A stretch of DNA of 64,000 bases from Roridomyces roridus (taxonomy: Eukaryota > Basidiomycota > Agaricomycetes > Agaricales > Mycenaceae). The notes below the pieces were generated by a model, which saw nothing but the letters and a program-made list of their open reading frames with translations, did no database searches and had not been told where the DNA came from. Shown one piece after another: positions 1 through 64,000 of the stretch. Position 1 is the stretch's first letter. Every line of letters starts with the position of its first letter. The DNA lies in the NCBI GenBank assembly GCA_029378245.1, contig JARKIF010000011.1:186001-250000 (forward strand), read 5' to 3'. A program made the translations under genes and the position numbers.

Positions 1-1547
1 AAATGGGTTCAACACACCTGTCGCGACCACAAAGATCGAACAACATGGGAATTGAAGATGGTGGGAGCGACAAGGCCCCACCAGTACCATCGCACGAGAT
101 CTGGTTTGAGCCATGTCAACAGGAGGGCCGGAAGCGGCCAGAGGAAGGGAAAGAGCGCGTTGGGGATGTAACCAAAGAGCGGTGCAACCCAGCAAAGACG
201 CTGCATGATACCCAACTTGGCGTCCCAAAAGTCGCGTTGGAGGACCAGAGTTGGAGCTGTCGCGCACCATTGCCACCAACGGACCTGAGAAGATTACGTT
301 AGAGTAACCGACGTGTGTTGGAAAATCACGGAATTACCTGTTGCGAAAAATACACCTGAGCGCTGTCCGGACAGGTCCCACACACCATGGGAAGTGGGAG
401 GTACTTGACCTGCCACCCGCGTTTGATCGTCTGAAAACCAGTGTGTTCGTCCTCCGAATACGCGATCGGAAACGCGCCCCCAACATCCTTGAGAGCCTCC
501 CGGCGGTAGAGCGCGTTGCTTCCGACACACGCCGCTAGCATTATGTGATCAGTGTAATTGAACACCAAAGAAGCATAACGCACTGGCTCCCAACCGATCC
601 CGATTCACCTGATCCACCCTGAATGGCACCTCCACCTGCGGCCCCGCACCCCGCTCAGCCCACGTCTGCTCCCCACAAACTCGGAAATACTGAGGCGTCT
701 GTACGATCGCAGCCTCGGCATATCTCCGCATCACCGGCACAACCTCCTTCAGAAATTCAGGGCGGGGACACATATCGGTATCAAACACGGCGAAGAACTC
801 GGCCGAAGTCTGAGCGAATGCGAACCGCCGATTCCCCGCTTTGCCGAGCAGGCGGTTTGGTCGCTGAATGTAGTTGAAGCCGAAACGCCCTTGCTGGGCG
901 AGGGCTGCGACGGCCGGGCGTGCGCTGTCGTCGAGGACCCAGATGCGGAGGTTGGTGTAGTCGAGTTGCGCGATGTAGGTGTACGTGTTTTCGAGGATCT
1001 CGAGCGACTCGTTGCAGCAGGGGAGAAAGATGTCGCTGGAAGGGCGATTGAGAACGAGTCAAGACGGCCTTGAGAGTGATTACACGGATGGCTCGTTTTC
1101 TGTGCTCACGGCATAATTGCGGAGGGTCTCTTTGTGGTCGGAAAAATCAAAGTCGCGGCCGGTGAAGCTGAAATGATTCGAACGCAAAATCAAACCGATA
1201 TGGAGGACTCACTCGATCGCCGACCACAGCAAGTGGTATAGTTGAACAACGACCACAAACGGCAGGAACCTGTCCCATTAATGACTGTCATGTATCTAGC
1301 AGCATCGAGCTCACCAAAGAAACTCACTCGAGCTGAGAGCGAAGAGCCAGGCGCCAAGATGAAGACTCAGAAAGGCGAGGACACCGAAACAGTGAAGGAC
1401 GAAGCGCCGACCAGACAGATAGCTGTACTTCTCCGCATCCGAGGGGGGAGTGGGGAGCACCACGGGGTGAGGGTGCTGAGCTTGAGGCATAGAGATCTGA
1501 GAAGTCAAATTCGAGAGGACATGAATTGAGCCAATGATGCGGCACAC
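1..1547 (-). CDS. Glycosyltransferase family 2 protein, cellulose-synthase-like (3' end cut by the window edge)
   Basis: Membrane GT2 enzyme that would transfer a sugar from a nucleotide sugar, probably at the plasma membrane or Golgi; the substrate is unknown. The reading frame is spread over several exons on the minus strand. An N-terminal stretch with one hydrophobic helix lies near 1330-1450. A segment at 900-1060 in another frame reads like the usual donor-binding region with a D-D-S motif. At 690-790 the motif FDTDMCPRPEFL supplies the metal-binding D-x-D. At 330-580 the segments GSNALYRREAL and EDEHTGFQTIKRGW match the acceptor-side E-D signature and are followed by a Q-Q pair. A C-terminal membrane segment at 9-215 is rich in W, L and P and runs toward the window edge. 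Exon borders were not all resolved. Cellulose synthase-like or mannan-type GT2 are both possible. Confidence 0.75.
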
Positions 1548-2169
1548 AGGAATGGCAGGATGTGTGAGCGCCGTTGAAAATCGGGTGGCATTTCAACGGA
1601 CCTGTCATTCTTGTGGGCAATCTAGTTGGACCAATTGAATAGTACCTCACCTTGAACATAGGTAACGGCCTGTGTTGTGTGGGGTCGTCACGGTTACTAC
1701 CCGCGGTTTGGCATTGAAACGCGGGTGATCCGCGGGGTCCTTTTCCGTAAGAAAACATCCAACGCGGTGGGACAAGCGAAGAATCCCACCGTTTTTATAT
1801 GCCTTGACATTGACATTGCAGGCCAATATTAGGGCATGTTCAGTGGATTCCTGTGAACCCGCGGGCGAACCCGCATACCAGGGACGAACCCTCCCACCTA
1901 TGTTGTTTCAGAATTCGGTCCGGAGTAACCTATTTCAGGAGCGGTGATTCGGTGAACAAACGCATACGATTGTGCTGCAAAGATTTCAGGAAGCGATTCA
2001 GATCCGCATATCGCATCATGGATCTACGGACGTCGGTGGTATGACTCACGAGGACGTATTTCGATAGGTAAAAAAGGAGCTCGTAACGACGTCCAGAGCC
2101 TAACCTGCGGATTGGGACCGGAGCGAATGAAAATCTGAAAAACTGCGTGAGTAATCAAACACCCAACTC
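1548..2169. other. Intergenic region between divergent genes
   Basis: About 620 bp between the start of the glycosyltransferase gene (minus) and the HtrL-like gene (plus), so it should hold both promoters. No clear TATA box was seen. A GTGAGT sequence just before the next start codon (near 2147) could be an intron donor, which would give the HtrL-like gene a short upstream exon. Confidence 0.4.
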
Positions 2170-3519
2170 ATGCACTCCCCTTCCCCACGCCAACAGGTCT
2201 TCCTCGAAAACAAGCTGGATGTCGTTCCTCTCGACCAGCCCCTCTTCGCGTGGCCCAACCGCTCGAGCAACACGCCCCAGAGCTACCTCCCCTATCATCA
2301 ACGGCCGTTTGGGCGGGCAGTCGCAGAGTGGCAGGCGCACTTCTTCGGGCTCGACAAGTTCGACTACCGCACAGAGCCCGAGATAGCACCCATACGCCCT
2401 GGTGCGCCGACCCTTGTCGCAATCTTCTACCCGGACGCCGATACTAAACCTCGGAGGCCACTGTACTTGTACCTGGAAAGGATTCAGCGGCTCGCAGACT
2501 TGGGCGAACAGACGGTATTATACGCACCACCCTCCCTCGCGCCGACACTCCGCCGCATGCGCTCGGACCCTCACTGGTACATCATCGACGACTATGCCAC
2601 AGTCTGGGACATTCCCAACAACACGTATCAGTCTCACAACTTCGCCCACGTGCAGCCCGCCTTGTTCAAAGAGTTTGACGGCTACTCCAAGGTGTGGGGT
2701 TGGTATCCTGACGCGATGCGCAATCACGCCCACCGCGCTGCTTCGTACAACTCCAAGGCGTTCGCCACCTTTGACGCCGTTCTGCGCAATCCCTTCGGAT
2801 CCGAGTCCTGGATGTATATCGATGCAGGCATCTTCGACCAAATCGGCCCAATCGACGCGGACGGTGCTTTATGGGGTGACGTCCTCCGTGCGTCGCTCTG
2901 CCCCTCCAAGTTCGCCCGCAGCATCAGCGTGTCGGGTGACTCTGGCATCGTCATGGGGGAGTACATGCAAGGCCCCGCATACGGCGCCAAGAACATCGAC
3001 CATGCGTGTTGGACGGACCCGCGCAAGGGATGGCTTTGTCACACCTTCATCGCGCACGCCTACGTCGGGAGCTCGCTCGGCATGCTCAACTACTCGGTGC
3101 GCTTCATGCAGACCGTCGACGACATGGACGCCAACGGGTGGTACTCTGCGCGCGAGGAGTTTGCCATCCCCTGGGTCGCCGTCCGATATCCCAACACCGT
3201 CTTTTCGATCCCGTGGATGCCCGTGCCGCGCCCGCTCTGGTGCCAGTGGCAGTACCCAATCAAGATGTGTTATACGGACATTGGAGGGTCGGAGAGCGTC
3301 CCGCCCATCGTCGACCCCATCAGTACGATCTTCTGCCCGGGGTACCTACCGCGCACGCCGAACTTGCCCGGGGAGGGGATCTACCAGCGTACTTGGCGGA
3401 CAGACGCGTACACGGTCTTTCGTCAATGGTACTATAGCTGCGGGCTGCGTTGGATGACGAAGGAGTACCGCAATTTATTTGGGCGTAATGGGGCCACCGA
3501 TTTCCTGCTGGGTTTGTAG
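2170..3519 (+). CDS. HtrL/YibB-like protein, intronless
   Basis: Single uninterrupted frame of 449 residues beginning at an ATG. Around residues 190-225 it has Y-N-S-K-A followed by NPFGSESWMYIDAGI; the W-x-x-x-D-A-G-I block preceded by N-P-F is the recognisable core of the HtrL/YibB family, a poorly characterised group often found near glycan-processing genes. There is no obvious signal peptide in the frame itself, though an upstream exon could supply a membrane anchor. The C-terminal half is rich in W, Y and C. The lack of introns contrasts with nearly every other gene here and could reflect transfer or simple intron loss. The neighbouring glycosyltransferase makes a role in cell-surface sugar metabolism plausible, but that is inference. 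Confidence 0.6.
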   Translation: MHSPSPRQQVFLENKLDVVPLDQPLFAWPNRSSNTPQSYLPYHQRPFGRAVAEWQAHFFGLDKFDYRTEPEIAPIRPGAPTLVAIFYPDADTKPRRPLYLYLERIQRLADLGEQTVLYAPPSLAPTLRRMRSDPHWYIIDDYATVWDIPNNTYQSHNFAHVQPALFKEFDGYSKVWGWYPDAMRNHAHRAASYNSKAFATFDAVLRNPFGSESWMYIDAGIFDQIGPIDADGALWGDVLRASLCPSKFARSISVSGDSGIVMGEYMQGPAYGAKNIDHACWTDPRKGWLCHTFIAHAYVGSSLGMLNYSVRFMQTVDDMDANGWYSAREEFAIPWVAVRYPNTVFSIPWMPVPRPLWCQWQYPIKMCYTDIGGSESVPPIVDPISTIFCPGYLPRTPNLPGEGIYQRTWRTDAYTVFRQWYYSCGLRWMTKEYRNLFGRNGATDFLLGL

Positions 3520-4520
3520 ATTGATTTAGGATACGTCTTGCATTGCATTAGAATGGTTGATGTTAGCTGAAGAATGTACCTTTTGACTGAAGTGAGCGGG
3601 AGAGTGGGAGCGGCGGCCACGAATACGAGGGGTAAACTTCCAATCCTTTGCAGAACCAAGCATGATCCGGGAGGCGATAAAAGATTAGCGGGTCCAGTCT
3701 CTGCGTCGACAGAGCAGCTAGGACGCACCGCTGACAGTGGGACACCGATGAGTTGCCTAGATTGTCTCCAGAGACCGCAGAGTGACATATTAAGTCCCAA
3801 ACCTCTCCACCACGCATGCTACCTGCATTCAATACGAGAACGCCGAAGGGATCGGTATTTGAGCTCGCGTACAAGGGCTTCGTCGCGGGTACATCGGTGG
3901 AAAGGGAAAACGAGGTCGCTTTGCGGCATCGTCGAGAGCATCTGGGAGTACGGCAACGAGTTGGTGCGAAGCCTATGGAGTGGATATGAGGCAGTACGGA
4001 GCGGCGAGATAAGGAGACGCACTTGAGAATTACCCGCTACGCTGTGGGATAGGAATGGATTCGGGGCAGCCGCTGGAAGAAGTCCAGGAACGAAGAGATG
4101 CGGGAGGCCCTCGCTGGCGCGCACGGTCGGATCGGTCGGACAGGGTGGGAAGGGAGTGGCGGGCGACGCTTGTCTCGGTAGGATGCTTCATAGTCGACAA
4201 ACCGGGCTTCCTGGTCGTTTTGGACTGTCAGAAGGCGTCGGTCTTGCGGCGAGAATTCGGAGTACAGACCTCGAATGACTGGCCACGGGAACCGGCGAGA
4301 AAAGAAACGGGTAGAGACATGGGAGTCTCGCTTCCCAACGGTGGCACAGGTGAGCAGTCCATGATGATGGTGCAGAGCAAGAAGGGAACGACGCGTGGAT
4401 GTGAAACTGCGGCGCGTGATCGGAGATCAAAGTTTCATTGCAGATGCCGATGAGATGCCGCGGATTCAGACCACAATGCTGTGCACGCTTGATTGGACTT
4501 GCTTGCAAGCTCCTTCCTCC
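3520..4520. other. Intergenic, no supportable gene
   Basis: About 1 kb with overlapping small open frames on both strands (for example 3574-4026 plus and 3819-4124 minus). None shows a recognisable motif or a convincing start and splice pattern. The end of the interval leads into a dispersed repeat. Confidence 0.35.
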
Positions 4521-4524
4521 TGAC

Positions 4525-4825
4525 CACGACCATCCATGCCGGCCGCCTCCACCACTCCCCAGGAACTCGAGCAAAAAGTTTTGAGCCTCACAATATCCCT
4601 TCAGAGAACGAAACTTCCTAGGGCGCACTACATCACCGCTTCGAATTGGAAATCCCCTGCGTCGCCGTTCACGTTCCACGATGCCGTGGCCGGTTAAATT
4701 CATTGCACTCAATCAGACCACTCGTATTCATTGCTACTTGTCGTTCGCGACAGGCTAGAAACTGGGTGAACTGGGCTCACGGAACCCAGGACTGTACTCT
4801 CGGCGTGCCCCTTGTCTCATCCGTC
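4525..4825 (+). repeat. Dispersed repeat, copy 1 (second copy inverted at 27.1-27.4 kb)
   Basis: This stretch begins near CATGCCGGCCGCCTCCACCA and is clearly similar to the reverse complement of 27100-27410, with shared landmarks including AATCCCCTGCGTCGCCGTTC and CCAGGACTGTACTCTC-like sequence at the end. The copies differ by many substitutions and by small indels. No coding function was recognised; it may be an old element fragment or a duplicated promoter and 5' region. Confidence 0.7.
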
Positions 4826-4923
4826 CGACTGCGCTTAATTCCGAACATCCTGGTACATCGTCAAAAAAGAGGTGATTTCCAGGGTGTATTTCTCGGTGAC
4901 CATGTCGATTCTACTGGTCAGGG

Positions 4924-6920
4924 TGATACGACTGGTATCCGTGCAGGCGTGAAAACCGCGTAAAATCGAGATTTGGTACGCATACCAGCACCCCTCGATC
5001 TGGTGGTAGAATGATGGGAATAGAGCCGAGCTCCGAGCTGCTATTCAAATGTGTTCACGATGCATTGAGAGAGTTTCCAGTACACTACGCTTGGCTGTTC
5101 GATCAGGAGTCGGCGGTAGTGACTCAAATAGGCTTCCTGCGGGGACTCTGACATGTGGAGATACAATTATCAAGGAGGATCAACAAGCCCAGACAATAGT
5201 CAGTGTTGGTTGAGAGTACAATCAAGTATTCTCTAGAGTCGGCGTGCAGTTGCACAGAGATTGATGTATTAAATCAAGTGGGAGTGCTTTCCTCGAAGAG
5301 ATAGCCTCCGCGGAAGTGTCCGAGATGATGTATACAATTGCTGTTACAGCGGGATGGTCTTGGCACAGTTTACTTTGGAAGATGAATCGAGACGGGTAAG
5401 CGTCTCACTAATCACACAGTAGTTGGTTGGGTTCAATAGAATGTAGATAATTCATAGTGCATAATACATGGGTTTATATACCTGTGGACGAACAGCCTCC
5501 TGAGTCACAGCAAGTCAAGTCTGAGTCAGAAATTAGTAAGGCTGGCGGCTTGCCTGAGTAATACCGAGGCTACGGGGCCGACGTATGCCCGAGGTTCATC
5601 CTACTCCAACAGATGGTGTGTCAAGCGGTTGTTGAGCAGTGTGGACTCGAGCCACAGAGTGGTGTTGCCTTTGCAGTTTAGGATCCGAGAGGAGAGTGAC
5701 CCCGAGGGGTACTTCGCGGACTGAACATCCAGAAAGGAAATGACAAGTGGGCGAGTCGAACTCGTGCACTGGTACTAGTGTTTGATCATGTGATCACGGA
5801 ACGGAGCGGAGCTGCGGCAGACGATCAAAGCGATGATCGGACATCACGGTCTGGACCAGGGCACAGGGTTGGCCCAGGGTTTCACCGCAGTCATGGCTAG
5901 CATGTCAGGATCTGCGCCAAGGCGGAGTTGGACCAATCAGAAGAGCTGTCAAGGAATGACACACACGTTGGGAGCCAGAAATAGCCTCGAGGACATAATC
6001 AGGGTGATGCACACCCGAGGGAAGGGACAATCTTTAGTCATAGTAGTTTAGACACGCCAAGCATGTAGAAAAGTATATAAACCCCACGGAACCTGAGGGT
6101 ACATGATCACATCATGCCCCCCCTTCTAGGGACTCATGGGCATTGGTGTGGTCTTGTGTCTTCCTCGGAGATTTGTTGATTACATTCTTCTTGGTAGTAG
6201 CAATAGAAAAGCACTTGTTTGGGTATAACTGAGGGATCTAAGTCAAGCTATAGACTTCTTGAGTTGTATTGAGTGTGTCTCCTAAGGGCACTACTCTTCC
6301 TACACTTGCATTTAAAGGTACCCGGGCTCTGGTCCAACCTGGGTCAGCTGCAGAAGCATACTTAAGGGGTAGTGGGTTGCCCTCTGCTCTGTAGTTCCTC
6401 TCCATGTTGTATTGGGGTTGTAATTGGTGTGATTTGGTCGATGATAAACAGGAACAGAGTCAATTGGGACTTGGTGGTTCGGGTCATTGACTTCTCGAAC
6501 TGGTTCGAGAACTTGTGTTTTCAATCTACAATAAAATACTATTGCTGCATTGCAAACCCTTGTGTCATATTCGCGTATAAAGCCTTGCAGTAGGCCTCTT
6601 GAAAGAGACATTGTCGGTCCGAGGACTTGTTCGAGAAGCTGAACAAAGACCAAAACCGTTGATATCAAGTGAGCTGTATGCTCCACGGAGTGTGCTTGAA
6701 GTCGAGCGGGACGTTCAATCTTACCTATATACTTTAGGGTGACCCCGAACTCAACCGTAGTCGAAGTTGACTGGCCCTGGCTGGGGTGTTGGATGTTTTG
6801 GTAGTTGGTGTTATGGTGTTGGGGTTTTGTGGGTTTGTTGCCTTTTGGGTAGCACTCTGCAGACTCAGCCATTGCTGCTCCACATTCACACTTCACTGGT
6901 GCGCAGTTACAGACGTTTCA
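4924..6920 (+). mobile_element. LTR-like element, copy A (solo-LTR type)
   Basis: The interval is a long direct repeat of 49094-50917. Both copies start TGATACG and end CGTTTCA, which are imperfect inverted termini with the TG...CA ends usual for LTRs. A TATATAAA box sits at 6074-6081, as expected for an internal LTR promoter. Copy A has about 260 bp near 5354-5613 that copy B lacks and misses about 70 bp present in B. It carries a 194-codon open frame on the minus strand (6312-6896) with no recognisable domain. No gag, protease or polymerase frame is seen, so it looks like a solo LTR or a non-autonomous relic. A target-site duplication is not evident for this copy. Confidence 0.7.
6074..6081 (+). 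promoter_or_regulatory. TATA box inside LTR-like element copy A
   Basis: TATATAAA, conserved in copy B at 50062-50069. It lies about 840 bp before the 3' end of the element, in the position of a U3/R boundary. Confidence 0.5.
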
Positions 6921-7664
6921 ACGGGATCATATCGACTCGGCTGGTTCGAATCCATCCGGTACCATCCGCCAGAAGACGTCGAGCTTTTTTCTCCCTCAGT
7001 CTTCATACAGATCTAGGCTTTAGGGTGAATTGAGTAGTGCCCACGAACACCGACGGGATCGGTGGCAACCTGGGTCCTGCTTCTTTGCATGTCATTGTAG
7101 GCCAATTGTAGGCTGACGCGCGGCAAGGACTGCCGCCGATTGGCGCAATTGCCCCACCTCGGCAATTTCATCAGTTGGTTGGTGGCTCGAGGTCCTAAGC
7201 ATGTTAGCCGGCGGACAACCGACGGAGGTGAGGGAGGGCGAGGGAGATCCCTGTTCCAGGCGGCATAGGACCAAAATTAATGAGAGATTCCCAAAAGAGC
7301 GAAGAGATTGCAAAGATTGCTTGATATAGGAATCAACCCACGGCTCTCAAGGACATTATCGAAACAGTGGGACCCCACCTTGGCAGGGAAACAACCGATA
7401 AGACCGTGCCTAGTTTTTCTAACACTCGGAACACCGATGGGGTCGGTGGCAACCCGCCCAGTGACCGCCCAGAGAAAAGATATATAAGACGTGCTGCCCG
7501 TCTCGCTGCTTGAAATTGGTGCTCTCGAAGCTCAAAATCCCGGAATCTCACAGAGTACAGCAGCTGGTCATCGGCATGCCACACACGGAATATCTGTTGC
7601 CGGTGAGTCCACTGGACCACGCCCCATCCGTATTCTTCCATGAACGCCGTGACTGAGCATCGCC
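6921..7664. repeat. Repeat-rich intergenic stretch
   Basis: Two direct copies of a 27-bp sequence with three differences lie at 7044-7070 and 7428-7454 (core CGGTGGCAACC). The segment 7341-7431 resembles 31645-31741, sharing CCGATAAGACCG and flanking blocks. No gene was recognised here. Confidence 0.55.
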
Positions 7665-8763
7665 ATGCTGTTCAATTGTTACCAGAGCGCCGGAGGCAAT
7701 GAAAGAGAAACGAATCGGTTTGCCGAAGTCCACATTTTATCGCCGTTTTTTTTTCTTGATCGAGTCCGCAGTTTAGACGCCATCCACAAAGCTTTCAGCG
7801 CGTATTTTGATGGAAGGTTGTGCGGTGTTGATCTTGCCCAAGGCAATCTCCACAATATCCTTGATCTAGGGTGCGTGTACCGGCCATGTATCTGCGCACA
7901 AACTCACACTCACCAGCTGCGGGAGTGGAGCCTGGGCAATCCAAGCTGCAAATGAATTTCCTGTCGCTCAAATTGCCGCCGTGGATCTATCCCCCCTGCC
8001 TGTCCGGTGCGCCACATAAGCATTCCCCGCTGATCGGACCAACACTCACAACTCAGCTCGAAACATATGTAGGCCACTGCCAGAAAACCTGCATTTCGCA
8101 CTTGCAGATATCAGTCAACCCATGCCATTTGAACCTCGAACATTCGACGTGGTTCACTCGCGGTTGGTTATGTGCCATGTGAGCAACTTCAATTACAATT
8201 GTATTCTTGAAACTCGAGAGATACTAACAGTATCTCAGGTCAAGGATGCATCCAAAGTCATCAGCGAGGCAGCTCAGTTGATCAGGCCGGGCGGCCTGCT
8301 CTTGATCGAGGATGTGGACATGAAAAGTCTGGCAGAAACGGGAGGACCCTCATCCTCAAGATGTGTCTCCAAGATGATCGAACTCTGGCGGGAGAATGGT
8401 GCTGATTTCGAGGTGGCCAGAAAGTTGCAGGAGATCGTACAGTCAACTGGCTATTTCGCCAATGTTGAGGTGCAGAGGATCAACTTGCCTTTTGGAAATA
8501 CAGCGTCCGGCGGTAAGCACAATCAGCTCTCCTTCACACGTAAAGCCTACTCATCTGGATTCTGCGTAGATGAGAGAAGGCAAAGACTTGGTCACGAGTT
8601 GAAGAAGGGGTGGCAGCAGTTGGTCATGTCAGCCGGGGAACGACTTGCGACTTTGTATGGCTTGGACGAGGAAATGGTCAGGGCACATGTACAGGAACTC
8701 GACGAAGTTGGATCGAAAGCCTCCGCTGATTTGTATATCTGTGCAGCACGTCGATGTACGTAA
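7665..8763 (+). CDS. Class I SAM-dependent methyltransferase
   Basis: Small-molecule type methyltransferase of about 289 residues using S-adenosylmethionine; the acceptor is unknown. Proposed exons are 7665-7870, 7917-8006, 8073-8178, 8239-8512 and 8570-8763, which join in frame. The glycine-rich SAM motif I spans the first intron (ILDLGCGSGAWAI), followed by the acidic motif II residue in AAVDLSPLP, then FDVVHSRLVMCH and the post-motif LIRPGGLLLIEDVD, the standard order for this fold. A CTAAC branch point precedes the acceptor of intron 3. The N-terminus is short and the homopolymer of T near 7745 is a risk, so the start codon is uncertain. Related fungal enzymes act in secondary metabolism, but no cluster is visible around it. 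Confidence 0.72.
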
Positions 8764-9221
8764 AGCTCCAGGGCTCAATCTAAATGTGTGAGTCTTTGAT
8801 TCTAGATTCCCATGCGCGCATCGGCAAGAAACAAAGTTCGGTCATGATTCTTTGATGGCCGAACTCTCTTGCCTCTTACCACCATGTCGGTCTTTCGATT
8901 TCCATGCTCAGTCGTTCCCCTGGTGCCACCGGATACTGGACCCTTCGAAAAGCTTTTGACTGCGCTTCGAATGCTTCCATGAGTCACCTCGGCGACTCCG
9001 GGACAATTGGGCCAAGCGACTCCGATCCTCCTTGCACCGGAATTTCCTTATACATACACGAATGCTCTTTGGCCTTCCCCAAGGCGTGAATAATGGCTGG
9101 CACAACATACCCGACCACCGGTCAAAGCGCTCGGCTAGACCAACGGCCCGAGCACAATTACAAGAAGAATGGCTCTTCTCGCACAATGGCCCAAGCTCGC
9201 GCTTTGATTCTGGCCTAGCCT
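8764..9221. other. Intergenic region upstream of the 9.26-kb gene
   Basis: About 450 bp, carrying the promoter of the next gene at its right end. No other element was recognised. Confidence 0.4.
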
Positions 9222-9228
9222 TATAAAA
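9222..9228 (+). promoter_or_regulatory. TATA box
   Basis: TATAAAA, 35 bp upstream of the ATG at 9263 of the following gene. Confidence 0.5.
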
Positions 9229-9262
9229 CGCGGTGCCAGCTCAGCTCCCCTCATCCCCCAAC

Positions 9263-10225
9263 ATGTTCCGTTCCAAAATCCTCGACAATACCACCAGCGC
9301 TCGTTCGTACCACGAGTATGACGGCCACAACGCCCCCACTGCGCCTGAACCTTCGCTCGATCCCATCTCAAGTCAGATCACCACCTTGGACGCGTCGCGC
9401 CCGACGTTGGTGGCATCGAACCACTCCACATTCGATGCATCTGTCTCCTCCTCATCATCAGGGGACGTCTTCTCCAGGAGATACAACATATGTCGCAACC
9501 ACATCCAAGCCGCGACCTCCCTGCAGTCGCTCTACCTGCCAATAAGCGTCTTTGTCAAGTGCTCCGAGCACAACACTCCGGCCGCGCACAAGATGGCATT
9601 GTTTGCCAGCCGTCTCGAGGAATACGTCTCCCCGCAAGTTGGCGTGCAGGCATACCGCGAGGGCCTCCGCAGCAGCGCGCTGCGATCATTTGAGAACTAT
9701 TGGGCAATCGTGCGTGCTCTTTTTTTCTTTGCAAATTTCATACTGACATGACTTTTGAATTGAATTCAGGAGGTCCTGGAACATCGATATCCAGGCCCGC
9801 CCTACGAGCCCCCCTCCCCCGATAAACTAGTAACATCCCGGGGATTCCTGCGTCTTTCCACGGCGCCCCCTACGCCATCAGATCCCTTCCGGGGTATCAA
9901 CCTCGCCGTTTTCCTCGGCGCCCTCTTCACCAACGGCATCTTCACGGGCTCTGACGTCCACGCTGCCCTGCACATCCTCGAAGAAGCCGCCGATGACCTC
10001 GTTCAGTCAAATTCAGCTTCCAACCCAGAGAATTTGATGGCGTTCATGTCCACGGCGTACCACCATTTGTTCTGCACCGCTGGGCCGGGTATATGCGCTG
10101 GCGAGTGGAAGGAGCAGACAGATGTGCTTGTGAGCAAGTGGATGCAAGACGCGGGCGAAGAATCGGACGGGCAGACGCTTGTGTCGGAGCTACTCAAGTT
10201 GCTGGAGCACTGGGACGCAATCTAA
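9263..10225 (+). CDS. Hypothetical protein, helical C-terminal half
   Basis: Two exons, 9263-9709 and 9770-10225, join in frame to give 300 residues. The first 75 residues are rich in S, T and D and look disordered. The rest is mostly helical; the stretch NLAVFLGALFTNGIFTGSD is reminiscent of helical repeats in MIF4G-like proteins, but that resemblance is weak and I would not assign it. There is no signal peptide or membrane segment, so it is probably cytosolic or nuclear. The TATA box just upstream and the clean intron (GTGCGT donor, TTCAG acceptor) support a real gene. Confidence 0.6.
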
Positions 10226-10605
10226 GCTCATACGTATTTAATTCTCTCTCTTTGTGGCCGTAATATATAATACAAATCTGATTATCTTCAAACTCCGGCT
10301 CCACCTGGCCAAAAAAAACCTTTCGAACTCTCGCCGAATGGATTCGAACGATTCAGGAAAAAAGACATTTTGGGACGCCTTTGTTAGGGTCTTCTGTTGG
10401 AATCGAACCATCGGTCGCGCTAAGAAGCCTGAGCTGTTTGGTTGCCTCATAACTAAGTTAATGAACAGGCAAGGTAAACAAGACCGCAAGACGAGACGAC
10501 CAGCACGTAGACATCAAAAACAAAAGTTGTCCTGGGTCCGAAGAACTAGATTCAAATTCTATATCAATACAGTACATACTTAATCCGTTCGAATTCATCG
10601 CGTCC
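10226..10605. other. Convergent intergenic region
   Basis: About 380 bp between the 3' ends of two genes. It contains two sequences like the T-arm of a tRNA on the minus strand (near 10345 and 10400), but no full cloverleaf can be drawn around them. Confidence 0.35.
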
Positions 10606-11923
10606 CTACTCATACTCGGGCGGTGGCCCATCCTCATCCTGACCTCCGAATTCCCCTGTGCTCATGCCCGAGCTCACCCACCCCCACCTCCTTTGTCCAT
10701 GCCCATGTACCTGCGCCTGCGCCTCCAACTCGCGTATCTGGTCCCGCAGCCTCAAAACCTCATCCTCCGGGGACGTCTGCCCCGCCACATCTTCATCTTT
10801 CCGATCACTTGTAGCGTGTGCGTGTGTAGGGACTTGAACTTGAATTTGGAGCTGCCCCTGCTCCGGCGAGGGCTCATCTTTCCGACGAGAAATTCCGGTG
10901 TGGACAGGCATTGGCAGCCGCGACTCTGAGTCGGACGCCTGACCCGCTTGTTGAGCCGGATGCCCAGCTACGGGGAAAAGCAGCGCGAAGAGATCCTCTC
11001 GTCGACTTTCCGCCTCTGCGGACGCTGGTAACGTAGTCTCTGGATCCGGGAGTGGGTACGGTGACGGCGACGTCGTATACTGGTAGCTCGAATTCAAAGC
11101 GTTCCGTCGACGCCGGCATCGACGTCGAAGGACCAGCACCCCCAGCATGAGCAGGGTGATAGCTGATAAGACACCGAGGGCGATTCCGACTATGACTCCT
11201 GTAGGAAGTGAGTGCGGATGGGTATGCGTATCCCCCGGGGAGGATCCGATAGGGCTTGGAGTTCCAGTCAGCGGGGTTGTAGGCGGACTCCCTAGGGCAA
11301 GGCTCGAGGCTGCGGCGGCTTCGAATCCCGTGGGCTTTATCAAAGGGAATGACATTAAGAGTTGATTCCTGGGTAACTGAAGTACAACTCACCGAGGGGG
11401 TTGCAGATACCATCAAGAACACCCAGGGCGCCAATGCCACTGTTCCTGCTAAGTATTCAAGAATCAGGTGAAGTCTTCCGCTACAATTCAGCGTGAAGAC
11501 TAACAAGGTAGCGGCAACGGTAGCGTCCTATCCCCTGATCAATCCAGTGGACTAAAGATCAAGTCATAGCACGTACGAGCCTATGTTTCCTCCACAAGCA
11601 AACTCCTCCGAGTATTCCTCTAGACTTTCAACGCCATCAGCCCACTTCGCATCCTAAACGCTCGAAACTTGCCTCATTATGGGCAAGCCCGCACAAACCT
11701 GACACGCAATCGTACTGAAGAAGATCGCGGTGGTGCAGATACACTGGACCTCCTGTGCGACGGGCTGGACGTGCGTGCAAGCGGTGGCGTAGATGCAGGG
11801 GCCTTGGGACGCGGGGTAGTTGAACTGGGGAGAATGCAGTGTTATGAGTGAACGAGTCAGAGAGGGGGGTGGGTGGATACGCACAATGGTACAATTCGCC
11901 AAGGAGAGATCGTGCGGTGCCAT
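10606..11923 (-). CDS. Single-span membrane protein with Cys-rich outer domain
   Basis: The last exon (10606 to about 11390) encodes a S/T/P-rich stalk, one transmembrane helix around GVIVGIALGVLSAITLLMLG and a basic stop-transfer run of arginines, then a long cytoplasmic tail ending PPPEYE. Upstream minus-strand exons add a short Cys-rich module: C-x7-C, then C-I-C and C-Q-V-C, with a further Cys in the next exon. This spacing resembles extracellular Cys modules often seen in agaricomycete surface proteins. A possible start is the ATG at 11921-11923, but a signal peptide is not seen there and further 5' exons up to about 12250 are possible. The PPPEYE end could bind WW-type domains, which is inference. 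Confidence 0.6.
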
Positions 11924-12594
11924 TCTCCGCCTTGGAACACCGAAAGTCGTCCGATAGTCCTTCAAGAGACGTCTGAGTACTCCCAGAGTACACGACGGAG
12001 AGAAGAGAAAAGGGAGACTAATCTGAATATTCTCACTCACCGGCTTCTGACTTGCGGTCGCATCAGCGCAAAAGATGGCACATCGAACCGAGATGTCAAG
12101 TGGGGCGGATTCCGTTAAGCCTGAGAACAAGAGACGATAAACAGCCAGAATGGAAACGGGATGCCAGGTGGGAAGATCGGTTAAGCGCTGAGAATAAGAG
12201 ACGCTCAGCAAGGTGGGCATACTCTTGAGGTTGGTTCTCCGTGGAGGCCACATACAGGCTCAGATCCTACGACGAGTAATAGACCGGGTGCCTTTCATGT
12301 GGGTCGTCAAAGTCTCAAAGACAGGGCTGTATCGGTATGACCGGAGGACGAGCACATGTCCTTGTCGACAATGCATTTGAGAACCCATCATGTTGCAATC
12401 CGAGAAGCCATGAAAAGAGTGCAACGAGGGACACGATGGATGGAGGAAAGATATTGGTTGCCACAAGTCGAGACCATGGGAGATTGATGGGAGAAGCGGA
12501 CAAGATGTGTGAGTCATCAGCTGCTGATGTAAGCGGCATCCGGATCTCACCGGCCCACCTTTTGTCGTTTACCACCACGTCGAACGTGCTTCCA
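11924..12594. other. Region between divergent genes
   Basis: May contain 5' exons of the minus-strand membrane protein and the promoter of the plus-strand gene at 12595. Open frames here are short and overlap on both strands; none was recognised. Confidence 0.35.
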
Positions 12595-13547
12595 TGGCCG
12601 ACGCCGCAGACCACGCCCACGATGAAGATCACTCGCGGCGAGAGAAGATCCAAGGATTCATGTCCGTCCTCGTCCTCTCCGCCGCCGAGACCCTCGAATC
12701 TCATCTCGATCGACCAGCAAAGGCGAACTCCTTAAAGGCAAAGACGAGCTCACCAAAGGCAAGCTAAAGCTCGAAAACTCCCTCGGACCCGGTAAATTGG
12801 CCAACAGCATCTCTCCCGACGATCCCGACATCAAGGGCCCCTAACGCACGGTCCACTGAGCTGGCACCCCGTCGCGGGCTTTGCTGGCAAGTGGTTTGCG
12901 GAGAAGAAGGGTCTGGGCAAGCTCATTATATTACGGAGAAGACGCATCGATGTCCCGATCCGACGCAGCATTGGGCGGTCATCGTCGGGGAGTACGCGCA
13001 TGAGCTCTGGATGGTGAGTCGATCTGACTCGAGTGGGCGGACGAGCGTCCTAAGAGGAGCATCTCGACGTAATTTATATCAACGAGAAGGTCAAGCAGGA
13101 GGAATGGCACACTTTTGAGGTCGGGAAGACTCGATTTAACGACGAGGCTCTGCGGGAAGCCGGTGCGTCTACTATGCTCTCCCCCTCCCTCATTCTCTCA
13201 CACATCCATCCAAGGCGAGATGGGCCATCTTCCAAATGCGCGAAAAACAACCTGCATACAACCTCATCACCAACAACTGCCAGATATACGCCCTGAAGCT
13301 CCTCGACGCCATCCAAGTCGGCAAGCACCGCGAATTCGCAACGTCGGAGGCCATCAAGAGTCCTAGCAAAGTTGTCTCGCAGGCCGAGGAGCTGCCGGAC
13401 GATGATCATGAGAAGGAGTGGCAGGAGGGTACGACGCCTCGACAACTAGCTGGAGAGCGCCCAACGATGTCAGCGCGTACGCGCTGGGTTATGAAGCAGA
13501 ATACGACGCATGTCGATAACCGCCATTCGTTCTGGCACCAGGCATGA
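12595..13547 (+). pseudogene. Decayed gene for an LRAT/NlpC-like fungal protein
   Basis: The C-terminal half reads as a known type of fungal protein: a conserved His block (TQHWAVIVGEYAHELW) at about 12975-13015, then VIYINEKVKQEEWHTFEV, then YNLITNNCQIYALKLLDAIQ near 13255-13310. A His in H-W-A and a Cys in N-N-C are the spacing of permuted papain-like folds such as LRAT and NlpC/P60; catalytic activity is not shown. Introns at about 13015-13053 and 13163-13220 join well. The N-terminal part is broken: the frame changes near 12730, meets a stop near 12842 and shifts by one base near 12925. A GTAAAT...CTAAC stretch at 12792-12862 could be an intron that rescues one of these breaks but not all. 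Confidence 0.5.
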
Positions 13548-14673
13548 GGGTGAGGTTATTCCGTTATTTATTCTTATGTGATTCTCCATTGTGGGTGTAC
13601 AATCTAGGGTTTGTGTGTCGAGCGCATCGACCCAATTTACCCGGCATTCTTTCGTCGCAAAGTACCTGAGAGGGATACCTGTATTACCTCGTGCTTCGTG
13701 TTCTCTCCTGAGACGATTACCGTTCAAAAGAAGGCCCATGGTTTGAATCCAGCCGGAAAATAACAGGGGTTGTAAATATGCTTTTTGTAGCCCAATCGTA
13801 CCGACTCGTACGTGGTTCAGTGGTTTTCAAGTCCTCGCCTCTGATGTTGATTTTTCACTCGGCTGCGCAGAAAGAGGAAAGGGTAAGTACGTGTCCTGGA
13901 CTCACGCCTCGTTCCTCTGCTGCAGCGCCGATTCCGATTCATGCGTGTCATCCTCGAATTTTCCCGTTGTTGATAAAAACCAAGGAAGCATCCGGCCTTC
14001 CCGAATTGCTCCTTGACAGACAAATACACGCGACCCTGAGGAAGAACCCACCCACAACGGCCAGTGCTCCTTTTCGGTCTGTTACCCTGTGTAGTTCTGG
14101 GATCTGCATCACCTGACAGCCGTTGGTTCGAATCCATCGGAAGCCTTAGTTCTCCAGGGTTTTCCATTTCTTTTTGCGGCTTTTTTATAAACTCATTTTA
14201 ACCCCGTGGATGCCCAGGGCGCGGTTCAAGCCCTGCTTCGTTTGCTCTTGCAATAAGAGGACTTGAGAGGACTTGTCGGAAGAAAGCCCATGGTTCGAAT
14301 CCAATCGTTCTTTTCTTCTTATCTCATCGTTCCATTCGCTGGCTGGCTTGCTCCTGAGCACGGGGTAGCGACCGGCGACCTCGATATGTCTCGTTCATGC
14401 TTCGAGAGTTTGTGTCTTGGACTCGCCCCAACCCCATCCAGGCTGATCCAGCCGAAGCTCTCAGTATAGGGCTGGTCCAAAATCTTTTTCTCTTGTGGTA
14501 CACTCGGCGATGAAGGTTGCATTCCAGATTCCAAATGCACAGACAGTCCCGAAGCTGTACAGGTGTTATCGTGTCGTGTCCAGTCAGGCGGCGGCACAAG
14601 CAACTTAGTCACCGACATCACGCCGTCGATCATTCGGCCGCGCGTCACGGCGGCAACTCCAGCCGGCGAGGTC
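13548..14673. other. Intergenic, T-arm-like motifs only
   Basis: About 1.1 kb. Three GGTTCGAATCC-like sequences occur near 13738, 14120 and 14291. A full tRNA could not be folded around any of them, so they are not annotated as tRNA genes. A tRNA-derived SINE relic is possible. Confidence 0.35.
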
Positions 14674-14681
14674 TATATAAA
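14674..14681 (+). promoter_or_regulatory. TATA box
   Basis: TATATAAA, 31 bp upstream of the ATG at 14713 of the dehydrogenase gene. Confidence 0.55.
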
Positions 14682-14712
14682 GGACGCCGAATGTCCAGAA
14701 GGCACACCAACG

Positions 14713-15985
14713 ATGGGCTCGATTCTCGCACGCGTCGCCTCTACGCCGTTCCTCCCCGAGCGCGACATACCTGATCTCTCCGGCAAGGTGCGGGGCCCTC
14801 TCACCCACCAATGCAGGACTAAAGGAACTCATCAACAGGTCATCATCGTTACTGGCGGAAACACTGGTATCGGCTACGAAACTGTAAAACAGCTCCTCCT
14901 CAAGAACGCCAAAGTCTACCTCGCGGCGCGCTCCGCGGACAAGGCTACTTCGGCGATCAAGCGGCTGGAAGACGAGACGAAGAAATCCGCCATCTTCTTG
15001 CAACTTGACCTCGCGGATTTGCAGAGCGTGCGCAGGGCTGCGGAGGACTTTTTGGGCCAGGAGGAAAGGTTGGATGTTTTGTTTAATAATGGGTGCGTTC
15101 CTCGTTGTTTGATCGTGTTGCCCGCAACTAAATTCTATATAGAGGTGTGATGATCTGTCCTCCCGATATGCTCACGAAGCAGAATTACGATTTACGTGCG
15201 TTGCTTTATCCAATCGTCGAACTTTGAACCGATTTGATCAGAATTCGGAACAAACGCCCTCGGTCCATTTTTCTTCACCGAACTTCTCGTACGGCCCTTC
15301 TCTGATATTATACTATCCCACCGACACCCTGTCAGCTCCCAGGACTCAAGAAGTCCTACGCCGCAACCGGCGTACCAGCGCGCATTATCAACACGTCCTC
15401 GATTGGACACCAATTCGCTCCGGAGGATGGCATCGAGTGGAGTACCATAAAGAGCGGTGTGGAGCGCGACAAGTGGGTGAAGAAGTCGGGTTCCATTATG
15501 GGTCCTTGGTGCGTTGCATTCCCTTCCCTCCTCGCCGCCCAATCAATCCACATTCGATTTACCCGTGATCGCAGGAAACTCTACGGCGCCTCCAAGCTCG
15601 CGCTCATGTACGCGTCCAACTACTGGTCGACCACGCATGCAGGGGAAGGTATCATCTCGTGCTCACTCCATCCCGGTGGTATCAAGACCGAGCTTTCGAG
15701 GCATACGGCGGGGTGGTTCCAGGCGTTGGGTAACTTCATGGCATACCCCGCTCCGTGAGTCCCCTCTTCTCGTCAAGGCTTGAAATTTAATTATGAATAT
15801 GATTCTCACACAGGATGGGCGCTTACACTCAACTCTGGGCCGGGACGACCGCGAAGCCGGAGGAGGTTAACGGCAAATACCTCGTCCCTTGGGGGAAAGT
15901 GGGTAAGCCGGATAAGAGGGTGTATAATGCCAAGTTGCAGAAGGAAGTTGTGGAGTTTTTGTATGCCCAAATCCGGACATTTTGA
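14713..15985 (+). CDS. Short-chain dehydrogenase/reductase
   Basis: NAD(P)(H)-dependent oxidoreductase of the classical SDR type, similar in layout to the fungal retinol-dehydrogenase-like group; the substrate is unknown. Seven exons (14713-14787, 14839-15092, 15143-15195, 15242-15288, 15336-15508, 15575-15754, 15814-15985) join in frame to 317 residues. The cofactor motif is TGGNTGIG, the second motif reads NNGG where NNAG is usual, an S in the SSIG block is the catalytic serine, and YGASK supplies the catalytic Y-x-x-x-K. LHPGGIKTEL matches the conserved P-G block. The alanine-to-glycine change in NNAG is the one oddity and may be tolerated. A TATA box lies close upstream. Confidence 0.85.
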
Positions 15986-16604
15986 GGGTGGGCAGCTCAG
16001 GTCCCTGCGCTCTGGGGAGTTACATAAAATTGTCCGCGTCTCACGACAGTCATCCAATTTGCCTCTGTGATCTGGCCCGAACACAAAGTCTCACGACAGA
16101 CTTCTTCCAGTTTGCCTCTGTGGTGTGGCCCGAACTGAAAAGAACAAGACCCTCCCGTAAGTAAGTCAGGTTCTCCGATCGCTGGTACTGCGATGAATTC
16201 GAAATCCCAGGGGTGTGTCCCTCTCGCGTTCAATCTCCCCGTGCCGAGCCGCACCCGAATGACAGCCCATGTTGCGAATTCTATGCTACAGGTTACTGCC
16301 TGATATCGGGGAAGCATCGGGGGAACCACCCATTCAAATCGAGCGCCTAAGCACGTTCTTCGCGCCAGGGTTTGTGACCCTTCGTGGGGTGTATAGCTTC
16401 CTCTCGATGGGTCGCGCATATCGCTCTGGTCTCATTGCGTACTCAGACTGCTCTGTCCTGCAAAGCCGCTCAACAGGTAAGTGTGTGTAAATAAGTAGCT
16501 TCATTTTGGCGCCCAAGTTGACGTCGTGTCACCGCCGCTCACGTTAGACGCACACGCGGTGTCTTAAGGCGAGGCGAACAATTCTATCTCCTCCCACGGT
16601 GCCC
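15986..16604. other. Intergenic region with a short tandem duplication
   Basis: About 620 bp; the only structure seen is the tandem duplication at 16038-16139. The promoter of the next gene lies at the right end. Confidence 0.4.
16038..16139. repeat. Tandem duplication, two units of about 50 bp
   Basis: The units start GTCTCACGACAG at 16038 and 16088 and share TTTGCCTCTGTG and TGGCCCGAAC. The second unit has a few extra bases. It lies 3' of the dehydrogenase gene and may alter its 3' UTR. Confidence 0.7.
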
Positions 16605-16611
16605 TATAAAA
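16605..16611 (+). promoter_or_regulatory. TATA box
   Basis: TATAAAA, 54 bp upstream of the ATG at 16665 of the following gene. Confidence 0.5.
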
Positions 16612-16664
16612 CGGAGCTAGCACAACTGTTCACTCGTCCAGGCTGGGCTGCCTCTCGGAACGTC

Positions 16665-18322
16665 ATGAATTTCGTGTGTCAATCTCATTGTTCATGGAGC
16701 TGAATGCTGATCTACCGTTACCGCAGGCTTATCCAATCACAAAGCCATTTTCGAAAACGTCGGGCCGCTTCTTGTTGGCTTTCGGGATCTTCGGTATGGC
16801 GGGATTCATGGTTTTGAATGTGTTCCTTGTTGGTGCGTGTCCCGTCGCTCAGTCGGTACTGAGCGCTGATCATGAGGGCCCGGTAGGCTACGATATCGTG
16901 ACGATCACTAGCACGAACTACAACACAACCTCTGGGCGGATGGGCTTTTGGGACACCACTAATGGGCATTTCGGGTGCCAGCCTCATCAGTTCCAGCTGG
17001 GCGACTCCTTCCGCACCAATATCTCGGCGTTTTCGTACTCCGTCTTTGACGTTATGCCCTCCACGGCGGATTCGACCCGAGGAGGGGCGTTCAGCTACGC
17101 TGCAAATGATTTGAGCTCGTGCGACGTCTCCGAGTACCAGATTGTGGTCACCCCTGGAGATCGACTCATCACGACTAGTGTACGATCCTGCTTGGTTGAA
17201 TCCATTCGAGACTCACGTACTCATTGACAGGCGAGCATACAATGCCCACCGCCGCTCAACTTTCAGGCTGTGACCTCGTGGAGGTGCACGAATCTATTCT
17301 CTCCGCTTCGAATTGGTTTAACCTAAACCTGAACCTCTCCAGCTATTCGAACCACGACATCGTGGGGACGCTTGTCGTAGATGTCCAGGTAGGCCTCGCC
17401 TGCTTGATGCGTGAGTGAGCCCTTCGGTAAGAGCGAGTCGCTACGGACCGGATATGTTGTTCATACCAGCCAGGATAGAGCGAGCTAGGCTGTTCGCTGG
17501 GAATGTCGTCGGCGAGAGCTTTACAAGACCACCACCAATGACGGCGAGGTGGACAGCCAAGAGGTGTACAAAGTCACAGCGCAGGGACAGCCCAACTGTT
17601 CGACTTCGGCACCCTTTGCGTGCACGATTCCAGTTTTTTCATGGTACAACGCTATCGGGAACACGGATCTGAATATTTTGGGCGGAGATCGAAATGGTGC
17701 TGCGAGCGTCCTGGCGGATGAGAATAATCTGTACAACGTGGTCACCATGTTTTTCTACGCCGTTCGGTTGGATTTGTCCGAGCTTACACTCGATCCCATC
17801 TTGACTCATTCATACTCAGGTATTTACCAACACCACATCGTTCAAACAATCTGTCGTATCGACATCCAATGCGAACTCCAACTTCCGCGCTATCGCAGGC
17901 ACGCAGGGCATCGCATATGTGAATGATACTGCGCCGCCACCAGATACAACCCGCACCTCTTCGTCCGTCATTCAGATCCCATACACTTGTAATGTCACGC
18001 GGCGCAAGCCCAACGCCAGTTTCGCAGTGAGCGTCATCTCGGCGTCGCTCTCCATGTTCCTCGGCGCGTGGGGTGCGCTTGTGGCGATCTTGGCTGCGTT
18101 GGCGAGGAGAAGACCCGGGGGTATGTCGTTCTTTGATCTTGGTTTCATTTTTTCTGAGAGGACTCCGTTCAAGCCAATGAGTGCCACGTTCAACTCAGGG
18201 ATGTGGACAGGTACGGTGGACAGTACGGGCGTCTGGTGCCCAGTCAGGACCATAAGATCGCTAGCGAGTCGGACGACCCATACCTGGGCTATATTAATCA
18301 ATACGATGGAACGCCAAGGTAG
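16665..18322 (+). CDS. Two-span membrane protein of an unnamed fungal family
   Basis: Many-exon gene. The first exon is only nine bases (M-N-F) at 16665-16673, followed by exons at 16727-16832, 16887-17179, 17231-17283 and 17343 onward. The protein starts with YPITKPF, has an N-terminal transmembrane helix around LLAFGIFGMAGFMVLNVFLV, a long outer domain rich in N-x-S/T sites and Cys, then VQIPYTC-like sequence (IQIPYTCNVTRRKP) and a second helix around VSVISASLSMFLGAWGALVA, ending in a short cytoplasmic tail (SESDDPYLGYINQ). This N-helix, lumenal domain, C-helix plan recurs in agaricomycetes, usually without a named function. Introns around 17410-17490 and 17780-17820 are less certain. Its C-terminal tail resembles that of the convergent gene downstream. 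Confidence 0.65.
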
Positions 18323-18562
18323 GCTGTAAGGATGGGATTGGTGGGGAGGGGGACGAGGAATAGTTGGGTGTAACTGGTAGAACTGTGTAAAACTTGGTTC
18401 AAACTTTGAATTGGTCTCTTCAGATTGTCTCGGTACGACAATAATACATCAAACATGCATGTAAACAGTTCCCCTCCAGCCACCCGCCACTCCCATGCTT
18501 ACAGTCTAGCTTGGCGTTTGTTCATCAATATAGCGGAGGTATGGGTCGCTAGCGACCTTATG
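18251..18562. repeat. Inverted pair of similar 3' coding ends
   Basis: Bases 18251-18322 (plus) and 18506-18562 (minus) are similar, sharing CATAAG(A/G)TCGCTAGCGA, GACCCATACCT, GCTATATT and ACGCCAAG. They encode the C-terminal tails of two convergent genes. The gap between them is about 180 bp. Confidence 0.7.
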
Positions 18563-19752
18563 AAGTATCACAGGGGAGCGCTGAGCTCTCGGAGCACAGG
18601 CACAAGAATGGGGTGACCCCGACACACGACTGTCCTCCTCCTTCTTCTGATTCGCGTCTGGTAGCCCAACTTCCGGGCCCGGACCTCGGCTCATCGATCT
18701 CGCAATCGACCACGCAGCCCAAGATCCATACCCTTGTGTCCCCATGAGAGCAGTGAGCGTCAAAACAAATAGGACGCTGAATACGACGTCGATTGGATGC
18801 TCGTGATTTGGCGCGAGCTTGAGGCCCCACCAGACGAAGAGGTAGATGGAGAAGGTGAATTTGAATAATCTGGCAAGTGAGTGAGTGAGTACTAGTGCTG
18901 ACTCGGAATGAAACGCACAAAGTTTGCACGGCGGAGAAGTAGAGGACTCGTTGGGTTTGTATTTGGGACAGCCTGAGTCTGTCTGGCATTCGAATGAGTG
19001 CAGGTAAGAATTCACGGGAGGGAATGAACGGACACATGATGAGCCCGAGGAAAACGCCTTGCTCCGTCGACGCGTGGAAAATCCACAGGAGACCCAACGC
19101 GGGGAGCGCAGGATGAAGTGTTTGTTGGAGGACGCAAACGATGAGTACGACGGCGAACAAAGTCTATCTGGTGTTAACAGAAGGAAGTAAAGGTCTAGCG
19201 GACTGACGCAAAAGTGATGAATCAAAATCGACATCCTCAGGCTGGGCCGATATGTCAGCTCGAAGATATCTGTGTAGTTCGAATCACTTGAGCAACAGAG
19301 GAATCCAGTGAACAGAAACGCACATAGCCCGGAAATGATGAGCGCCGCCAGTCTGACCAGGTCCAAGCGTTCCGTCGTATATCTTTCTGCCAGAATAGGA
19401 CTCGCTGCAAGCTGTAGTCCCAACGCCACAGTCGACCAAAAGATGTTGAGGACATCTAAAAAACACACGTCAGTACTTGTCACCAGGCGTGTTCAAGAAA
19501 GATTTCACAGGAGACTGTGTTTCGTCTATGATCCAAGCTGAGCTCTGAGAATCCCGAGCAAATCTTGGCCATGAGGAGCTCTGCGACTTTGGCAGAGACA
19601 TAGAGGAATAGAAAGTAGAGCACCGCGGGGACAGGGTACTGTCACGGTCAGCGGATCAGCGGCTCAGTCCAAAGCTCGAATGTCACGGAAAGACAACGCA
19701 CAAAGGCGACCGTCGTAGCGGTGATGGACTCTGACTGAGAGCTCATGGCCAT
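18506..19752 (-). CDS. Multi-span membrane protein, function unknown
   Basis: Minus-strand gene with a start at ATG 19750-19752 (M-A-M-S-S-Q) and at least four introns. Hydrophobic helices follow one another: YPVPAVLYFLFLYVSAKVAE, NIFWSTVALGLQLAASP, LVRLAALIISGLCAFLFTG, LFKFTFSIYLFVWWGLKL and VVFSVLFVLTLTALMGTQ, with at least one more likely in the exon around 19030-19160. That gives about six or seven spans and a cytoplasmic C-terminal tail with a Cys-rich stretch. No family was recognised with confidence. The tail (HKVASDPYLRYIDEQTPS) resembles the tail of the convergent gene at 16.7-18.3 kb. Confidence 0.55.
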
Positions 19753-20735
19753 GGTGGGCGTGAGTTGGCTGAGATGCGAGCACTGGAGGTAGAATCAGAG
19801 ATATCTATTTGTACTTTGGCGCATGGGAAGTAAGGGAAAACGGCCTACCGTGGTCTGTCCGCCGATATATCTTGGGCGCCTAGTGGGTGCTTCGAAACCA
19901 CTTGGTCTCGCTTAAATACACAACAAGTCCGCCGCGGAGACCGATCAGCCACGCTACCACGCTAGGTCTTGATTCTTCCAGACAAAAGTCGTTAGGCGAC
20001 TGCCTCAAGGGCGACCATAGACCACGACGGAGCTCACTAGCAGGCGAAACATCGGCTCCGTGTGACCTAGCCAGACCGGAGGACCAAACATCCAAGTTTA
20101 AACAAGTTCCGAAGCGGGCAGGAAGGTGCCTCGCCAGTGGGCCGGAGGGTGATCCGATCTTCATCCAAGCTGTGTTGAATGCTGGTTGGTTCCTTGCTCT
20201 ACCCATCTGCATCCGAGTGCTGTGATTTTTGGCGGCAAAATTAAGAAAACGGGGGCGCACCGCTTTTGGCTGATCATCGATCATCCTCGATCTTTGTTGA
20301 AGGCGGTTCTCCTGTTCTAAATGATGCTCGGACGGCACCTGGAGACTATACCATCCGAATCCGCTGGGTGAGAGAGATAAAATATCTACAATATGATTCG
20401 AACCACCGTGTTTCCGACGTACAGAAGGAAGCAGTGATATCTGCAAGATATCTGTGTGTTGAAGTGTTTTGGGGTTGTATATTGCTTTCCACACACCACT
20501 GTGGCCGTGTGAGAAGTCACCAAGAAGCGAGCGGCGCATACGCGAGTGGAAAACAAAAGAAATCCAAAGGTCTACCATCCCTCGGCTGGATTCGAACCAG
20601 GGACTTCCAAAGGAAATCCGTGTGAAGCAGTCGCGAGCCTGCCGTATCTTCACACTCGACAGAAACGGCCATACGCCAACGGATCTCACAAAGTATAGAG
20701 ACGGAAGCCCGGATTTCAATACACAGTTGTCGTAT
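19753..20735. other. Intergenic; a long unsupported open frame
   Basis: Nearly 1 kb. A 287-codon open frame runs on the minus strand (19880-20743) but it has no recognisable domain, its amino-acid mix looks random and it overlaps the 3' end of the dioxygenase gene. It is not called as a gene. Confidence 0.4.
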
Positions 20736-22044
20736 TCAACCACGACCCATCCCCATCCTTTCCAAGTCCGTCAAACCAATTCTTAACACGAGCGGACCAC
20801 TCACCTTCTGATTCGCAGCCCTCCTCTCCCTAACCCGTCTTGTGAGCCATTCCAACGCAGTCGCCCCCGGATCGAATCGCTTGGGATCAGGCGCACTCTC
20901 GACAGCCTCCGCAATCATGCTACTATCCTCGGCGAGCGCACGGAGGACGACGGTATTCGCTGGGCGCGTAAAGTACACTAGAGAATAACGCTCGAAAGCA
21001 GCTTGGTCGCCGGGTGGAGCCCTGCGTTGAGAATTGAATTCAGAAATGAATCCAAATGATCATGCAAAATATTTGGAAGACAGGACTTACACAACGCGGT
21101 GGATATTGGATCTCAGGATTCCCCCACTCAGGATGACCAACGCGTCGCCAATGTTGCATATCGCATGTCCAGGAATAGGCTTGACGTATTGCCATTCTTT
21201 AGGCCCAGGAGGCAGAACTTGAAGACCGCCCAAGCGGTTGTGCAGGAACGACTGTTAACGTTGACTTAGTGGAAGTCCTCTCCATCTTGAAAGACACACA
21301 TACCAAAGAACCAAAATCCGTATGCGCACTCAACGCGATAGCCTCCGTCCTCAACACCGCCGGGTTATACACCACCCTCACCGCACTCCCACTAAATTCC
21401 TCCTTCGTATGCAACTCCGCCAGCCTCCCGGGCTTTAACCCAAGCTTCTCATTAAACACATCAATCAGTGTATCATTGACAACCCAACTCTTCTCGACAA
21501 ACGGCCTGATAGTGGACGTCATCCGCGCGCTCACAGAGGACGGATACGAACGCCGGACTTGGTCGGGCCACGCAAAGGCATCGTCGGCGGCCACGTTGAT
21601 GAACTGCGTGATGTCTCGAGTGCCCGAGGCATCGACGACGTTGGAGCCGGCTGCTTTGTATCTGAACAACAGCAACATAAGATGAGACTGGTCGAGAAGA
21701 GATGATGTAGAGACACGCACCCAAACGAATCCCCCTGATCACCCTGCTCATACGCGAGCTTCTCCTCCAACGGCAACGCAACCGTCTCTGCCCCAAAATC
21801 AAACATTTCACCCACCTCGGCGCTCACGCCGTGATTCTTCAGACTACAACCCTCAGAGATAGAGCTGGGACGATTCAAGAGGCTAGACTTACTACCAAAA
21901 CCCAAGCGTCGTCCCCGCATCCCACAAACGCTCCATCTCTCGCTCATCCCTCGCCTTGATGAGCTCGTAGTCGATTACGAAGAGTGGGCAGGTCGGTACG
22001 TCTTCAGGGAACGGCGGGTGCTGGTGCTGGTCGTTGCTGCGCAT
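20736..22044 (-). CDS. 2-oxoglutarate/Fe(II)-dependent dioxygenase, isopenicillin-N-synthase-like
   Basis: Non-heme iron oxygenase, probably cytosolic; substrate unknown. Translation starts at MRSNDQHQHPPF (ATG 22042-22044). The N-terminal DIOX_N-type region includes the FVIDYELIKA block and LKNHGVSAEVGEMFD, the usual L-x-N-H-G signature. The core shows SAHTDFGSL (iron-binding H-x-D), LQVLPPG, GDALVILSGG, SNIHRVV (second iron His) and ERYSLVYFTRP (R-x-S for 2-oxoglutarate). At least four introns split it. The C-terminal end is uncertain because a GTGAGT follows ERRAANQK; either the frame reads on to 20736 or a last intron is removed. The gene is tandem with and just downstream of the Zn2Cys6 factor, which could regulate it. 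Confidence 0.82.
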
Positions 22045-22181
22045 CGTGGAAGCAGTGAGAAAAGTAGCTGACCGCGTGACCCTCATACACTCCACTCTCA
22101 TCCCGCGGCCCGGACTCTGAAAAAAATAAAACAACAACTGTGGTTCCACAACCAATGATCAAATTTGATAGTACATACTCG

Positions 22182-24381
22182 TCACAAATCCAAAACGTTG
22201 GGTAACGCCCGCTGCAGAGTCATATTCTGCTGTCGGATAGCCACCGCCATAGCCGGCAAATCATGCATCGTCTCCTTCACGACGTCCCTATGACTCCTCA
22301 TACACCCCTCGACAGTCTGTACGACCATTCTCCAGCAGATCTACATCCCCTTAGTCAACGGCAGTACTCGAGAACGCACGGAAGAGAGCTCACCGACAAA
22401 ATCGGATCCAAAAAATCACAATCCTCCTTACTAAACCCACTTGACACGCCAATAATCTCCAAAACCGCCTCATGCTTCCTCCGCTGCAGCTCCAACTGCT
22501 CGGCAGCGAACAACGCCAACAACTCCGCGAGGGCCGTAAGCGTGATGATGGCGCACACTTTGAGACTAAGGAGGAGCGTGCGCAGGTCGGGGCAAAAGGC
22601 GAGTTTGATGAGCGTGACGCTGATTAGACTCCGATGGCCGTCGAGCAACTCGACAAGGTGCCAGTAGCTGGTTTGCCATTGCGAGATGGCTGCTTCGTCT
22701 GGATGGATTGTCAGCGAAATCAAAGAGAGAGAAAGGAGGAATACTCACCCATAGAACCTTGCGACCATTCATTCACCAACCGCTTCGCGTCCCAGAGCAA
22801 TAACGCGCTCTTGGCACGCACGAAATTGATCTCCACACGCGAATTCGGTGCTTCCTGTCCAAAACAATAAACATAGCCCAAAATTCGCCATAGCACAACT
22901 CACGATAAGTTTTCTGAACGCCTCATCCAACCTCGGATCGACAACCCTCGGCACTCCCAAAATGAGATTGAACGAGATATCCAAATAAATCCCCTGCGAA
23001 AGCGTAGCCTGAACCTCCGCCTCGTGATTCGGTGGAGTAATCTTGAATCCCGTATGCCCCGCTTCCTCCGCACTCGGCGGCTTCAACACGAACTTGTGCA
23101 CATCGTGGTCGATGGCCATATCGTTCCCTTTGATCAAAATCTCCCGCGCCCTCGCCAAATCGCCCTTGTTGGAAAAGTACAGCGAGAGGAGGTTGCAGGT
23201 TTGAACGTACGCCGTCGGACACGCCATTGTACCGAGGGTGGTGAGGGAGATGAGCACAAGGCGCGTTTGCTCGACCTCGCCGGGGCTTCGTCCGGGGAGA
23301 TGAAGCCATGTGTTGTTGTGAAGATGTCGGGCGAGCATGTACCCGGTGAGCTGGCAGACGTAGATAAGAATGGGATGGATGACATTGGGGGTGGCGACGC
23401 CTTTGGAGATTGCTTCCAGACGATATGCAGGGAGGTTGAAACCGTGCTGGATGCGGTGGAGGAGGAAGAGCTGCCGGCTTTAGGACGGGTGAGCGAGGAA
23501 GGGACGGGTAGAAGGAGCGCACATTTGGTAGAGTTCGTCATCGGGATTAGGATCGGGAACCTGGAAGAAAGGGCTGGGCTCTACAGGCCACGGAGCACCG
23601 GCAAAGTCGACAATAGTCTTCTCCGTCGAGTCCTGAGCCTTGTCACCCACACGATCCAGGAAGATGTCTCGTCTGGAAATCGTCAACGGACTGGAATATG
23701 AGAGAGGAAATCCTACGCTTGTATGAGCTCTGGAACGTCGATGAAGCTGGTTGGCTGCGCTGGAAGCAGCTCGCGCGTGGTGAACGAACTGGGCGACAAG
23801 ATGTCGTCGCCAATGTCCTGGATTTGGGGTGGATTGAATGTCTCGACCGGGATGGTGATATAGGTAGGCGACGACCCGGTGGAAGACCCGGACTCGGGCG
23901 AGTCATTCCGATACAAGGGTGGTCCGTTGTAGTTTTCTGGTGTCTGATTCTCAAGATCGACGACCATCCCATCGGGATACTCGCACTGCAGCTTTTTCCG
24001 ACTGGCTGCACAGGTGCGGCAAGGAAGTTTTCCGTCGCATTTCTGCTATCCGAGTCAGCCGATACTCCGTGTGTGGAGTGTCTTATGACGCACCTTCTTT
24101 TTCCGTCTACGGAGTATGAGTACCACAGAGACGACGGAGCACAGCAGACGCACCTGCATGCCAGACAAGCAGCCCCCTTTCGCAATTCAGATCCAACAGT
24201 GGCCTCCTTGGACTCGTATCGACACTCGGCGTTTGTCGAGGTACACGAATGGCAGGGTGTGAGACCATCGCAACGCTGTCGAGGTCATTAACGGAGGCTG
24301 CCAGGTAGTTCGATATGAGGCGCGCACTATCTTCCTGTTCTTGCAGCGGGAGCATGTCGGTGTCTTGTACTTGCTGTCCAT
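22182..24381 (-). CDS. Fungal transcription factor with two tandem Zn2Cys6 clusters
   Basis: DNA-binding regulator starting MDSKYKTPT at 24381. Cluster 1 is CSRCKNRKIRC-DGLTP-CHSC-TSTNAE-C, the canonical C2C6C5C2C6C spacing, completed across an intron. About 20 residues later a second cluster follows: CLACRRKKKKC-DGKLP-CRTC-AASRKKLQ-C. Restoring it needs a 13-nt micro-exon (about 24083-24095) flanked by GTGCGT donors and TAG/CAG acceptors, which gives the correct six residues between Cys 2 and 3. A S/T-rich linker follows, then a fungal-TF middle homology region with MLARHLHNNTWLHLPG, TRLVLISLTTLGTMACPTAY and FNLILGVPRVVDPRLD, and the stop at 22182-22184. One Zn2Cys6 cluster is the rule, so two in tandem is unusual. 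It lies immediately upstream of the dioxygenase on the same strand. Confidence 0.8.
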
Positions 24382-25964
24382 TGAGGATGGTGGTGGAAAG
24401 AAGAGAGTGTGTCTTACAAAGCGAATTGATCGGAAGTGATCTGAATTGGGTCATCGCTTATCAAGCATGCCGACGGCTTGGCCGTTCGAGACCTGAGTAG
24501 TAACCTTGAGAGAAGGGTTGGAGGAGGTTGTACTTAGAGCAGGCACTCCTCGGCACTCCCAAGCTAACCGGGGACAACGGAGATGCCAAAGTTGTCTTGA
24601 TTCTTGTACAGCCGATGCCCGGCGGTGGCGGCCTGATTTTGGATCAAAGTGTGCCTCGAATCAAGGTACCGGCCCGGAGAAAGAGCAGTAGACTTCGGAG
24701 TCTGAGGGTGGTTTGTTGCCAACCTCGGTCCTTGGTGACTCGACGGAAATTAAATGGCGTGGTAGGCGTTGGAAACGGAACGACGTGACACCGGCAAGCT
24801 GCATTCTGAATCGCGCTCGCACAATGTGAGCCGAAGACAGACAGGCCACTGGGCAGGGTTAACATGATTGGGACGGAGGCCGAGATCACCGTCATGTATT
24901 CCTCTGCTGGTGACCCGTTGCAGCAGAAATTGTGACCGTGTCAATTGTCATATTTGCTGGCAACAGCCTACGGTTGAAGAACATTTATCCACCTGCACGC
25001 TCCAGACACTAGCAATCGAACCTATTGGATTATGTACACCCTATGTAAAGGATGTAACACGGCGAACAAGTTCAAGGAGCAAAACTGTCAGAATGACCAA
25101 ACTCCATCGGTCCAGCGCGCTTTGAAACCGTGATCTGACAGTGGGTCCTCGGCTACAAACGTTTTGCTCGACCCTGAAATTTCAGTGGTCCCCAACCATG
25201 CCAACTACGAACAGGAAGATGACCACCAAGCTGCTCAGCCGCCAGGTCGAGTTGTCGACCCTCCTCTAGCAGCTTGTCCCAAGTACCAACAATTCAATTT
25301 CGCTGTGGAGTTTGCTGGATGAACACTTGTTGAATTGTTGATATGCCTCTCACTCACGCGTGCATCAGTGCGGATCTCTGCAAATCCTCAGCTGAGATTT
25401 AACCTTTAGGCTGATCCGGGCAGTCTCGACTTCGGCAAGCTTCGCTCATCATATTTCGTCTGCTGGGGGAATGAAACAATGTGAAGACCGAGAGCTGAAC
25501 GGCATTCTATTTCAGTCTCCGGTGGTAGGAATGATTCACTATCAGTGATTTCCGTGACCTAGGAACGAGGTCAGCAGTTGGGAGGATCGAGAGAGAAAGA
25601 GGCTGGCTGTTGCTGTGAATTTCTGGGCGATATGTAGACGGTGTCGTCAGGATGTTTCTTGGGAACTGGGAGCCATTGTTTGCATATCGCTCCGTGATCT
25701 AGGTTGACATTGCCCAAGGAGCAGAAATATCTATTACTCTGCAGCCCTGAAGCGCCAACACAATACGACGACACCATCAAATTCCACCCCAAAGGGCGCC
25801 TACTATACTCACCTGAAACGGTGACAACTAGACACTTCGCATCAATTTTCGGTCCGCCGTCGATCGCGACGCGAATGAATTGTGTATATCCCCGGGCCTG
25901 TCTGTACTTTAAAACAGCGCGGTCAATTTTCTGTCGCTCACCTTACCCACACACGCCTTCCCTC
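24382..25964. other. Long intergenic region
   Basis: About 1.6 kb between divergent regulator genes (Zn2Cys6 on minus, C2H2 on plus). No open frame with a recognisable motif was found. A short AATTCAA/TTGAATT palindromic region occurs near 25290-25340. Promoters of both flanking genes should lie at the two ends. Confidence 0.4.
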
Positions 25965-26947
25965 ATGCTCCTCACGATCCCTGTGGAGGACCTCTTTTCA
26001 TTTCACCTCGACGTTTCTGCGGACGGGCGTGTATCGTACCGGCGCATGCAAGACGAAGGCCACAGCGCGGCCTCCTCCGCCTCTGGGTCGGGGGTATGTC
26101 TGAATATCGAGGGCGTCAGCAGGGCAGATGGGACATACACACTCACACTGTACGCGTCGACCACCGAGAGCCAACCTGCTGCTCAGCAGACATTCCACTC
26201 CACGCCCTCGCCTCCGAACGTCGAGCTGGATGAGTGCGGCGAGCCGTGGCCACTAGACGTCGATTGGATGTTTCCTGACGCTCAACTCTACACCATACCA
26301 CATGAGGAGCTGGTAGAGCCCATTTACGATGAGGAGGAACCACAGTGTGCGTAGCTTTGCAGCGGCCTTCCCGATTGCGTCTGACTGTCATCATATCAGT
26401 CATTTCTTTCATCCCAGACACGCCCACCGAGTCGAGCCTGACTCCTAATTTTCCAAATTCAAGCACCCACACTCCGGGCCCATCATCAACGATATGGGAC
26501 TCCACGTCCACATTCGACTCCCCTTCCTCGTCCTCATCTTCATCTTCATCATCATTCGCACCCAGCCCACCGCCCTCATCCCTCTCACTCCCGCTCCCCG
26601 ATGGCCAACGCAAACCCCGAAATCGCGGGCACCACCCCTGCACCTACCCCTCCTGCAAACGCGTCCTAACCAACCCCTACACCCACCAAATCCACATGCG
26701 CACCCACATCAGAGTGCCCTCCCCAAAAACGTTCACATGTACGCTGGGTTGCGGCGAGTCCTTCACGCGCCGACACGATCGGCAGCGGCATGAGGTTGCG
26801 CTTCATGGCAAGAAGTGTAAAGATGTTTGTGCGAAATGTGAGCGCTCTTTTGCGAGTCGGCAGACGCTGGATCGGCATGTGTGTCCAATGGCGGAGAAGG
26901 AGGGGTCGGTGAGGGTTGTAGGGTACGGGGTTCCAGGAGAGCGGTGA
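25965..26947 (+). CDS. C2H2 zinc-finger protein
   Basis: Two exons, 25965-26346 and 26400-26947, join in frame to 309 residues. The first two-thirds is acidic and S/P-rich, with a long serine run, typical of an activation or disordered region. The C-terminus carries three fingers: CTYPSC-x12-H-x3-H, CTLGC-type finger ending H-x5-H, and CAKCERSFASRQTLDRHVC, which ends in a C2HC-like pattern. It is probably a nuclear DNA-binding protein. The start at 25965 (MLLTIPVED) was chosen because it lies after a TTTAAAA-like TATA at about 25911; the open frame itself extends upstream to 25704 without a better start. Confidence 0.7.
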
Positions 26948-27728
26948 TCAGAGTGGTGCCTGGAGCCAGGACTGGAGAACGAGATGGAAGAAGTGTTAGA
27001 TCATATATCATAGATAGACAGGCCAGAAATTGAATGGCCCTTAATGAAAGGAATCCTTTGATAAAGGCGGTCTCGAGAATGAGCACATCGGATGCATGAG
27101 ACACCGGTGACGCGAGAGTACAGTCTTGGATTCCGCGAGCCCAGCTGATCACCAGTTTCTAGCCTCTCCCAAATGACAGCGATGAGTGCGAGTAGTCTGA
27201 TTGAGGGCAGTGAATTTGACCGGCCGCGGTATCGCAGAACCTGAACGGCGACGCAGGGGATTTTCAATTTGTTTTCAATTCGAAGTTCCCAAGTAGTACG
27301 CCCTAGGATTTGGAAGTTCCCTGCTCTCGTCGTGTCTGACGAGATATTGTGATGCTCACAGATTTTTCGCTCGAGTTCCCAGGGAGTGGTGGAGGCGGCC
27401 GGCATGGATGGAGGTTGGACGGAGGCAGACCGTGTGGTAAGAAGATTGATATCATATCAATGCTGTTGATGCCTTGATCACGATGTGCTGCTCGATGCCA
27501 GCGAACGGCGCCGATTTGCAGTTCGACATTGATTCGGCGCGACTTCGATTTGACAAAAAAAATTGACGCAAGTGCAATCTGAGGATGCAGAGCCATGTAT
27601 GTATGAGGCAGGAGATCCAGTCATTTGGTAATCCGAATTACGGTTGCTCGGATGTTCATCCGGGGATGATTCAGCCACAACGCGGCCCGCCAACGGCGGG
27701 CGGCGCCGAAAACAAGGTGAATACAGAA
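26948..27728. other. Intergenic region holding an inverted repeat copy
   Basis: Contains the second copy of the dispersed repeat (27100-27410, minus). The remaining sequence shows no recognisable gene. Confidence 0.45.
27100..27410 (-). repeat. Dispersed repeat, copy 2 (inverted relative to 4.5 kb)
   Basis: Reverse complement resembles 4525-4825, both beginning CATGCCGGCCGCCTCCACCA-like. This copy has a roughly 25-bp longer middle part. No coding function is assigned. Confidence 0.7.
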
Positions 27729-27735
27729 TATAAAG
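27729..27735 (+). promoter_or_regulatory. TATA box
   Basis: TATAAAG, 52 bp upstream of the ATG at 27787 of the reductase gene. Confidence 0.5.
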
Positions 27736-27786
27736 GCTGACATTTCGAGCATTTAATTCAGCAATCTCCCCCATCCATTACCACCC

Positions 27787-29308
27787 ATGGCACCCGTCGT
27801 CAACGCTCGGATTCGTTTCAACGCCGTTCCCAAAGGCAAGCGAACAACGTTGATCCATCGCTGTTTACTCCAATCTTCGACTAGGTTACCCCATTCCTGG
27901 GGAAACGACAGTATGCGATGCGACTCAGTCCATTGATCTCGAGGTGCAAGAATTGCACGGGGGTTTCCTCGTCAAGACACTCGTGCTATCGATTGATCCA
28001 GGCATGAGGACGCGGATGAGGAACCCGGAAGAAAAAGGTTATGCGGTGAGTTGGGTCAATCCAGCTTGTTTGAGGTTGGACCAACCATTGGAGTAGCCGG
28101 CATTTGTTCTGGGAGAACCGTCAGTACAATCAATCCCCCTGTCTTTGCGAAGGCCTAGAATGCTGTGTTTAGTATCGACGGTCTCGGCGTCGGACTTGTC
28201 CTGCGCTCCGAGAATTCCGATGTCCGCGTCGGCCAATATATCCAAGGCCGCGGCTTCCGTACGCTCCATCTTTGCATCTTCACCGCGTCTCTTACCACTC
28301 GAATCACCAGTACACCAGGAGTATTTCATCCTCCCAGCCCTGCAGATGGGCATGGCCTTCCTCGAGAAACATCCAAAGCTGCCTTTGACCGTATACGTCG
28401 GCGCACTCGGCATGGCTGGTAAGCTGGTAATCCCGATCGTAAAACGACTTGTTGCAGAATATTTTAGGTAAGACCGCCTGGGCCGGCTGGAAAGAATACT
28501 CCAATGCCAAGAAGGTTAGTCAGTTTGAACCACACTGACGTGCCTGGAGTCCAAAGTTCAAACTCACCGACCATCGGCAGGGAGAAACCGTTTTTGTCTC
28601 GGCCGGTGCTGGCCCTGTCGGCTCCATGGTTATCCAACTGGCCAAACTCGATGGCTGCAAAGTGATCGCCTCGGCGGGGTCGGCCGACAAGGTTGCGTTT
28701 CTTCGGGACATCGGCGCAGATGTCGCTTTCAATTACAAGACGAGTGATACACGGGAGGTGTTGGGGCGTGAGGGGCCTGTTGACATGTGCGCTTCCTTGC
28801 GATTCCACTTTCATGGACCGAGAACTTGATTTATCCAGATACTGGGATAATGTAGGCGGCGATACACTGGATGCCGCACTCGACTACGCCGCGATCAACG
28901 CAAGATTCCTCGTACGCCTACCTCTCTCTGAGATCTGCAATGCTGACCTCCCTGAAGGAATGTGGCCTCATTTCGAACCTCAACGCCAGCGCCGCGCAGT
29001 CTCTGGTGATCAAGGTAATCAACTCGCCCTCTTCAATTGCAAAATGCTCTGGAATTGACTCACCATGTCCATAGGATCCCCTTCTCGTACTGAGCAAATC
29101 AATATCCCTCCAAGGCATCGCATCCTTCCGCATCATCCCCAAACACGAATCGGCATTCTACGCCAGCGTCCCCGAGAAGCTGGCCAAGGGAGAAATCAAA
29201 TATCGCGAGGACGTGAGGAGGGGCATTGAGAGTGTTGAAGAGATGCTCGAGGCCGTGCAGAAGGGGACGAATGAGGGCAAGGCGGTCGTCGTCGTCGCGG
29301 AGGAGTGA
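27787..29308 (+). CDS. NADP-dependent zinc-free MDR oxidoreductase (alkenal/leukotriene-reductase-like)
   Basis: Medium-chain dehydrogenase/reductase related to NADPH-dependent 2-alkenal or 15-oxoprostaglandin 13-reductases, which saturate the C=C bond of enones. About eight exons. It begins MAPVVNARIRFNAVPKG; residues LVLSIDPGMRTRM and GRG are usual early landmarks. The Rossmann motif is VSAGAGPVGSMVIQLAKL, followed by VIASAGSADKVAFLRDIGAD; the later landmark YWDNVGGDTLDAAL is also family-typical. The C-terminus is KYREDVRRGIES-VEEML. No zinc-binding Cys cluster is present, as expected for this branch. The first intron (27836-27884) uses a GC donor (GCAAGC...TAG), the only splice that keeps the frame. 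Confidence 0.88.
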
Positions 29309-29395
29309 GATGACAGATTGCGCTAAGAATCCGAATGAATTGGGATGTACCTTTGTAACTTCTAAGCAAAATCAGAACTCTGTCCCGGACCCAGC

Positions 29396-29803
29396 TCACA
29401 CGTACAAAAGGAAATGTATGTCTTCCTTAGGAAACCCTTCTGCATCCTCGGCGACGTCCTCGTGTCCGTAGACGTACAATTGCTCTTCACCAAATGTGAT
29501 CGCTCCCTGGTTGGTGATGCGGCCGGGCCAGATGTAGATGAGTCTCTTGGGTTGAGATCCTTGCGCGTCTCCAGGACAGTCAGTCCAATCCGTAAGCCAC
29601 AGGGTCTTCTCGTGCTGGATCTCGCAAAGCGGTTGACCCTGGGGCAACCAACGGGTCACTGGAAGCCGAGAGAGTTGTGTCTGTGAACTCGCCGACAGGA
29701 AGCCAACGGGGTGGACCACAGGAAGCCATTTGGCGAGCTCAAGAAGCACATCTTGAGGGCAGTCAGCGAATGCAGTCATGATGGTGGTAGCAGAGTGCGT
29801 CAC
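29396..29803 (-). pseudogene. F-box domain fragment
   Basis: Short minus-strand frame of 135 residues. Residues around CPQDVLLELAKWLPVV and GFLSASS form an F-box, the Skp1-binding part of SCF ubiquitin-ligase adaptors. It then jumps to EKTLWLTDW and ends soon after. Related genes in agaricomycetes are several hundred residues long, so this copy looks truncated. A paralogous, also damaged copy lies at 41.4-42.1 kb and is very similar at the DNA level around the F-box. Confidence 0.55.
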
Positions 29804-29854
29804 TGATCACGCGCATCTCTCGTCATTCGTGATGGTAAAATCACACTTGCCCTC
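29804..29854. repeat. Short sequence shared with 45597-45648
   Basis: The two stretches share CGTCATTC(G/A)TGATGGTAAAATC and flanking TGATCACG. This copy lies between an F-box fragment (minus) and a small gene start (plus), so a shared promoter is possible. Confidence 0.5.
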
Positions 29855-29985
29855 AACTTGCCCTTTGCCACCTTGCTACCTCCGGCGCTCGTCAGCCACC
29901 GCCTCGGCGGTAGACGCATCCATCTCGCGATTCAACCTCCCTACTGAACCTTCCAATAGTCCACAATGTCGGCCGTAAGTACTCC

Positions 29986-32668
29986 TAGGGTTGGACACGG
30001 GTCGGGTACGGGTCACAGGAGGTCGACCCGTACCCGTACCCGTGCTTGACCCGACCCGCACGGGTACGGGTCACAACCCGTATACCCGCGGGTATACTCG
30101 TGGATTTGGTCTGAAAAAGAGGGAGGTGAGTTCAAAATGTGCACGTCCTTGTCGATTTCACCTTGCAATAACATACTTTCATCGAAAAAACCCGCAGAAA
30201 CTTGATGCCGCCCATGCCGACGCAGTGGCTGCGCGCACGGGTCAGCCACGGGTTTGAGCCGGGTCAGAATCTCTGACCCGTACCCGTACCCGTGCGACCC
30301 GCGGGTCGGTTTCCGCGGGTTTTACCCGTACGGTGATGTATGTGCTCTAAACCTACTATAGAAATCGACAACACTCGAAGAATCTAACCAGATGAGTCGA
30401 GATACAGACGAATCTATATCCAACTAACCCAATCACGAAGCTCCGGGGCGAGTGACAACTATTGAATAGTGGGAATGTGGCGAGTATAAGTCCCTAGTAC
30501 AGGGCCTTGTAAAGGTTGTAGGGAATTGGGTGATATAGTCTCGGATACGATGTCGAAACAAAGTATTGTGAATTGAGATCCTTGATATGAACCAAGAATG
30601 ACGATTCTAAAGCGTTTTGGAGATGGTAAAGCTTCACAGCTAACACAAAAGATAGATTGAGTTTGGCTAAAGCCGGGTTTTGCAATAAAGCAGGTATTTG
30701 GGTCTTTCGATCCCTTTCACACTGGTATCCGAAGACGACAGCGACCGATACAACACGGATTTCGTAGATTCCAACACTTCACAACTCTGAACACACAAAT
30801 AACCCTTCACAGACACACGGTACGACACAATCCAACAGATACTGATTCCAACACACTGATTCACACTCAAGTCACACACACAATAGCCAACAAACAAACC
30901 TGCTTTTGAGGGCCATTGCGGGTGCATGGCAATCCGAGTCTGTAGGTTGAGCCTCAATTGAGCCTGGTGAAGTCTGTGATTCCCGTGTCCACAACACGCT
31001 GGGGATGATAACAGGAGGTGTTGCTTCTGCTTCGTACTGCTTAGGCATTCGGACTGACAAAGTGAGGCGAGACGGGTCACGGCGGGGATAAGGCAATCCG
31101 AGTGGATGGTTTACAAGCCAGATGTGAAAAAATGGCCCGAGAAAAGTAGTATTTTCTGTGGAAGCAACGAGAGAGGTTGGGGACAAGTCATCTATATTGA
31201 TAGTCCGTCGTCCAAAGAGCCGTAGTAAGTGAGCGACGCAAGGGAGAGAGACGCAAGAGACGCGTGCAAGGCCTACGTACGTGAGACGAGGGAGTTGGAG
31301 TGGGCTGTTAAAACACGACGTTGTCGCCCGTTGGTCCAGATAATGTGTGGTGATGGGAACTTGAAGCTGGTGGGATTGTGGTGGGAAGCAAGAGGTGTGC
31401 GGCAGACTGCAGTGGCACCGTGTGCCTATCAACGGAACCGAAAGGGAACTGTCATCGGCTGTCAAACAGACCTCCGGACCCGTTCCGCATCCGACTCGCC
31501 GTCGGCGGAGATGTTGATAACATGGAGGCCGGCAGAAGTGAGATCCATGTCCAAGGTGTAAGAGCAATTGACTAAGAGGAGACCAAATGGAGCCAGAACA
31601 CCCCAAAAATTACTCTATAAGGAATTTGTTGGAGCCAAACACACAGGGCTCAAAGATGTCATCGGAAAAAATTGGACCCCCACTTTGGCGGGAAACGGGC
31701 CGATAAGACCGAGCTTAAAAATAAATTTTTAAGACTCGGAATGTTTAGATTTTCAATAGCGATTGCTTAACTACGCAATGCACCGTCGAAAGCCTCGGAC
31801 AAAACCCTTGATCGCAGCTGGTAGCTTGCTAGTGGGGGAAGTATCCGCTGCCTTCTTGGGTAGCACTCTATCTACTTTATACAGGTCCGAGAATCATATG
31901 ATAGTACAAACGAATGGCGCAATAATTAGAAATGTCCTTGGTATCTGGAACGGAAACACCCTGATTGGTTGATTAGAACCGGCATCGTGTACGGCCGGTG
32001 TGCCAAGCCATGATTCTGCGTGGCGGACCTGACGATCCGTGACTCCAACATTGATCCATGACTCAACCGATTTTAGTGAAGTCGTATCCGACTTCTCCCT
32101 TGATTGTATACCCTCCAGACGTACGCCCATAGGTTGTAGGTCCAGAACGATACCCATATTCCCAACTACCTGTCCCGGATACCAGCAGATACTAGTTCGA
32201 AGACTAGTATCCGACCCGGATCCTCCTTGTCCCGACTGCTGATGACCACTACGTCACTCCCTTCGGACCCGCTTCGGCGGTCTACTCCTGTTTCAGGCTT
32301 TTCGGCCGACTTGCCCATCATCCCGTGAACTTCCGAACCTCCGAATTGCACTCGCACCAAGGTTCGAACAGCTGACAATCGTACAACGGTTAAGAACTTT
32401 GTTTAATTGGTGTATCCCATTGGTAGAGCAGGTATCCACAACTCCTACATGTTTCAGAGTGAGCCCATCGGTCATATTCAGGCAAATACCCTTCAACCCG
32501 TACAGTACTCTTAAGTATCCACCACACTGACTGTCTCTGGGCTCAACATCAGTCTTGTACTGAGATGACTTAGCCAGGATACTACCTTTGAAATCGTGCA
32601 AAACACGCGTTTTCAAGGGCAGTCAAATTCCATGCTTATCAACGGGTCTAGACCCGTGTCCAACCCTA
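29986..32668. mobile_element. hAT-type DNA transposon, non-autonomous, 2.7 kb
   Basis: Both ends carry the same 18-bp inverted terminal sequence TAGGGTTGGACACGGGTC. An 8-bp target-site duplication, AGTACTCC, flanks it exactly (29978-29985 and 32669-32676), which is the size made by hAT transposases. The left 350 bp is packed with ACCCGT/ACGGGT palindromic repeats. No transposase frame or BED finger was recognised inside, so it is probably mobilised in trans. Minus-strand frames inside (for example 30872-31606) lack known domains. Confidence 0.8.
31645..31741 (+). repeat. Repeat shared with 7341-7431
   Basis: About 95 bp inside the hAT element resembling the intergenic stretch at 7341-7431 (shared CCGATAAGACCG and a preceding TGG-ACCCC-type block). 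It may mark the edge of another relic element. Confidence 0.5.
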
Positions 32669-32887
32669 AGTACTCCCACCTGGATTCATCGCCGCGATAC
32701 ATATCCAAAACCGCTCCGACTCCTTGATTTGCTTGCGATGCGTGACGGTGTATCCCCAACAAATGCGCGCAGTTCGTCGGATTCTCCACCAAAGAATGCC
32801 ATTCTCGGCATGCACTGGTACCTTTCCTACCGGTTTGTTTGCTCCGCGGCGCGTCTGCCCCTTTGCTACGTCAACTGGAGCCTGTAA

Positions 32888-33693
32888 CTCTGGCTTTACG
32901 GACACTCGCTCATGGTCCCATTGAAATGCGTAGTACGAAACCACCTATAAAACCAAAACAATCAACGAGTCGGATGACCGAGACGATGACCGAGGCGTTG
33001 TAGATAGTCGTGCATAGCAAAAGTGTGTTCGGGGGTTCGGGCCGCAGTGTAGAGCCAACGAAATCACATGTGATAGCAAGTCAAGACGTGCCGTGTGATG
33101 CCGATGTCTAAAGTCCAAACTCCGCAACCTAAAATCCAAATCTCCAAATCTCCGTAATGTTCCCGTCCAAGTAACCCGTATGCGTAACCCGTGAATCGTC
33201 TCCGTTCCAAATCCGTCATTCCGTTATCCGTTATCCGTTCCGTTCCGTTAAATCCAAACCCGAAACCGTGTGTATTGAGGTGGGTGCCCGAGGGCGAAAG
33301 TTGTTTGCTAGGTACATCTCGAGGGCCTTATATACCCCTCTTGTTTGTACTCTACAAATAGTGTCTACTTTTGGTCCAATTCCTTCGTAACTACCATGTA
33401 ACTATTGTGCAATCCCAGCTGGACTCGAAATCCGTGTCTCACAGGCAAAACCGACCCGTGTTCGTCCCAAATCCACCTGCAACGAGTGTCGATAGGTGTG
33501 CCACCCCCTTTCGTTTCATCGTCAAGGGATGAAACGCGTCCCATCGTTTGAACACGGACTTTTCCTTCAACACGGTCTCGAACGTCTCTTCATTCCCACA
33601 GCGCTCGAAATAAACTCCAGAATTATCTACACACAAATTCCCACCTCCTATCTCTCCTCACGCGCATCACGCCGTACTTTCATCTCCGCACCC
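32888..33693. other. Intergenic, low-complexity part
   Basis: About 800 bp. A run built from CCGTTATCCGTT- and CCGTTCCGTT-like units occupies about 33190-33250. No gene recognised. Confidence 0.4.
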
Positions 33694-35735
33694 TCACTCT
33701 GGATGTGGGCCAGCCAAACCAGGTGAATTGAGTTGCTGATTCTTTTCTTCATCCTGTTGTTGTTGTTGGCCTACGATACCGATATCTCGCAGTCCAACCA
33801 AAGCTACGAGGACGCTCAAAGCGCCAGCTCCGCAAAGAGCTGAAATGACAATCAGCATCATATTATCGTTGATTTTGACCCAGACGTACTCCACCCGCCG
33901 GCCCGGAATCCCACCATCAGCACAGTCGGGCTGTCGGCCAACGGAGTCGGATGTGATGAATGATACTTGTCCGACACTGCTGTAGCAATCGAAGACGTGA
34001 CGGCAATTCCGATGGACGTTCCCAACTATCGTCTTTTTAGAAGGTTCATCCGATACTTGTGCGAATGGACTCACTCGTGTGGCAACAGTGAAAATCCCTC
34101 CGGCCAACGACTGCGAGTCGTCATCAAACACGGAGGAGACGTGGAGTGTTCCGATGGGGTAGACGAGGTCTGCGCCTGCTGAGAGGACCATCACCCAGAA
34201 CGACATGATCCAGTAGGAGGCGCTGACGTCGATGAGGGCAAAAACGATCGCCGCAGCCTGTGCAAATCTGTGTGAGTTGAAAGGTACGCAAAGAACCCTT
34301 GACACACAATATTTGCGCTGACAGCTGCGATAATCAGCGGGAGGGCCGGAACGCGACTGACGAGCCAGCCACCGGCAAGGTTTGTTCCGATGGCGCACAT
34401 CACAGACGGGAGGAAACGAATTGAGGTCTGTAACGGCGGAAGCAGTCGAACTTGTTGAAAACTGGCATATATGAGGGCTGCTGGTTGGAGGGAGCGGGAG
34501 GGAACTTTGCTCACAATAGTGTGTTGAAGTATAGCAGCGTGTTGAAACACCACCAGGCGAAGAATATCATGGCAATTACCGCCGGCATTTTGGCGCGCGG
34601 TCGGCTCCATATACTAGGTGGCATCAGAACGGCTAGCGACCGTTCCTCGCGCCATCGTTCGTAGAACCAGAACACAGTGAGCAGCACGAAGGACACACAA
34701 ATCAATGCGATGAGGTAGGGGGTTCCCCAGCCTTTCTTGGCTGATGCTGGTGCCCTAGAAAAACACGGGTCATCGGCATCGGACACGGCATGGAAAGCAT
34801 CACGCACGCCAAGCTATATGTCAAGAGACCGATCGCAGCAACACTGAGAACAGCTCCGCCCCAATCGAGGCCCTTGGTATACCGTTGTCCTTCATCAGAG
34901 GAATCTGGCTTGGGGAGCACGAACCATCCCAACACGATGAAGAAGCACGCAACGCCGGTTTGGACATAGAATATTCCGCGCCAGGAAAGCGAGCTTTGCG
35001 TGATGATACCGCCTTCGAAATGAAATACGTCAGTGAACAAATTAGAGGAAGATGAAAATGAAACAAACCCACGACAAGCCCCAAAATGTACCCAATCGGT
35101 TGACCGGCCCCCAGGATGCCAAAGGCATTGTTGCGTGCCGGGCCCTCGGGGAAATATGCGGCGAATATGCCGATCCCTGCCGGTGTGTTGGCGGCGGCAC
35201 CGAGACCCATCATGGCCGCGAAGATGATGAAAGTGGTAGGGCCAGGGGAGAATGCCGTTCCAATGCTCCTGTAGGGCAGAAGGTAACAAAACCATCGAGG
35301 AGCCAGGAGAGGACTGACCAAGCGGCAAACCACGCTGAGCCAAGGAGGAACATGATGCGACCACCCACGATGTCGCCGATTCGGCCGAAGAATAGGAGAG
35401 TTGAGCCATAGGCGAGACTAAAGCGGGCATCAGCGAACTAGACTCCTGACATGCGGACTGTGGCGAACGAAAAAACTGTGACCGGCCATTGGAGGTCCCC
35501 CTGAGAAAGTAGTGGGCAAACATTGGGAGGTTGCTACCGAGGTCGTAACCTACCTCTCGAAAATGCAGATCCTGACCGATGGTCGGGATTGCTACTGTTA
35601 ATGCTCCTGACAGAAAAAGCTAAGGACCGCTCGTCATGACAATTCAGACTAAGGAGCCAGAATACTCGCATTGAGCATTGTGACACCCGAGACTGAGATT
35701 ATGAGAAGGGCATCCTTGAAAATGGAGGATGGCAT
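33694..35735 (-). CDS. MFS transporter, drug:proton-antiporter type
   Basis: Major facilitator superfamily exporter in the plasma membrane, expected to have 12-14 helices. Starts MPSSIFKDALLIISVSGVT at 35735. Landmarks in order: LFLSGALTVAIPTIGQDL, then DLQWPVTVFSFA, LAYGSTLLFFGRIGDIVGG (the conserved loop 2-3 motif G-R-x-G-D), AAMMGLGAAANTPAGIGI, GQPIGYILGLVVG, SSLSWRGIFYVQTG, then the second bundle from WGTPYLIALICVSFVLLTVF to the C-terminal LIVISALCGAGALSVLVALV and a Q-rich tail. At least nine introns split it, several very short exons among them. Relatives export toxic compounds or metabolites. It sits near a P450 and a nitroreductase-family gene, which fits a detoxification role but does not prove it. 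Confidence 0.82.
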
Positions 35736-37375
35736 TGAAGAGCAACGAAAATGAGGGAAAGGAGCGAGTTGAGGGATGAGTCAATGCCCACGGCAGTATC
35801 CAAATGATATCGCACTGGTTTGGACATTAGCTACTCTGGGCTTGGAACGGCGCTCATGGGCGTGGCCGTGCATATCCCGCGCATACCAATATTTCGACCC
35901 ATCCGACATAGCCCATGTTCATCTTGAGTGAGTCGAGCGCATGCCATATTGAATATTCATGATCTATGGAAATACCTGCGGGTGTTTCAGAGATGCTTCA
36001 GCGTTGAATCCCCGCGAACTCTATTGTACCTGGCTCCGAAATCACAACATTCATTCCGGGTACCCTATGCTTGTTTTCTGGCAGATTAACCTAATTGAAG
36101 GAGCACCCCAGGGCTATGGCATTTTCACCGCGCCGACTGCGAGTCTGCGACCCCCGCCGCGGGACTTCCCCGCGGTTGTGACTCTCCCGCGCAGCCCGCT
36201 GTCATTGTGGCACCACTATCGGCGTAAGATGCTTAAGTTTTAAGTGGATACAAGACATGCCTCCGCTTCGTTCCGGCATTTTTGTGGAACCACGCCAAAA
36301 CTGGGGACAGAATGAAGATATCCAATTTCAACACAAGCAGTGCAGACACAGGAGAATGAACAAATGGATATGGGACATCCTCAGCCTATTTGAAGAGTGA
36401 GACGGCGGGAGGGAAGGAGGGAAGGAATGGTGGGGTAGAGCTCAATTCAGTTCTTGAGGTTTATATGAGATGGTTCCCAAACGCGTGGCCACGGCGAAGC
36501 CTGTGCCCCGAGAAGATCTATTGTGGTAAACATTGCTGTGGAGAACAGCCAGGCCCAACAATGCGCGTTCTCGCCGAGTTGATTGTCAGTCAATGCTTAC
36601 CATGAGACCTGTCGGCAGCCCAGAAGGAACCCAATTTGGCAAAAATTCCTCAAGTCCAAGAGTGATGCGCAGCCCTCGGCATGGACGCGTCGCGTCGAGC
36701 CGGCGGGTATAACTTTGCAATGCTGTTGAACCACAGCTTCGATCAGGAAAAAGAAGGGGCTCTCGTGGGAGAAATTCATGAAAGAGCTGTGGAAAAGGCA
36801 CTGGTTTCACAGCAGGACGGGAGAGGGAAACAAAAAGAGATTATACAAATGGGGAAGCACAAACAGTGATGGAGCCATAATCTTAAAGAACGGATAATCG
36901 GTGTGACATCTGATGCTTAACACCTGTGGAAATTCCCGCGCTCAGATTCTCAACCGAACCATCAAAACCTCGGAGAATGTGAGGAGAGACGAAGGGTGGC
37001 GAACTCAACCTATTTCAGGTGACGGTGATGGTTCGTCTTTGAGGAGAAAACTAGGTTCGTCGGCCGCTGTTCTGGGTGATCCGATAGTTTGCCGACGCGC
37101 TGGACTTCTTAAATGGAAATCCGATCCGAATGTCGCGTGATGCCAGATCCGTCGGAGCGTCGGACTATCTACTGAACTTTATGGTGACATGTTGTCGAAA
37201 TCACCATGATGTTAGGTACTTAAGACTTGGCTTCTTTTCTGCCGAGGCGGTGCAAAGCTAGTGCGAACATTGGACAATAAAATCATAGATATATAGTAAT
37301 GCATGGAAACGGCTGATGAAACTGGGTCTGTGTCCAGGAGGTCATTTGAGAGCTTTCACTATTATGACTTTCATT
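35736..37375. other. Intergenic region
   Basis: About 1.6 kb between the starts of the transporter and the 3' end of the P450. Short open frames only; none shows a recognisable domain. Confidence 0.4.
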
Positions 37376-39437
37376 CTATCCCCGCAGTGAGAGCTTGACC
37401 ATCAAGCGAGTGGCTTTGTGAGCAAATGCCTCCATTGACTCCAATTCCGATTGAAGCTCAATTTTGTAGCGAAGGATCACTGTTGCAAGGATCAACTGGA
37501 TTTCCATGTATGCAAGGCTGTGAATGTGTAAGTCCAAAGATGTAAATGTGCGAATGGCACTTGCTTTTTACCCAACTAAAAAGAGTGAGAAATTAGCGAT
37601 GGTTCAATTTTCAACGGAGACACAAGTAGAACTCACGCAAGCTCGGGGTCCTTTACTGAAGGGGAGCAGATAGCGAGAGAGATACTGTGCCTGCTCTGCA
37701 GACTGAAGCCATCTCTCAGGCCTGAACACTTCAGGATCTCCCCAGATGGCTTTGTCGTGCTGAATAGTAAACGCCGGGACAGAAATCTCCGTCTAAACCT
37801 GTGTTAGAGCTGTCATGGTGCGAGCGGAAATCTCACGTACCCCGGCTGGGATGTGTACCCCCAGAAATTCCACGCCTCCCTCAGGAACCACTCGGGGGAG
37901 CCCCGTAGACACGGTGGAGTAAACTCGGAGACTGGCAGACATCAGCGCCGAGGTGGCATGTTGTGGGAGTTAGGCTCACCCTTCATTCACAACTGCCTGG
38001 AGATAGATGCAATCCTTGACTTGTGCCGCACTTGGGACAGCCTCTCCATCAACCGCACTCATCAACTCCCCTAGGAGTTTTCGATATACTTGCCGATGGG
38101 TTGCCACCAGATAGATCAATGCGGAGGTTGAGCTTGCAGTGGTATCTGAACCCGCAGTCCTAGGATTTCTACGATTAGCATGCCTATGCAAAGCCTGAAG
38201 TAGAGATGGACAAACAGAAGAGTCACCGTCTCTGCGACTAGGTCTGGGATCATATCTGCCTCCTCTTCACCGTTGCTAAGATGTGCCTCGATGAGTTTCC
38301 CCAGAATGTCTGCTCTGTAGGTGCCAGATCCCATGCGCTTGATGACATTCTGTCGGGCCAGGTCCGAGAGGCGTTCAGTTGCCTCAAAACTATTGGAGTA
38401 GAAGGAATCAGGAATGATTTTGGCGAGCCAGGGGAACCAGGGACTGATGCCTAGCACTGCGGAGAGATGCTCGCGCTGTGGAGAAGTTTATGTAGTTGCC
38501 CTTAACTGGCTGCGGAAGATAGTGCGTACCCCGTCAATGAGAGCGATAGCATCCTCATCTTTGAATATTTCATTGCCCTTCTGAACTGATACGAAGGAAG
38601 ACCCCTGAATGGAGGCTCAGCAGCTTGCGCACGACTTCAAATGTATCACTCACTGATGCCAACATCCCTCCTGGCTCTCCAAATGCCAAATCACTAGCAT
38701 GTACATCATCAGACGCGCGTAGCCACAAGTGTGAGAAGAAGAAAAACTGACGAAAGGACATCAAAAGTCATATAATGAATCCAAGTCACAATGTTGAGGG
38801 ACTCCTCTGTGATACAGAAGGAATCCATCTTGTCGATGAACTTGGCGATATGAACCTTGATAAAGGGACTGAATTGCTCTAGGGCTCGGTAGGAGAAGGC
38901 CTGGGCAACGATTCTCCGCTTGTAGGAATGGTCCTTCCTGTCCCTTGTTGAAAACACCGATGGTTTGCCGGCAATGAAGGAATCGTAGAAGGTGGATTTC
39001 TCGTACGCCGGCTTACTGCCCTGTGCGTGGCTGTAAACGACGCCAACCGCATCAGCATGGGCGACAGAGACATGGCCCGGAGCGATTCTGATGATGGGCC
39101 CAAATTTCTGGGCGGAGGAGTCAATCTCTGGCTTTCGGAGACGGGGAATCAAACTGTTTGCCTTGTGAGCTGCATCTACTGCAAGGTAGCGATTCCCCAC
39201 GCGAGCTTGATGACCAAGCCACAGGGGAGTCCACCTTGCCAAAGCTGGACCGGGGATGTGACGAAGCGGGTCGTGCAGTAACAGAAAGAGTGTGGTGAGG
39301 AGAATCGACGCCGAAGCGAGGTAAACTGGGAGTAAAGAGACTGGGAAAAATGCCGAGATGTACTGAGGATCCGGGTTGAACATCTGGGAGGAAATGGATA
39401 CGGGCTCTTGGAGTATAGCTTTCCACTGGACACGCAT
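37376..39437 (-). CDS. Cytochrome P450 monooxygenase
   Basis: ER-anchored heme oxygenase; substrate unknown. The start at 39437 (MRVQWKAIL) or the internal M of MFNPDPQY precede a signal anchor (LLPVYLASASILLTTLFLLL) and the hinge HIPGPALARW. Helix I is NPRTAGSDTTASS, with the A-G-x-D-T core for oxygen activation. VFRPERW is the P-E-R-W motif, and the heme-binding loop is FSKGPRACLGKNLAYMEIQLI with the thiolate Cys. The last intron before LAYMEI uses a GC donor (AA|GCAAGT...CAG), which is the splice that keeps G-K-N. Several introns of 45-60 bp lie between. The stop is at 37376-37378. Divergent from the nitroreductase-family gene and near an MFS exporter. Confidence 0.85.
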
Positions 39438-40605
39438 TTCCTATTTATAGGCTCCGGATACACTGGACAGCATTGTTTCTCTGTTAGTTCAGGGTACAGC
39501 TCCGTCTCTTCATTTCACCCCAAAGCACAGTGGGGTTAGTTAACCAGTGCCCGGCAAGTGAATCAAGTCGATGTTTCAAACGGAGCATTCATAAAATTTC
39601 GAAAAGGGCTAAAGTTCAAACAAACCACCATCCCCGTTGAAATTCCAACACGGTCAAGTAGCGGCGCTGCGGGAGTTGAATTACCTGGTTCTAAACTGAG
39701 AGGGGCATGGTGATCTAGATCAGTTGTGTGGGACGCAGAAATCTCTGGACATCCCGGCCTCCCGCTCTTCAGTGCTTCCCGGCCTTCGCTCATTTCCGTG
39801 GCAACTTGAATGTCAACTGGGCACGTTCACCTGATTACCATTTGAGTATCATGCAAGCTGATCACACTGAGCCCAACTGGCAACGAGATCCTTCTTGGGT
39901 GAACAATGAGTCACTCCGTACAACACAAATCACTGGGATCGAACCGTGATTCAGAGGGTTTAAAACTTCAATCGGCATCGTTGATCATTCCTGCGCAGAT
40001 GCGGGTACGGACAGTGATCCTGCCAAGCCGGGCTTGTGCTCGCAGCGCCGAGTGCCATTTCATAATGTCGCAACTCTGTTGAATCGGTATTACCGAAGAT
40101 CCCGGGATTGACGGGACCTGATCAGGTACGAGAACTTGGCTATCAGGACAAATATGGACCCGTCAGACTCGATATCCCTCGGTAATTCTAATTCAGGTTT
40201 ACATAATCAGTGAAAAAAGGAAGTTGCGACTAGTAAGTTCGCCACGACCAGCGCGCGGGTAAATATTAAAGCTACCCCGGGTAAGGCTAGACGCCCTACC
40301 CGCGGCATTCACTCAGTATTGTTCTCAGCGACACAGGAGGTGGCATAATCTGAGAGCTTCCCCGATTGTTTTCAATTGAGCGGACCTCGATTTTCTCAGG
40401 CAAGTAGGGTGTCAGGTGTGCGGAAACATCGCGCAAAGAGATCTCGTTCATGAATTCAGTAAGTTGCTTCCAGAATCATTGTTGAAGCCGCCCGCAGTGG
40501 GAACTTACCAAAGGTCACCGCGGCAATTGCATCACTCCCGCGCCCTCGCCGGAGGTCAGATAACATAAATGGAGGGTAGCACATATTGTGTCTGACCAAG
40601 CGATC
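39438..40605. other. Promoter region between divergent P450 and nitroreductase-family genes
   Basis: About 1.2 kb that would carry both promoters. No gene recognised in between. Short self-complementary stretches near 40240-40310 rich in CGCGGG-CCCGG are seen. Confidence 0.4.
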
Positions 40606-41475
40606 ATGTCCTCTGCCTATCTCGCTGCCCTCGCCACCCGCCGTACCAACTATGCAATCAGCAACAAGTGTTCGGTCCCAGACGAGAAGCTCGAGTCCAT
40701 TGTCAAGCAGGCTGTGATGCACTCCCCGACACCATTCAACATCCAGTCAGTCTGCGGAAGAAAATATTGGATCTCGACGACCGCTAACCTTGCAATTAGG
40801 TCTAGCCGCGCAGTCCTTGTCACGGGTGCCGCACACACCAAGCTATGGGACTTGATCAGCCGATCGAGTGTCAAGGGAAAAGACGGTGCGCCTTTACAAT
40901 TTCACTGGTCTATGTTTGATGTGAAGCGGGGAATATCCAGATGAGGCGAAGGCTCGTACATTGGAAGAGCTCACGGCATTCGCAAATGGCTATGGCACTG
41001 TTCTCATCTTTGAAGACCAGGCTGTGATAGACGCGGTTTGTGGGTTCAGCCTTTGTGAGTGCAGGTACACTCATCTGTGCCGCTAGATCTGCGCCAAGGT
41101 TCCCAAGTGAGTTAGTATGCCACTCGAATGGGCGCCGAATTAAGAGGCACTTCAAAGCTACGCGAAACAGTTCCCTGTATGGAGGTAAGCACATCCAACA
41201 TATCCTGGGCAAGATCTGACACATAGCTCAGCACAAACGCAACTGGAATGCTTCAGGTTGCTATCTGGACTGCGCTCACCGTGGAGGGTCTCGGCGCGAG
41301 CCTTCAGCACAACGGCGCTTACTCTGAGGAGCTCGTTCAAGAAATCCTCCAGGCCTTCAATCTTCCATCGACTTGGACTTCAACGGCCATTATTCCTTTT
41401 GGAGTGCCGGCGGGGCAGCCTTCAGAGAAGAAATTCCTTCCAATTGAGGATCGTGTAAAGATTTTCAAGGACTAG
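40606..41475 (+). CDS. Nitroreductase-family protein (Frm2/Hbn1-like)
   Basis: Flavin-dependent nitroreductase-like oxidoreductase, probably cytosolic, similar to the yeast Frm2/Hbn1 group linked to oxidative and lipid stress. Exons begin 40606-40745, 40800-40885 and 40941, with further short exons. Landmarks: LAALATRRTNYAISNK at the FMN phosphate-binding R-R-T, then SPTPFNIQSSRAVLVTGAAH, LWDL, FANGYGTVLIFED, then after a splice GMLQVAIWTALTVEGLGASL, LPSTWTSTAIIPFGVPAGQP, ending VKIFKD. The whole order matches the family. The gene may function with the nearby P450 and transporter in detoxifying small molecules; that link is inference from position. Confidence 0.85.
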
Positions 41476-41521
41476 GTCACGGTGGATATTGAATAAAAGT
41501 CGTTTCATATGTGAATTTGAA

Positions 41522-42145
41522 CCATCGCATTGCCGTTTGAGTCCTACAGAGCCCCACCCCAAAGTTGAGGACAGGGAGGCAGACAGTGCACTCGGGCGGT
41601 GAGTAAACAATCGTTGAGGGGAGCGTACATGAAGCGACCTGCGAAAAAGTCCGTTCCCTTTATGCTCATGCACGCTGGTCCGGGAATGTGAAGAAACGCC
41701 TTTCCCAGCATCCCAACAGTAGATGTAGCCCTGGAGATCCGTAGTGAAGACAACGAAGTCGGTACCAGGGATGGCCCGGATGGGAAGGATGTTGGAACGA
41801 CGATGCGTGATCAAGGAAACGAAGCGCAGCAGGCGGAGAGTCTCTGACCGCGAATTCTGCGTCAGACGAGAGGCATGCGGCGGCACGACGAGTCGCAGAG
41901 TCGGGGGATAGTCGGTGTCCAGTCACGTATGTTGGAGCTCGAGAGAGGGTGAGGGTGGTTTTACCCTTCGCGTTTGAGGAGCAAGGCGTTGAGCCACAGG
42001 GTCTTCTCGCTGGATGTCGCGGATAGCGCGCTTGACCTGTGTTGGTCAATGAAGGCCGAGCGCTGGGCGTTTTGGGACTCGCAGAGAGGAAGCTAACGAG
42101 GTCGGCCACAGGTAGCCATTTGGCGAGCTCGAGAAGCACATCTTG
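41522..42145 (-). pseudogene. F-box protein relic
   Basis: The minus strand carries DVLLELAKWLPVADLVSFLSAS, a close paralog of the F-box at 29.4-29.8 kb. Further segments such as AIPGTDFVVFTTDLQGYIYCWD lie downstream but in a different frame, with a stop after LKREG. No intron arrangement was found that joins them, so it looks like a decaying F-box gene with a WD-like C-terminal part. Confidence 0.6.
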
Positions 42146-42561
42146 AGCATCACATCACGGTTCCATACTTGGCGGTGATCAGTATCAAATCTTCGACTTG
42201 TAATTACTTTTTTTGTCAACTATATATGGGCATGCAAACAGTACAAATCGCAAGGTGTATACCCAAGGTACCCCCGGTGTGCTCCACCAGTCAATCAGAC
42301 AACTTTTTGTTTTTGGGTCGCCAAGAAAGTGAAACAAACCCTAACCCTACACTGATGGCATCAATGATTTGCCTTATTGGGATGCGGCAGCGCCCGGCAG
42401 CGCTGCCGTGCCTCGGGCGACAATGGCGGGATCGCGCATAATGTCGGCGGGGATGCGTCGGTGTGATTTGAACTTCTTCGCTGCATACGCTGCCTGCCGA
42501 AGATTCAGACCCTGGCTAAACAACTGTCAGAGAGTCGAAACTGCAGTGTCCAAGAGCGTTC
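42146..42561. other. Intergenic
   Basis: About 400 bp between the F-box relic and the 3' end of the transposase gene. No feature recognised. Confidence 0.35.
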
Positions 42562-43496
42562 TCACCGATAGGCATCCATGTATCTCCAGCAATGGCGGAA
42601 ATAACGTCGAATGTTCTCGGTGGCAACGGCTTTGAGACATTCTGGCACGAGCCGCTGCGCCGTCGGGAACGTTCCATCCGTCAACTCACGAAAACCTAGA
42701 TACAAGTTAGATAGTTTGAACAATGAGCAAAAGAAAGACTCACGGCGCTTGAGCTGGCTCCAGACCATCTCAATCGGATTCAGCTCGCAGTGGAATTTTG
42801 GGAGGAATAAACACTTGTGGCCCGCCTTCTCAATCACAAGCTGTAAAAGGGGTTTTTCATCGCGGAAGTCAGATTGAAGCGAGAGAACACGCTGCATGCA
42901 GCAGTCGGTGGGTCGCTCAAGGTCAATCGACTCCATTTCGGAGACACCTCGAGGTCCAGCTTCACTGAGATCACCCTCCACCTCGTCCTCTCGAGATTTC
43001 GCCGCACGCATCGCCTTCTCCCGCGCGGCCTGTGACAGTTTACAGGTCGCACACACCCCAACCACTTTACGGCCAGACCCGTGCTTCGCCTCGAGTTCCG
43101 CGAGGAGACCACGCTCCCGAAGGACCTGCTCCATCCCTTTCGCCTGACCCGCCAGCGAGACACCGTCGGCATCAACCCCGGTGTAATCCTGAGGGAAAAC
43201 CATGGATTGTGGCTTACCCGTCGCGGGGATGATCGTGTCGCGCATCTTTGGCTGCTTCCCACCGGGGCCGCGATTCATCTTGTGTGCAAGAAGGGCGTCG
43301 GACGAGTACGCCTCGTGAGCAGATGAGCAGTCGAAAATGAAGACTGCGATGCTGTTCGGATATTTGACCTCAAAGATCTTGATTGCGTCTTTCACCTATT
43401 AATCTGTTTTAGCGTATCCGGCTTGCTGAGAAAAGAGAGATTGTGACTGGGGTGCACGGGGCGGAGCCGATGATTTTGTTTGAGTCTCCCTCGACT

Positions 43497-44184
43497 CGGT
43501 ATAAACGAAAAGCGAAAACGAAAATCGGCAACGATCGGCCGTATCACACGGCTGCCCCGTGTTCCGGTCACGCTTCGCTTACGTCTCGGTACCGAAAGGC
43601 TGGGTTCCCGACGCTTAGCTCATGCCCGTCACTTGCTCCTCGCGAGTCGCGACGCGCGTCCGTGGCACTGTCCCACTACTGGTGCTTTCTGCCTACCGGT
43701 ACCCCTCCCTGTATCCTATGCCATGATAGCTCAATATACATCTTCAATCCCATTGATTGCCGGGAGAAGCTCTTGGATGCCTGAAGTTCTTGTGCGCGCT
43801 ATAATAGGCAGCCTCGGCCTTCGATCATTCTCGTTTTGCGGCCGTCGGCACTGATGACGAGAGCTTGGGGTATTGCGCCGTATGTTGTGGTATCTGATTT
43901 AAAACTCAGTGCTGAATGCCTGGATGATGCCCAGGGACAGTTCACTAAGCCCCGGAAGATATCCCAGGATGAATTTGCCAATTAAATGTGTATTTCAAGT
44001 ACAGAGAGGCGCACGGTGAATTATCTTGACGGTGTTGATGGCGGTGAATCGTAATTGATGCGCCATCATGCCTTCCCCTTGGGAATTGAATGTGACTGTT
44101 ACTTTGACCATCAACGGCGTTCGGCGGCAGTCCCTTGCCGATAGGTATGTATATCGTTTTCGTTTTCGTTTTTTGTATATACCC
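43497..44184. mobile_element. MITE with 9-bp target-site duplication, MULE/KDZ-like ends
   Basis: Ends read CGGTATAAACG and, in reverse complement, GGGTATATACA; both continue as about 30 bp of CGAAAACGAAAA-type sequence with few mismatches. The flanks carry CCCTCGACT at 43488-43496 and 44185-44193, a 9-bp (or 8-bp) duplication. No coding frame inside is recognised. It lies in the transposase-like gene. Confidence 0.65.
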
Positions 44185-44809
44185 CCCTCGACTTGAGCTG
44201 CGGGCTCGATCATCTGAGCCGGTTGTGGTCAGAATTGCGCCAAAGGAAGGATTGAAATGCACCTCAACGTCGCTATCCTCCGCTTCCTGTTGAGGCGGAG
44301 CACCGGGCTCCAGAATCTGGGCGTTCACTCCCTCAGAAGATGAAAAGGTGCAAAAATGTTGGGCAAACCTCGATGTCCGAGTCGGATTCCTCCGATTCCA
44401 GACGAACTGCAGTCTTCTGCGCATTCGGGATCACCTCCTCGTTCGTCAGAATACATATCAACGTAAGACACAGCAAAATCTTGACCTTGAAGAGACTTGC
44501 AATGCTCGGCTGACCCAGTTTGGCGCGGGCTTGCTTGGTTTTACCCTGAGTGTTCCGCCACGCCGTAGTGCGAGCCGTGGCCGAGGGGCGTGCTTTATCC
44601 GGGATCAGGTCGGCATCCGGGTTTTTGGGGGCGCGTTTCCGTTTGAGGGACATCGGAACGATCTGGAGATTAAAGTTAGAGCGCCGCAAGCGTCTGAGAA
44701 TACAGGCCACGCAACAGTTTCGCCCGCTGGCTCATCCTCGCTATCTGCGTCGTCATCCACGTGGCCAGCCGCTGCGCTGGTCGCTGGCGCGTAAGTGGGG
44801 TCTTGAGTG

Positions 44810-45244
44810 CAGTGTTCGCCCAGAGGGCTTTGAATCGGGGTCCCGGAGGCTCAAAGGCCTTCCAAAGGTCAAAGGGCTTTTCTCATAGGGCATCCCAAAG
44901 GCCTCTGAGAAAAAATCACATTTTTTCGAACATTAGATTTAAGGCCACAGACCCTTGACAGAAACACAGAGATGAGCAGTTTTCTGAATGCCGAGTCCCA
45001 GACAGCTAATTTCTCTTTCTGTTTGAATAGAAATGATGCCAACGAAGGGGGGCGGGTTGCCGTGACTCGTCGGTGTGACCTGATGCGCCTCCCGCCGGTG
45101 ATTGATCGATTGATTGATGCGAAAAGCACGTGATCTCATAGGGCTCTGAGAGCTTTGAAATGTCACGAAAATTTTCATAGGCCTCTGCAGAGGGGTCTCA
45201 AAGGGCTATGAGCTCATAGGGCTTTGCCCTTTGGGCGAACACTG
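44810..45244. mobile_element. hAT-type MITE, 435 bp
   Basis: Inverted ends CAGTGTTCGCCCAGAGGGC and CAGTGTTCGCCCAAAGGGC. An exact 8-bp target-site duplication, CTTGAGTG, lies at 44802-44809 and 45245-45252. Removing the element joins PQLTQ directly to DPTYAP in the transposase-like frame, confirming the insertion point. Confidence 0.88.
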
Positions 45245-45350
45245 CTTGAGTGAGCTGGGGATCGACGGGCGTGACCGTATCTGCCTCCGTGCCACGTTTG
45301 GCAGCCTCTCGGCGGAGCGCCGCATTCCGTTTGGCACTCTTCTTTCCCAT

Positions 45351-46214
45351 GCTGTGTGGTGACGAAAAGATTGATTTTGTTTGTCTGGAGGCTCTCGGAG
45401 ATACACACAATTTTTTTCCGGATCGGCGAAAAAGTGAAACACCGTGGGAAAAAATGAGATCTCAGTGTCAATCGCATTCTTTTGCCCGGTTTCCTTCCAA
45501 AAAAAAAAACGACAAAATTGACAAAAAATTCCTTGATGCTCAATGACAGGTGTCGGAGAAGTGCCGACGGGCACTGTACAAAGCAAAGTGCGATATTGAT
45601 CACGGGCTGCTGTCGTCATTCATGATGGTAAAATCCCACGCTTGCCTCTTCCCCTCTTCTCCTCCACAGCACTCTCGGGCCAGCGTCATCTGCCATCTCA
45701 ACGAATCACCTTCTCGACGACTCAGCGCCACATTACCGAATCTCCCACCCATCCCGATCCCGGCGGCGTCCCTTTGGTCGCCCTGGAAGCCAGTCAGAAT
45801 GGAGTCGGAACGTATGGACGACCCAAAGATGGCCAGACAGCTCCAATTCCGTTTTGGTGTCCCATAGACACACACCTGGTCGTCTTGCAGATTCTTATCC
45901 GTTGCTCCACCATTCCATCTCCTTGGCAGCAAAGTTCTGCTTCTATTCCGAAACCTCATAGGATGCGATCAACAGAATTCTCGAACGCGCAGATCCTGGC
46001 TCACATCAGCAACGTCCCTCGAGGCCTTTCAATAATACTCGCCTCATTTGCGCGCAGCGACATTCTGGGCAATGAAATCCATGGACCGGCCCATTCTCCC
46101 CTAATTTTTCACACCAGAGCCTAAAATTTCAGACGGCACGCGACAGCCGGTGGTTGATGTGGGAGTGGTGGTTGCCATCTTCGGCCGACCACAAGGAGAT
46201 ACAGCGGACTACCC
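45351..46214. other. Intergenic
   Basis: About 860 bp. A 160-codon plus-strand frame (45642-46124) shows no known domain. The short sequence shared with 29804-29854 is at 45597-45648. Runs of T and A near 45410-45520 suggest AT-rich linker. Confidence 0.35.
45597..45648. repeat. Short sequence shared with 29804-29854
   Basis: See the copy near 29.8 kb; shared core CGTCATTC(A/G)TGATGGTAAAATC. Confidence 0.5.
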
Positions 46215-47167
46215 ATGCCTTTTCGGATGCCACTATCGTCTGTCGAGCACGCCCTCATTCTTTCCCTCTCCTATGTCCTCTGGAGGACTCTTCGCGGATT
46301 CTTCGTTCGCAACCCCCTAGACAATATCCCCGGGCCCCCTTCAGACTCGTTCCTCGCCGGTGCGCTATTTCTGCCTTGAGGACGCATGCATCGCTGACTA
46401 GTCCAACAGGTAATGTAGCGCAGCTGCATGGACCAGACGGTTTCGAGCTCCACCAATCCTTGGAACAAGACTACGACTCCGTCGTGCGGATACATGGTCT
46501 GTTCTATAACACAACGAAGAATGAGTGACACCGTGTTATAGCGTCTGTTTATAAGAGACTAGGTCTGTTCGGGGTCCGCTCATTCACACCGTCCCGCGTC
46601 CAATCAGCGCGCTCATAGCGGTTAACAGGCAACTCAGCTTTACGTATACGACTCTGTGGCTCTCAACAGCATCGTCATCAAAGATCAAGACTTGTATGAG
46701 GAATCTCCCGTTTTCTTGAGGTAAGTGTACTCGTAGACGACAGGCGAAGAGCACCGACGACATCGCAAGGTACTGGTACAGGCCTTCTCGACTCGAAACC
46801 TACGGGCTCATTCGTGCGACCCCAGATACCCACCCATACCTTTGATGAGCAGAATGTACGGCTCTCCTCGGTCTGTCTATCTTCGTTACTCATATATTGC
46901 AGAGTGACCCAAGACTGTATTCTCCCCTTGTCACGACCGATCCAAGGACTGGACAGCCAAATGATGGGTTTTATACCTCTTCAAAAATGTACAAGCGTTT
47001 ACATAACCATCTCCGCGGCCAACCACAACCCCGCCGTGTGGGGTGCCGACGCGCGGGAATTCAAGCCCGAGCGTTGGGAGAATGGGCGCTGCGACACCAA
47101 TAAATTGGAATCACAGCACTTCCGGCTCTTTGGCCCCCAAACCAGTTCCGTAAATCAGTGGATGTGA
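46215..47167 (+). pseudogene. Truncated cytochrome P450
   Basis: Starts MPFRMPLSSVEHALILSL with a signal anchor and the hinge NIPGPPSDSFL, then GNVAQLHGPDGFELHQSL, a typical P450 N-terminus. A second exon near 46635-46720 (LYVYDSVALNSIVIKD) matches the next block. The frame then jumps to a C-terminal fragment around 46960-47120: TISAANHNPAVWG and FKPERWENG (the P-E-R-W motif). The middle of the protein, including the I-helix Thr and the E-x-x-R pair, and the heme-binding Cys loop are absent. It is therefore a broken copy without activity. It is not a close repeat of the intact P450 at 37.4-39.4 kb. Confidence 0.7.
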
Positions 47168-48745
47168 CAGTCATCTCCCAAACACTCCCGTTCTCACCGA
47201 ACTTGCATCACCGAACGCCATCGCGATTTGATCACGAACCCATAAACGGACAGCTCACCTCCCTCGACCTTATTTGGCAATCCCGCGCTTCCGCAAGTCA
47301 CGCATCCCCACAGTACACTCGCATTTGTCATGCCCCCTCTCCATTCTTCGACCCCTGTGCACATAGCCTCCAGGGCAATGCCAAAAATGCAGACGAACAG
47401 CAATTCGCCGGTGCGAGAGCACTGCTACGGGCTTTTGCACTGGATTTGGCTGTGCCATGATTCCTGGTGACTCTATTTCTATTTATATCACAGCATTTTC
47501 CATCCTCAGATTACGAATCTGCTTATTTATTGGGGACGAATGGCGGACGTCGCGATCGCGGAGCAAAAACTTGAAATGCTCGTCGTAGGCGTTGCGCCGT
47601 CCTTTGGCACCCCAGAGAACGTCCGGGATCCCTTCCACGAAGGGTTCCAGCTCGTCATCGTCTGCGAGGGACAGCATCATCCAACACAGGGCGCGGTAGT
47701 CACGCTCCGCACAGTCTGCAGTCGCCCGTTTGGTCAGCAGATTGACCATTGAGGTATCCCTGGCAGACACCGGTGGGCCTTCCGTGGGTAATAATGCGTG
47801 CGAGAGAGTGCGAATTCGGCGGAAGATTTGCAAGAAGGCGGTGGAGAGTGGTGTTTGGTGCGGACAGTCGAGATAGACGAGCGGAAGGATGGTGAGGACG
47901 ACGTAAACGATGACCATTAGTGCGAGGATGCACCCCGACAGGATCATGATGCTGTGATTCACTGGGATTAGGAAGGCGACGAGGCCGACGTAGAAGCAAA
48001 TCAAGGAGGCGTGGAGGAGCAGGGGGAGAATCTCCATGACGGGAGGCTTCTTGATCCGAACCACCATCTAGGATGGTGCCCGGATTTCCACTCTATAGTG
48101 GCAAGGTCGCTAAGTCGTTGTAACGATGGTCTGGGGTTGGAAACCCGTACCTGAACACGACGAGTGGACTGCACGACGGTCATCTCCCCTGCCGCTGCGG
48201 TGGTATCTACTCCAGAAGTCCCTGGTCCGAGTTCGGATCGCGGAAGTAGTCATTATGGCAGTTTCTCGCTTCCCTCTCACGCCCCCGCTCTCTGCCAGAG
48301 CTGATACGAGCTGGCGCTGCTGTCTCCCCCCGCCGCGGTCGACAACGACGCTGGGCTTATGGGGGGTTTGAGCCACTCCCCGCCACACGCCACTCCACTC
48401 CCCGCTCTCTGACTCACCTCTTGCTTTGTTACGACGGGTCCGATGACTTGGGCAACGTGTATGGGAAAGGCCCTTTCAGCAGGGAGGAGTATGTGAGTTT
48501 TCGGACGCTTTCGACCTTCCTCTCTGACACGCGGCCCACTCTTCAGCATGGACGCACTGCCCCTTTCTTTCACGCCACTTCCTACTCCGGCAACCCACTT
48601 CCAAATGTCCCGCCTCGTTGCATGATTTCGATTCTTTGCGCGGCGTGCCCGACCACACTGTGACTGATATCGAGGGCGACGCTCTCCAGCACCAACGCAC
48701 AGCTTGATAAAACTTTGCTTCACAAACCCCTCTACATACAACAAT

Positions 48746-51700
48746 ATGGTCCAGAAACCCACCAAGTACACAGCCGCTAAGACCCGCCCCACGCTCGCCA
48801 GACGGGTCAAGACGAGCTCTGCGGCGTCCGACTATCATACAGCTGCCGAGGACCAGTCCGTCATCTCTGGCCAGGACTCCGTGACGCCGACCCCCTCCGG
48901 CATTGCTACTCTCGCTGCGGCTGCGGTCGCGGTTGCCGCCCAGAACTCCCTCGACAAATCCCAGAACGGGGAGGGTGAGAACTTTGTCCAAGGAGAATTC
49001 CAGGTGTGTACGCAATACTCATGACAAGAAATTCACTCAGGCACGCTTTGAACAGGCCGTGGTGAATAACACAATCACGGATGGTCCCAACGCTGATACG
49101 ACTGGTATCCGCGCAGGCGTGTAAACAGCGTAAAATCAAGACTTGGTACGCATACCAGCACCCCTCGATCCGGTGGTAGAATGATAGGAATAGAGCCGAG
49201 CTCCGAGCTGCTATTCAAATGTGTTCACAATGCATTGAGAGAGTTTCCAGTACACTACACTTGGCTGTTCGATCAGGAGACGGTTGTAGTGACTCGAATA
49301 GGCTTCCCGCGGGGACTCAGATATGCGGAGATACAGTTATCAAGGAGGATTAACAAGCCCAGACAATAGTCAGTGTTGGTTGAGAGTACAATCAAGTATT
49401 CTCTAGAGTCGGCGTGCAGTTGCACAGAGATTGATGTATTAAATCAAGTGGGAGTGCTTTCCTTGGAAGGGATGGCCTCCGCGGAAGTGTCCGAGATGAT
49501 GTATGAAGTGGCTGTTACAGCTGGATAATGTGTCAAGTGGTTGTCAAGCAATGTGGACTCGAGCCGCGGAGTTGCGCTGCATTTGCACTTTGGGATCAGA
49601 GACGAGAGTGACTCCGAGGGGTACCTCGTGGACTGGTCAAAGTCAGTGTAAAGGTACCAAAAGAGCGGGGCTCACATAGCCGAGTTGGGGGCAATATTAC
49701 CAATTGTTCTGAACATCCAGAAAGGAAATGACAAGTGGGCGAGTCGAACTCGTGCACTGGTACTAGTGTTTGATCATGTGATCACGGAACGGAGCGGAGC
49801 TGCGGCAGACGATCAAAGCAATGATCGGACATCACGGTCTGGACCAGGGCACAGGGTTGGCCCAGGGTTTCACCGCAGTCATGGCTAGCATGTCAGGATC
49901 TGCGCCAAGGCGGAGTTGGACCAATCAGAAGAGCTGTCAAGAAATGACACACACGTTGGGAGCCAGAAATAGCCTCGAGGACATAATCAGGGTGATGCAC
50001 ACCCGAGGGAAGGGACAATCTTTAGTCATAGTAGTTTAGACATGCCAAGCATGTAGAAAAGTATATAAACCCCACGGAACCTGAGGGTACAGGATCACAT
50101 CATGCCCCCCCTTCTAGGGACTCATGGGCATTGGTGTGGTCTTGTGTCTTCCTCGGAGATTTGTTGATTACATTCTTCTTGGTAGTAGCAATAGAAAAGC
50201 ACTTGTTTGGGTATAACTGAGGGATCTAAGTCAAGCTATAGACTTCTTGAGTTGCATTGAGTGTGTCTCCTAAAGGGCACTACTCTTCCTACACTTGCAT
50301 TTAAAGGTACCCGGGCTCTGGTCCAACCTGGTTCAGCTGCAGAAGCATACTTAAGGGGTAGTGGGTTGCCCTCTGCTCTGTAGTTCCTCTCCATGTTGTA
50401 TTGGGGTTGTAATTGGTGTGATTTGGTCGATGATAAACAGGAACAGAGTCAATTGGGACTTGGTGGTTCGGGTCATCGACTCCTCGAACTGGTTCGAGGC
50501 TTGTGTTTGGTTTTCAATCTACAATATAAAAAGACTTATTGCTGCATTGCAAACCCTTGTGTCGTATTCGAGTATAAAGCCTTGCAGTAGGCCTCTTGAA
50601 AGAGATCTAGTCGGTCCGAGGACTTGTTCGAGAAGCTGAACAAAGACCGAAACCGTTGATATCAAGTGAGCTGTATGCTCCGCGGAGTGTGCTTGAAGTC
50701 GAGTGGGACGTTCAATCTTACCTATATACTTTAGGGTGACCCCGAACTCAACCGTAGTCGAAGTTGACTGGCCCTGGCTGGGGTGTTGGATGTTTTGGTA
50801 GTTGGTGTTATGGTGTTGGGGTTTTGTGGGTTTGTTGCCTTTTGGGTAGCACTCCGCAGACTCAGCCATTGCTGCTCCACATTCACACTTCACTGGTGCG
50901 CAGTTACAGACGTTTCAACGCCGGACGTATCGCCCAATATGTGAGTGCCTCGATGTGGTCTGATCAACGGCCCTAATGCCTGTTTAAGGACGAGCGCAGT
51001 CAAAGCGTGGTCAGCGACGTTGCGAGCGTCGTCTCGTACAGCGGCTCCGATGTCGGGCTCAACACCCACTATGGAGTCAACGAAGTCGCCGCCCTCCGTG
51101 GCCAGAGCGTGGTCAGCGATTACACCACGGACACCGACAGCGTCGTTTCGGCCGATGCTCGTGTCGGTGGGTATGCGATCTACACCAATGAAGACGGGAG
51201 GTACGGACGCTTGGAGGACGAGATGGTCGCTGGCACTGGAGGTGGCATACAGGGTGGCTACGTACGTCCTCCTCCCTTCTCGTATACACCCAAACTCATA
51301 CCTCATGCAGATCCAGTCCGGCTCAGAGCTCTCGGACTTTAGCGATGAGTCTCGCCCTGCCTCGCCTGCGGGGGAGGAGGAGGAGATGCTCAACGTCCTC
51401 GTCGCTCGGAGACGCAAAGAGCAGGAGACACAGCGGGTCATCGACGCCAACATTGCCGCCCTCCCCTCCACCCCGAACTCCCCGAACTCCCACGCAAAGC
51501 GCAAGCGCGACGACAAACGCCCACAGCGCCCAGTCAAGAGTGACGTTGAGTCCGAGGATGATTCTGGTGACAAACGCCGTTTCGAGCGCGACATGCGGAA
51601 GGCTGTGGGCCTCTCCCTCCTCCCTCAGCGTGCCCCTCCTGCGCATGGCGCATCTAGCTCCCGTCTCAGCCCTGGCTCACCAAAACGCCAGAAAGCTGAG

Positions 51701-53029
51701 GTACATCGGAGCTATGCCGACGCTGTTTCCACTCCCGCTACGCCGAGGGCTCGTGTGCCCGTTGCATGCGCTCCTGCCGCTTCTGCCCCTCCGGTCTTCA
51801 TGCCCCCAGTTTTTGTGGCTCCTGGACCCGCCGCTCAAGCTCCCGCTGCGGCACCCCCTGTTGCGGTGACACCCGCTCCAGCGCCTGCTCCCCATCCCGC
51901 AGCCAACGCCGCCGCTAGTGCGACTGCCGTTCCCGTCGCTGCCCAGGCACCAGCTGCCGTCGCTGATGCTTATACCTGGGCGACAGTCAACGGTGGCATG
52001 CCGTCCGGCCGCTTCATGCTCATTCGGCATGACACTCTCCCTCTCTGTGGTCGCACCCCCGAGGCGATGCTCGGGCGTCTGCGCGTTGAGATTCTGGAGC
52101 AGTGGGCTGCTGTACCGGGGGTGAAACTCCTCGTCGTGCTGTCCGGGTTTGAAGGGACTACCGGGCAGAAGCGTGAAGCACTCCTGGACATTCTGGTCGG
52201 AGCCACCAATGCCCTCCGTAACTCCTTTGTCATCGGCATCCCTCCCACTGGCAACGACGTCTGGATGGTTGCGGGTCTTCCGGAGAATGTGGCTAACAGT
52301 TTGGTCGCCGCTGGGAGGATTGTCACGACGGGTCGACTTGTCGCGGTATACTCGTTCCAGCCAGCCATCCCCAACTTCCTCGGGTCAATCCTCGGTTTCA
52401 TCGGTTTCACGGACGCTCACCAAGTCTGGCTGCTACTTACCCAGATGCTCCGTGGTAACCGCGCCTTTACGGAATTCATCACTCGTAACAGCGACAACGT
52501 TCCCGCCAACATTCCTGCCGATGAGACTGTGGAGGCAGTGATCAACACCCTTTATGTGCACGCCGTTGAGGTCACCAACCGCTCGGGGCAGGTCAAGCCC
52601 GCCTGGAGTGTCTACATGTATGTGCCGACCTCCTCCGCCGAGGCTTGGGACACTCTTCGCCGCCTTTTCCGCTCCATGTCTCTCGACACCGCTTTCAACG
52701 GGTCTGGCCGCGTTGTCCCCAACTTCCGCTGCCGCATCGACACAGCTACCGACCATGCCACTGAGCACTGCCCGTTGCTTGCGCTCCCCAACTGGATTGG
52801 TCCCACCGTTGCCTCCCTCGATGCCATCCGCGCTGCCAACGCGAACGCCCAGAAACCCCCCCGCGGTGATGCCACCGACTCGATGCTCGGCGGGTCCAAG
52901 CAGATTAAGAAGCAGTGGGGCCCCGACAAACCGAAGGTGAACGCAAAGGAGACGAAGTGGAAGGGGAAGGGCAAGGACCGCTCGGGCTCGGGCAAGTTTG
53001 ATGCTTGGGACCCCAACTCTGACGTCTAG
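48746..53029 (+). CDS. LINE ORF1 (gag-like), three introns, interrupted by an LTR-like element
   Basis: Proposed exons are 48746-49003, 49041-49093 plus 50922-50940 (one exon split by the LTR), 50989-51261 and 51311-53029. They join in phase 0 throughout to about 773 residues. Introns are 37, 48 and 49 bp. The second has GTGAGT, a CTAAT branch site and AAG; the third ends ATGCAG. Read unspliced, each gives a stop or shift. The protein is low-complexity early (A/S/T-rich), then acidic and Lys/Arg-rich, then has a Pro/Ala-rich linker, followed by a folded C-terminal domain around TWATVNGGMPSGRFMLIRHD and IPPTGNDVWMVAGLPENVAN, and a basic tail. No named domain was assigned. It is the ORF1 position of the LINE and should bind RNA. 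Confidence 0.7.
49094..50917 (+). mobile_element. LTR-like element, copy B (solo-LTR type), inside the LINE
   Basis: Starts TGATACG and ends CGTTTCA. The flanking bases ACGC at 49090-49093 and 50918-50921 form a 4-bp target-site duplication. Removing the element and one ACGC rejoins the LINE ORF1 frame (P-N-A-G-R). It is a direct repeat of the element at 4924-6920 and shares a TATATAAA box at 50062-50069. It has a 70-bp segment at about 49637-49706 that the other copy lacks. No retroviral-type coding frame is seen. It therefore inserted after the LINE. Confidence 0.85.
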
Positions 53030-53893
53030 GTATCGTGGTATCTGTTAAATAGATTTTATGTTCCCATGTATGCATTTCAATAAAGATATAAGTTCCTCAT
53101 CCCCTCTCCTGTGCGCGCGTCGAGTTGGGATAAATGTGCACTTTAATTTTCAATTAGAAGTTGACGGGAATCTGTATTGACCAGGGCTACGCGTCGTTTG
53201 AAGGGTAAAGTCGCGGATTCTTACCCACTCTGGTGTAGATACAGTGGCGAGGAGGCCCAAATATACCGACCGTACGCGGGACGGGAAAGCCGAATCGTCT
53301 ATAGAGTTTAGAACTGCGGCGACCCCTCGAGGTCAGGACTAGCCGTGTCGAGAGACTAAAGCGACGGGGAAAGGTTGGGCTCCCATTCTCCCTTCTGAGT
53401 ACCCCAAGCAGGTCCCCCTTGGAGACAGGGATAGTCTACCCCGTACCCGGAGGTGGTGGTTGGCACCCGGACTACGTAGGGCAACTGCGTCAAACACTTA
53501 TGAAAATAATCGGCGCGCGGATGAAACGGTACACGGTTACAGCCTCCCTGGCACCGGAGGGGCTGCGAGTGTCACCGCCACTCACGACCCCAATGACGAA
53601 GCTAGGGAGATCGGTTGCGGACATGCCGGTGGGGGAGTAGAGGAAGAGCGGAGCGAGCGAGAGGAGGTGAGTCGTCAAGAGACGGCAAACCTTCTCCCTG
53701 GCACTGCACGATCTCCAAATCCTGCCCAGCGTCGAAGTACGAGGCACCAGCTGAGGTCAGACGGGAATGCCCATGATGTTGACCGTACGGCACAAACGGA
53801 ACGAGCGAGGCGGGTGCCTCGGGCTTCGAATGCACAGAATAGACACGTACAGAACGAACATGCGGTACACCCGCACACACAGGCGTCGCGTAG
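53030..53893 (+). other. LINE region between ORF1 and ORF2
   Basis: Includes an AATAAA near 53080 just after ORF1. A long plus-strand frame (53460-53966) reads GGGVEEERSEREE and similar charged sequence in a different frame from ORF2; it may be the true upstream part of ORF2 through a frame change, or part of the intergenic linker. Confidence 0.45.
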
Positions 53894-56800
53894 GGAAGGA
53901 GGGCACGTTCCCCCGAGACCAGCGCGACGACAGAGAGGCGTCCCGAGAGGCGACCCTCTTTCCTGACACAGAAGCGACGACGCCAGCAGAAAAGAACAAC
54001 AAGAATATCGCGGAACACAAGGGCCGAGTTCACCTTTGGAGGTTTGAACATCAATGGTCGAAGGAAGAAGTCGATACGACACCCCGAACACAAATGGCAC
54101 GACCTGAACAGACTGCTTTTTGACGAGAAATTGGGGATTCCGGTCATCTCGGAGACGCATATGTCTGCCGAGCAAGTGGACGAAATCCGGGAGAGTCACC
54201 TCAACAGAAGGATGGAGATTTACCATACCTCGTGCCCAGACAATCCAAGCACGAAAGGGGTAGCGATTATAATTAATAAAGAACTACTTAGCGTGCAAGA
54301 TATAGAGGAGATGTGCCTGATACCGGGGAGAGCTCTGATGCTTAAAATTCCTTGGCATATGAAACGAGTCATTACCGTGCTGGGAGTTTACGCACCGGCA
54401 GATTCGGGGGAAGAGAACGCCAAATTCTGGGATGAATTGACCGAAATGTGGTTGCAGAAACCGAACATCGCAGTCCCGGACATCGTGGGCGGGGACTTTA
54501 ATCTCACTCCCGAAATGATTGACCGCCTGCCGCATAGATGCGACCATCCGAGAGCGCTGGAGGCACTGGCGAGATTCAAAACGGTGCTGGGGCTCGGTGA
54601 TGGTTTCACAGCGACGTATCCGGATGAAAAAGCTTACACATATACAAGCACGCGGCAGCCCCCGACTTTCGCGAGGCTCGACTACATCTTAGTCTCCCCC
54701 GAACTGCAGAAGACATGCAGAGACTGGAAGATCAGTGACGCCGCCGGAAACCTGAGTGACCATAAGCTTACAACTGTTCGCATTCGAGCTCCGGGGTCAC
54801 CGTATATTGGGAAGGGGTGTTATGCAATCCCTGAGTTTGTTGTACAGGATGACAGGTATATAGCGGACGTGATTCGCGTGGGCTCGGCACTCGAAGCCCA
54901 TATACGCCCAGACGGGTCGGCGGAAGAAACGCTGCAGCTGGAATATAACAGTTTTAAGGAATACATGAGGGACGAAGGGCGCCGACACGCAAAGGAATCA
55001 AAAGGTGCCACACACCAAAAGAAATGCAAGCTGGCGGCTGAGCGAGATCAGCTCCTGAGTGAGCATGATCCTCCCGGCTCGGAGACGGTTGGCACTGATG
55101 GAATACCTGGCCCCGACCACGAGACCGTGATACGGGACAAATTGGCGTCCGTTGAGAAGAAAATTAGTGAACTGGTTTCACTCGAGAGAGATCGAGCACG
55201 GACCGCGACCAGAGTCGGGTTCCATGGGCAGACGGAGAGGCTGACAAAGTTCTCAGTCAACCTACACAAAGATAAGACCCCGCGTGATACGCTGGATATG
55301 CTTAGAATGACAGACACAGTCCCAGAACAATCTTGCCGGAGATCGGACGAGATGGCCAGCCTGGCCAAGGGTTACTACGAGGATCTACAGTGAGATGAGA
55401 CAGAAACAGACCTGGGAAGAAAGGATAGAGTAATTGAGGAAGTGACGGGCTACCTGGAGTCTCACGCGGGGGAGCCCGAGATGACCGAGCTGGCGAAACC
55501 CGTGTCCGAAGAGAATGTACTCAACGCCCTTGTGCACTCGAAGAAGGGCTCTGCCCCAGGGGTTGACGGAATCCCAAATACCCTTTGGTTACGGCTGCAT
55601 AGAGATTTTGTTAGATCCGAGAAGACGCCGAGAAAAGACAGCGAACCTCGCCCAGCCACCCTAAACATTGTCCGGGTGCTCACTTGTGTCTTCAATGACA
55701 TTGAGCTGAATGGCGTCCGGGAAGGCCACCCTTTCTCGACGGGGTGGATGTGCCCTATACATAAGAAGAAAGACCCAACGGATATTGCAAATTACCGTCC
55801 CATAACAGTACTTAACACAGATTACAGACTGTTCACGAAGGCCCTCTCGAACAAATTGTCGAAAATAGCTCCAAAGCTGATAAACAGGGATCAGGCCGGT
55901 TTCATGAAAGGGCGGAGGATACAGGACCTTGTATACCTGGCTATGGAAGTGGTAGACTACGACGAGGACGATCTGCAGAATGGGGTCATTGTCGCTCTTG
56001 ACCAAGAAAAAGCGTATGATAAGACATCACATAGATATCTCTGGGCTGTCCTACGCCGACTCGGAATTCCAGACCTCTTCATAGACACAGTACAATCCCT
56101 TTATAGGGAAGCGAAGACACACGTAGTGATAAATGGAGAAATAAGCCCCGCTTTTGAGGTGACCCGCGGGGTCCGCCAGGGAGACCCACTCTCCTGCTTG
56201 CTGTTCAATCTAGCAATAGAACCCTTGGCCGAAATGCTGCGCCGGTCGGGTTTCAAGGGATACGAGGTGGACGCGATCGTAAAGAATGTGATTGTCAAGA
56301 TGTACGCCGACGACACTACAGTTTATTTGCATGAGTCGGACAGCTTTGCCGCCCTGCAACAAATTCTAGACAAGTGGTGCTCGGCATCCAGTGCGAAATT
56401 TAATGTGGGTAAGACGGAGATCATACCTTTCGGCACCCCCGAGTTTAGGCGTGGTTTGACTGAGTCACGTATACGGTAGGCTCAACGGTGACGACCAGCC
56501 GATCCCCGAAAACGTGCATATAGCGGCCGAGGGGGAGGCGGTGAGAATTCTCGGAGGCTTCATCGGGAACGGTGTTGACGCCTTCGCCGTTTGGGGACCG
56601 ACAGTAGAAAAGATCGACAGCACAATTGAGAGATGGGAACGAAGCCACCCGACACTAGAATCAAAACGCCATGTTATCCAGATGGCGTTCGGGGGTATGA
56701 CCCAATACCTGGTGATGATGAACGACATGCCTGCAAATTTACTGAAAGGATTAAAGAAATCCATGAGGCGTTTCATAAATGGAGGCCGAGGGTCCGCACC

Positions 56801-58239
56801 GATCAGCCTTGAAATGCTCTCGGAGCCGATTGATAAGGGAGGGAAGAATATCTTAGACATTGAGGCTCGGAACGACGCAATTGCCCTGTTAAAGTTGAGA
56901 GACTTCCTAGACCTGTCGCCGAGACGTACAGAGTGGGCGAGAATAGCAAATAGACGGCTGATCAAGAGGGACGTGAAGGCGTCCAAAGTCGCGGAGAGCT
57001 CATATGTAAGCCCCTTCCTCCAGTCCTGGGCACCGAACTCCCGGAGGTATCCGAAGCATATGAAGACGGCGCTCAAGGCAGCGGATAAGTACGGAATAAT
57101 TTTTGATACGCTAGACCCACCCCCAGAGATCCAGAGAGCGCTCCCGATGTTCCACCACTTCGGTCAGGACTCCTCGAAACGCAAACGAAACAACGGCCGG
57201 GTTTTCGAGTGCCTCAGGGAGAGCCATGCAGTTCAAACCATCGGAGATGGTATGGATGCCGCGATGCGGTTGAACGATCCTGGCCACGTTAACTATGCTG
57301 GCTGTCCCTGTGACGCATGTGAGCACGACCGAGACGATGAGTACTGTAGCAACCCCGATGCGTGCGCACGTTAGCGTCCCAAAGGACCTAAGTCTCCATG
57401 GTGCGAAACTCGCTACGATGACACAGCGACAGCTTTATGTCCAAATCAAAGCCCTACGCGGTAGAGTGGAAAGGCCAGCCACGGTGGCGCGTGTTGCACT
57501 GGTTAGTGAGGCGATTAGGGACGTGACAGGGCAATGGCCGACGGAGGCGCAGGTTTGGAGATCCATCAGACACAAGGACCTCTCGAAAGGTGTCAAATCC
57601 TTCCTGTACAATGCCATGCATGACGCACAAAGAATTGGAAAATACTGGAAGCACATACCAGAGTGCGGTGACAGGGAGATGTGCGTCACATGCGGGGTGA
57701 GGGAAGACCTCGAGCACGTCCTCCTCAAGTGCGAACGAGTAGGACAAAACCAAATATGGACCCATGCGAAGGAACTGTGGCTCCAAAAGCACCCCGACTG
57801 GCCGGAGCTGTCACTAGGGACAGTATTGGGATGCGGGTTCATGACGGTGAAGGACGAGAGAGGTAGGACTCTCACGGGTGCCAGCCGGCTTCTCCGGATC
57901 TTGATGTCCGAGTCTACGTATCTTATCTGGAAGCTGCGGAATGAGTGTGTGATCCGCAATGATGGGGTTGCCCCGAGCGAGCGGGAGGTCTCGCAGTGAC
58001 GGAGGCACTCACTGAATATTCGCCTGGATTTGGACAGAGCTATGGCGAGCAGCTGGGAAAAGTTCCCCGGGAAGCCACTAGCCGTGGAGGTCCTTGAGAC
58101 TTGGGCCTCTGCCCTCGAAGATGAGGACCAGCTCCCCGCAAATTGGATCAAGCACCCCAGGGTTTTAGTGGGTGCCGCGAGGTATCCCTATAGCCCGCCG
58201 ATTCGCCGAGTTACCGACCGGCGCGGCAGGCATAGGTGA
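53894..58239 (+). pseudogene. LINE ORF2: AP endonuclease plus reverse transcriptase, with four lesions
   Basis: Frame opens after a TAG at 53891-53893. The endonuclease domain shows LNINGR, PVISETHMSAEQ, VGGDFNLTPEMID, ARLDYILVSPE and SDHKLTTVRI, the standard motif order for AP-type nicking. The reverse transcriptase shows GSAPGVDGIP, NYRPITVLNTDYRLFTKALS, IVALDQEKAYDKTSH, TRGVRQGDPLSCLLFNLAIE and KMYADDTTVYL, with the YADD catalytic pair. A CCHC motif, CVTCGVREDLEHVLLKC, lies near 57685-57735. Lesions: a TGA at 55391-55393, a one-base shift near 56460, a shift near 57370, and a TGA at 57997-57999. Both TGAs sit where a CGA codon could have decayed. Without them the frame continues to 58239. 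Confidence 0.85.
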
Positions 58240-58414
58240 GCGCGGAACCCCACACTGCCGCTACGGCGGCGTGCAGCTGTGCATTTCCCTGGGCGGTGTT
58301 TCTCATGCTTGGTTGCGGCCCAAACTGGTGCCGCACACATCTACGCGGGGTTGGGGCTGACCTATTGTCTAGTTGCCTCATCTTTGACGATTAAAAATCC
58401 CTATTCGTACCACC

Positions 58415-58437
58415 AAAAAAAAAAAAAAAAAAAAAAA
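58415..58437 (+). repeat. Poly(A) tract, 3' end of the LINE
   Basis: 23 adenines immediately before the right target-site copy. Confidence 0.85.
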
Positions 58438-58638
58438 GAGAATCTCCACGACCGCGTGCATATTGAAGCGTTTGAGCCCATAGTAGAGGTAGGTGTAGAT
58501 CCGTGCGCGGACGACGGGGGCGGAGCGCAGCTCGGATTTGTGCTGGAACTCACGAGCCCATTGTTCCACCAAGGTCGCGATCAGAGCACACGACAGGCTG
58601 AGTCCTAGACTCACAAACCAGAGCGCGTTGCATATGAC

Positions 58639-59165
58639 TAGTGATCGTCACGGGTCTCCCGCGGGTATTCGCGCTACGACCCGTACCCGTACCCGCCAAA
58701 ACCCGTACCCGCGATGACGGGTACGGGTCTCGCGGCGGGTCGGCAGGTGACCCATGACCCGTGAAACCCGCAGCGGGTTTTTGAGCTGCTGGTGGGTTTA
58801 GCCACTGAGATCATCCATGAAGCACTGAAATACGCCTACAGAACGCGGAAATCTGCGTGGAATCAACGGGAAGTGGGCACAATCAAATGCCGAGTTCAAT
58901 TAACCAAGATTTGATTTGTCTGGATCAAGCGGCAGAGTGCCGGCAGCTCACCAGCGGCGTCATCGGCGTTGATTTCCACCATTCGAGCCAGTCCTCGTCT
59001 TCAGCGTGCTCGTGGAAGGTGTATTCGGCGGTGTCTGTGCTATTCCCACGGGCTGCGGCGGGTACCCGCGGGTCTGCAAAAAATTCAACTGCCGACCCGG
59101 ACCCGTACCCGTAGGTACCCGTACCCGTGACCCGCGGCGGGTTGCCCTACCCGTGACGAACACTA
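58639..59165. mobile_element. hAT-type MITE, 527 bp, in the DUF6535 gene
   Basis: Inverted ends TAGTGATCGTCACGGGT and TAGTGTTCGTCACGGGT. An exact 8-bp target-site duplication, CATATGAC, lies at 58631-58638 and 59166-59173. ACCCGT/ACGGGT palindromes fill both sides, as in the 2.7-kb element at 30-32.7 kb. Removing it joins SSVI to CNALWF in the DUF6535 frame. Confidence 0.92.
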
Positions 59166-59783
59166 CATATGACCGAGGACATTGGTGGGACGAAGGCGGG
59201 TGGAACGGGAATGGAGAGTTGTGTGCTGTTTGCAATACCTGCAATTTGTGCGGATATTTGGGTGAGAAGAGCCACAGTGTCGTCGCCAGTGTCGGGCGAA
59301 AGGGTTTTGTAGCCTTCGATGATGAACGCCGTTAGAATGGCCGAAAAGAGACCAGCCTGGAGAGATTAGACGCGGAATCGCCGTAGAATAATCGAGAAAT
59401 TACTCACAAATATGAGCATGCCATCCATATCGCTTTTCCAGCTTTCCACGAGCGCCTTGTCATACTTTTCTGCCTCCGAAATGTACACGGACGGTAGCTT
59501 CTGCTTCTTCGGGATCTATAGGTAGTCAGTATGAGCTCCCACCCGGAGGTACAGGCGCAAACCATGTAGCCCGGAATTGGCGCTCATCGTGGTGAAGGAC
59601 AAGATAGCAGCGGTTGGTCCATCTGATTTTGATCCGCATTGCTTGGCGCTGTTTGGGGACCTCTCTGCTTTCGCCTCCATCTTGTCTGACGCATCCAGCC
59701 CGCATCGACGTGCCACGACTCTGACTCGGTGAGTGTCTTCCGTCTTCCACATTTTCAGCTCATCAGACCAGCCTCAGTACCGA

Positions 59784-60158
59784 ATGACGAGTCTTGTACT
59801 GCCCGAAATCGTCGATCTCATCCAAATCTCATCCTCGACAATCTCAGCTACGCCGACTGCCTCAGATGAAGTCTAGTCTGCCGTGACTGGTGCCTAATTT
59901 CTCAAAAGCCTGTCAAGACATGCAGGTCGCTCTCCGCATACCCCAAACTGCAGCGATTACTCGACTCTCCGCATGGCACGCTTTTGTCCTCCATCAAAAC
60001 GCTGTCCCTCCTTGGTGACGCGACTCTACCCGTCTTGCCCGCTCGTACGGCTACTTCCCGAGTCCAGCTCCCTCCGCCCCTGACTTTGCGTCGCACCGTT
60101 CCACCGGACCTCCCCAAACTCCCCAGACTCCACGTTCGCACAAGCAACTTAGGACCGT
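59784..60158 (+). pseudogene. F-box gene relic
   Basis: Plus strand. LPEIVDLI begins an F-box, and after a frame change NLSYADCLR, SLVCRDWC and YPKLQRLLDSPHG continue it, with an in-frame stop between. A frameshift and a stop mean it is not functional. Confidence 0.55.
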
Positions 60159-60484
60159 GGTAAGTGCATGCCACAATCTTTTTTCCTTGGCCTGTTGAAG
60201 ACGTATCCTTGAGCTACATACTTTTGACACGAATGAATGTCTTTGACCATGATACTGTTTCAGCGCCGTACTCTCTTCTGTTTTGAGCCACATTTGAATA
60301 TCCCGCTTTAAATTCATCCTGGAAAAACACCGAAATCGTGACACATTTGCATGTGTTCGTCGTGTGCATGTTCCGAGCGATCGATCCGCCTGTAACGACT
60401 TGGTTGCCCTTGTCGACAACTTGAAACTTGGTTTGATTTTTTCATTGACTGTGACAGTCACGCCTTTCAGGGTTGCTCCTGACC

Positions 60485-62542
60485 ATGAGCACCATTCATC
60501 CCGCCCTCTTACCACGCAATATCTCCAAACTCCCTCTCTCCCTTCAGGTAAGTGCCCAGTACCTTGCCTCTTTTCGACGAATTCATTGCTTGCAAGGGCG
60601 TCGCACACTGGGTGATGTCGCAAGGCTCCTGGAAGGGAATCTCCAGCACAACGACCCTGGAGCTAGTAGAAATCACGCCCGAGGAAACTTTGGGACTGCT
60701 ACCCATCATTTACGCTCATCTGGACCCCTCATTTATCCCTTCCTTCGATCGTTTTGCCACCCTCATACGTACAGTGAAAACGGTGCTGAGCAGCGTGCGG
60801 AGCATCATGGTTTCATTGTCTTATCTCACGGAGGTCCTTCACTCGCCGAGGTTTCCGCTTGCAGCCACTGTGGACTTGTGGCCTCACCTGCGGGCGTGGA
60901 TGGAATTCTTCTCCCTATATTCTGACGTATTCGATACTTCGGAGGCGACCACACGATCGCGAGTGTTGGTTGACCTCATCACCGAATTCGCTGCTCACCC
61001 GCCTACTCAGCAAGCTATGGTCTCGACCCCTGGGCTCCGTCGGATACTCGCAGCAGCTTGGGTCTCCAGTGTGCAGATGTTTGACGGTGACGGCAATATC
61101 GGCCGGCAGCTGAACGATATAGGATCGGCTCTACACGCGCTGCACCGAGTGAAGGACCCGCAAGAACTATCGGAGGAGTTGGATGGCTCAGGGGGCAGCC
61201 ACCAAGCCCTTTGCCTCGCATTGAAGCGCACAATCGACCTCGCTGCGACCCACCCCACCGAGTTGGGCGCAGTGTCCACTGTCGGCGGAGCCAGCCTACT
61301 CGTTGATCACATGAATACTGCGACTCCGGATACTATACCCTACCTTCCATCGCACGGATTCATTCCCCCACTTGTTGCGGCCCTCGGAGTCGTTGGCCCA
61401 CCGTCGCAAAACCATCCTTTCGGTTTAGCTTTTCCGATGGCGCTCGGGACGCTCGTACCCCTGCTGTGCGTGGGCAGCCTCGGATCCGCATGGCTAGTGC
61501 AAGCTCTCCAAGCCGGTCTGCTGAACCAAGTCATGTCCTGGGGTTCGAGACGGGGCATGATGCAGGCGGCACATCCGCGTATCACGGAGCAGTTTCCTTG
61601 GCTGCTGAAGAACTTGTTGCCGCAGGCTCTGGTTTATTACCCGCTTATCGTGGCCATGAAACAGGCCTTTGCGAACGTCGATTCGTCTCCCGGTGACGGA
61701 GAGTTCGCTCGCTCTGGGCTATATTCCCATTGGAACAATTTGAAGGCTCTGGTGGATGAAAGGACGTCACTTTTGGAGATATGGGAGGCAAAAGGTCGAC
61801 CGTCGTTCATGGTATGTTATAATACCCAGGCACGTCTCGCGTTTATAATGCTTTGATTATTGCTCATTCCATTCCCTCCAGCGCGCCAAAGTTACCACCA
61901 ATCGCAGCAACTTCCAACGCTGCTCAGTTTGCCAGACTGCCTCATATTGCTCGCAGGCATGCCAGCGTGTGGATTGGATGGTGGGACATCGTGAGGAGTG
62001 CGAAAATCTTCTAGACGCTCGTCATGGTCTGTGCATTCCCTCTTCTGCCAAAGAATCTGACACCAGCCAATCTAGAGTTTGCGCGAATTGGCCTGCATCA
62101 CCGCGACAGATTGTTTCTCCGCATTCTCTTGTACATGGATTATCTCCGTCTGCGGGTACCGATTGCCTTGGCCATGATTCGGTTTATGGTCGAGAACCCC
62201 GATACACCCCTCTTTGTGGACTTTGACTATAGGCGTGGGGCCGTGCAGGTCGACGTCTTTCCCCTCTCAAATTGGGATGGCTCGAAAATTCTACTTCCGC
62301 ACTCGCAGCGCTTGGCGCGTGCTAGTGGACGTCTTATTGCACACGCGATACGTATCGGGTGTGGGAGCAGTACATTCCATACTATCTGGCCGTTGTGTGC
62401 GTCGACGTCCCAGTTCTATGATGGCTTGAAGGACATCGCAAGGATGGCCGGGGGACTGGAGGACCCAGAGCTGGAGCCTCGGGTTTTGCAGTTAATCGAA
62501 GGGACGAACGAGAATGGTGTTGTGGGTGTTTATTACGGGTAA
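60485..62542 (+). CDS. MYND-type zinc-finger domain protein
   Basis: Exons 60485-60547, 60597-61811, 61882-62026 and 62067-62542 join in frame to 632 residues. It starts MSTIHPALLPRNISKLPLSL, followed by a long helical region (about 410 residues) and then the zinc finger at about residues 430-460: RCSVCQTASYCSQACQ and then VDWMVGHREEC. The first Cys pair of a standard MYND motif is not visible upstream, so the finger may bind only one zinc. A C-terminal region of about 160 residues ends NGVVGVYYG. Many agaricomycetes have expanded families of such proteins. A protein-protein interaction role is usual for MYND but the partner is unknown. Confidence 0.75.
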
Positions 62543-62657
62543 TCTAACGACTAGATAGGTACAATAAAATACGGAACGGTGAGACACTCTCTCCTTTCTT
62601 GGCTCGACGCGGCCCATTGTGTGGCCGTGTTTGTATCCCTTCTCCATCTGCTGTCAC

Positions 62658-63318
62658 ATGGAATCATTGAAATACGCGCTTGTGCTCGTCCTGCCCGCTG
62701 CCTATCTCGCCCATTGGTATCTATCGACTGCACCCGCACCCTCCGCCCCTTCTGAGCCCGCCCCCGCCGCTGACGACAAGGAACCCGCCAAATCGGTCAT
62801 GTCCGCTCCACGCGACGACCTCGCCCCACCCAAGGATGATCCCTTCACCCAGGCAGAGCTCGCTGCATTCGATGGGTCCGATCCGAGCAAACCCATCTAC
62901 GTATCCATCAAAGGTCTGTTCGACTCGCGTCCCCGCTCCTCACTGCCACGTCGCCCCGTACCCACGCCACGTACTCAAGCATATCCACGCAGGCACTGTC
63001 TTTGACGTTACTCACAAAGCGGAGGTTTACGGCCCCGGCAAGTCGTACAGCATATTTGCGGGCAAGGACGGCTCTCGGGGGCTGGGACTCTCGAGTCTCA
63101 ACGTGGAGGATGCTGTACCGGATTATAGTCCGCTGGATGCGAAGCACAGAAACGTGCTGGATGATTGGTATGCGTTTTTCTTGTGAGTAGTGACTCGTTC
63201 CTTTCCATCATCTATTTCTCAAGCTTAGCCGATGCATGGCAGAAAACGGTACAACATCATGGGGCGAGTGACCGACCTCCCCGAGATCCAGCCTGCGCCA
63301 GCGGACGAATCAGAGTAG
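62658..63318 (+). CDS. Membrane-anchored cytochrome-b5-like heme protein (Dap1/MAPR type)
   Basis: Exons 62658-62914, 62994-63182 and 63243-63318 join in frame to 173 residues. An N-terminal hydrophobic anchor (YALVLVLPAAYLAHWYL) is followed by an A/P-rich spacer. The heme domain reads FTQAELAAFDGSD, IYVSIKGTVFDVTHKAEVYG, GPGKSYSIFAGKDGSRGLG and PDYSPLD. This is the MAPR/Dap1 signature, including the Y that ligates heme in these proteins. Relatives donate or handle heme for sterol-synthesis P450s. Length and exon structure fit an intact gene. Confidence 0.85.
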
Positions 63319-64000
63319 TCTTCTGAATAGAACGATCCCCCTTTGTTTTTCTTCTGGTATGTCGTGCGTCTCCATCGTTATCGCAAAAAGCATTCCTTGG
63401 ATACCATTGCTTCAAGTGTCGAAACTTTATCTGTGTTCCTGCGTGCCTCCTTCCATCCTGCCGTAGACGCTGACAAACCGTAGTGCATACGATCGCGAGT
63501 CCCTCAGTCAGTCTATTTGAATCTTCGTAGGACGTAAACTTGGTGTAAAGCTTCTCCCAACCCGACCTCGTGGTATTGCCACACATATGCTGAAGCTTCA
63601 CACGCAAGCCCGTTCGACTGTGGCTCGGGTGACTTTGTGCAATTTTTTCGCCTACAGCGCGAGCTAGTTGCTGATAGCACTGACGCAAAATTACTGGCAA
63701 CTACAATATGTACGAGTACTAAGTAACCGCAAGAGCTCCTCCGAAATTTTGGGTGAAATTCAAATTTGATTTCCGATCAAGCTCCGCCGATCAAGTTTCG
63801 CATCACGTGCCAATCACGGGTCGTTCCTTTCTTGCTCTAGATCTGCACCATCATCATGGACTGCTCCTCTGTGCCACCGTTGGGCAGCGAGACTCTCATG
63901 TCTCTACCCGTTTCTTTTATCGCCGGTTCGCGTGGCCTGTCCTTCGAGGTCTGTTCTTCCCGCCCAAGACGGACGCCTTCTGACACGACCAGCCAGGAAG
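63319..64000. other. 3' flank and possible next gene
   Basis: About 680 bp to the window end. Only short frames; an ATG near 63857 could begin another plus-strand gene that runs off the window. A 147-codon minus-strand frame (63257-63700) is a shadow without a domain. Confidence 0.3.

Follow-up and report, generated by a model that had tools for sequence, protein, structure and literature searches.

Candidate spliceosomal introns within ORF1 of a LINE from the basidiomycete Roridomyces roridus

One expects DNA made by retrotransposition to lack introns, and the LINEs known to us are taken to be intronless. A locus in the genome of Roridomyces roridus, a relative of Mycena, raises the question of how the ORF1 of a LINE can be split by intron-like segments, and whether such segments may pass through retrotransposition. 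The locus lies in a stretch of 64,000 nucleotides (contig JARKIF010000011.1, positions 186,001 to 250,000), which was analysed as a whole and is called the window below. Positions are those of the window, and all parts of the LINE are given on the plus strand.

The window contains a copy of an endonuclease-type LINE with two ORFs. As inserted, and including a nested LTR-like element, this copy comprises 10,397 bp (48041..58437), as delimited by a target-site duplication and a poly(A) tail (58415..58437); it begins with GGGAGGCTTCTTGATCC, similar to ...GGGGCTTCTTGATCC, the 5' end common to six copies of family A with six different flanks. The duplication reads GAGAATCTCCATGAC upstream (48026-48040) and GAGAATCTCCACGAC downstream (58438-58452). 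A first-pass annotation had described exact ends with a 15-bp duplication and poly(A); the tail and the length of the duplication were confirmed, but because the two words are identical in 14 of 15 positions the duplication is not exact. The 5' word lies within a minus-strand gene: after removal of the LINE in silico, the joined host flanks give a single frame of 250 amino acids that matches Pfam DUF6535 (E 5e-26, residues 3-90, spanning the joint). In the remains of ORF2 (53894..57999), an AP-type endonuclease domain (Exo_endo_phos, E 1.2e-07) precedes a reverse transcriptase domain (RVT_1, E 2.8e-32) and a weak zf-RVT match; the frame is interrupted by an in-frame stop at 55391-55393 and by frame changes beyond it. 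The order of endonuclease and reverse transcriptase, the poly(A) with target duplication and a related ORF1 identify an APE-type non-LTR element, presumably of a Tad1-like clade. GIY-YIG, the mark of Penelope-like elements, was absent from the Pfam domains of this LINE.

Read without splicing from its ATG (48746), ORF1 meets a stop after 92 codons. Three GT...AG segments in phase 0 join the exons in frame, in agreement with the annotated protein P0001, which is an automated gene model. Exon 1 (48746..49003) comprises 86 codons from the ATG and encodes the first residues of P0001. It is followed by candidate intron 1 (49004..49055), for which acceptors at 49040 and 49055 both preserve the frame; P0001 fits the latter, giving 52 bp. 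The two parts of exon 2 (49056..49093 and 50922..50940) precede candidate intron 2 (50941..50988; 48 bp, GTGAGT...TTTAAG), which contains an in-frame stop. Exon 3 (50989..51261; 91 codons), candidate intron 3 (51262..51310; 49 bp, GTACGT...ATGCAG) and exon 4 (51311..53029) complete the frame. Exon 4 encodes a C-terminal part with a motif that we take to be zinc-knuckle-like. The ORF1 profile match to the Mycena LINE ORF1 proteins retrieved with family C ORF1 is 98.9% over 257 columns. Of the three phase-0 introns of 37, 48 and 49 bp proposed earlier, the number, the phase and the last two lengths thus hold, and the first segment measures 37 or 52 bp. The stretch 49041-50940, which had been assigned to exon 2, is not open and holds an element of 1,824 bp. 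This solo-LTR-like insertion, which the first-pass annotation had overlooked, splits ORF1 at 49094..50917, runs from TGATACG to CGTTTCA (TG...CA) and is bordered by ACGC duplications (49090-49093 and 50918-50921). The first of these forms the last four bases of the first part of exon 2; if the empty site is considered, the second part continues the frame from 49093. The 3' end of the element was matched at no fewer than 29 other places in the genome. Matching 4-bp flanks occur in four of the six copies for which both ends were available, the window's included, and are absent in L006 and L007.

The coding character of the exons was assessed with a codon model that had no training on the window ORF1. 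Exons 1 and 3 yielded z values of 4.2 and 3.9, compared to a best of six frames of at most 3.1 in 51 control windows, which include two LTR copies related to each other. The other forward frames of exon 1 were negative. For exon 3 the reverse strand scores 4.5, above the forward value, and the coding test therefore leaves its strand unfixed. Exon 2 has a z of 2.2 on 51 scored nucleotides, too short to tell.

The genome searches score the best candidates, so that all copy counts are lower bounds. Among these candidates, DNA searches with the leader, the ORF1 exons and the ORF1 body yielded no second LINE copy of the 5' half in R. roridus. With the N-terminal exons as protein query, nothing below E 0.3 was found except the query itself, and protein searches with the window ORF1 returned only itself. 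Introns 1-3 had no repeats elsewhere in the genome in DNA searches spanning them, although such searches may overlook stretches of about 50 nt. The nearest relative among the matches listed is C57 (64% in the reverse transcriptase), whose ORF1 likewise lies 5' of ORF2 and matches that of the window with 27%. C57 is truncated at its 5' end, with the break inside ORF1: the word TAGAATGGAAGTGAC at L040:3734-3748 is repeated after the C57 poly(A) in L045. Owing to this truncation, C57 was dropped as an intron test. As no second copy of the 5' half was found among these candidates, a comparison of shared introns is impossible on the window LINE, and we infer the inheritance of its own introns.

The comparison of other copies, which had been suggested as a check, could be made in a related family of the same genome, family C. 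Here, a 55-nt GTGAGT...AG segment is kept at all five loci among the matches listed. Two of these loci, C442 and C198, have almost the same sequence and are possibly not independent. The frame upstream of the segment is coding (z 3.7-4.3) and the coding frame downstream is another one; joined across the segment, the two halves give a protein colinear with Mycena proteins. For two copies of family C, the joined frame reached z >2 with 12/17 and 10/17 Mycena ORF1 proteins, and the read-through frame with 1/17 and 2/17. These 17 are the proteins, out of 31 retrieved in a search that covered 13 Mycena species, that extend far enough upstream; P0010 was excluded, being from the R. roridus genome. 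P0010 makes the same join; it is an automated gene model in which other sequence follows the shared part. In plain BLAST, the upstream stretch had weak matches in all three frames, which brought no decision. Between C240 and C13, 14 of about 54 sites differ within the segment, which also has 1-nt indels, compared to 32/394 and 4/87 columns on its sides, where the upstream indels measure 3, 3, 6 and 6. Between C240 and C442, the upstream substitutions by codon position are 11, 13 and 13, without an excess at third positions.

Both family C loci that were checked for their ends, C240 and C2, carry poly(A), and in each a word (16 and 12 bp) recurs at the two ends. A search for the exon-exon joint of family C, run without a positive control, found none in the genome, and none of the 14 copies fetched from families A-C is free of the intron-like segment. 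In the upstream frame of family C an ATG stands only 9-11 codons before the intron, and a stop lies upstream; in C240 and C2 the intron itself contains an ATG in the frame of exon 2, an exon that is open to its end only in C240 of the five loci. On these alignments the intron apparently passes through retrotransposition in family C, which speaks for an intron that belongs to the element and for a template that is not spliced.

Families A and B, whose ORF1 is readable without splicing and may not need removal of the segment, were set aside as proof of introns. In family A, a 45-nt GTGAGA...CAG segment is kept in 6/6 copies, and no path with one or two introns from a conserved ATG was found. Ahead of the first ATG of this family lies open sequence of coding-like character (z about 4); its indels measure 3, 3 and 12, and its substitutions by codon position number 11, 4 and 6, third positions not being favoured. 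In family B an intron-like segment is kept in all three copies; beyond the donor there is an ATG in frame, which allows an intronless reading, and the first acceptor tried is out of frame. Eight ORF1 regions were fetched, and five of them (L047, L049, L051, L052, L053), which have no sense frame of more than 263 amino acids, were left out. Of 16 matches listed in one genome search, 13 were short (about 40-85 bases), and seven from another included two short 5' pieces close to counted loci.

We consider it probable that ORF1 of this LINE is interrupted by spliceosomal introns of the element's own, which would be kept in the RNA that is reverse transcribed, and that the ORF1 protein is made after their removal. 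In the preferred mechanism, the full-length RNA would retain its introns during reverse transcription on the target, so that daughter copies carry them. A division of labour in which spliced RNA makes the ORF1 protein and unspliced RNA is the template appears most likely. It is known for L1 that the ORF2 protein prefers the RNA from which it was made. Because a LINE ORF2 protein prefers the RNA encoding it, RNA that is left unspliced, with its early stop in ORF1, could serve as both ORF2 message and template. The first-pass annotation had likewise supposed an unspliced template and a spliced ORF1 message; the former gains support from family C, and the latter, removal by the spliceosome, we infer from the sequence, as we do the sense orientation of the template. 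The introns would likely be kept because in several basidiomycetes a gene must have an intron to be well expressed; intron-dependent expression in mushrooms is reported (PMC7017817, PMC4935854, PMC3744415). A wider reading, which we rate as somewhat less likely than not, is a retrovirus-like RNA economy of Mycenaceae LINEs, in which splicing would divide one transcript into an ORF1 message and an unspliced ORF2 message and template, and introns would be kept since the host expresses genes without introns poorly or treats them as foreign.

If the segments were no introns at all, ORF1 would start at a downstream ATG, and the upstream part would be a leader or would be read through a non-AUG start or a frameshift. 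Such ATGs exist at 51305 in the window, where the codon overlaps the third acceptor and opens 574 codons, and at the conserved column 1129 of family C, where a shorter intronless ORF1 would be permitted; the unspliced reading of families A and B and the missing splice path in family A point the same way. However, the upstream exons are coding in the window and in family C, the upstream exon of family C is related to Mycena proteins in a frame that only splicing joins, and the change of frame coincides with a GTGAGT...AG segment, which is more variable than its sides. This reading is in our view unlikely. Late insertions into the window copy alone, for example by mobile introns (introners), had been named earlier as the simpler alternative, and agree with the lack of a second copy of its intron parts. 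For family C, late insertion is excluded by the alignments because the segment is common to separate insertions. For the window LINE it is very unlikely: three gains are improbable given a broken ORF2 and a duplication that has lost only one match, and the searches spanning the introns, within their limit near 50 nt, found no repeated copies.

It is also conceivable that spliced RNA is copied as well, and that the spliced copies die through poor expression, so that only intron-bearing copies leave descendants. The intron-dependent expression reported in basidiomycetes would fit this, as would human L1, whose spliced copies are reported to be dead ends for the most part (PMC5860796). Dead intronless copies would then be expected, yet the 14 copies of families A-C, a small sample, include none, and the family C joint had no match; we give this reading very little credence. 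Equally improbable is that ORF1 is a LINE-derived, domesticated host gene that gained its introns as such. It is single-copy and annotated as a gene, and its exons have all stayed open, in contrast to the broken ORF2. Yet it lies within the duplication with ORF2 behind it, is split by the LTR-like insertion, and has the same kind of intron as the mobile copies of family C. A host gene merely beside the LINE, as the DNA searches had suggested, was dropped, as the duplication encloses ORF1 and C57 has ORF1 before ORF2.

If ORF1 does contain built-in introns, unspliced RNA would be a regular template for target-primed reverse transcription, and splicing would give the LINE control over the ratio of its two proteins. 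Retrotransposition in such genomes could then not be dismissed because introns are present. Moreover, an intron-carrying LINE could resemble a host gene; in human cells, PMC8770142 reports, the intronless mark lets the host recognise invaders through HUSH. No earlier description of a LINE with introns built into its ORF1 was found in the literature searched, which left out most subscription journals, and the accessible parts of PMC5718144 and PMC2911113 hold nothing on them.

Penelope-like elements retain introns through retrotransposition, and PMC3846280 names this as a point on which they differ from every other type of retrotransposon; an antisense template is favoured there. They have a GIY-YIG endonuclease and terminal repeats, whereas the window LINE has an Exo_endo_phos endonuclease and poly(A), to which an antisense template is unsuited. 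Human L1 RNA has splice sites in its 5' part, giving rise to SpIREs (PMC5860796). There, splicing is harmful to the element and its spliced products are dead ends, whereas here it would be required for ORF1, and no spliced copy was found. Fungal APE-type LINEs likewise have ORF1, an endonuclease with reverse transcriptase, poly(A) and a target duplication of about 15 bp; the window LINE differs from them in its ORF1, which candidate introns interrupt even in inserted copies. In retroviruses, unspliced RNA is the template and spliced RNA the message for one protein. The proposed design of the LINE would also combine an unspliced template with a spliced message. In contrast to retroviruses, the window LINE has no LTRs of its own and is inserted by target priming; furthermore, the retroviral spliced message encodes env and the like and not the gag-like gene, whereas here it would be ORF1 that is spliced.

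The poly(A) tail of the window LINE (58415-58437) is directly followed by GAGAATCTCCACGAC, and the 5' match to this sequence, GAGAATCTCCATGAC, has its last base at 48040. When the LINE is removed, the host flanks form a single minus-strand frame of 250 aa, whose match to DUF6535 crosses the joint. Because of the flanking match, the poly(A) tail and this restored host frame, 48041-58437 is a single inserted unit of 10,397 bp. The domains encoded in it after ORF1 are Exo_endo_phos, an endonuclease, and RVT_1, a reverse transcriptase; ORF2 is broken. The closest relative in the 90.8 Mb genome of R. roridus, in which the window is C13:186001-250000, lies on contig C57. Its reverse transcriptase is 64% identical to that of the window LINE and part of a 1,727-aa open frame; the ORF1 sequences share 27% identity. 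The 5' end of this relative falls within ORF1, immediately after an exact 15-bp duplication. The gene it has entered, exactly at the stop codon (L040:2900-3748 = C57:881900-882748), is small, of the secreted type and split by short introns, and resembles HsbA; an apparent paralogue of this gene lies downstream, in locus L045. The LINE families of the genome (48041; L046:2277; L042 near 3619) have in common a 5' end rich in G (GGG.GGCTTCTTGATCC type), which is perhaps a functional 5' signal.

The window ORF1 region is 100% identical to the hypothetical protein FB45DRAFT_1081812 of R. roridus. The first-pass annotation had described an ORF1 with three introns; its core was right, but it missed an insertion at 49094-50917 that interrupts exon 2, and its account was incomplete. 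At the empty site, both parts of exon 2 are in one frame. According to DNA searches of the genome, the insertion is a multicopy element. Its copies have the common ends TGATACG...CGTTTCA, and at least 29 other places match its 3' end. Matching 4-bp flanks (ACGC for 49094-50917) are present in four of six copies for which both ends were displayed, the window's counted, and absent in two. The insertion looks like a solo LTR. The window contains two copies of the element (4924-6923 and 49094-50917), and the stretch 49636-49708 is absent from most fetched copies. P0001, the annotated protein, agrees with a gene model in which most of the insertion is spliced out like an intron and a few end residues are retained. 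The implied intron, 49119-50905 (GTAAAC...GCGCAG), leaves some end bases of the insertion as exon, a possible case of exonisation.

With the insertion set aside, ORF1 requires three introns. Introns 2 (50941-50988) and 3 (51262-51310) are as originally described. For intron 1, both the proposed 37 bp form (49004-49040) and a 52 bp form (49004-49055) are in frame, and P0001 fits the latter. A coding model trained without this gene gave z values of 4.2 for exon 1 and 3.9 for exon 3, the reverse strand of exon 3 scoring 4.5. In 51 control windows, taken from both LTR copies, the leader and the sequence between the ORFs, the highest score in any of the six frames was 3.1. When the training set included part of this gene, exon 1, exon 3 and the short exon 2 reached 5.0, 4.5 and 2.2, respectively.

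When the leader, exon 1, the introns and ORF1 served as DNA queries, all hits other than the query were LTR pieces, apart from one short match to the host gene, and a protein search with exons 1-4 gave no other match below E 0.3. Since a second copy of the 5' half was thus not found and the C57 relative begins inside ORF1, the test for shared introns was moved to other LINE families of this genome. In family C, five of five loci (C240, C2:812583, C13:108670, C442 and C198) share an intron-like segment. ORF1 is spread over two frames here, which are separated by this segment of exactly 55 nt in every locus. The segment starts with GTGAGT, ends with GGCAAG or GGCTAG and contains a branch-like site CT[CT]AC. 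Upstream, all five loci have one coding frame (z 3.7-4.3; the other two frames score -39 to -61); downstream, the coding frame is a different one. Between C240 and C13, the segment has 14 differing sites and two 1-nt indels. The upstream part has 32 differences in 394 columns (6, 9 and 17 by codon position) and indels of 3, 3, 6 and 6. Downstream, 4 differences fall in the first 87 columns, and the next 233 contain 15 (2, 0 and 13). For C240 and C442, the upstream codon-position counts are flat (11, 13 and 13), with indels of 3, 15, 6 and 6. Exon 2 is open to its end in C240 only. As a candidate start codon, the upstream frame offers a single ATG, 9-11 codons ahead of the segment; another ATG, downstream of the segment, is conserved.

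A search with the joined family C sequence yielded 31 proteins: 28 from 13 Mycena species, P0010 from R. roridus and two others. P0010, an automated model that later runs into other sequence, makes the same join, and several Mycena proteins are colinear across the joint (e.g. NRYQAIQGVT beside NKYQALQGVT). In a plain BLAST search, each of the three frames upstream of the joint had weak matches, which did not tell them apart. The three frames were therefore compared, against shuffles, with 17 of the 31 proteins, which are mutually related, so that the trials are not independent. For two copies, the spliced frame reached mean z values of 2.6 (12/17 above 2) and 2.3 (10/17), the read-through frame 0.04 (1/17) and 0.95 (2/17), and the third frame 0.5 (1/17) and 0.6 (2/17). 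A profile comparison matched window ORF1 to the Mycena ORF1 proteins (98.9%, 257 columns, E 1.4e-17), the intron-bearing N-terminal parts lying outside the match; judged by this match, they are the same kind of protein. The Mycena proteins (P0002-P0032) share a conserved N-terminal stretch, KLS.HIETDSR..KRKA...NKRLRSASVEPPP. The sequence before it is unrelated between gene models, a pattern suggestive of an additional intron at this place whose acceptor is conserved.

Four copies, two from family C (C240 and C2) and two from family A (C2 and C183), were checked for signs of retrotransposition, and each ends in poly(A). The two flanks of each copy share a word, of 16, 12, 13 and 16 bases, respectively; some terminal bases of these words could be part of the tail or of the element. 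The family A copies have one common start position and six different flanks. As retrotransposed copies carry the segment, it was in the copied RNA. Each of the 14 copies retrieved from families A-C has the segment of its family, and a genome search for the family C exon-exon joint, run with a 30-base query, at most 3 mismatches and no positive control, gave no match. Family A retains a 45-nt intron-like segment in six of six copies; for families A and B, the necessity of segment removal was sought and could not be demonstrated. In family A (L046, L050, L054-L057), an ORF1 frame is open for more than 100 codons upstream of the first ATG, up to the segment. A joinable ATG was not found, and either a non-AUG start or a further intron would account for this frame.

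The proposal of the first-pass annotation that unspliced RNA served as template is thus well supported in the sister family and plausible for the window copy. Copying of unspliced RNA, combined with a protein that depends on splicing, would imply two fates for the RNA. We infer the following steps. The ORF2 protein of LINEs favours the RNA that encoded it, as established for L1. Unspliced window ORF1 stops after 92 codons, which could favour translation of ORF2 and thereby link the role of template to unspliced RNA. Alternatively, unspliced RNA might be retained in the nucleus. A reason to keep the introns could be the intron-dependent expression described for basidiomycetes in three papers (PMC7017817; PMC4935854; PMC3744415).

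No report of a LINE with built-in ORF1 introns was found in the open-access literature searched. For human L1, splicing yields dead-end copies (PMC5860796). Penelope-like elements retain introns, as proposed here for the window LINE, and the authors of PMC3846280 set them apart by this property from all other retrotransposon types.
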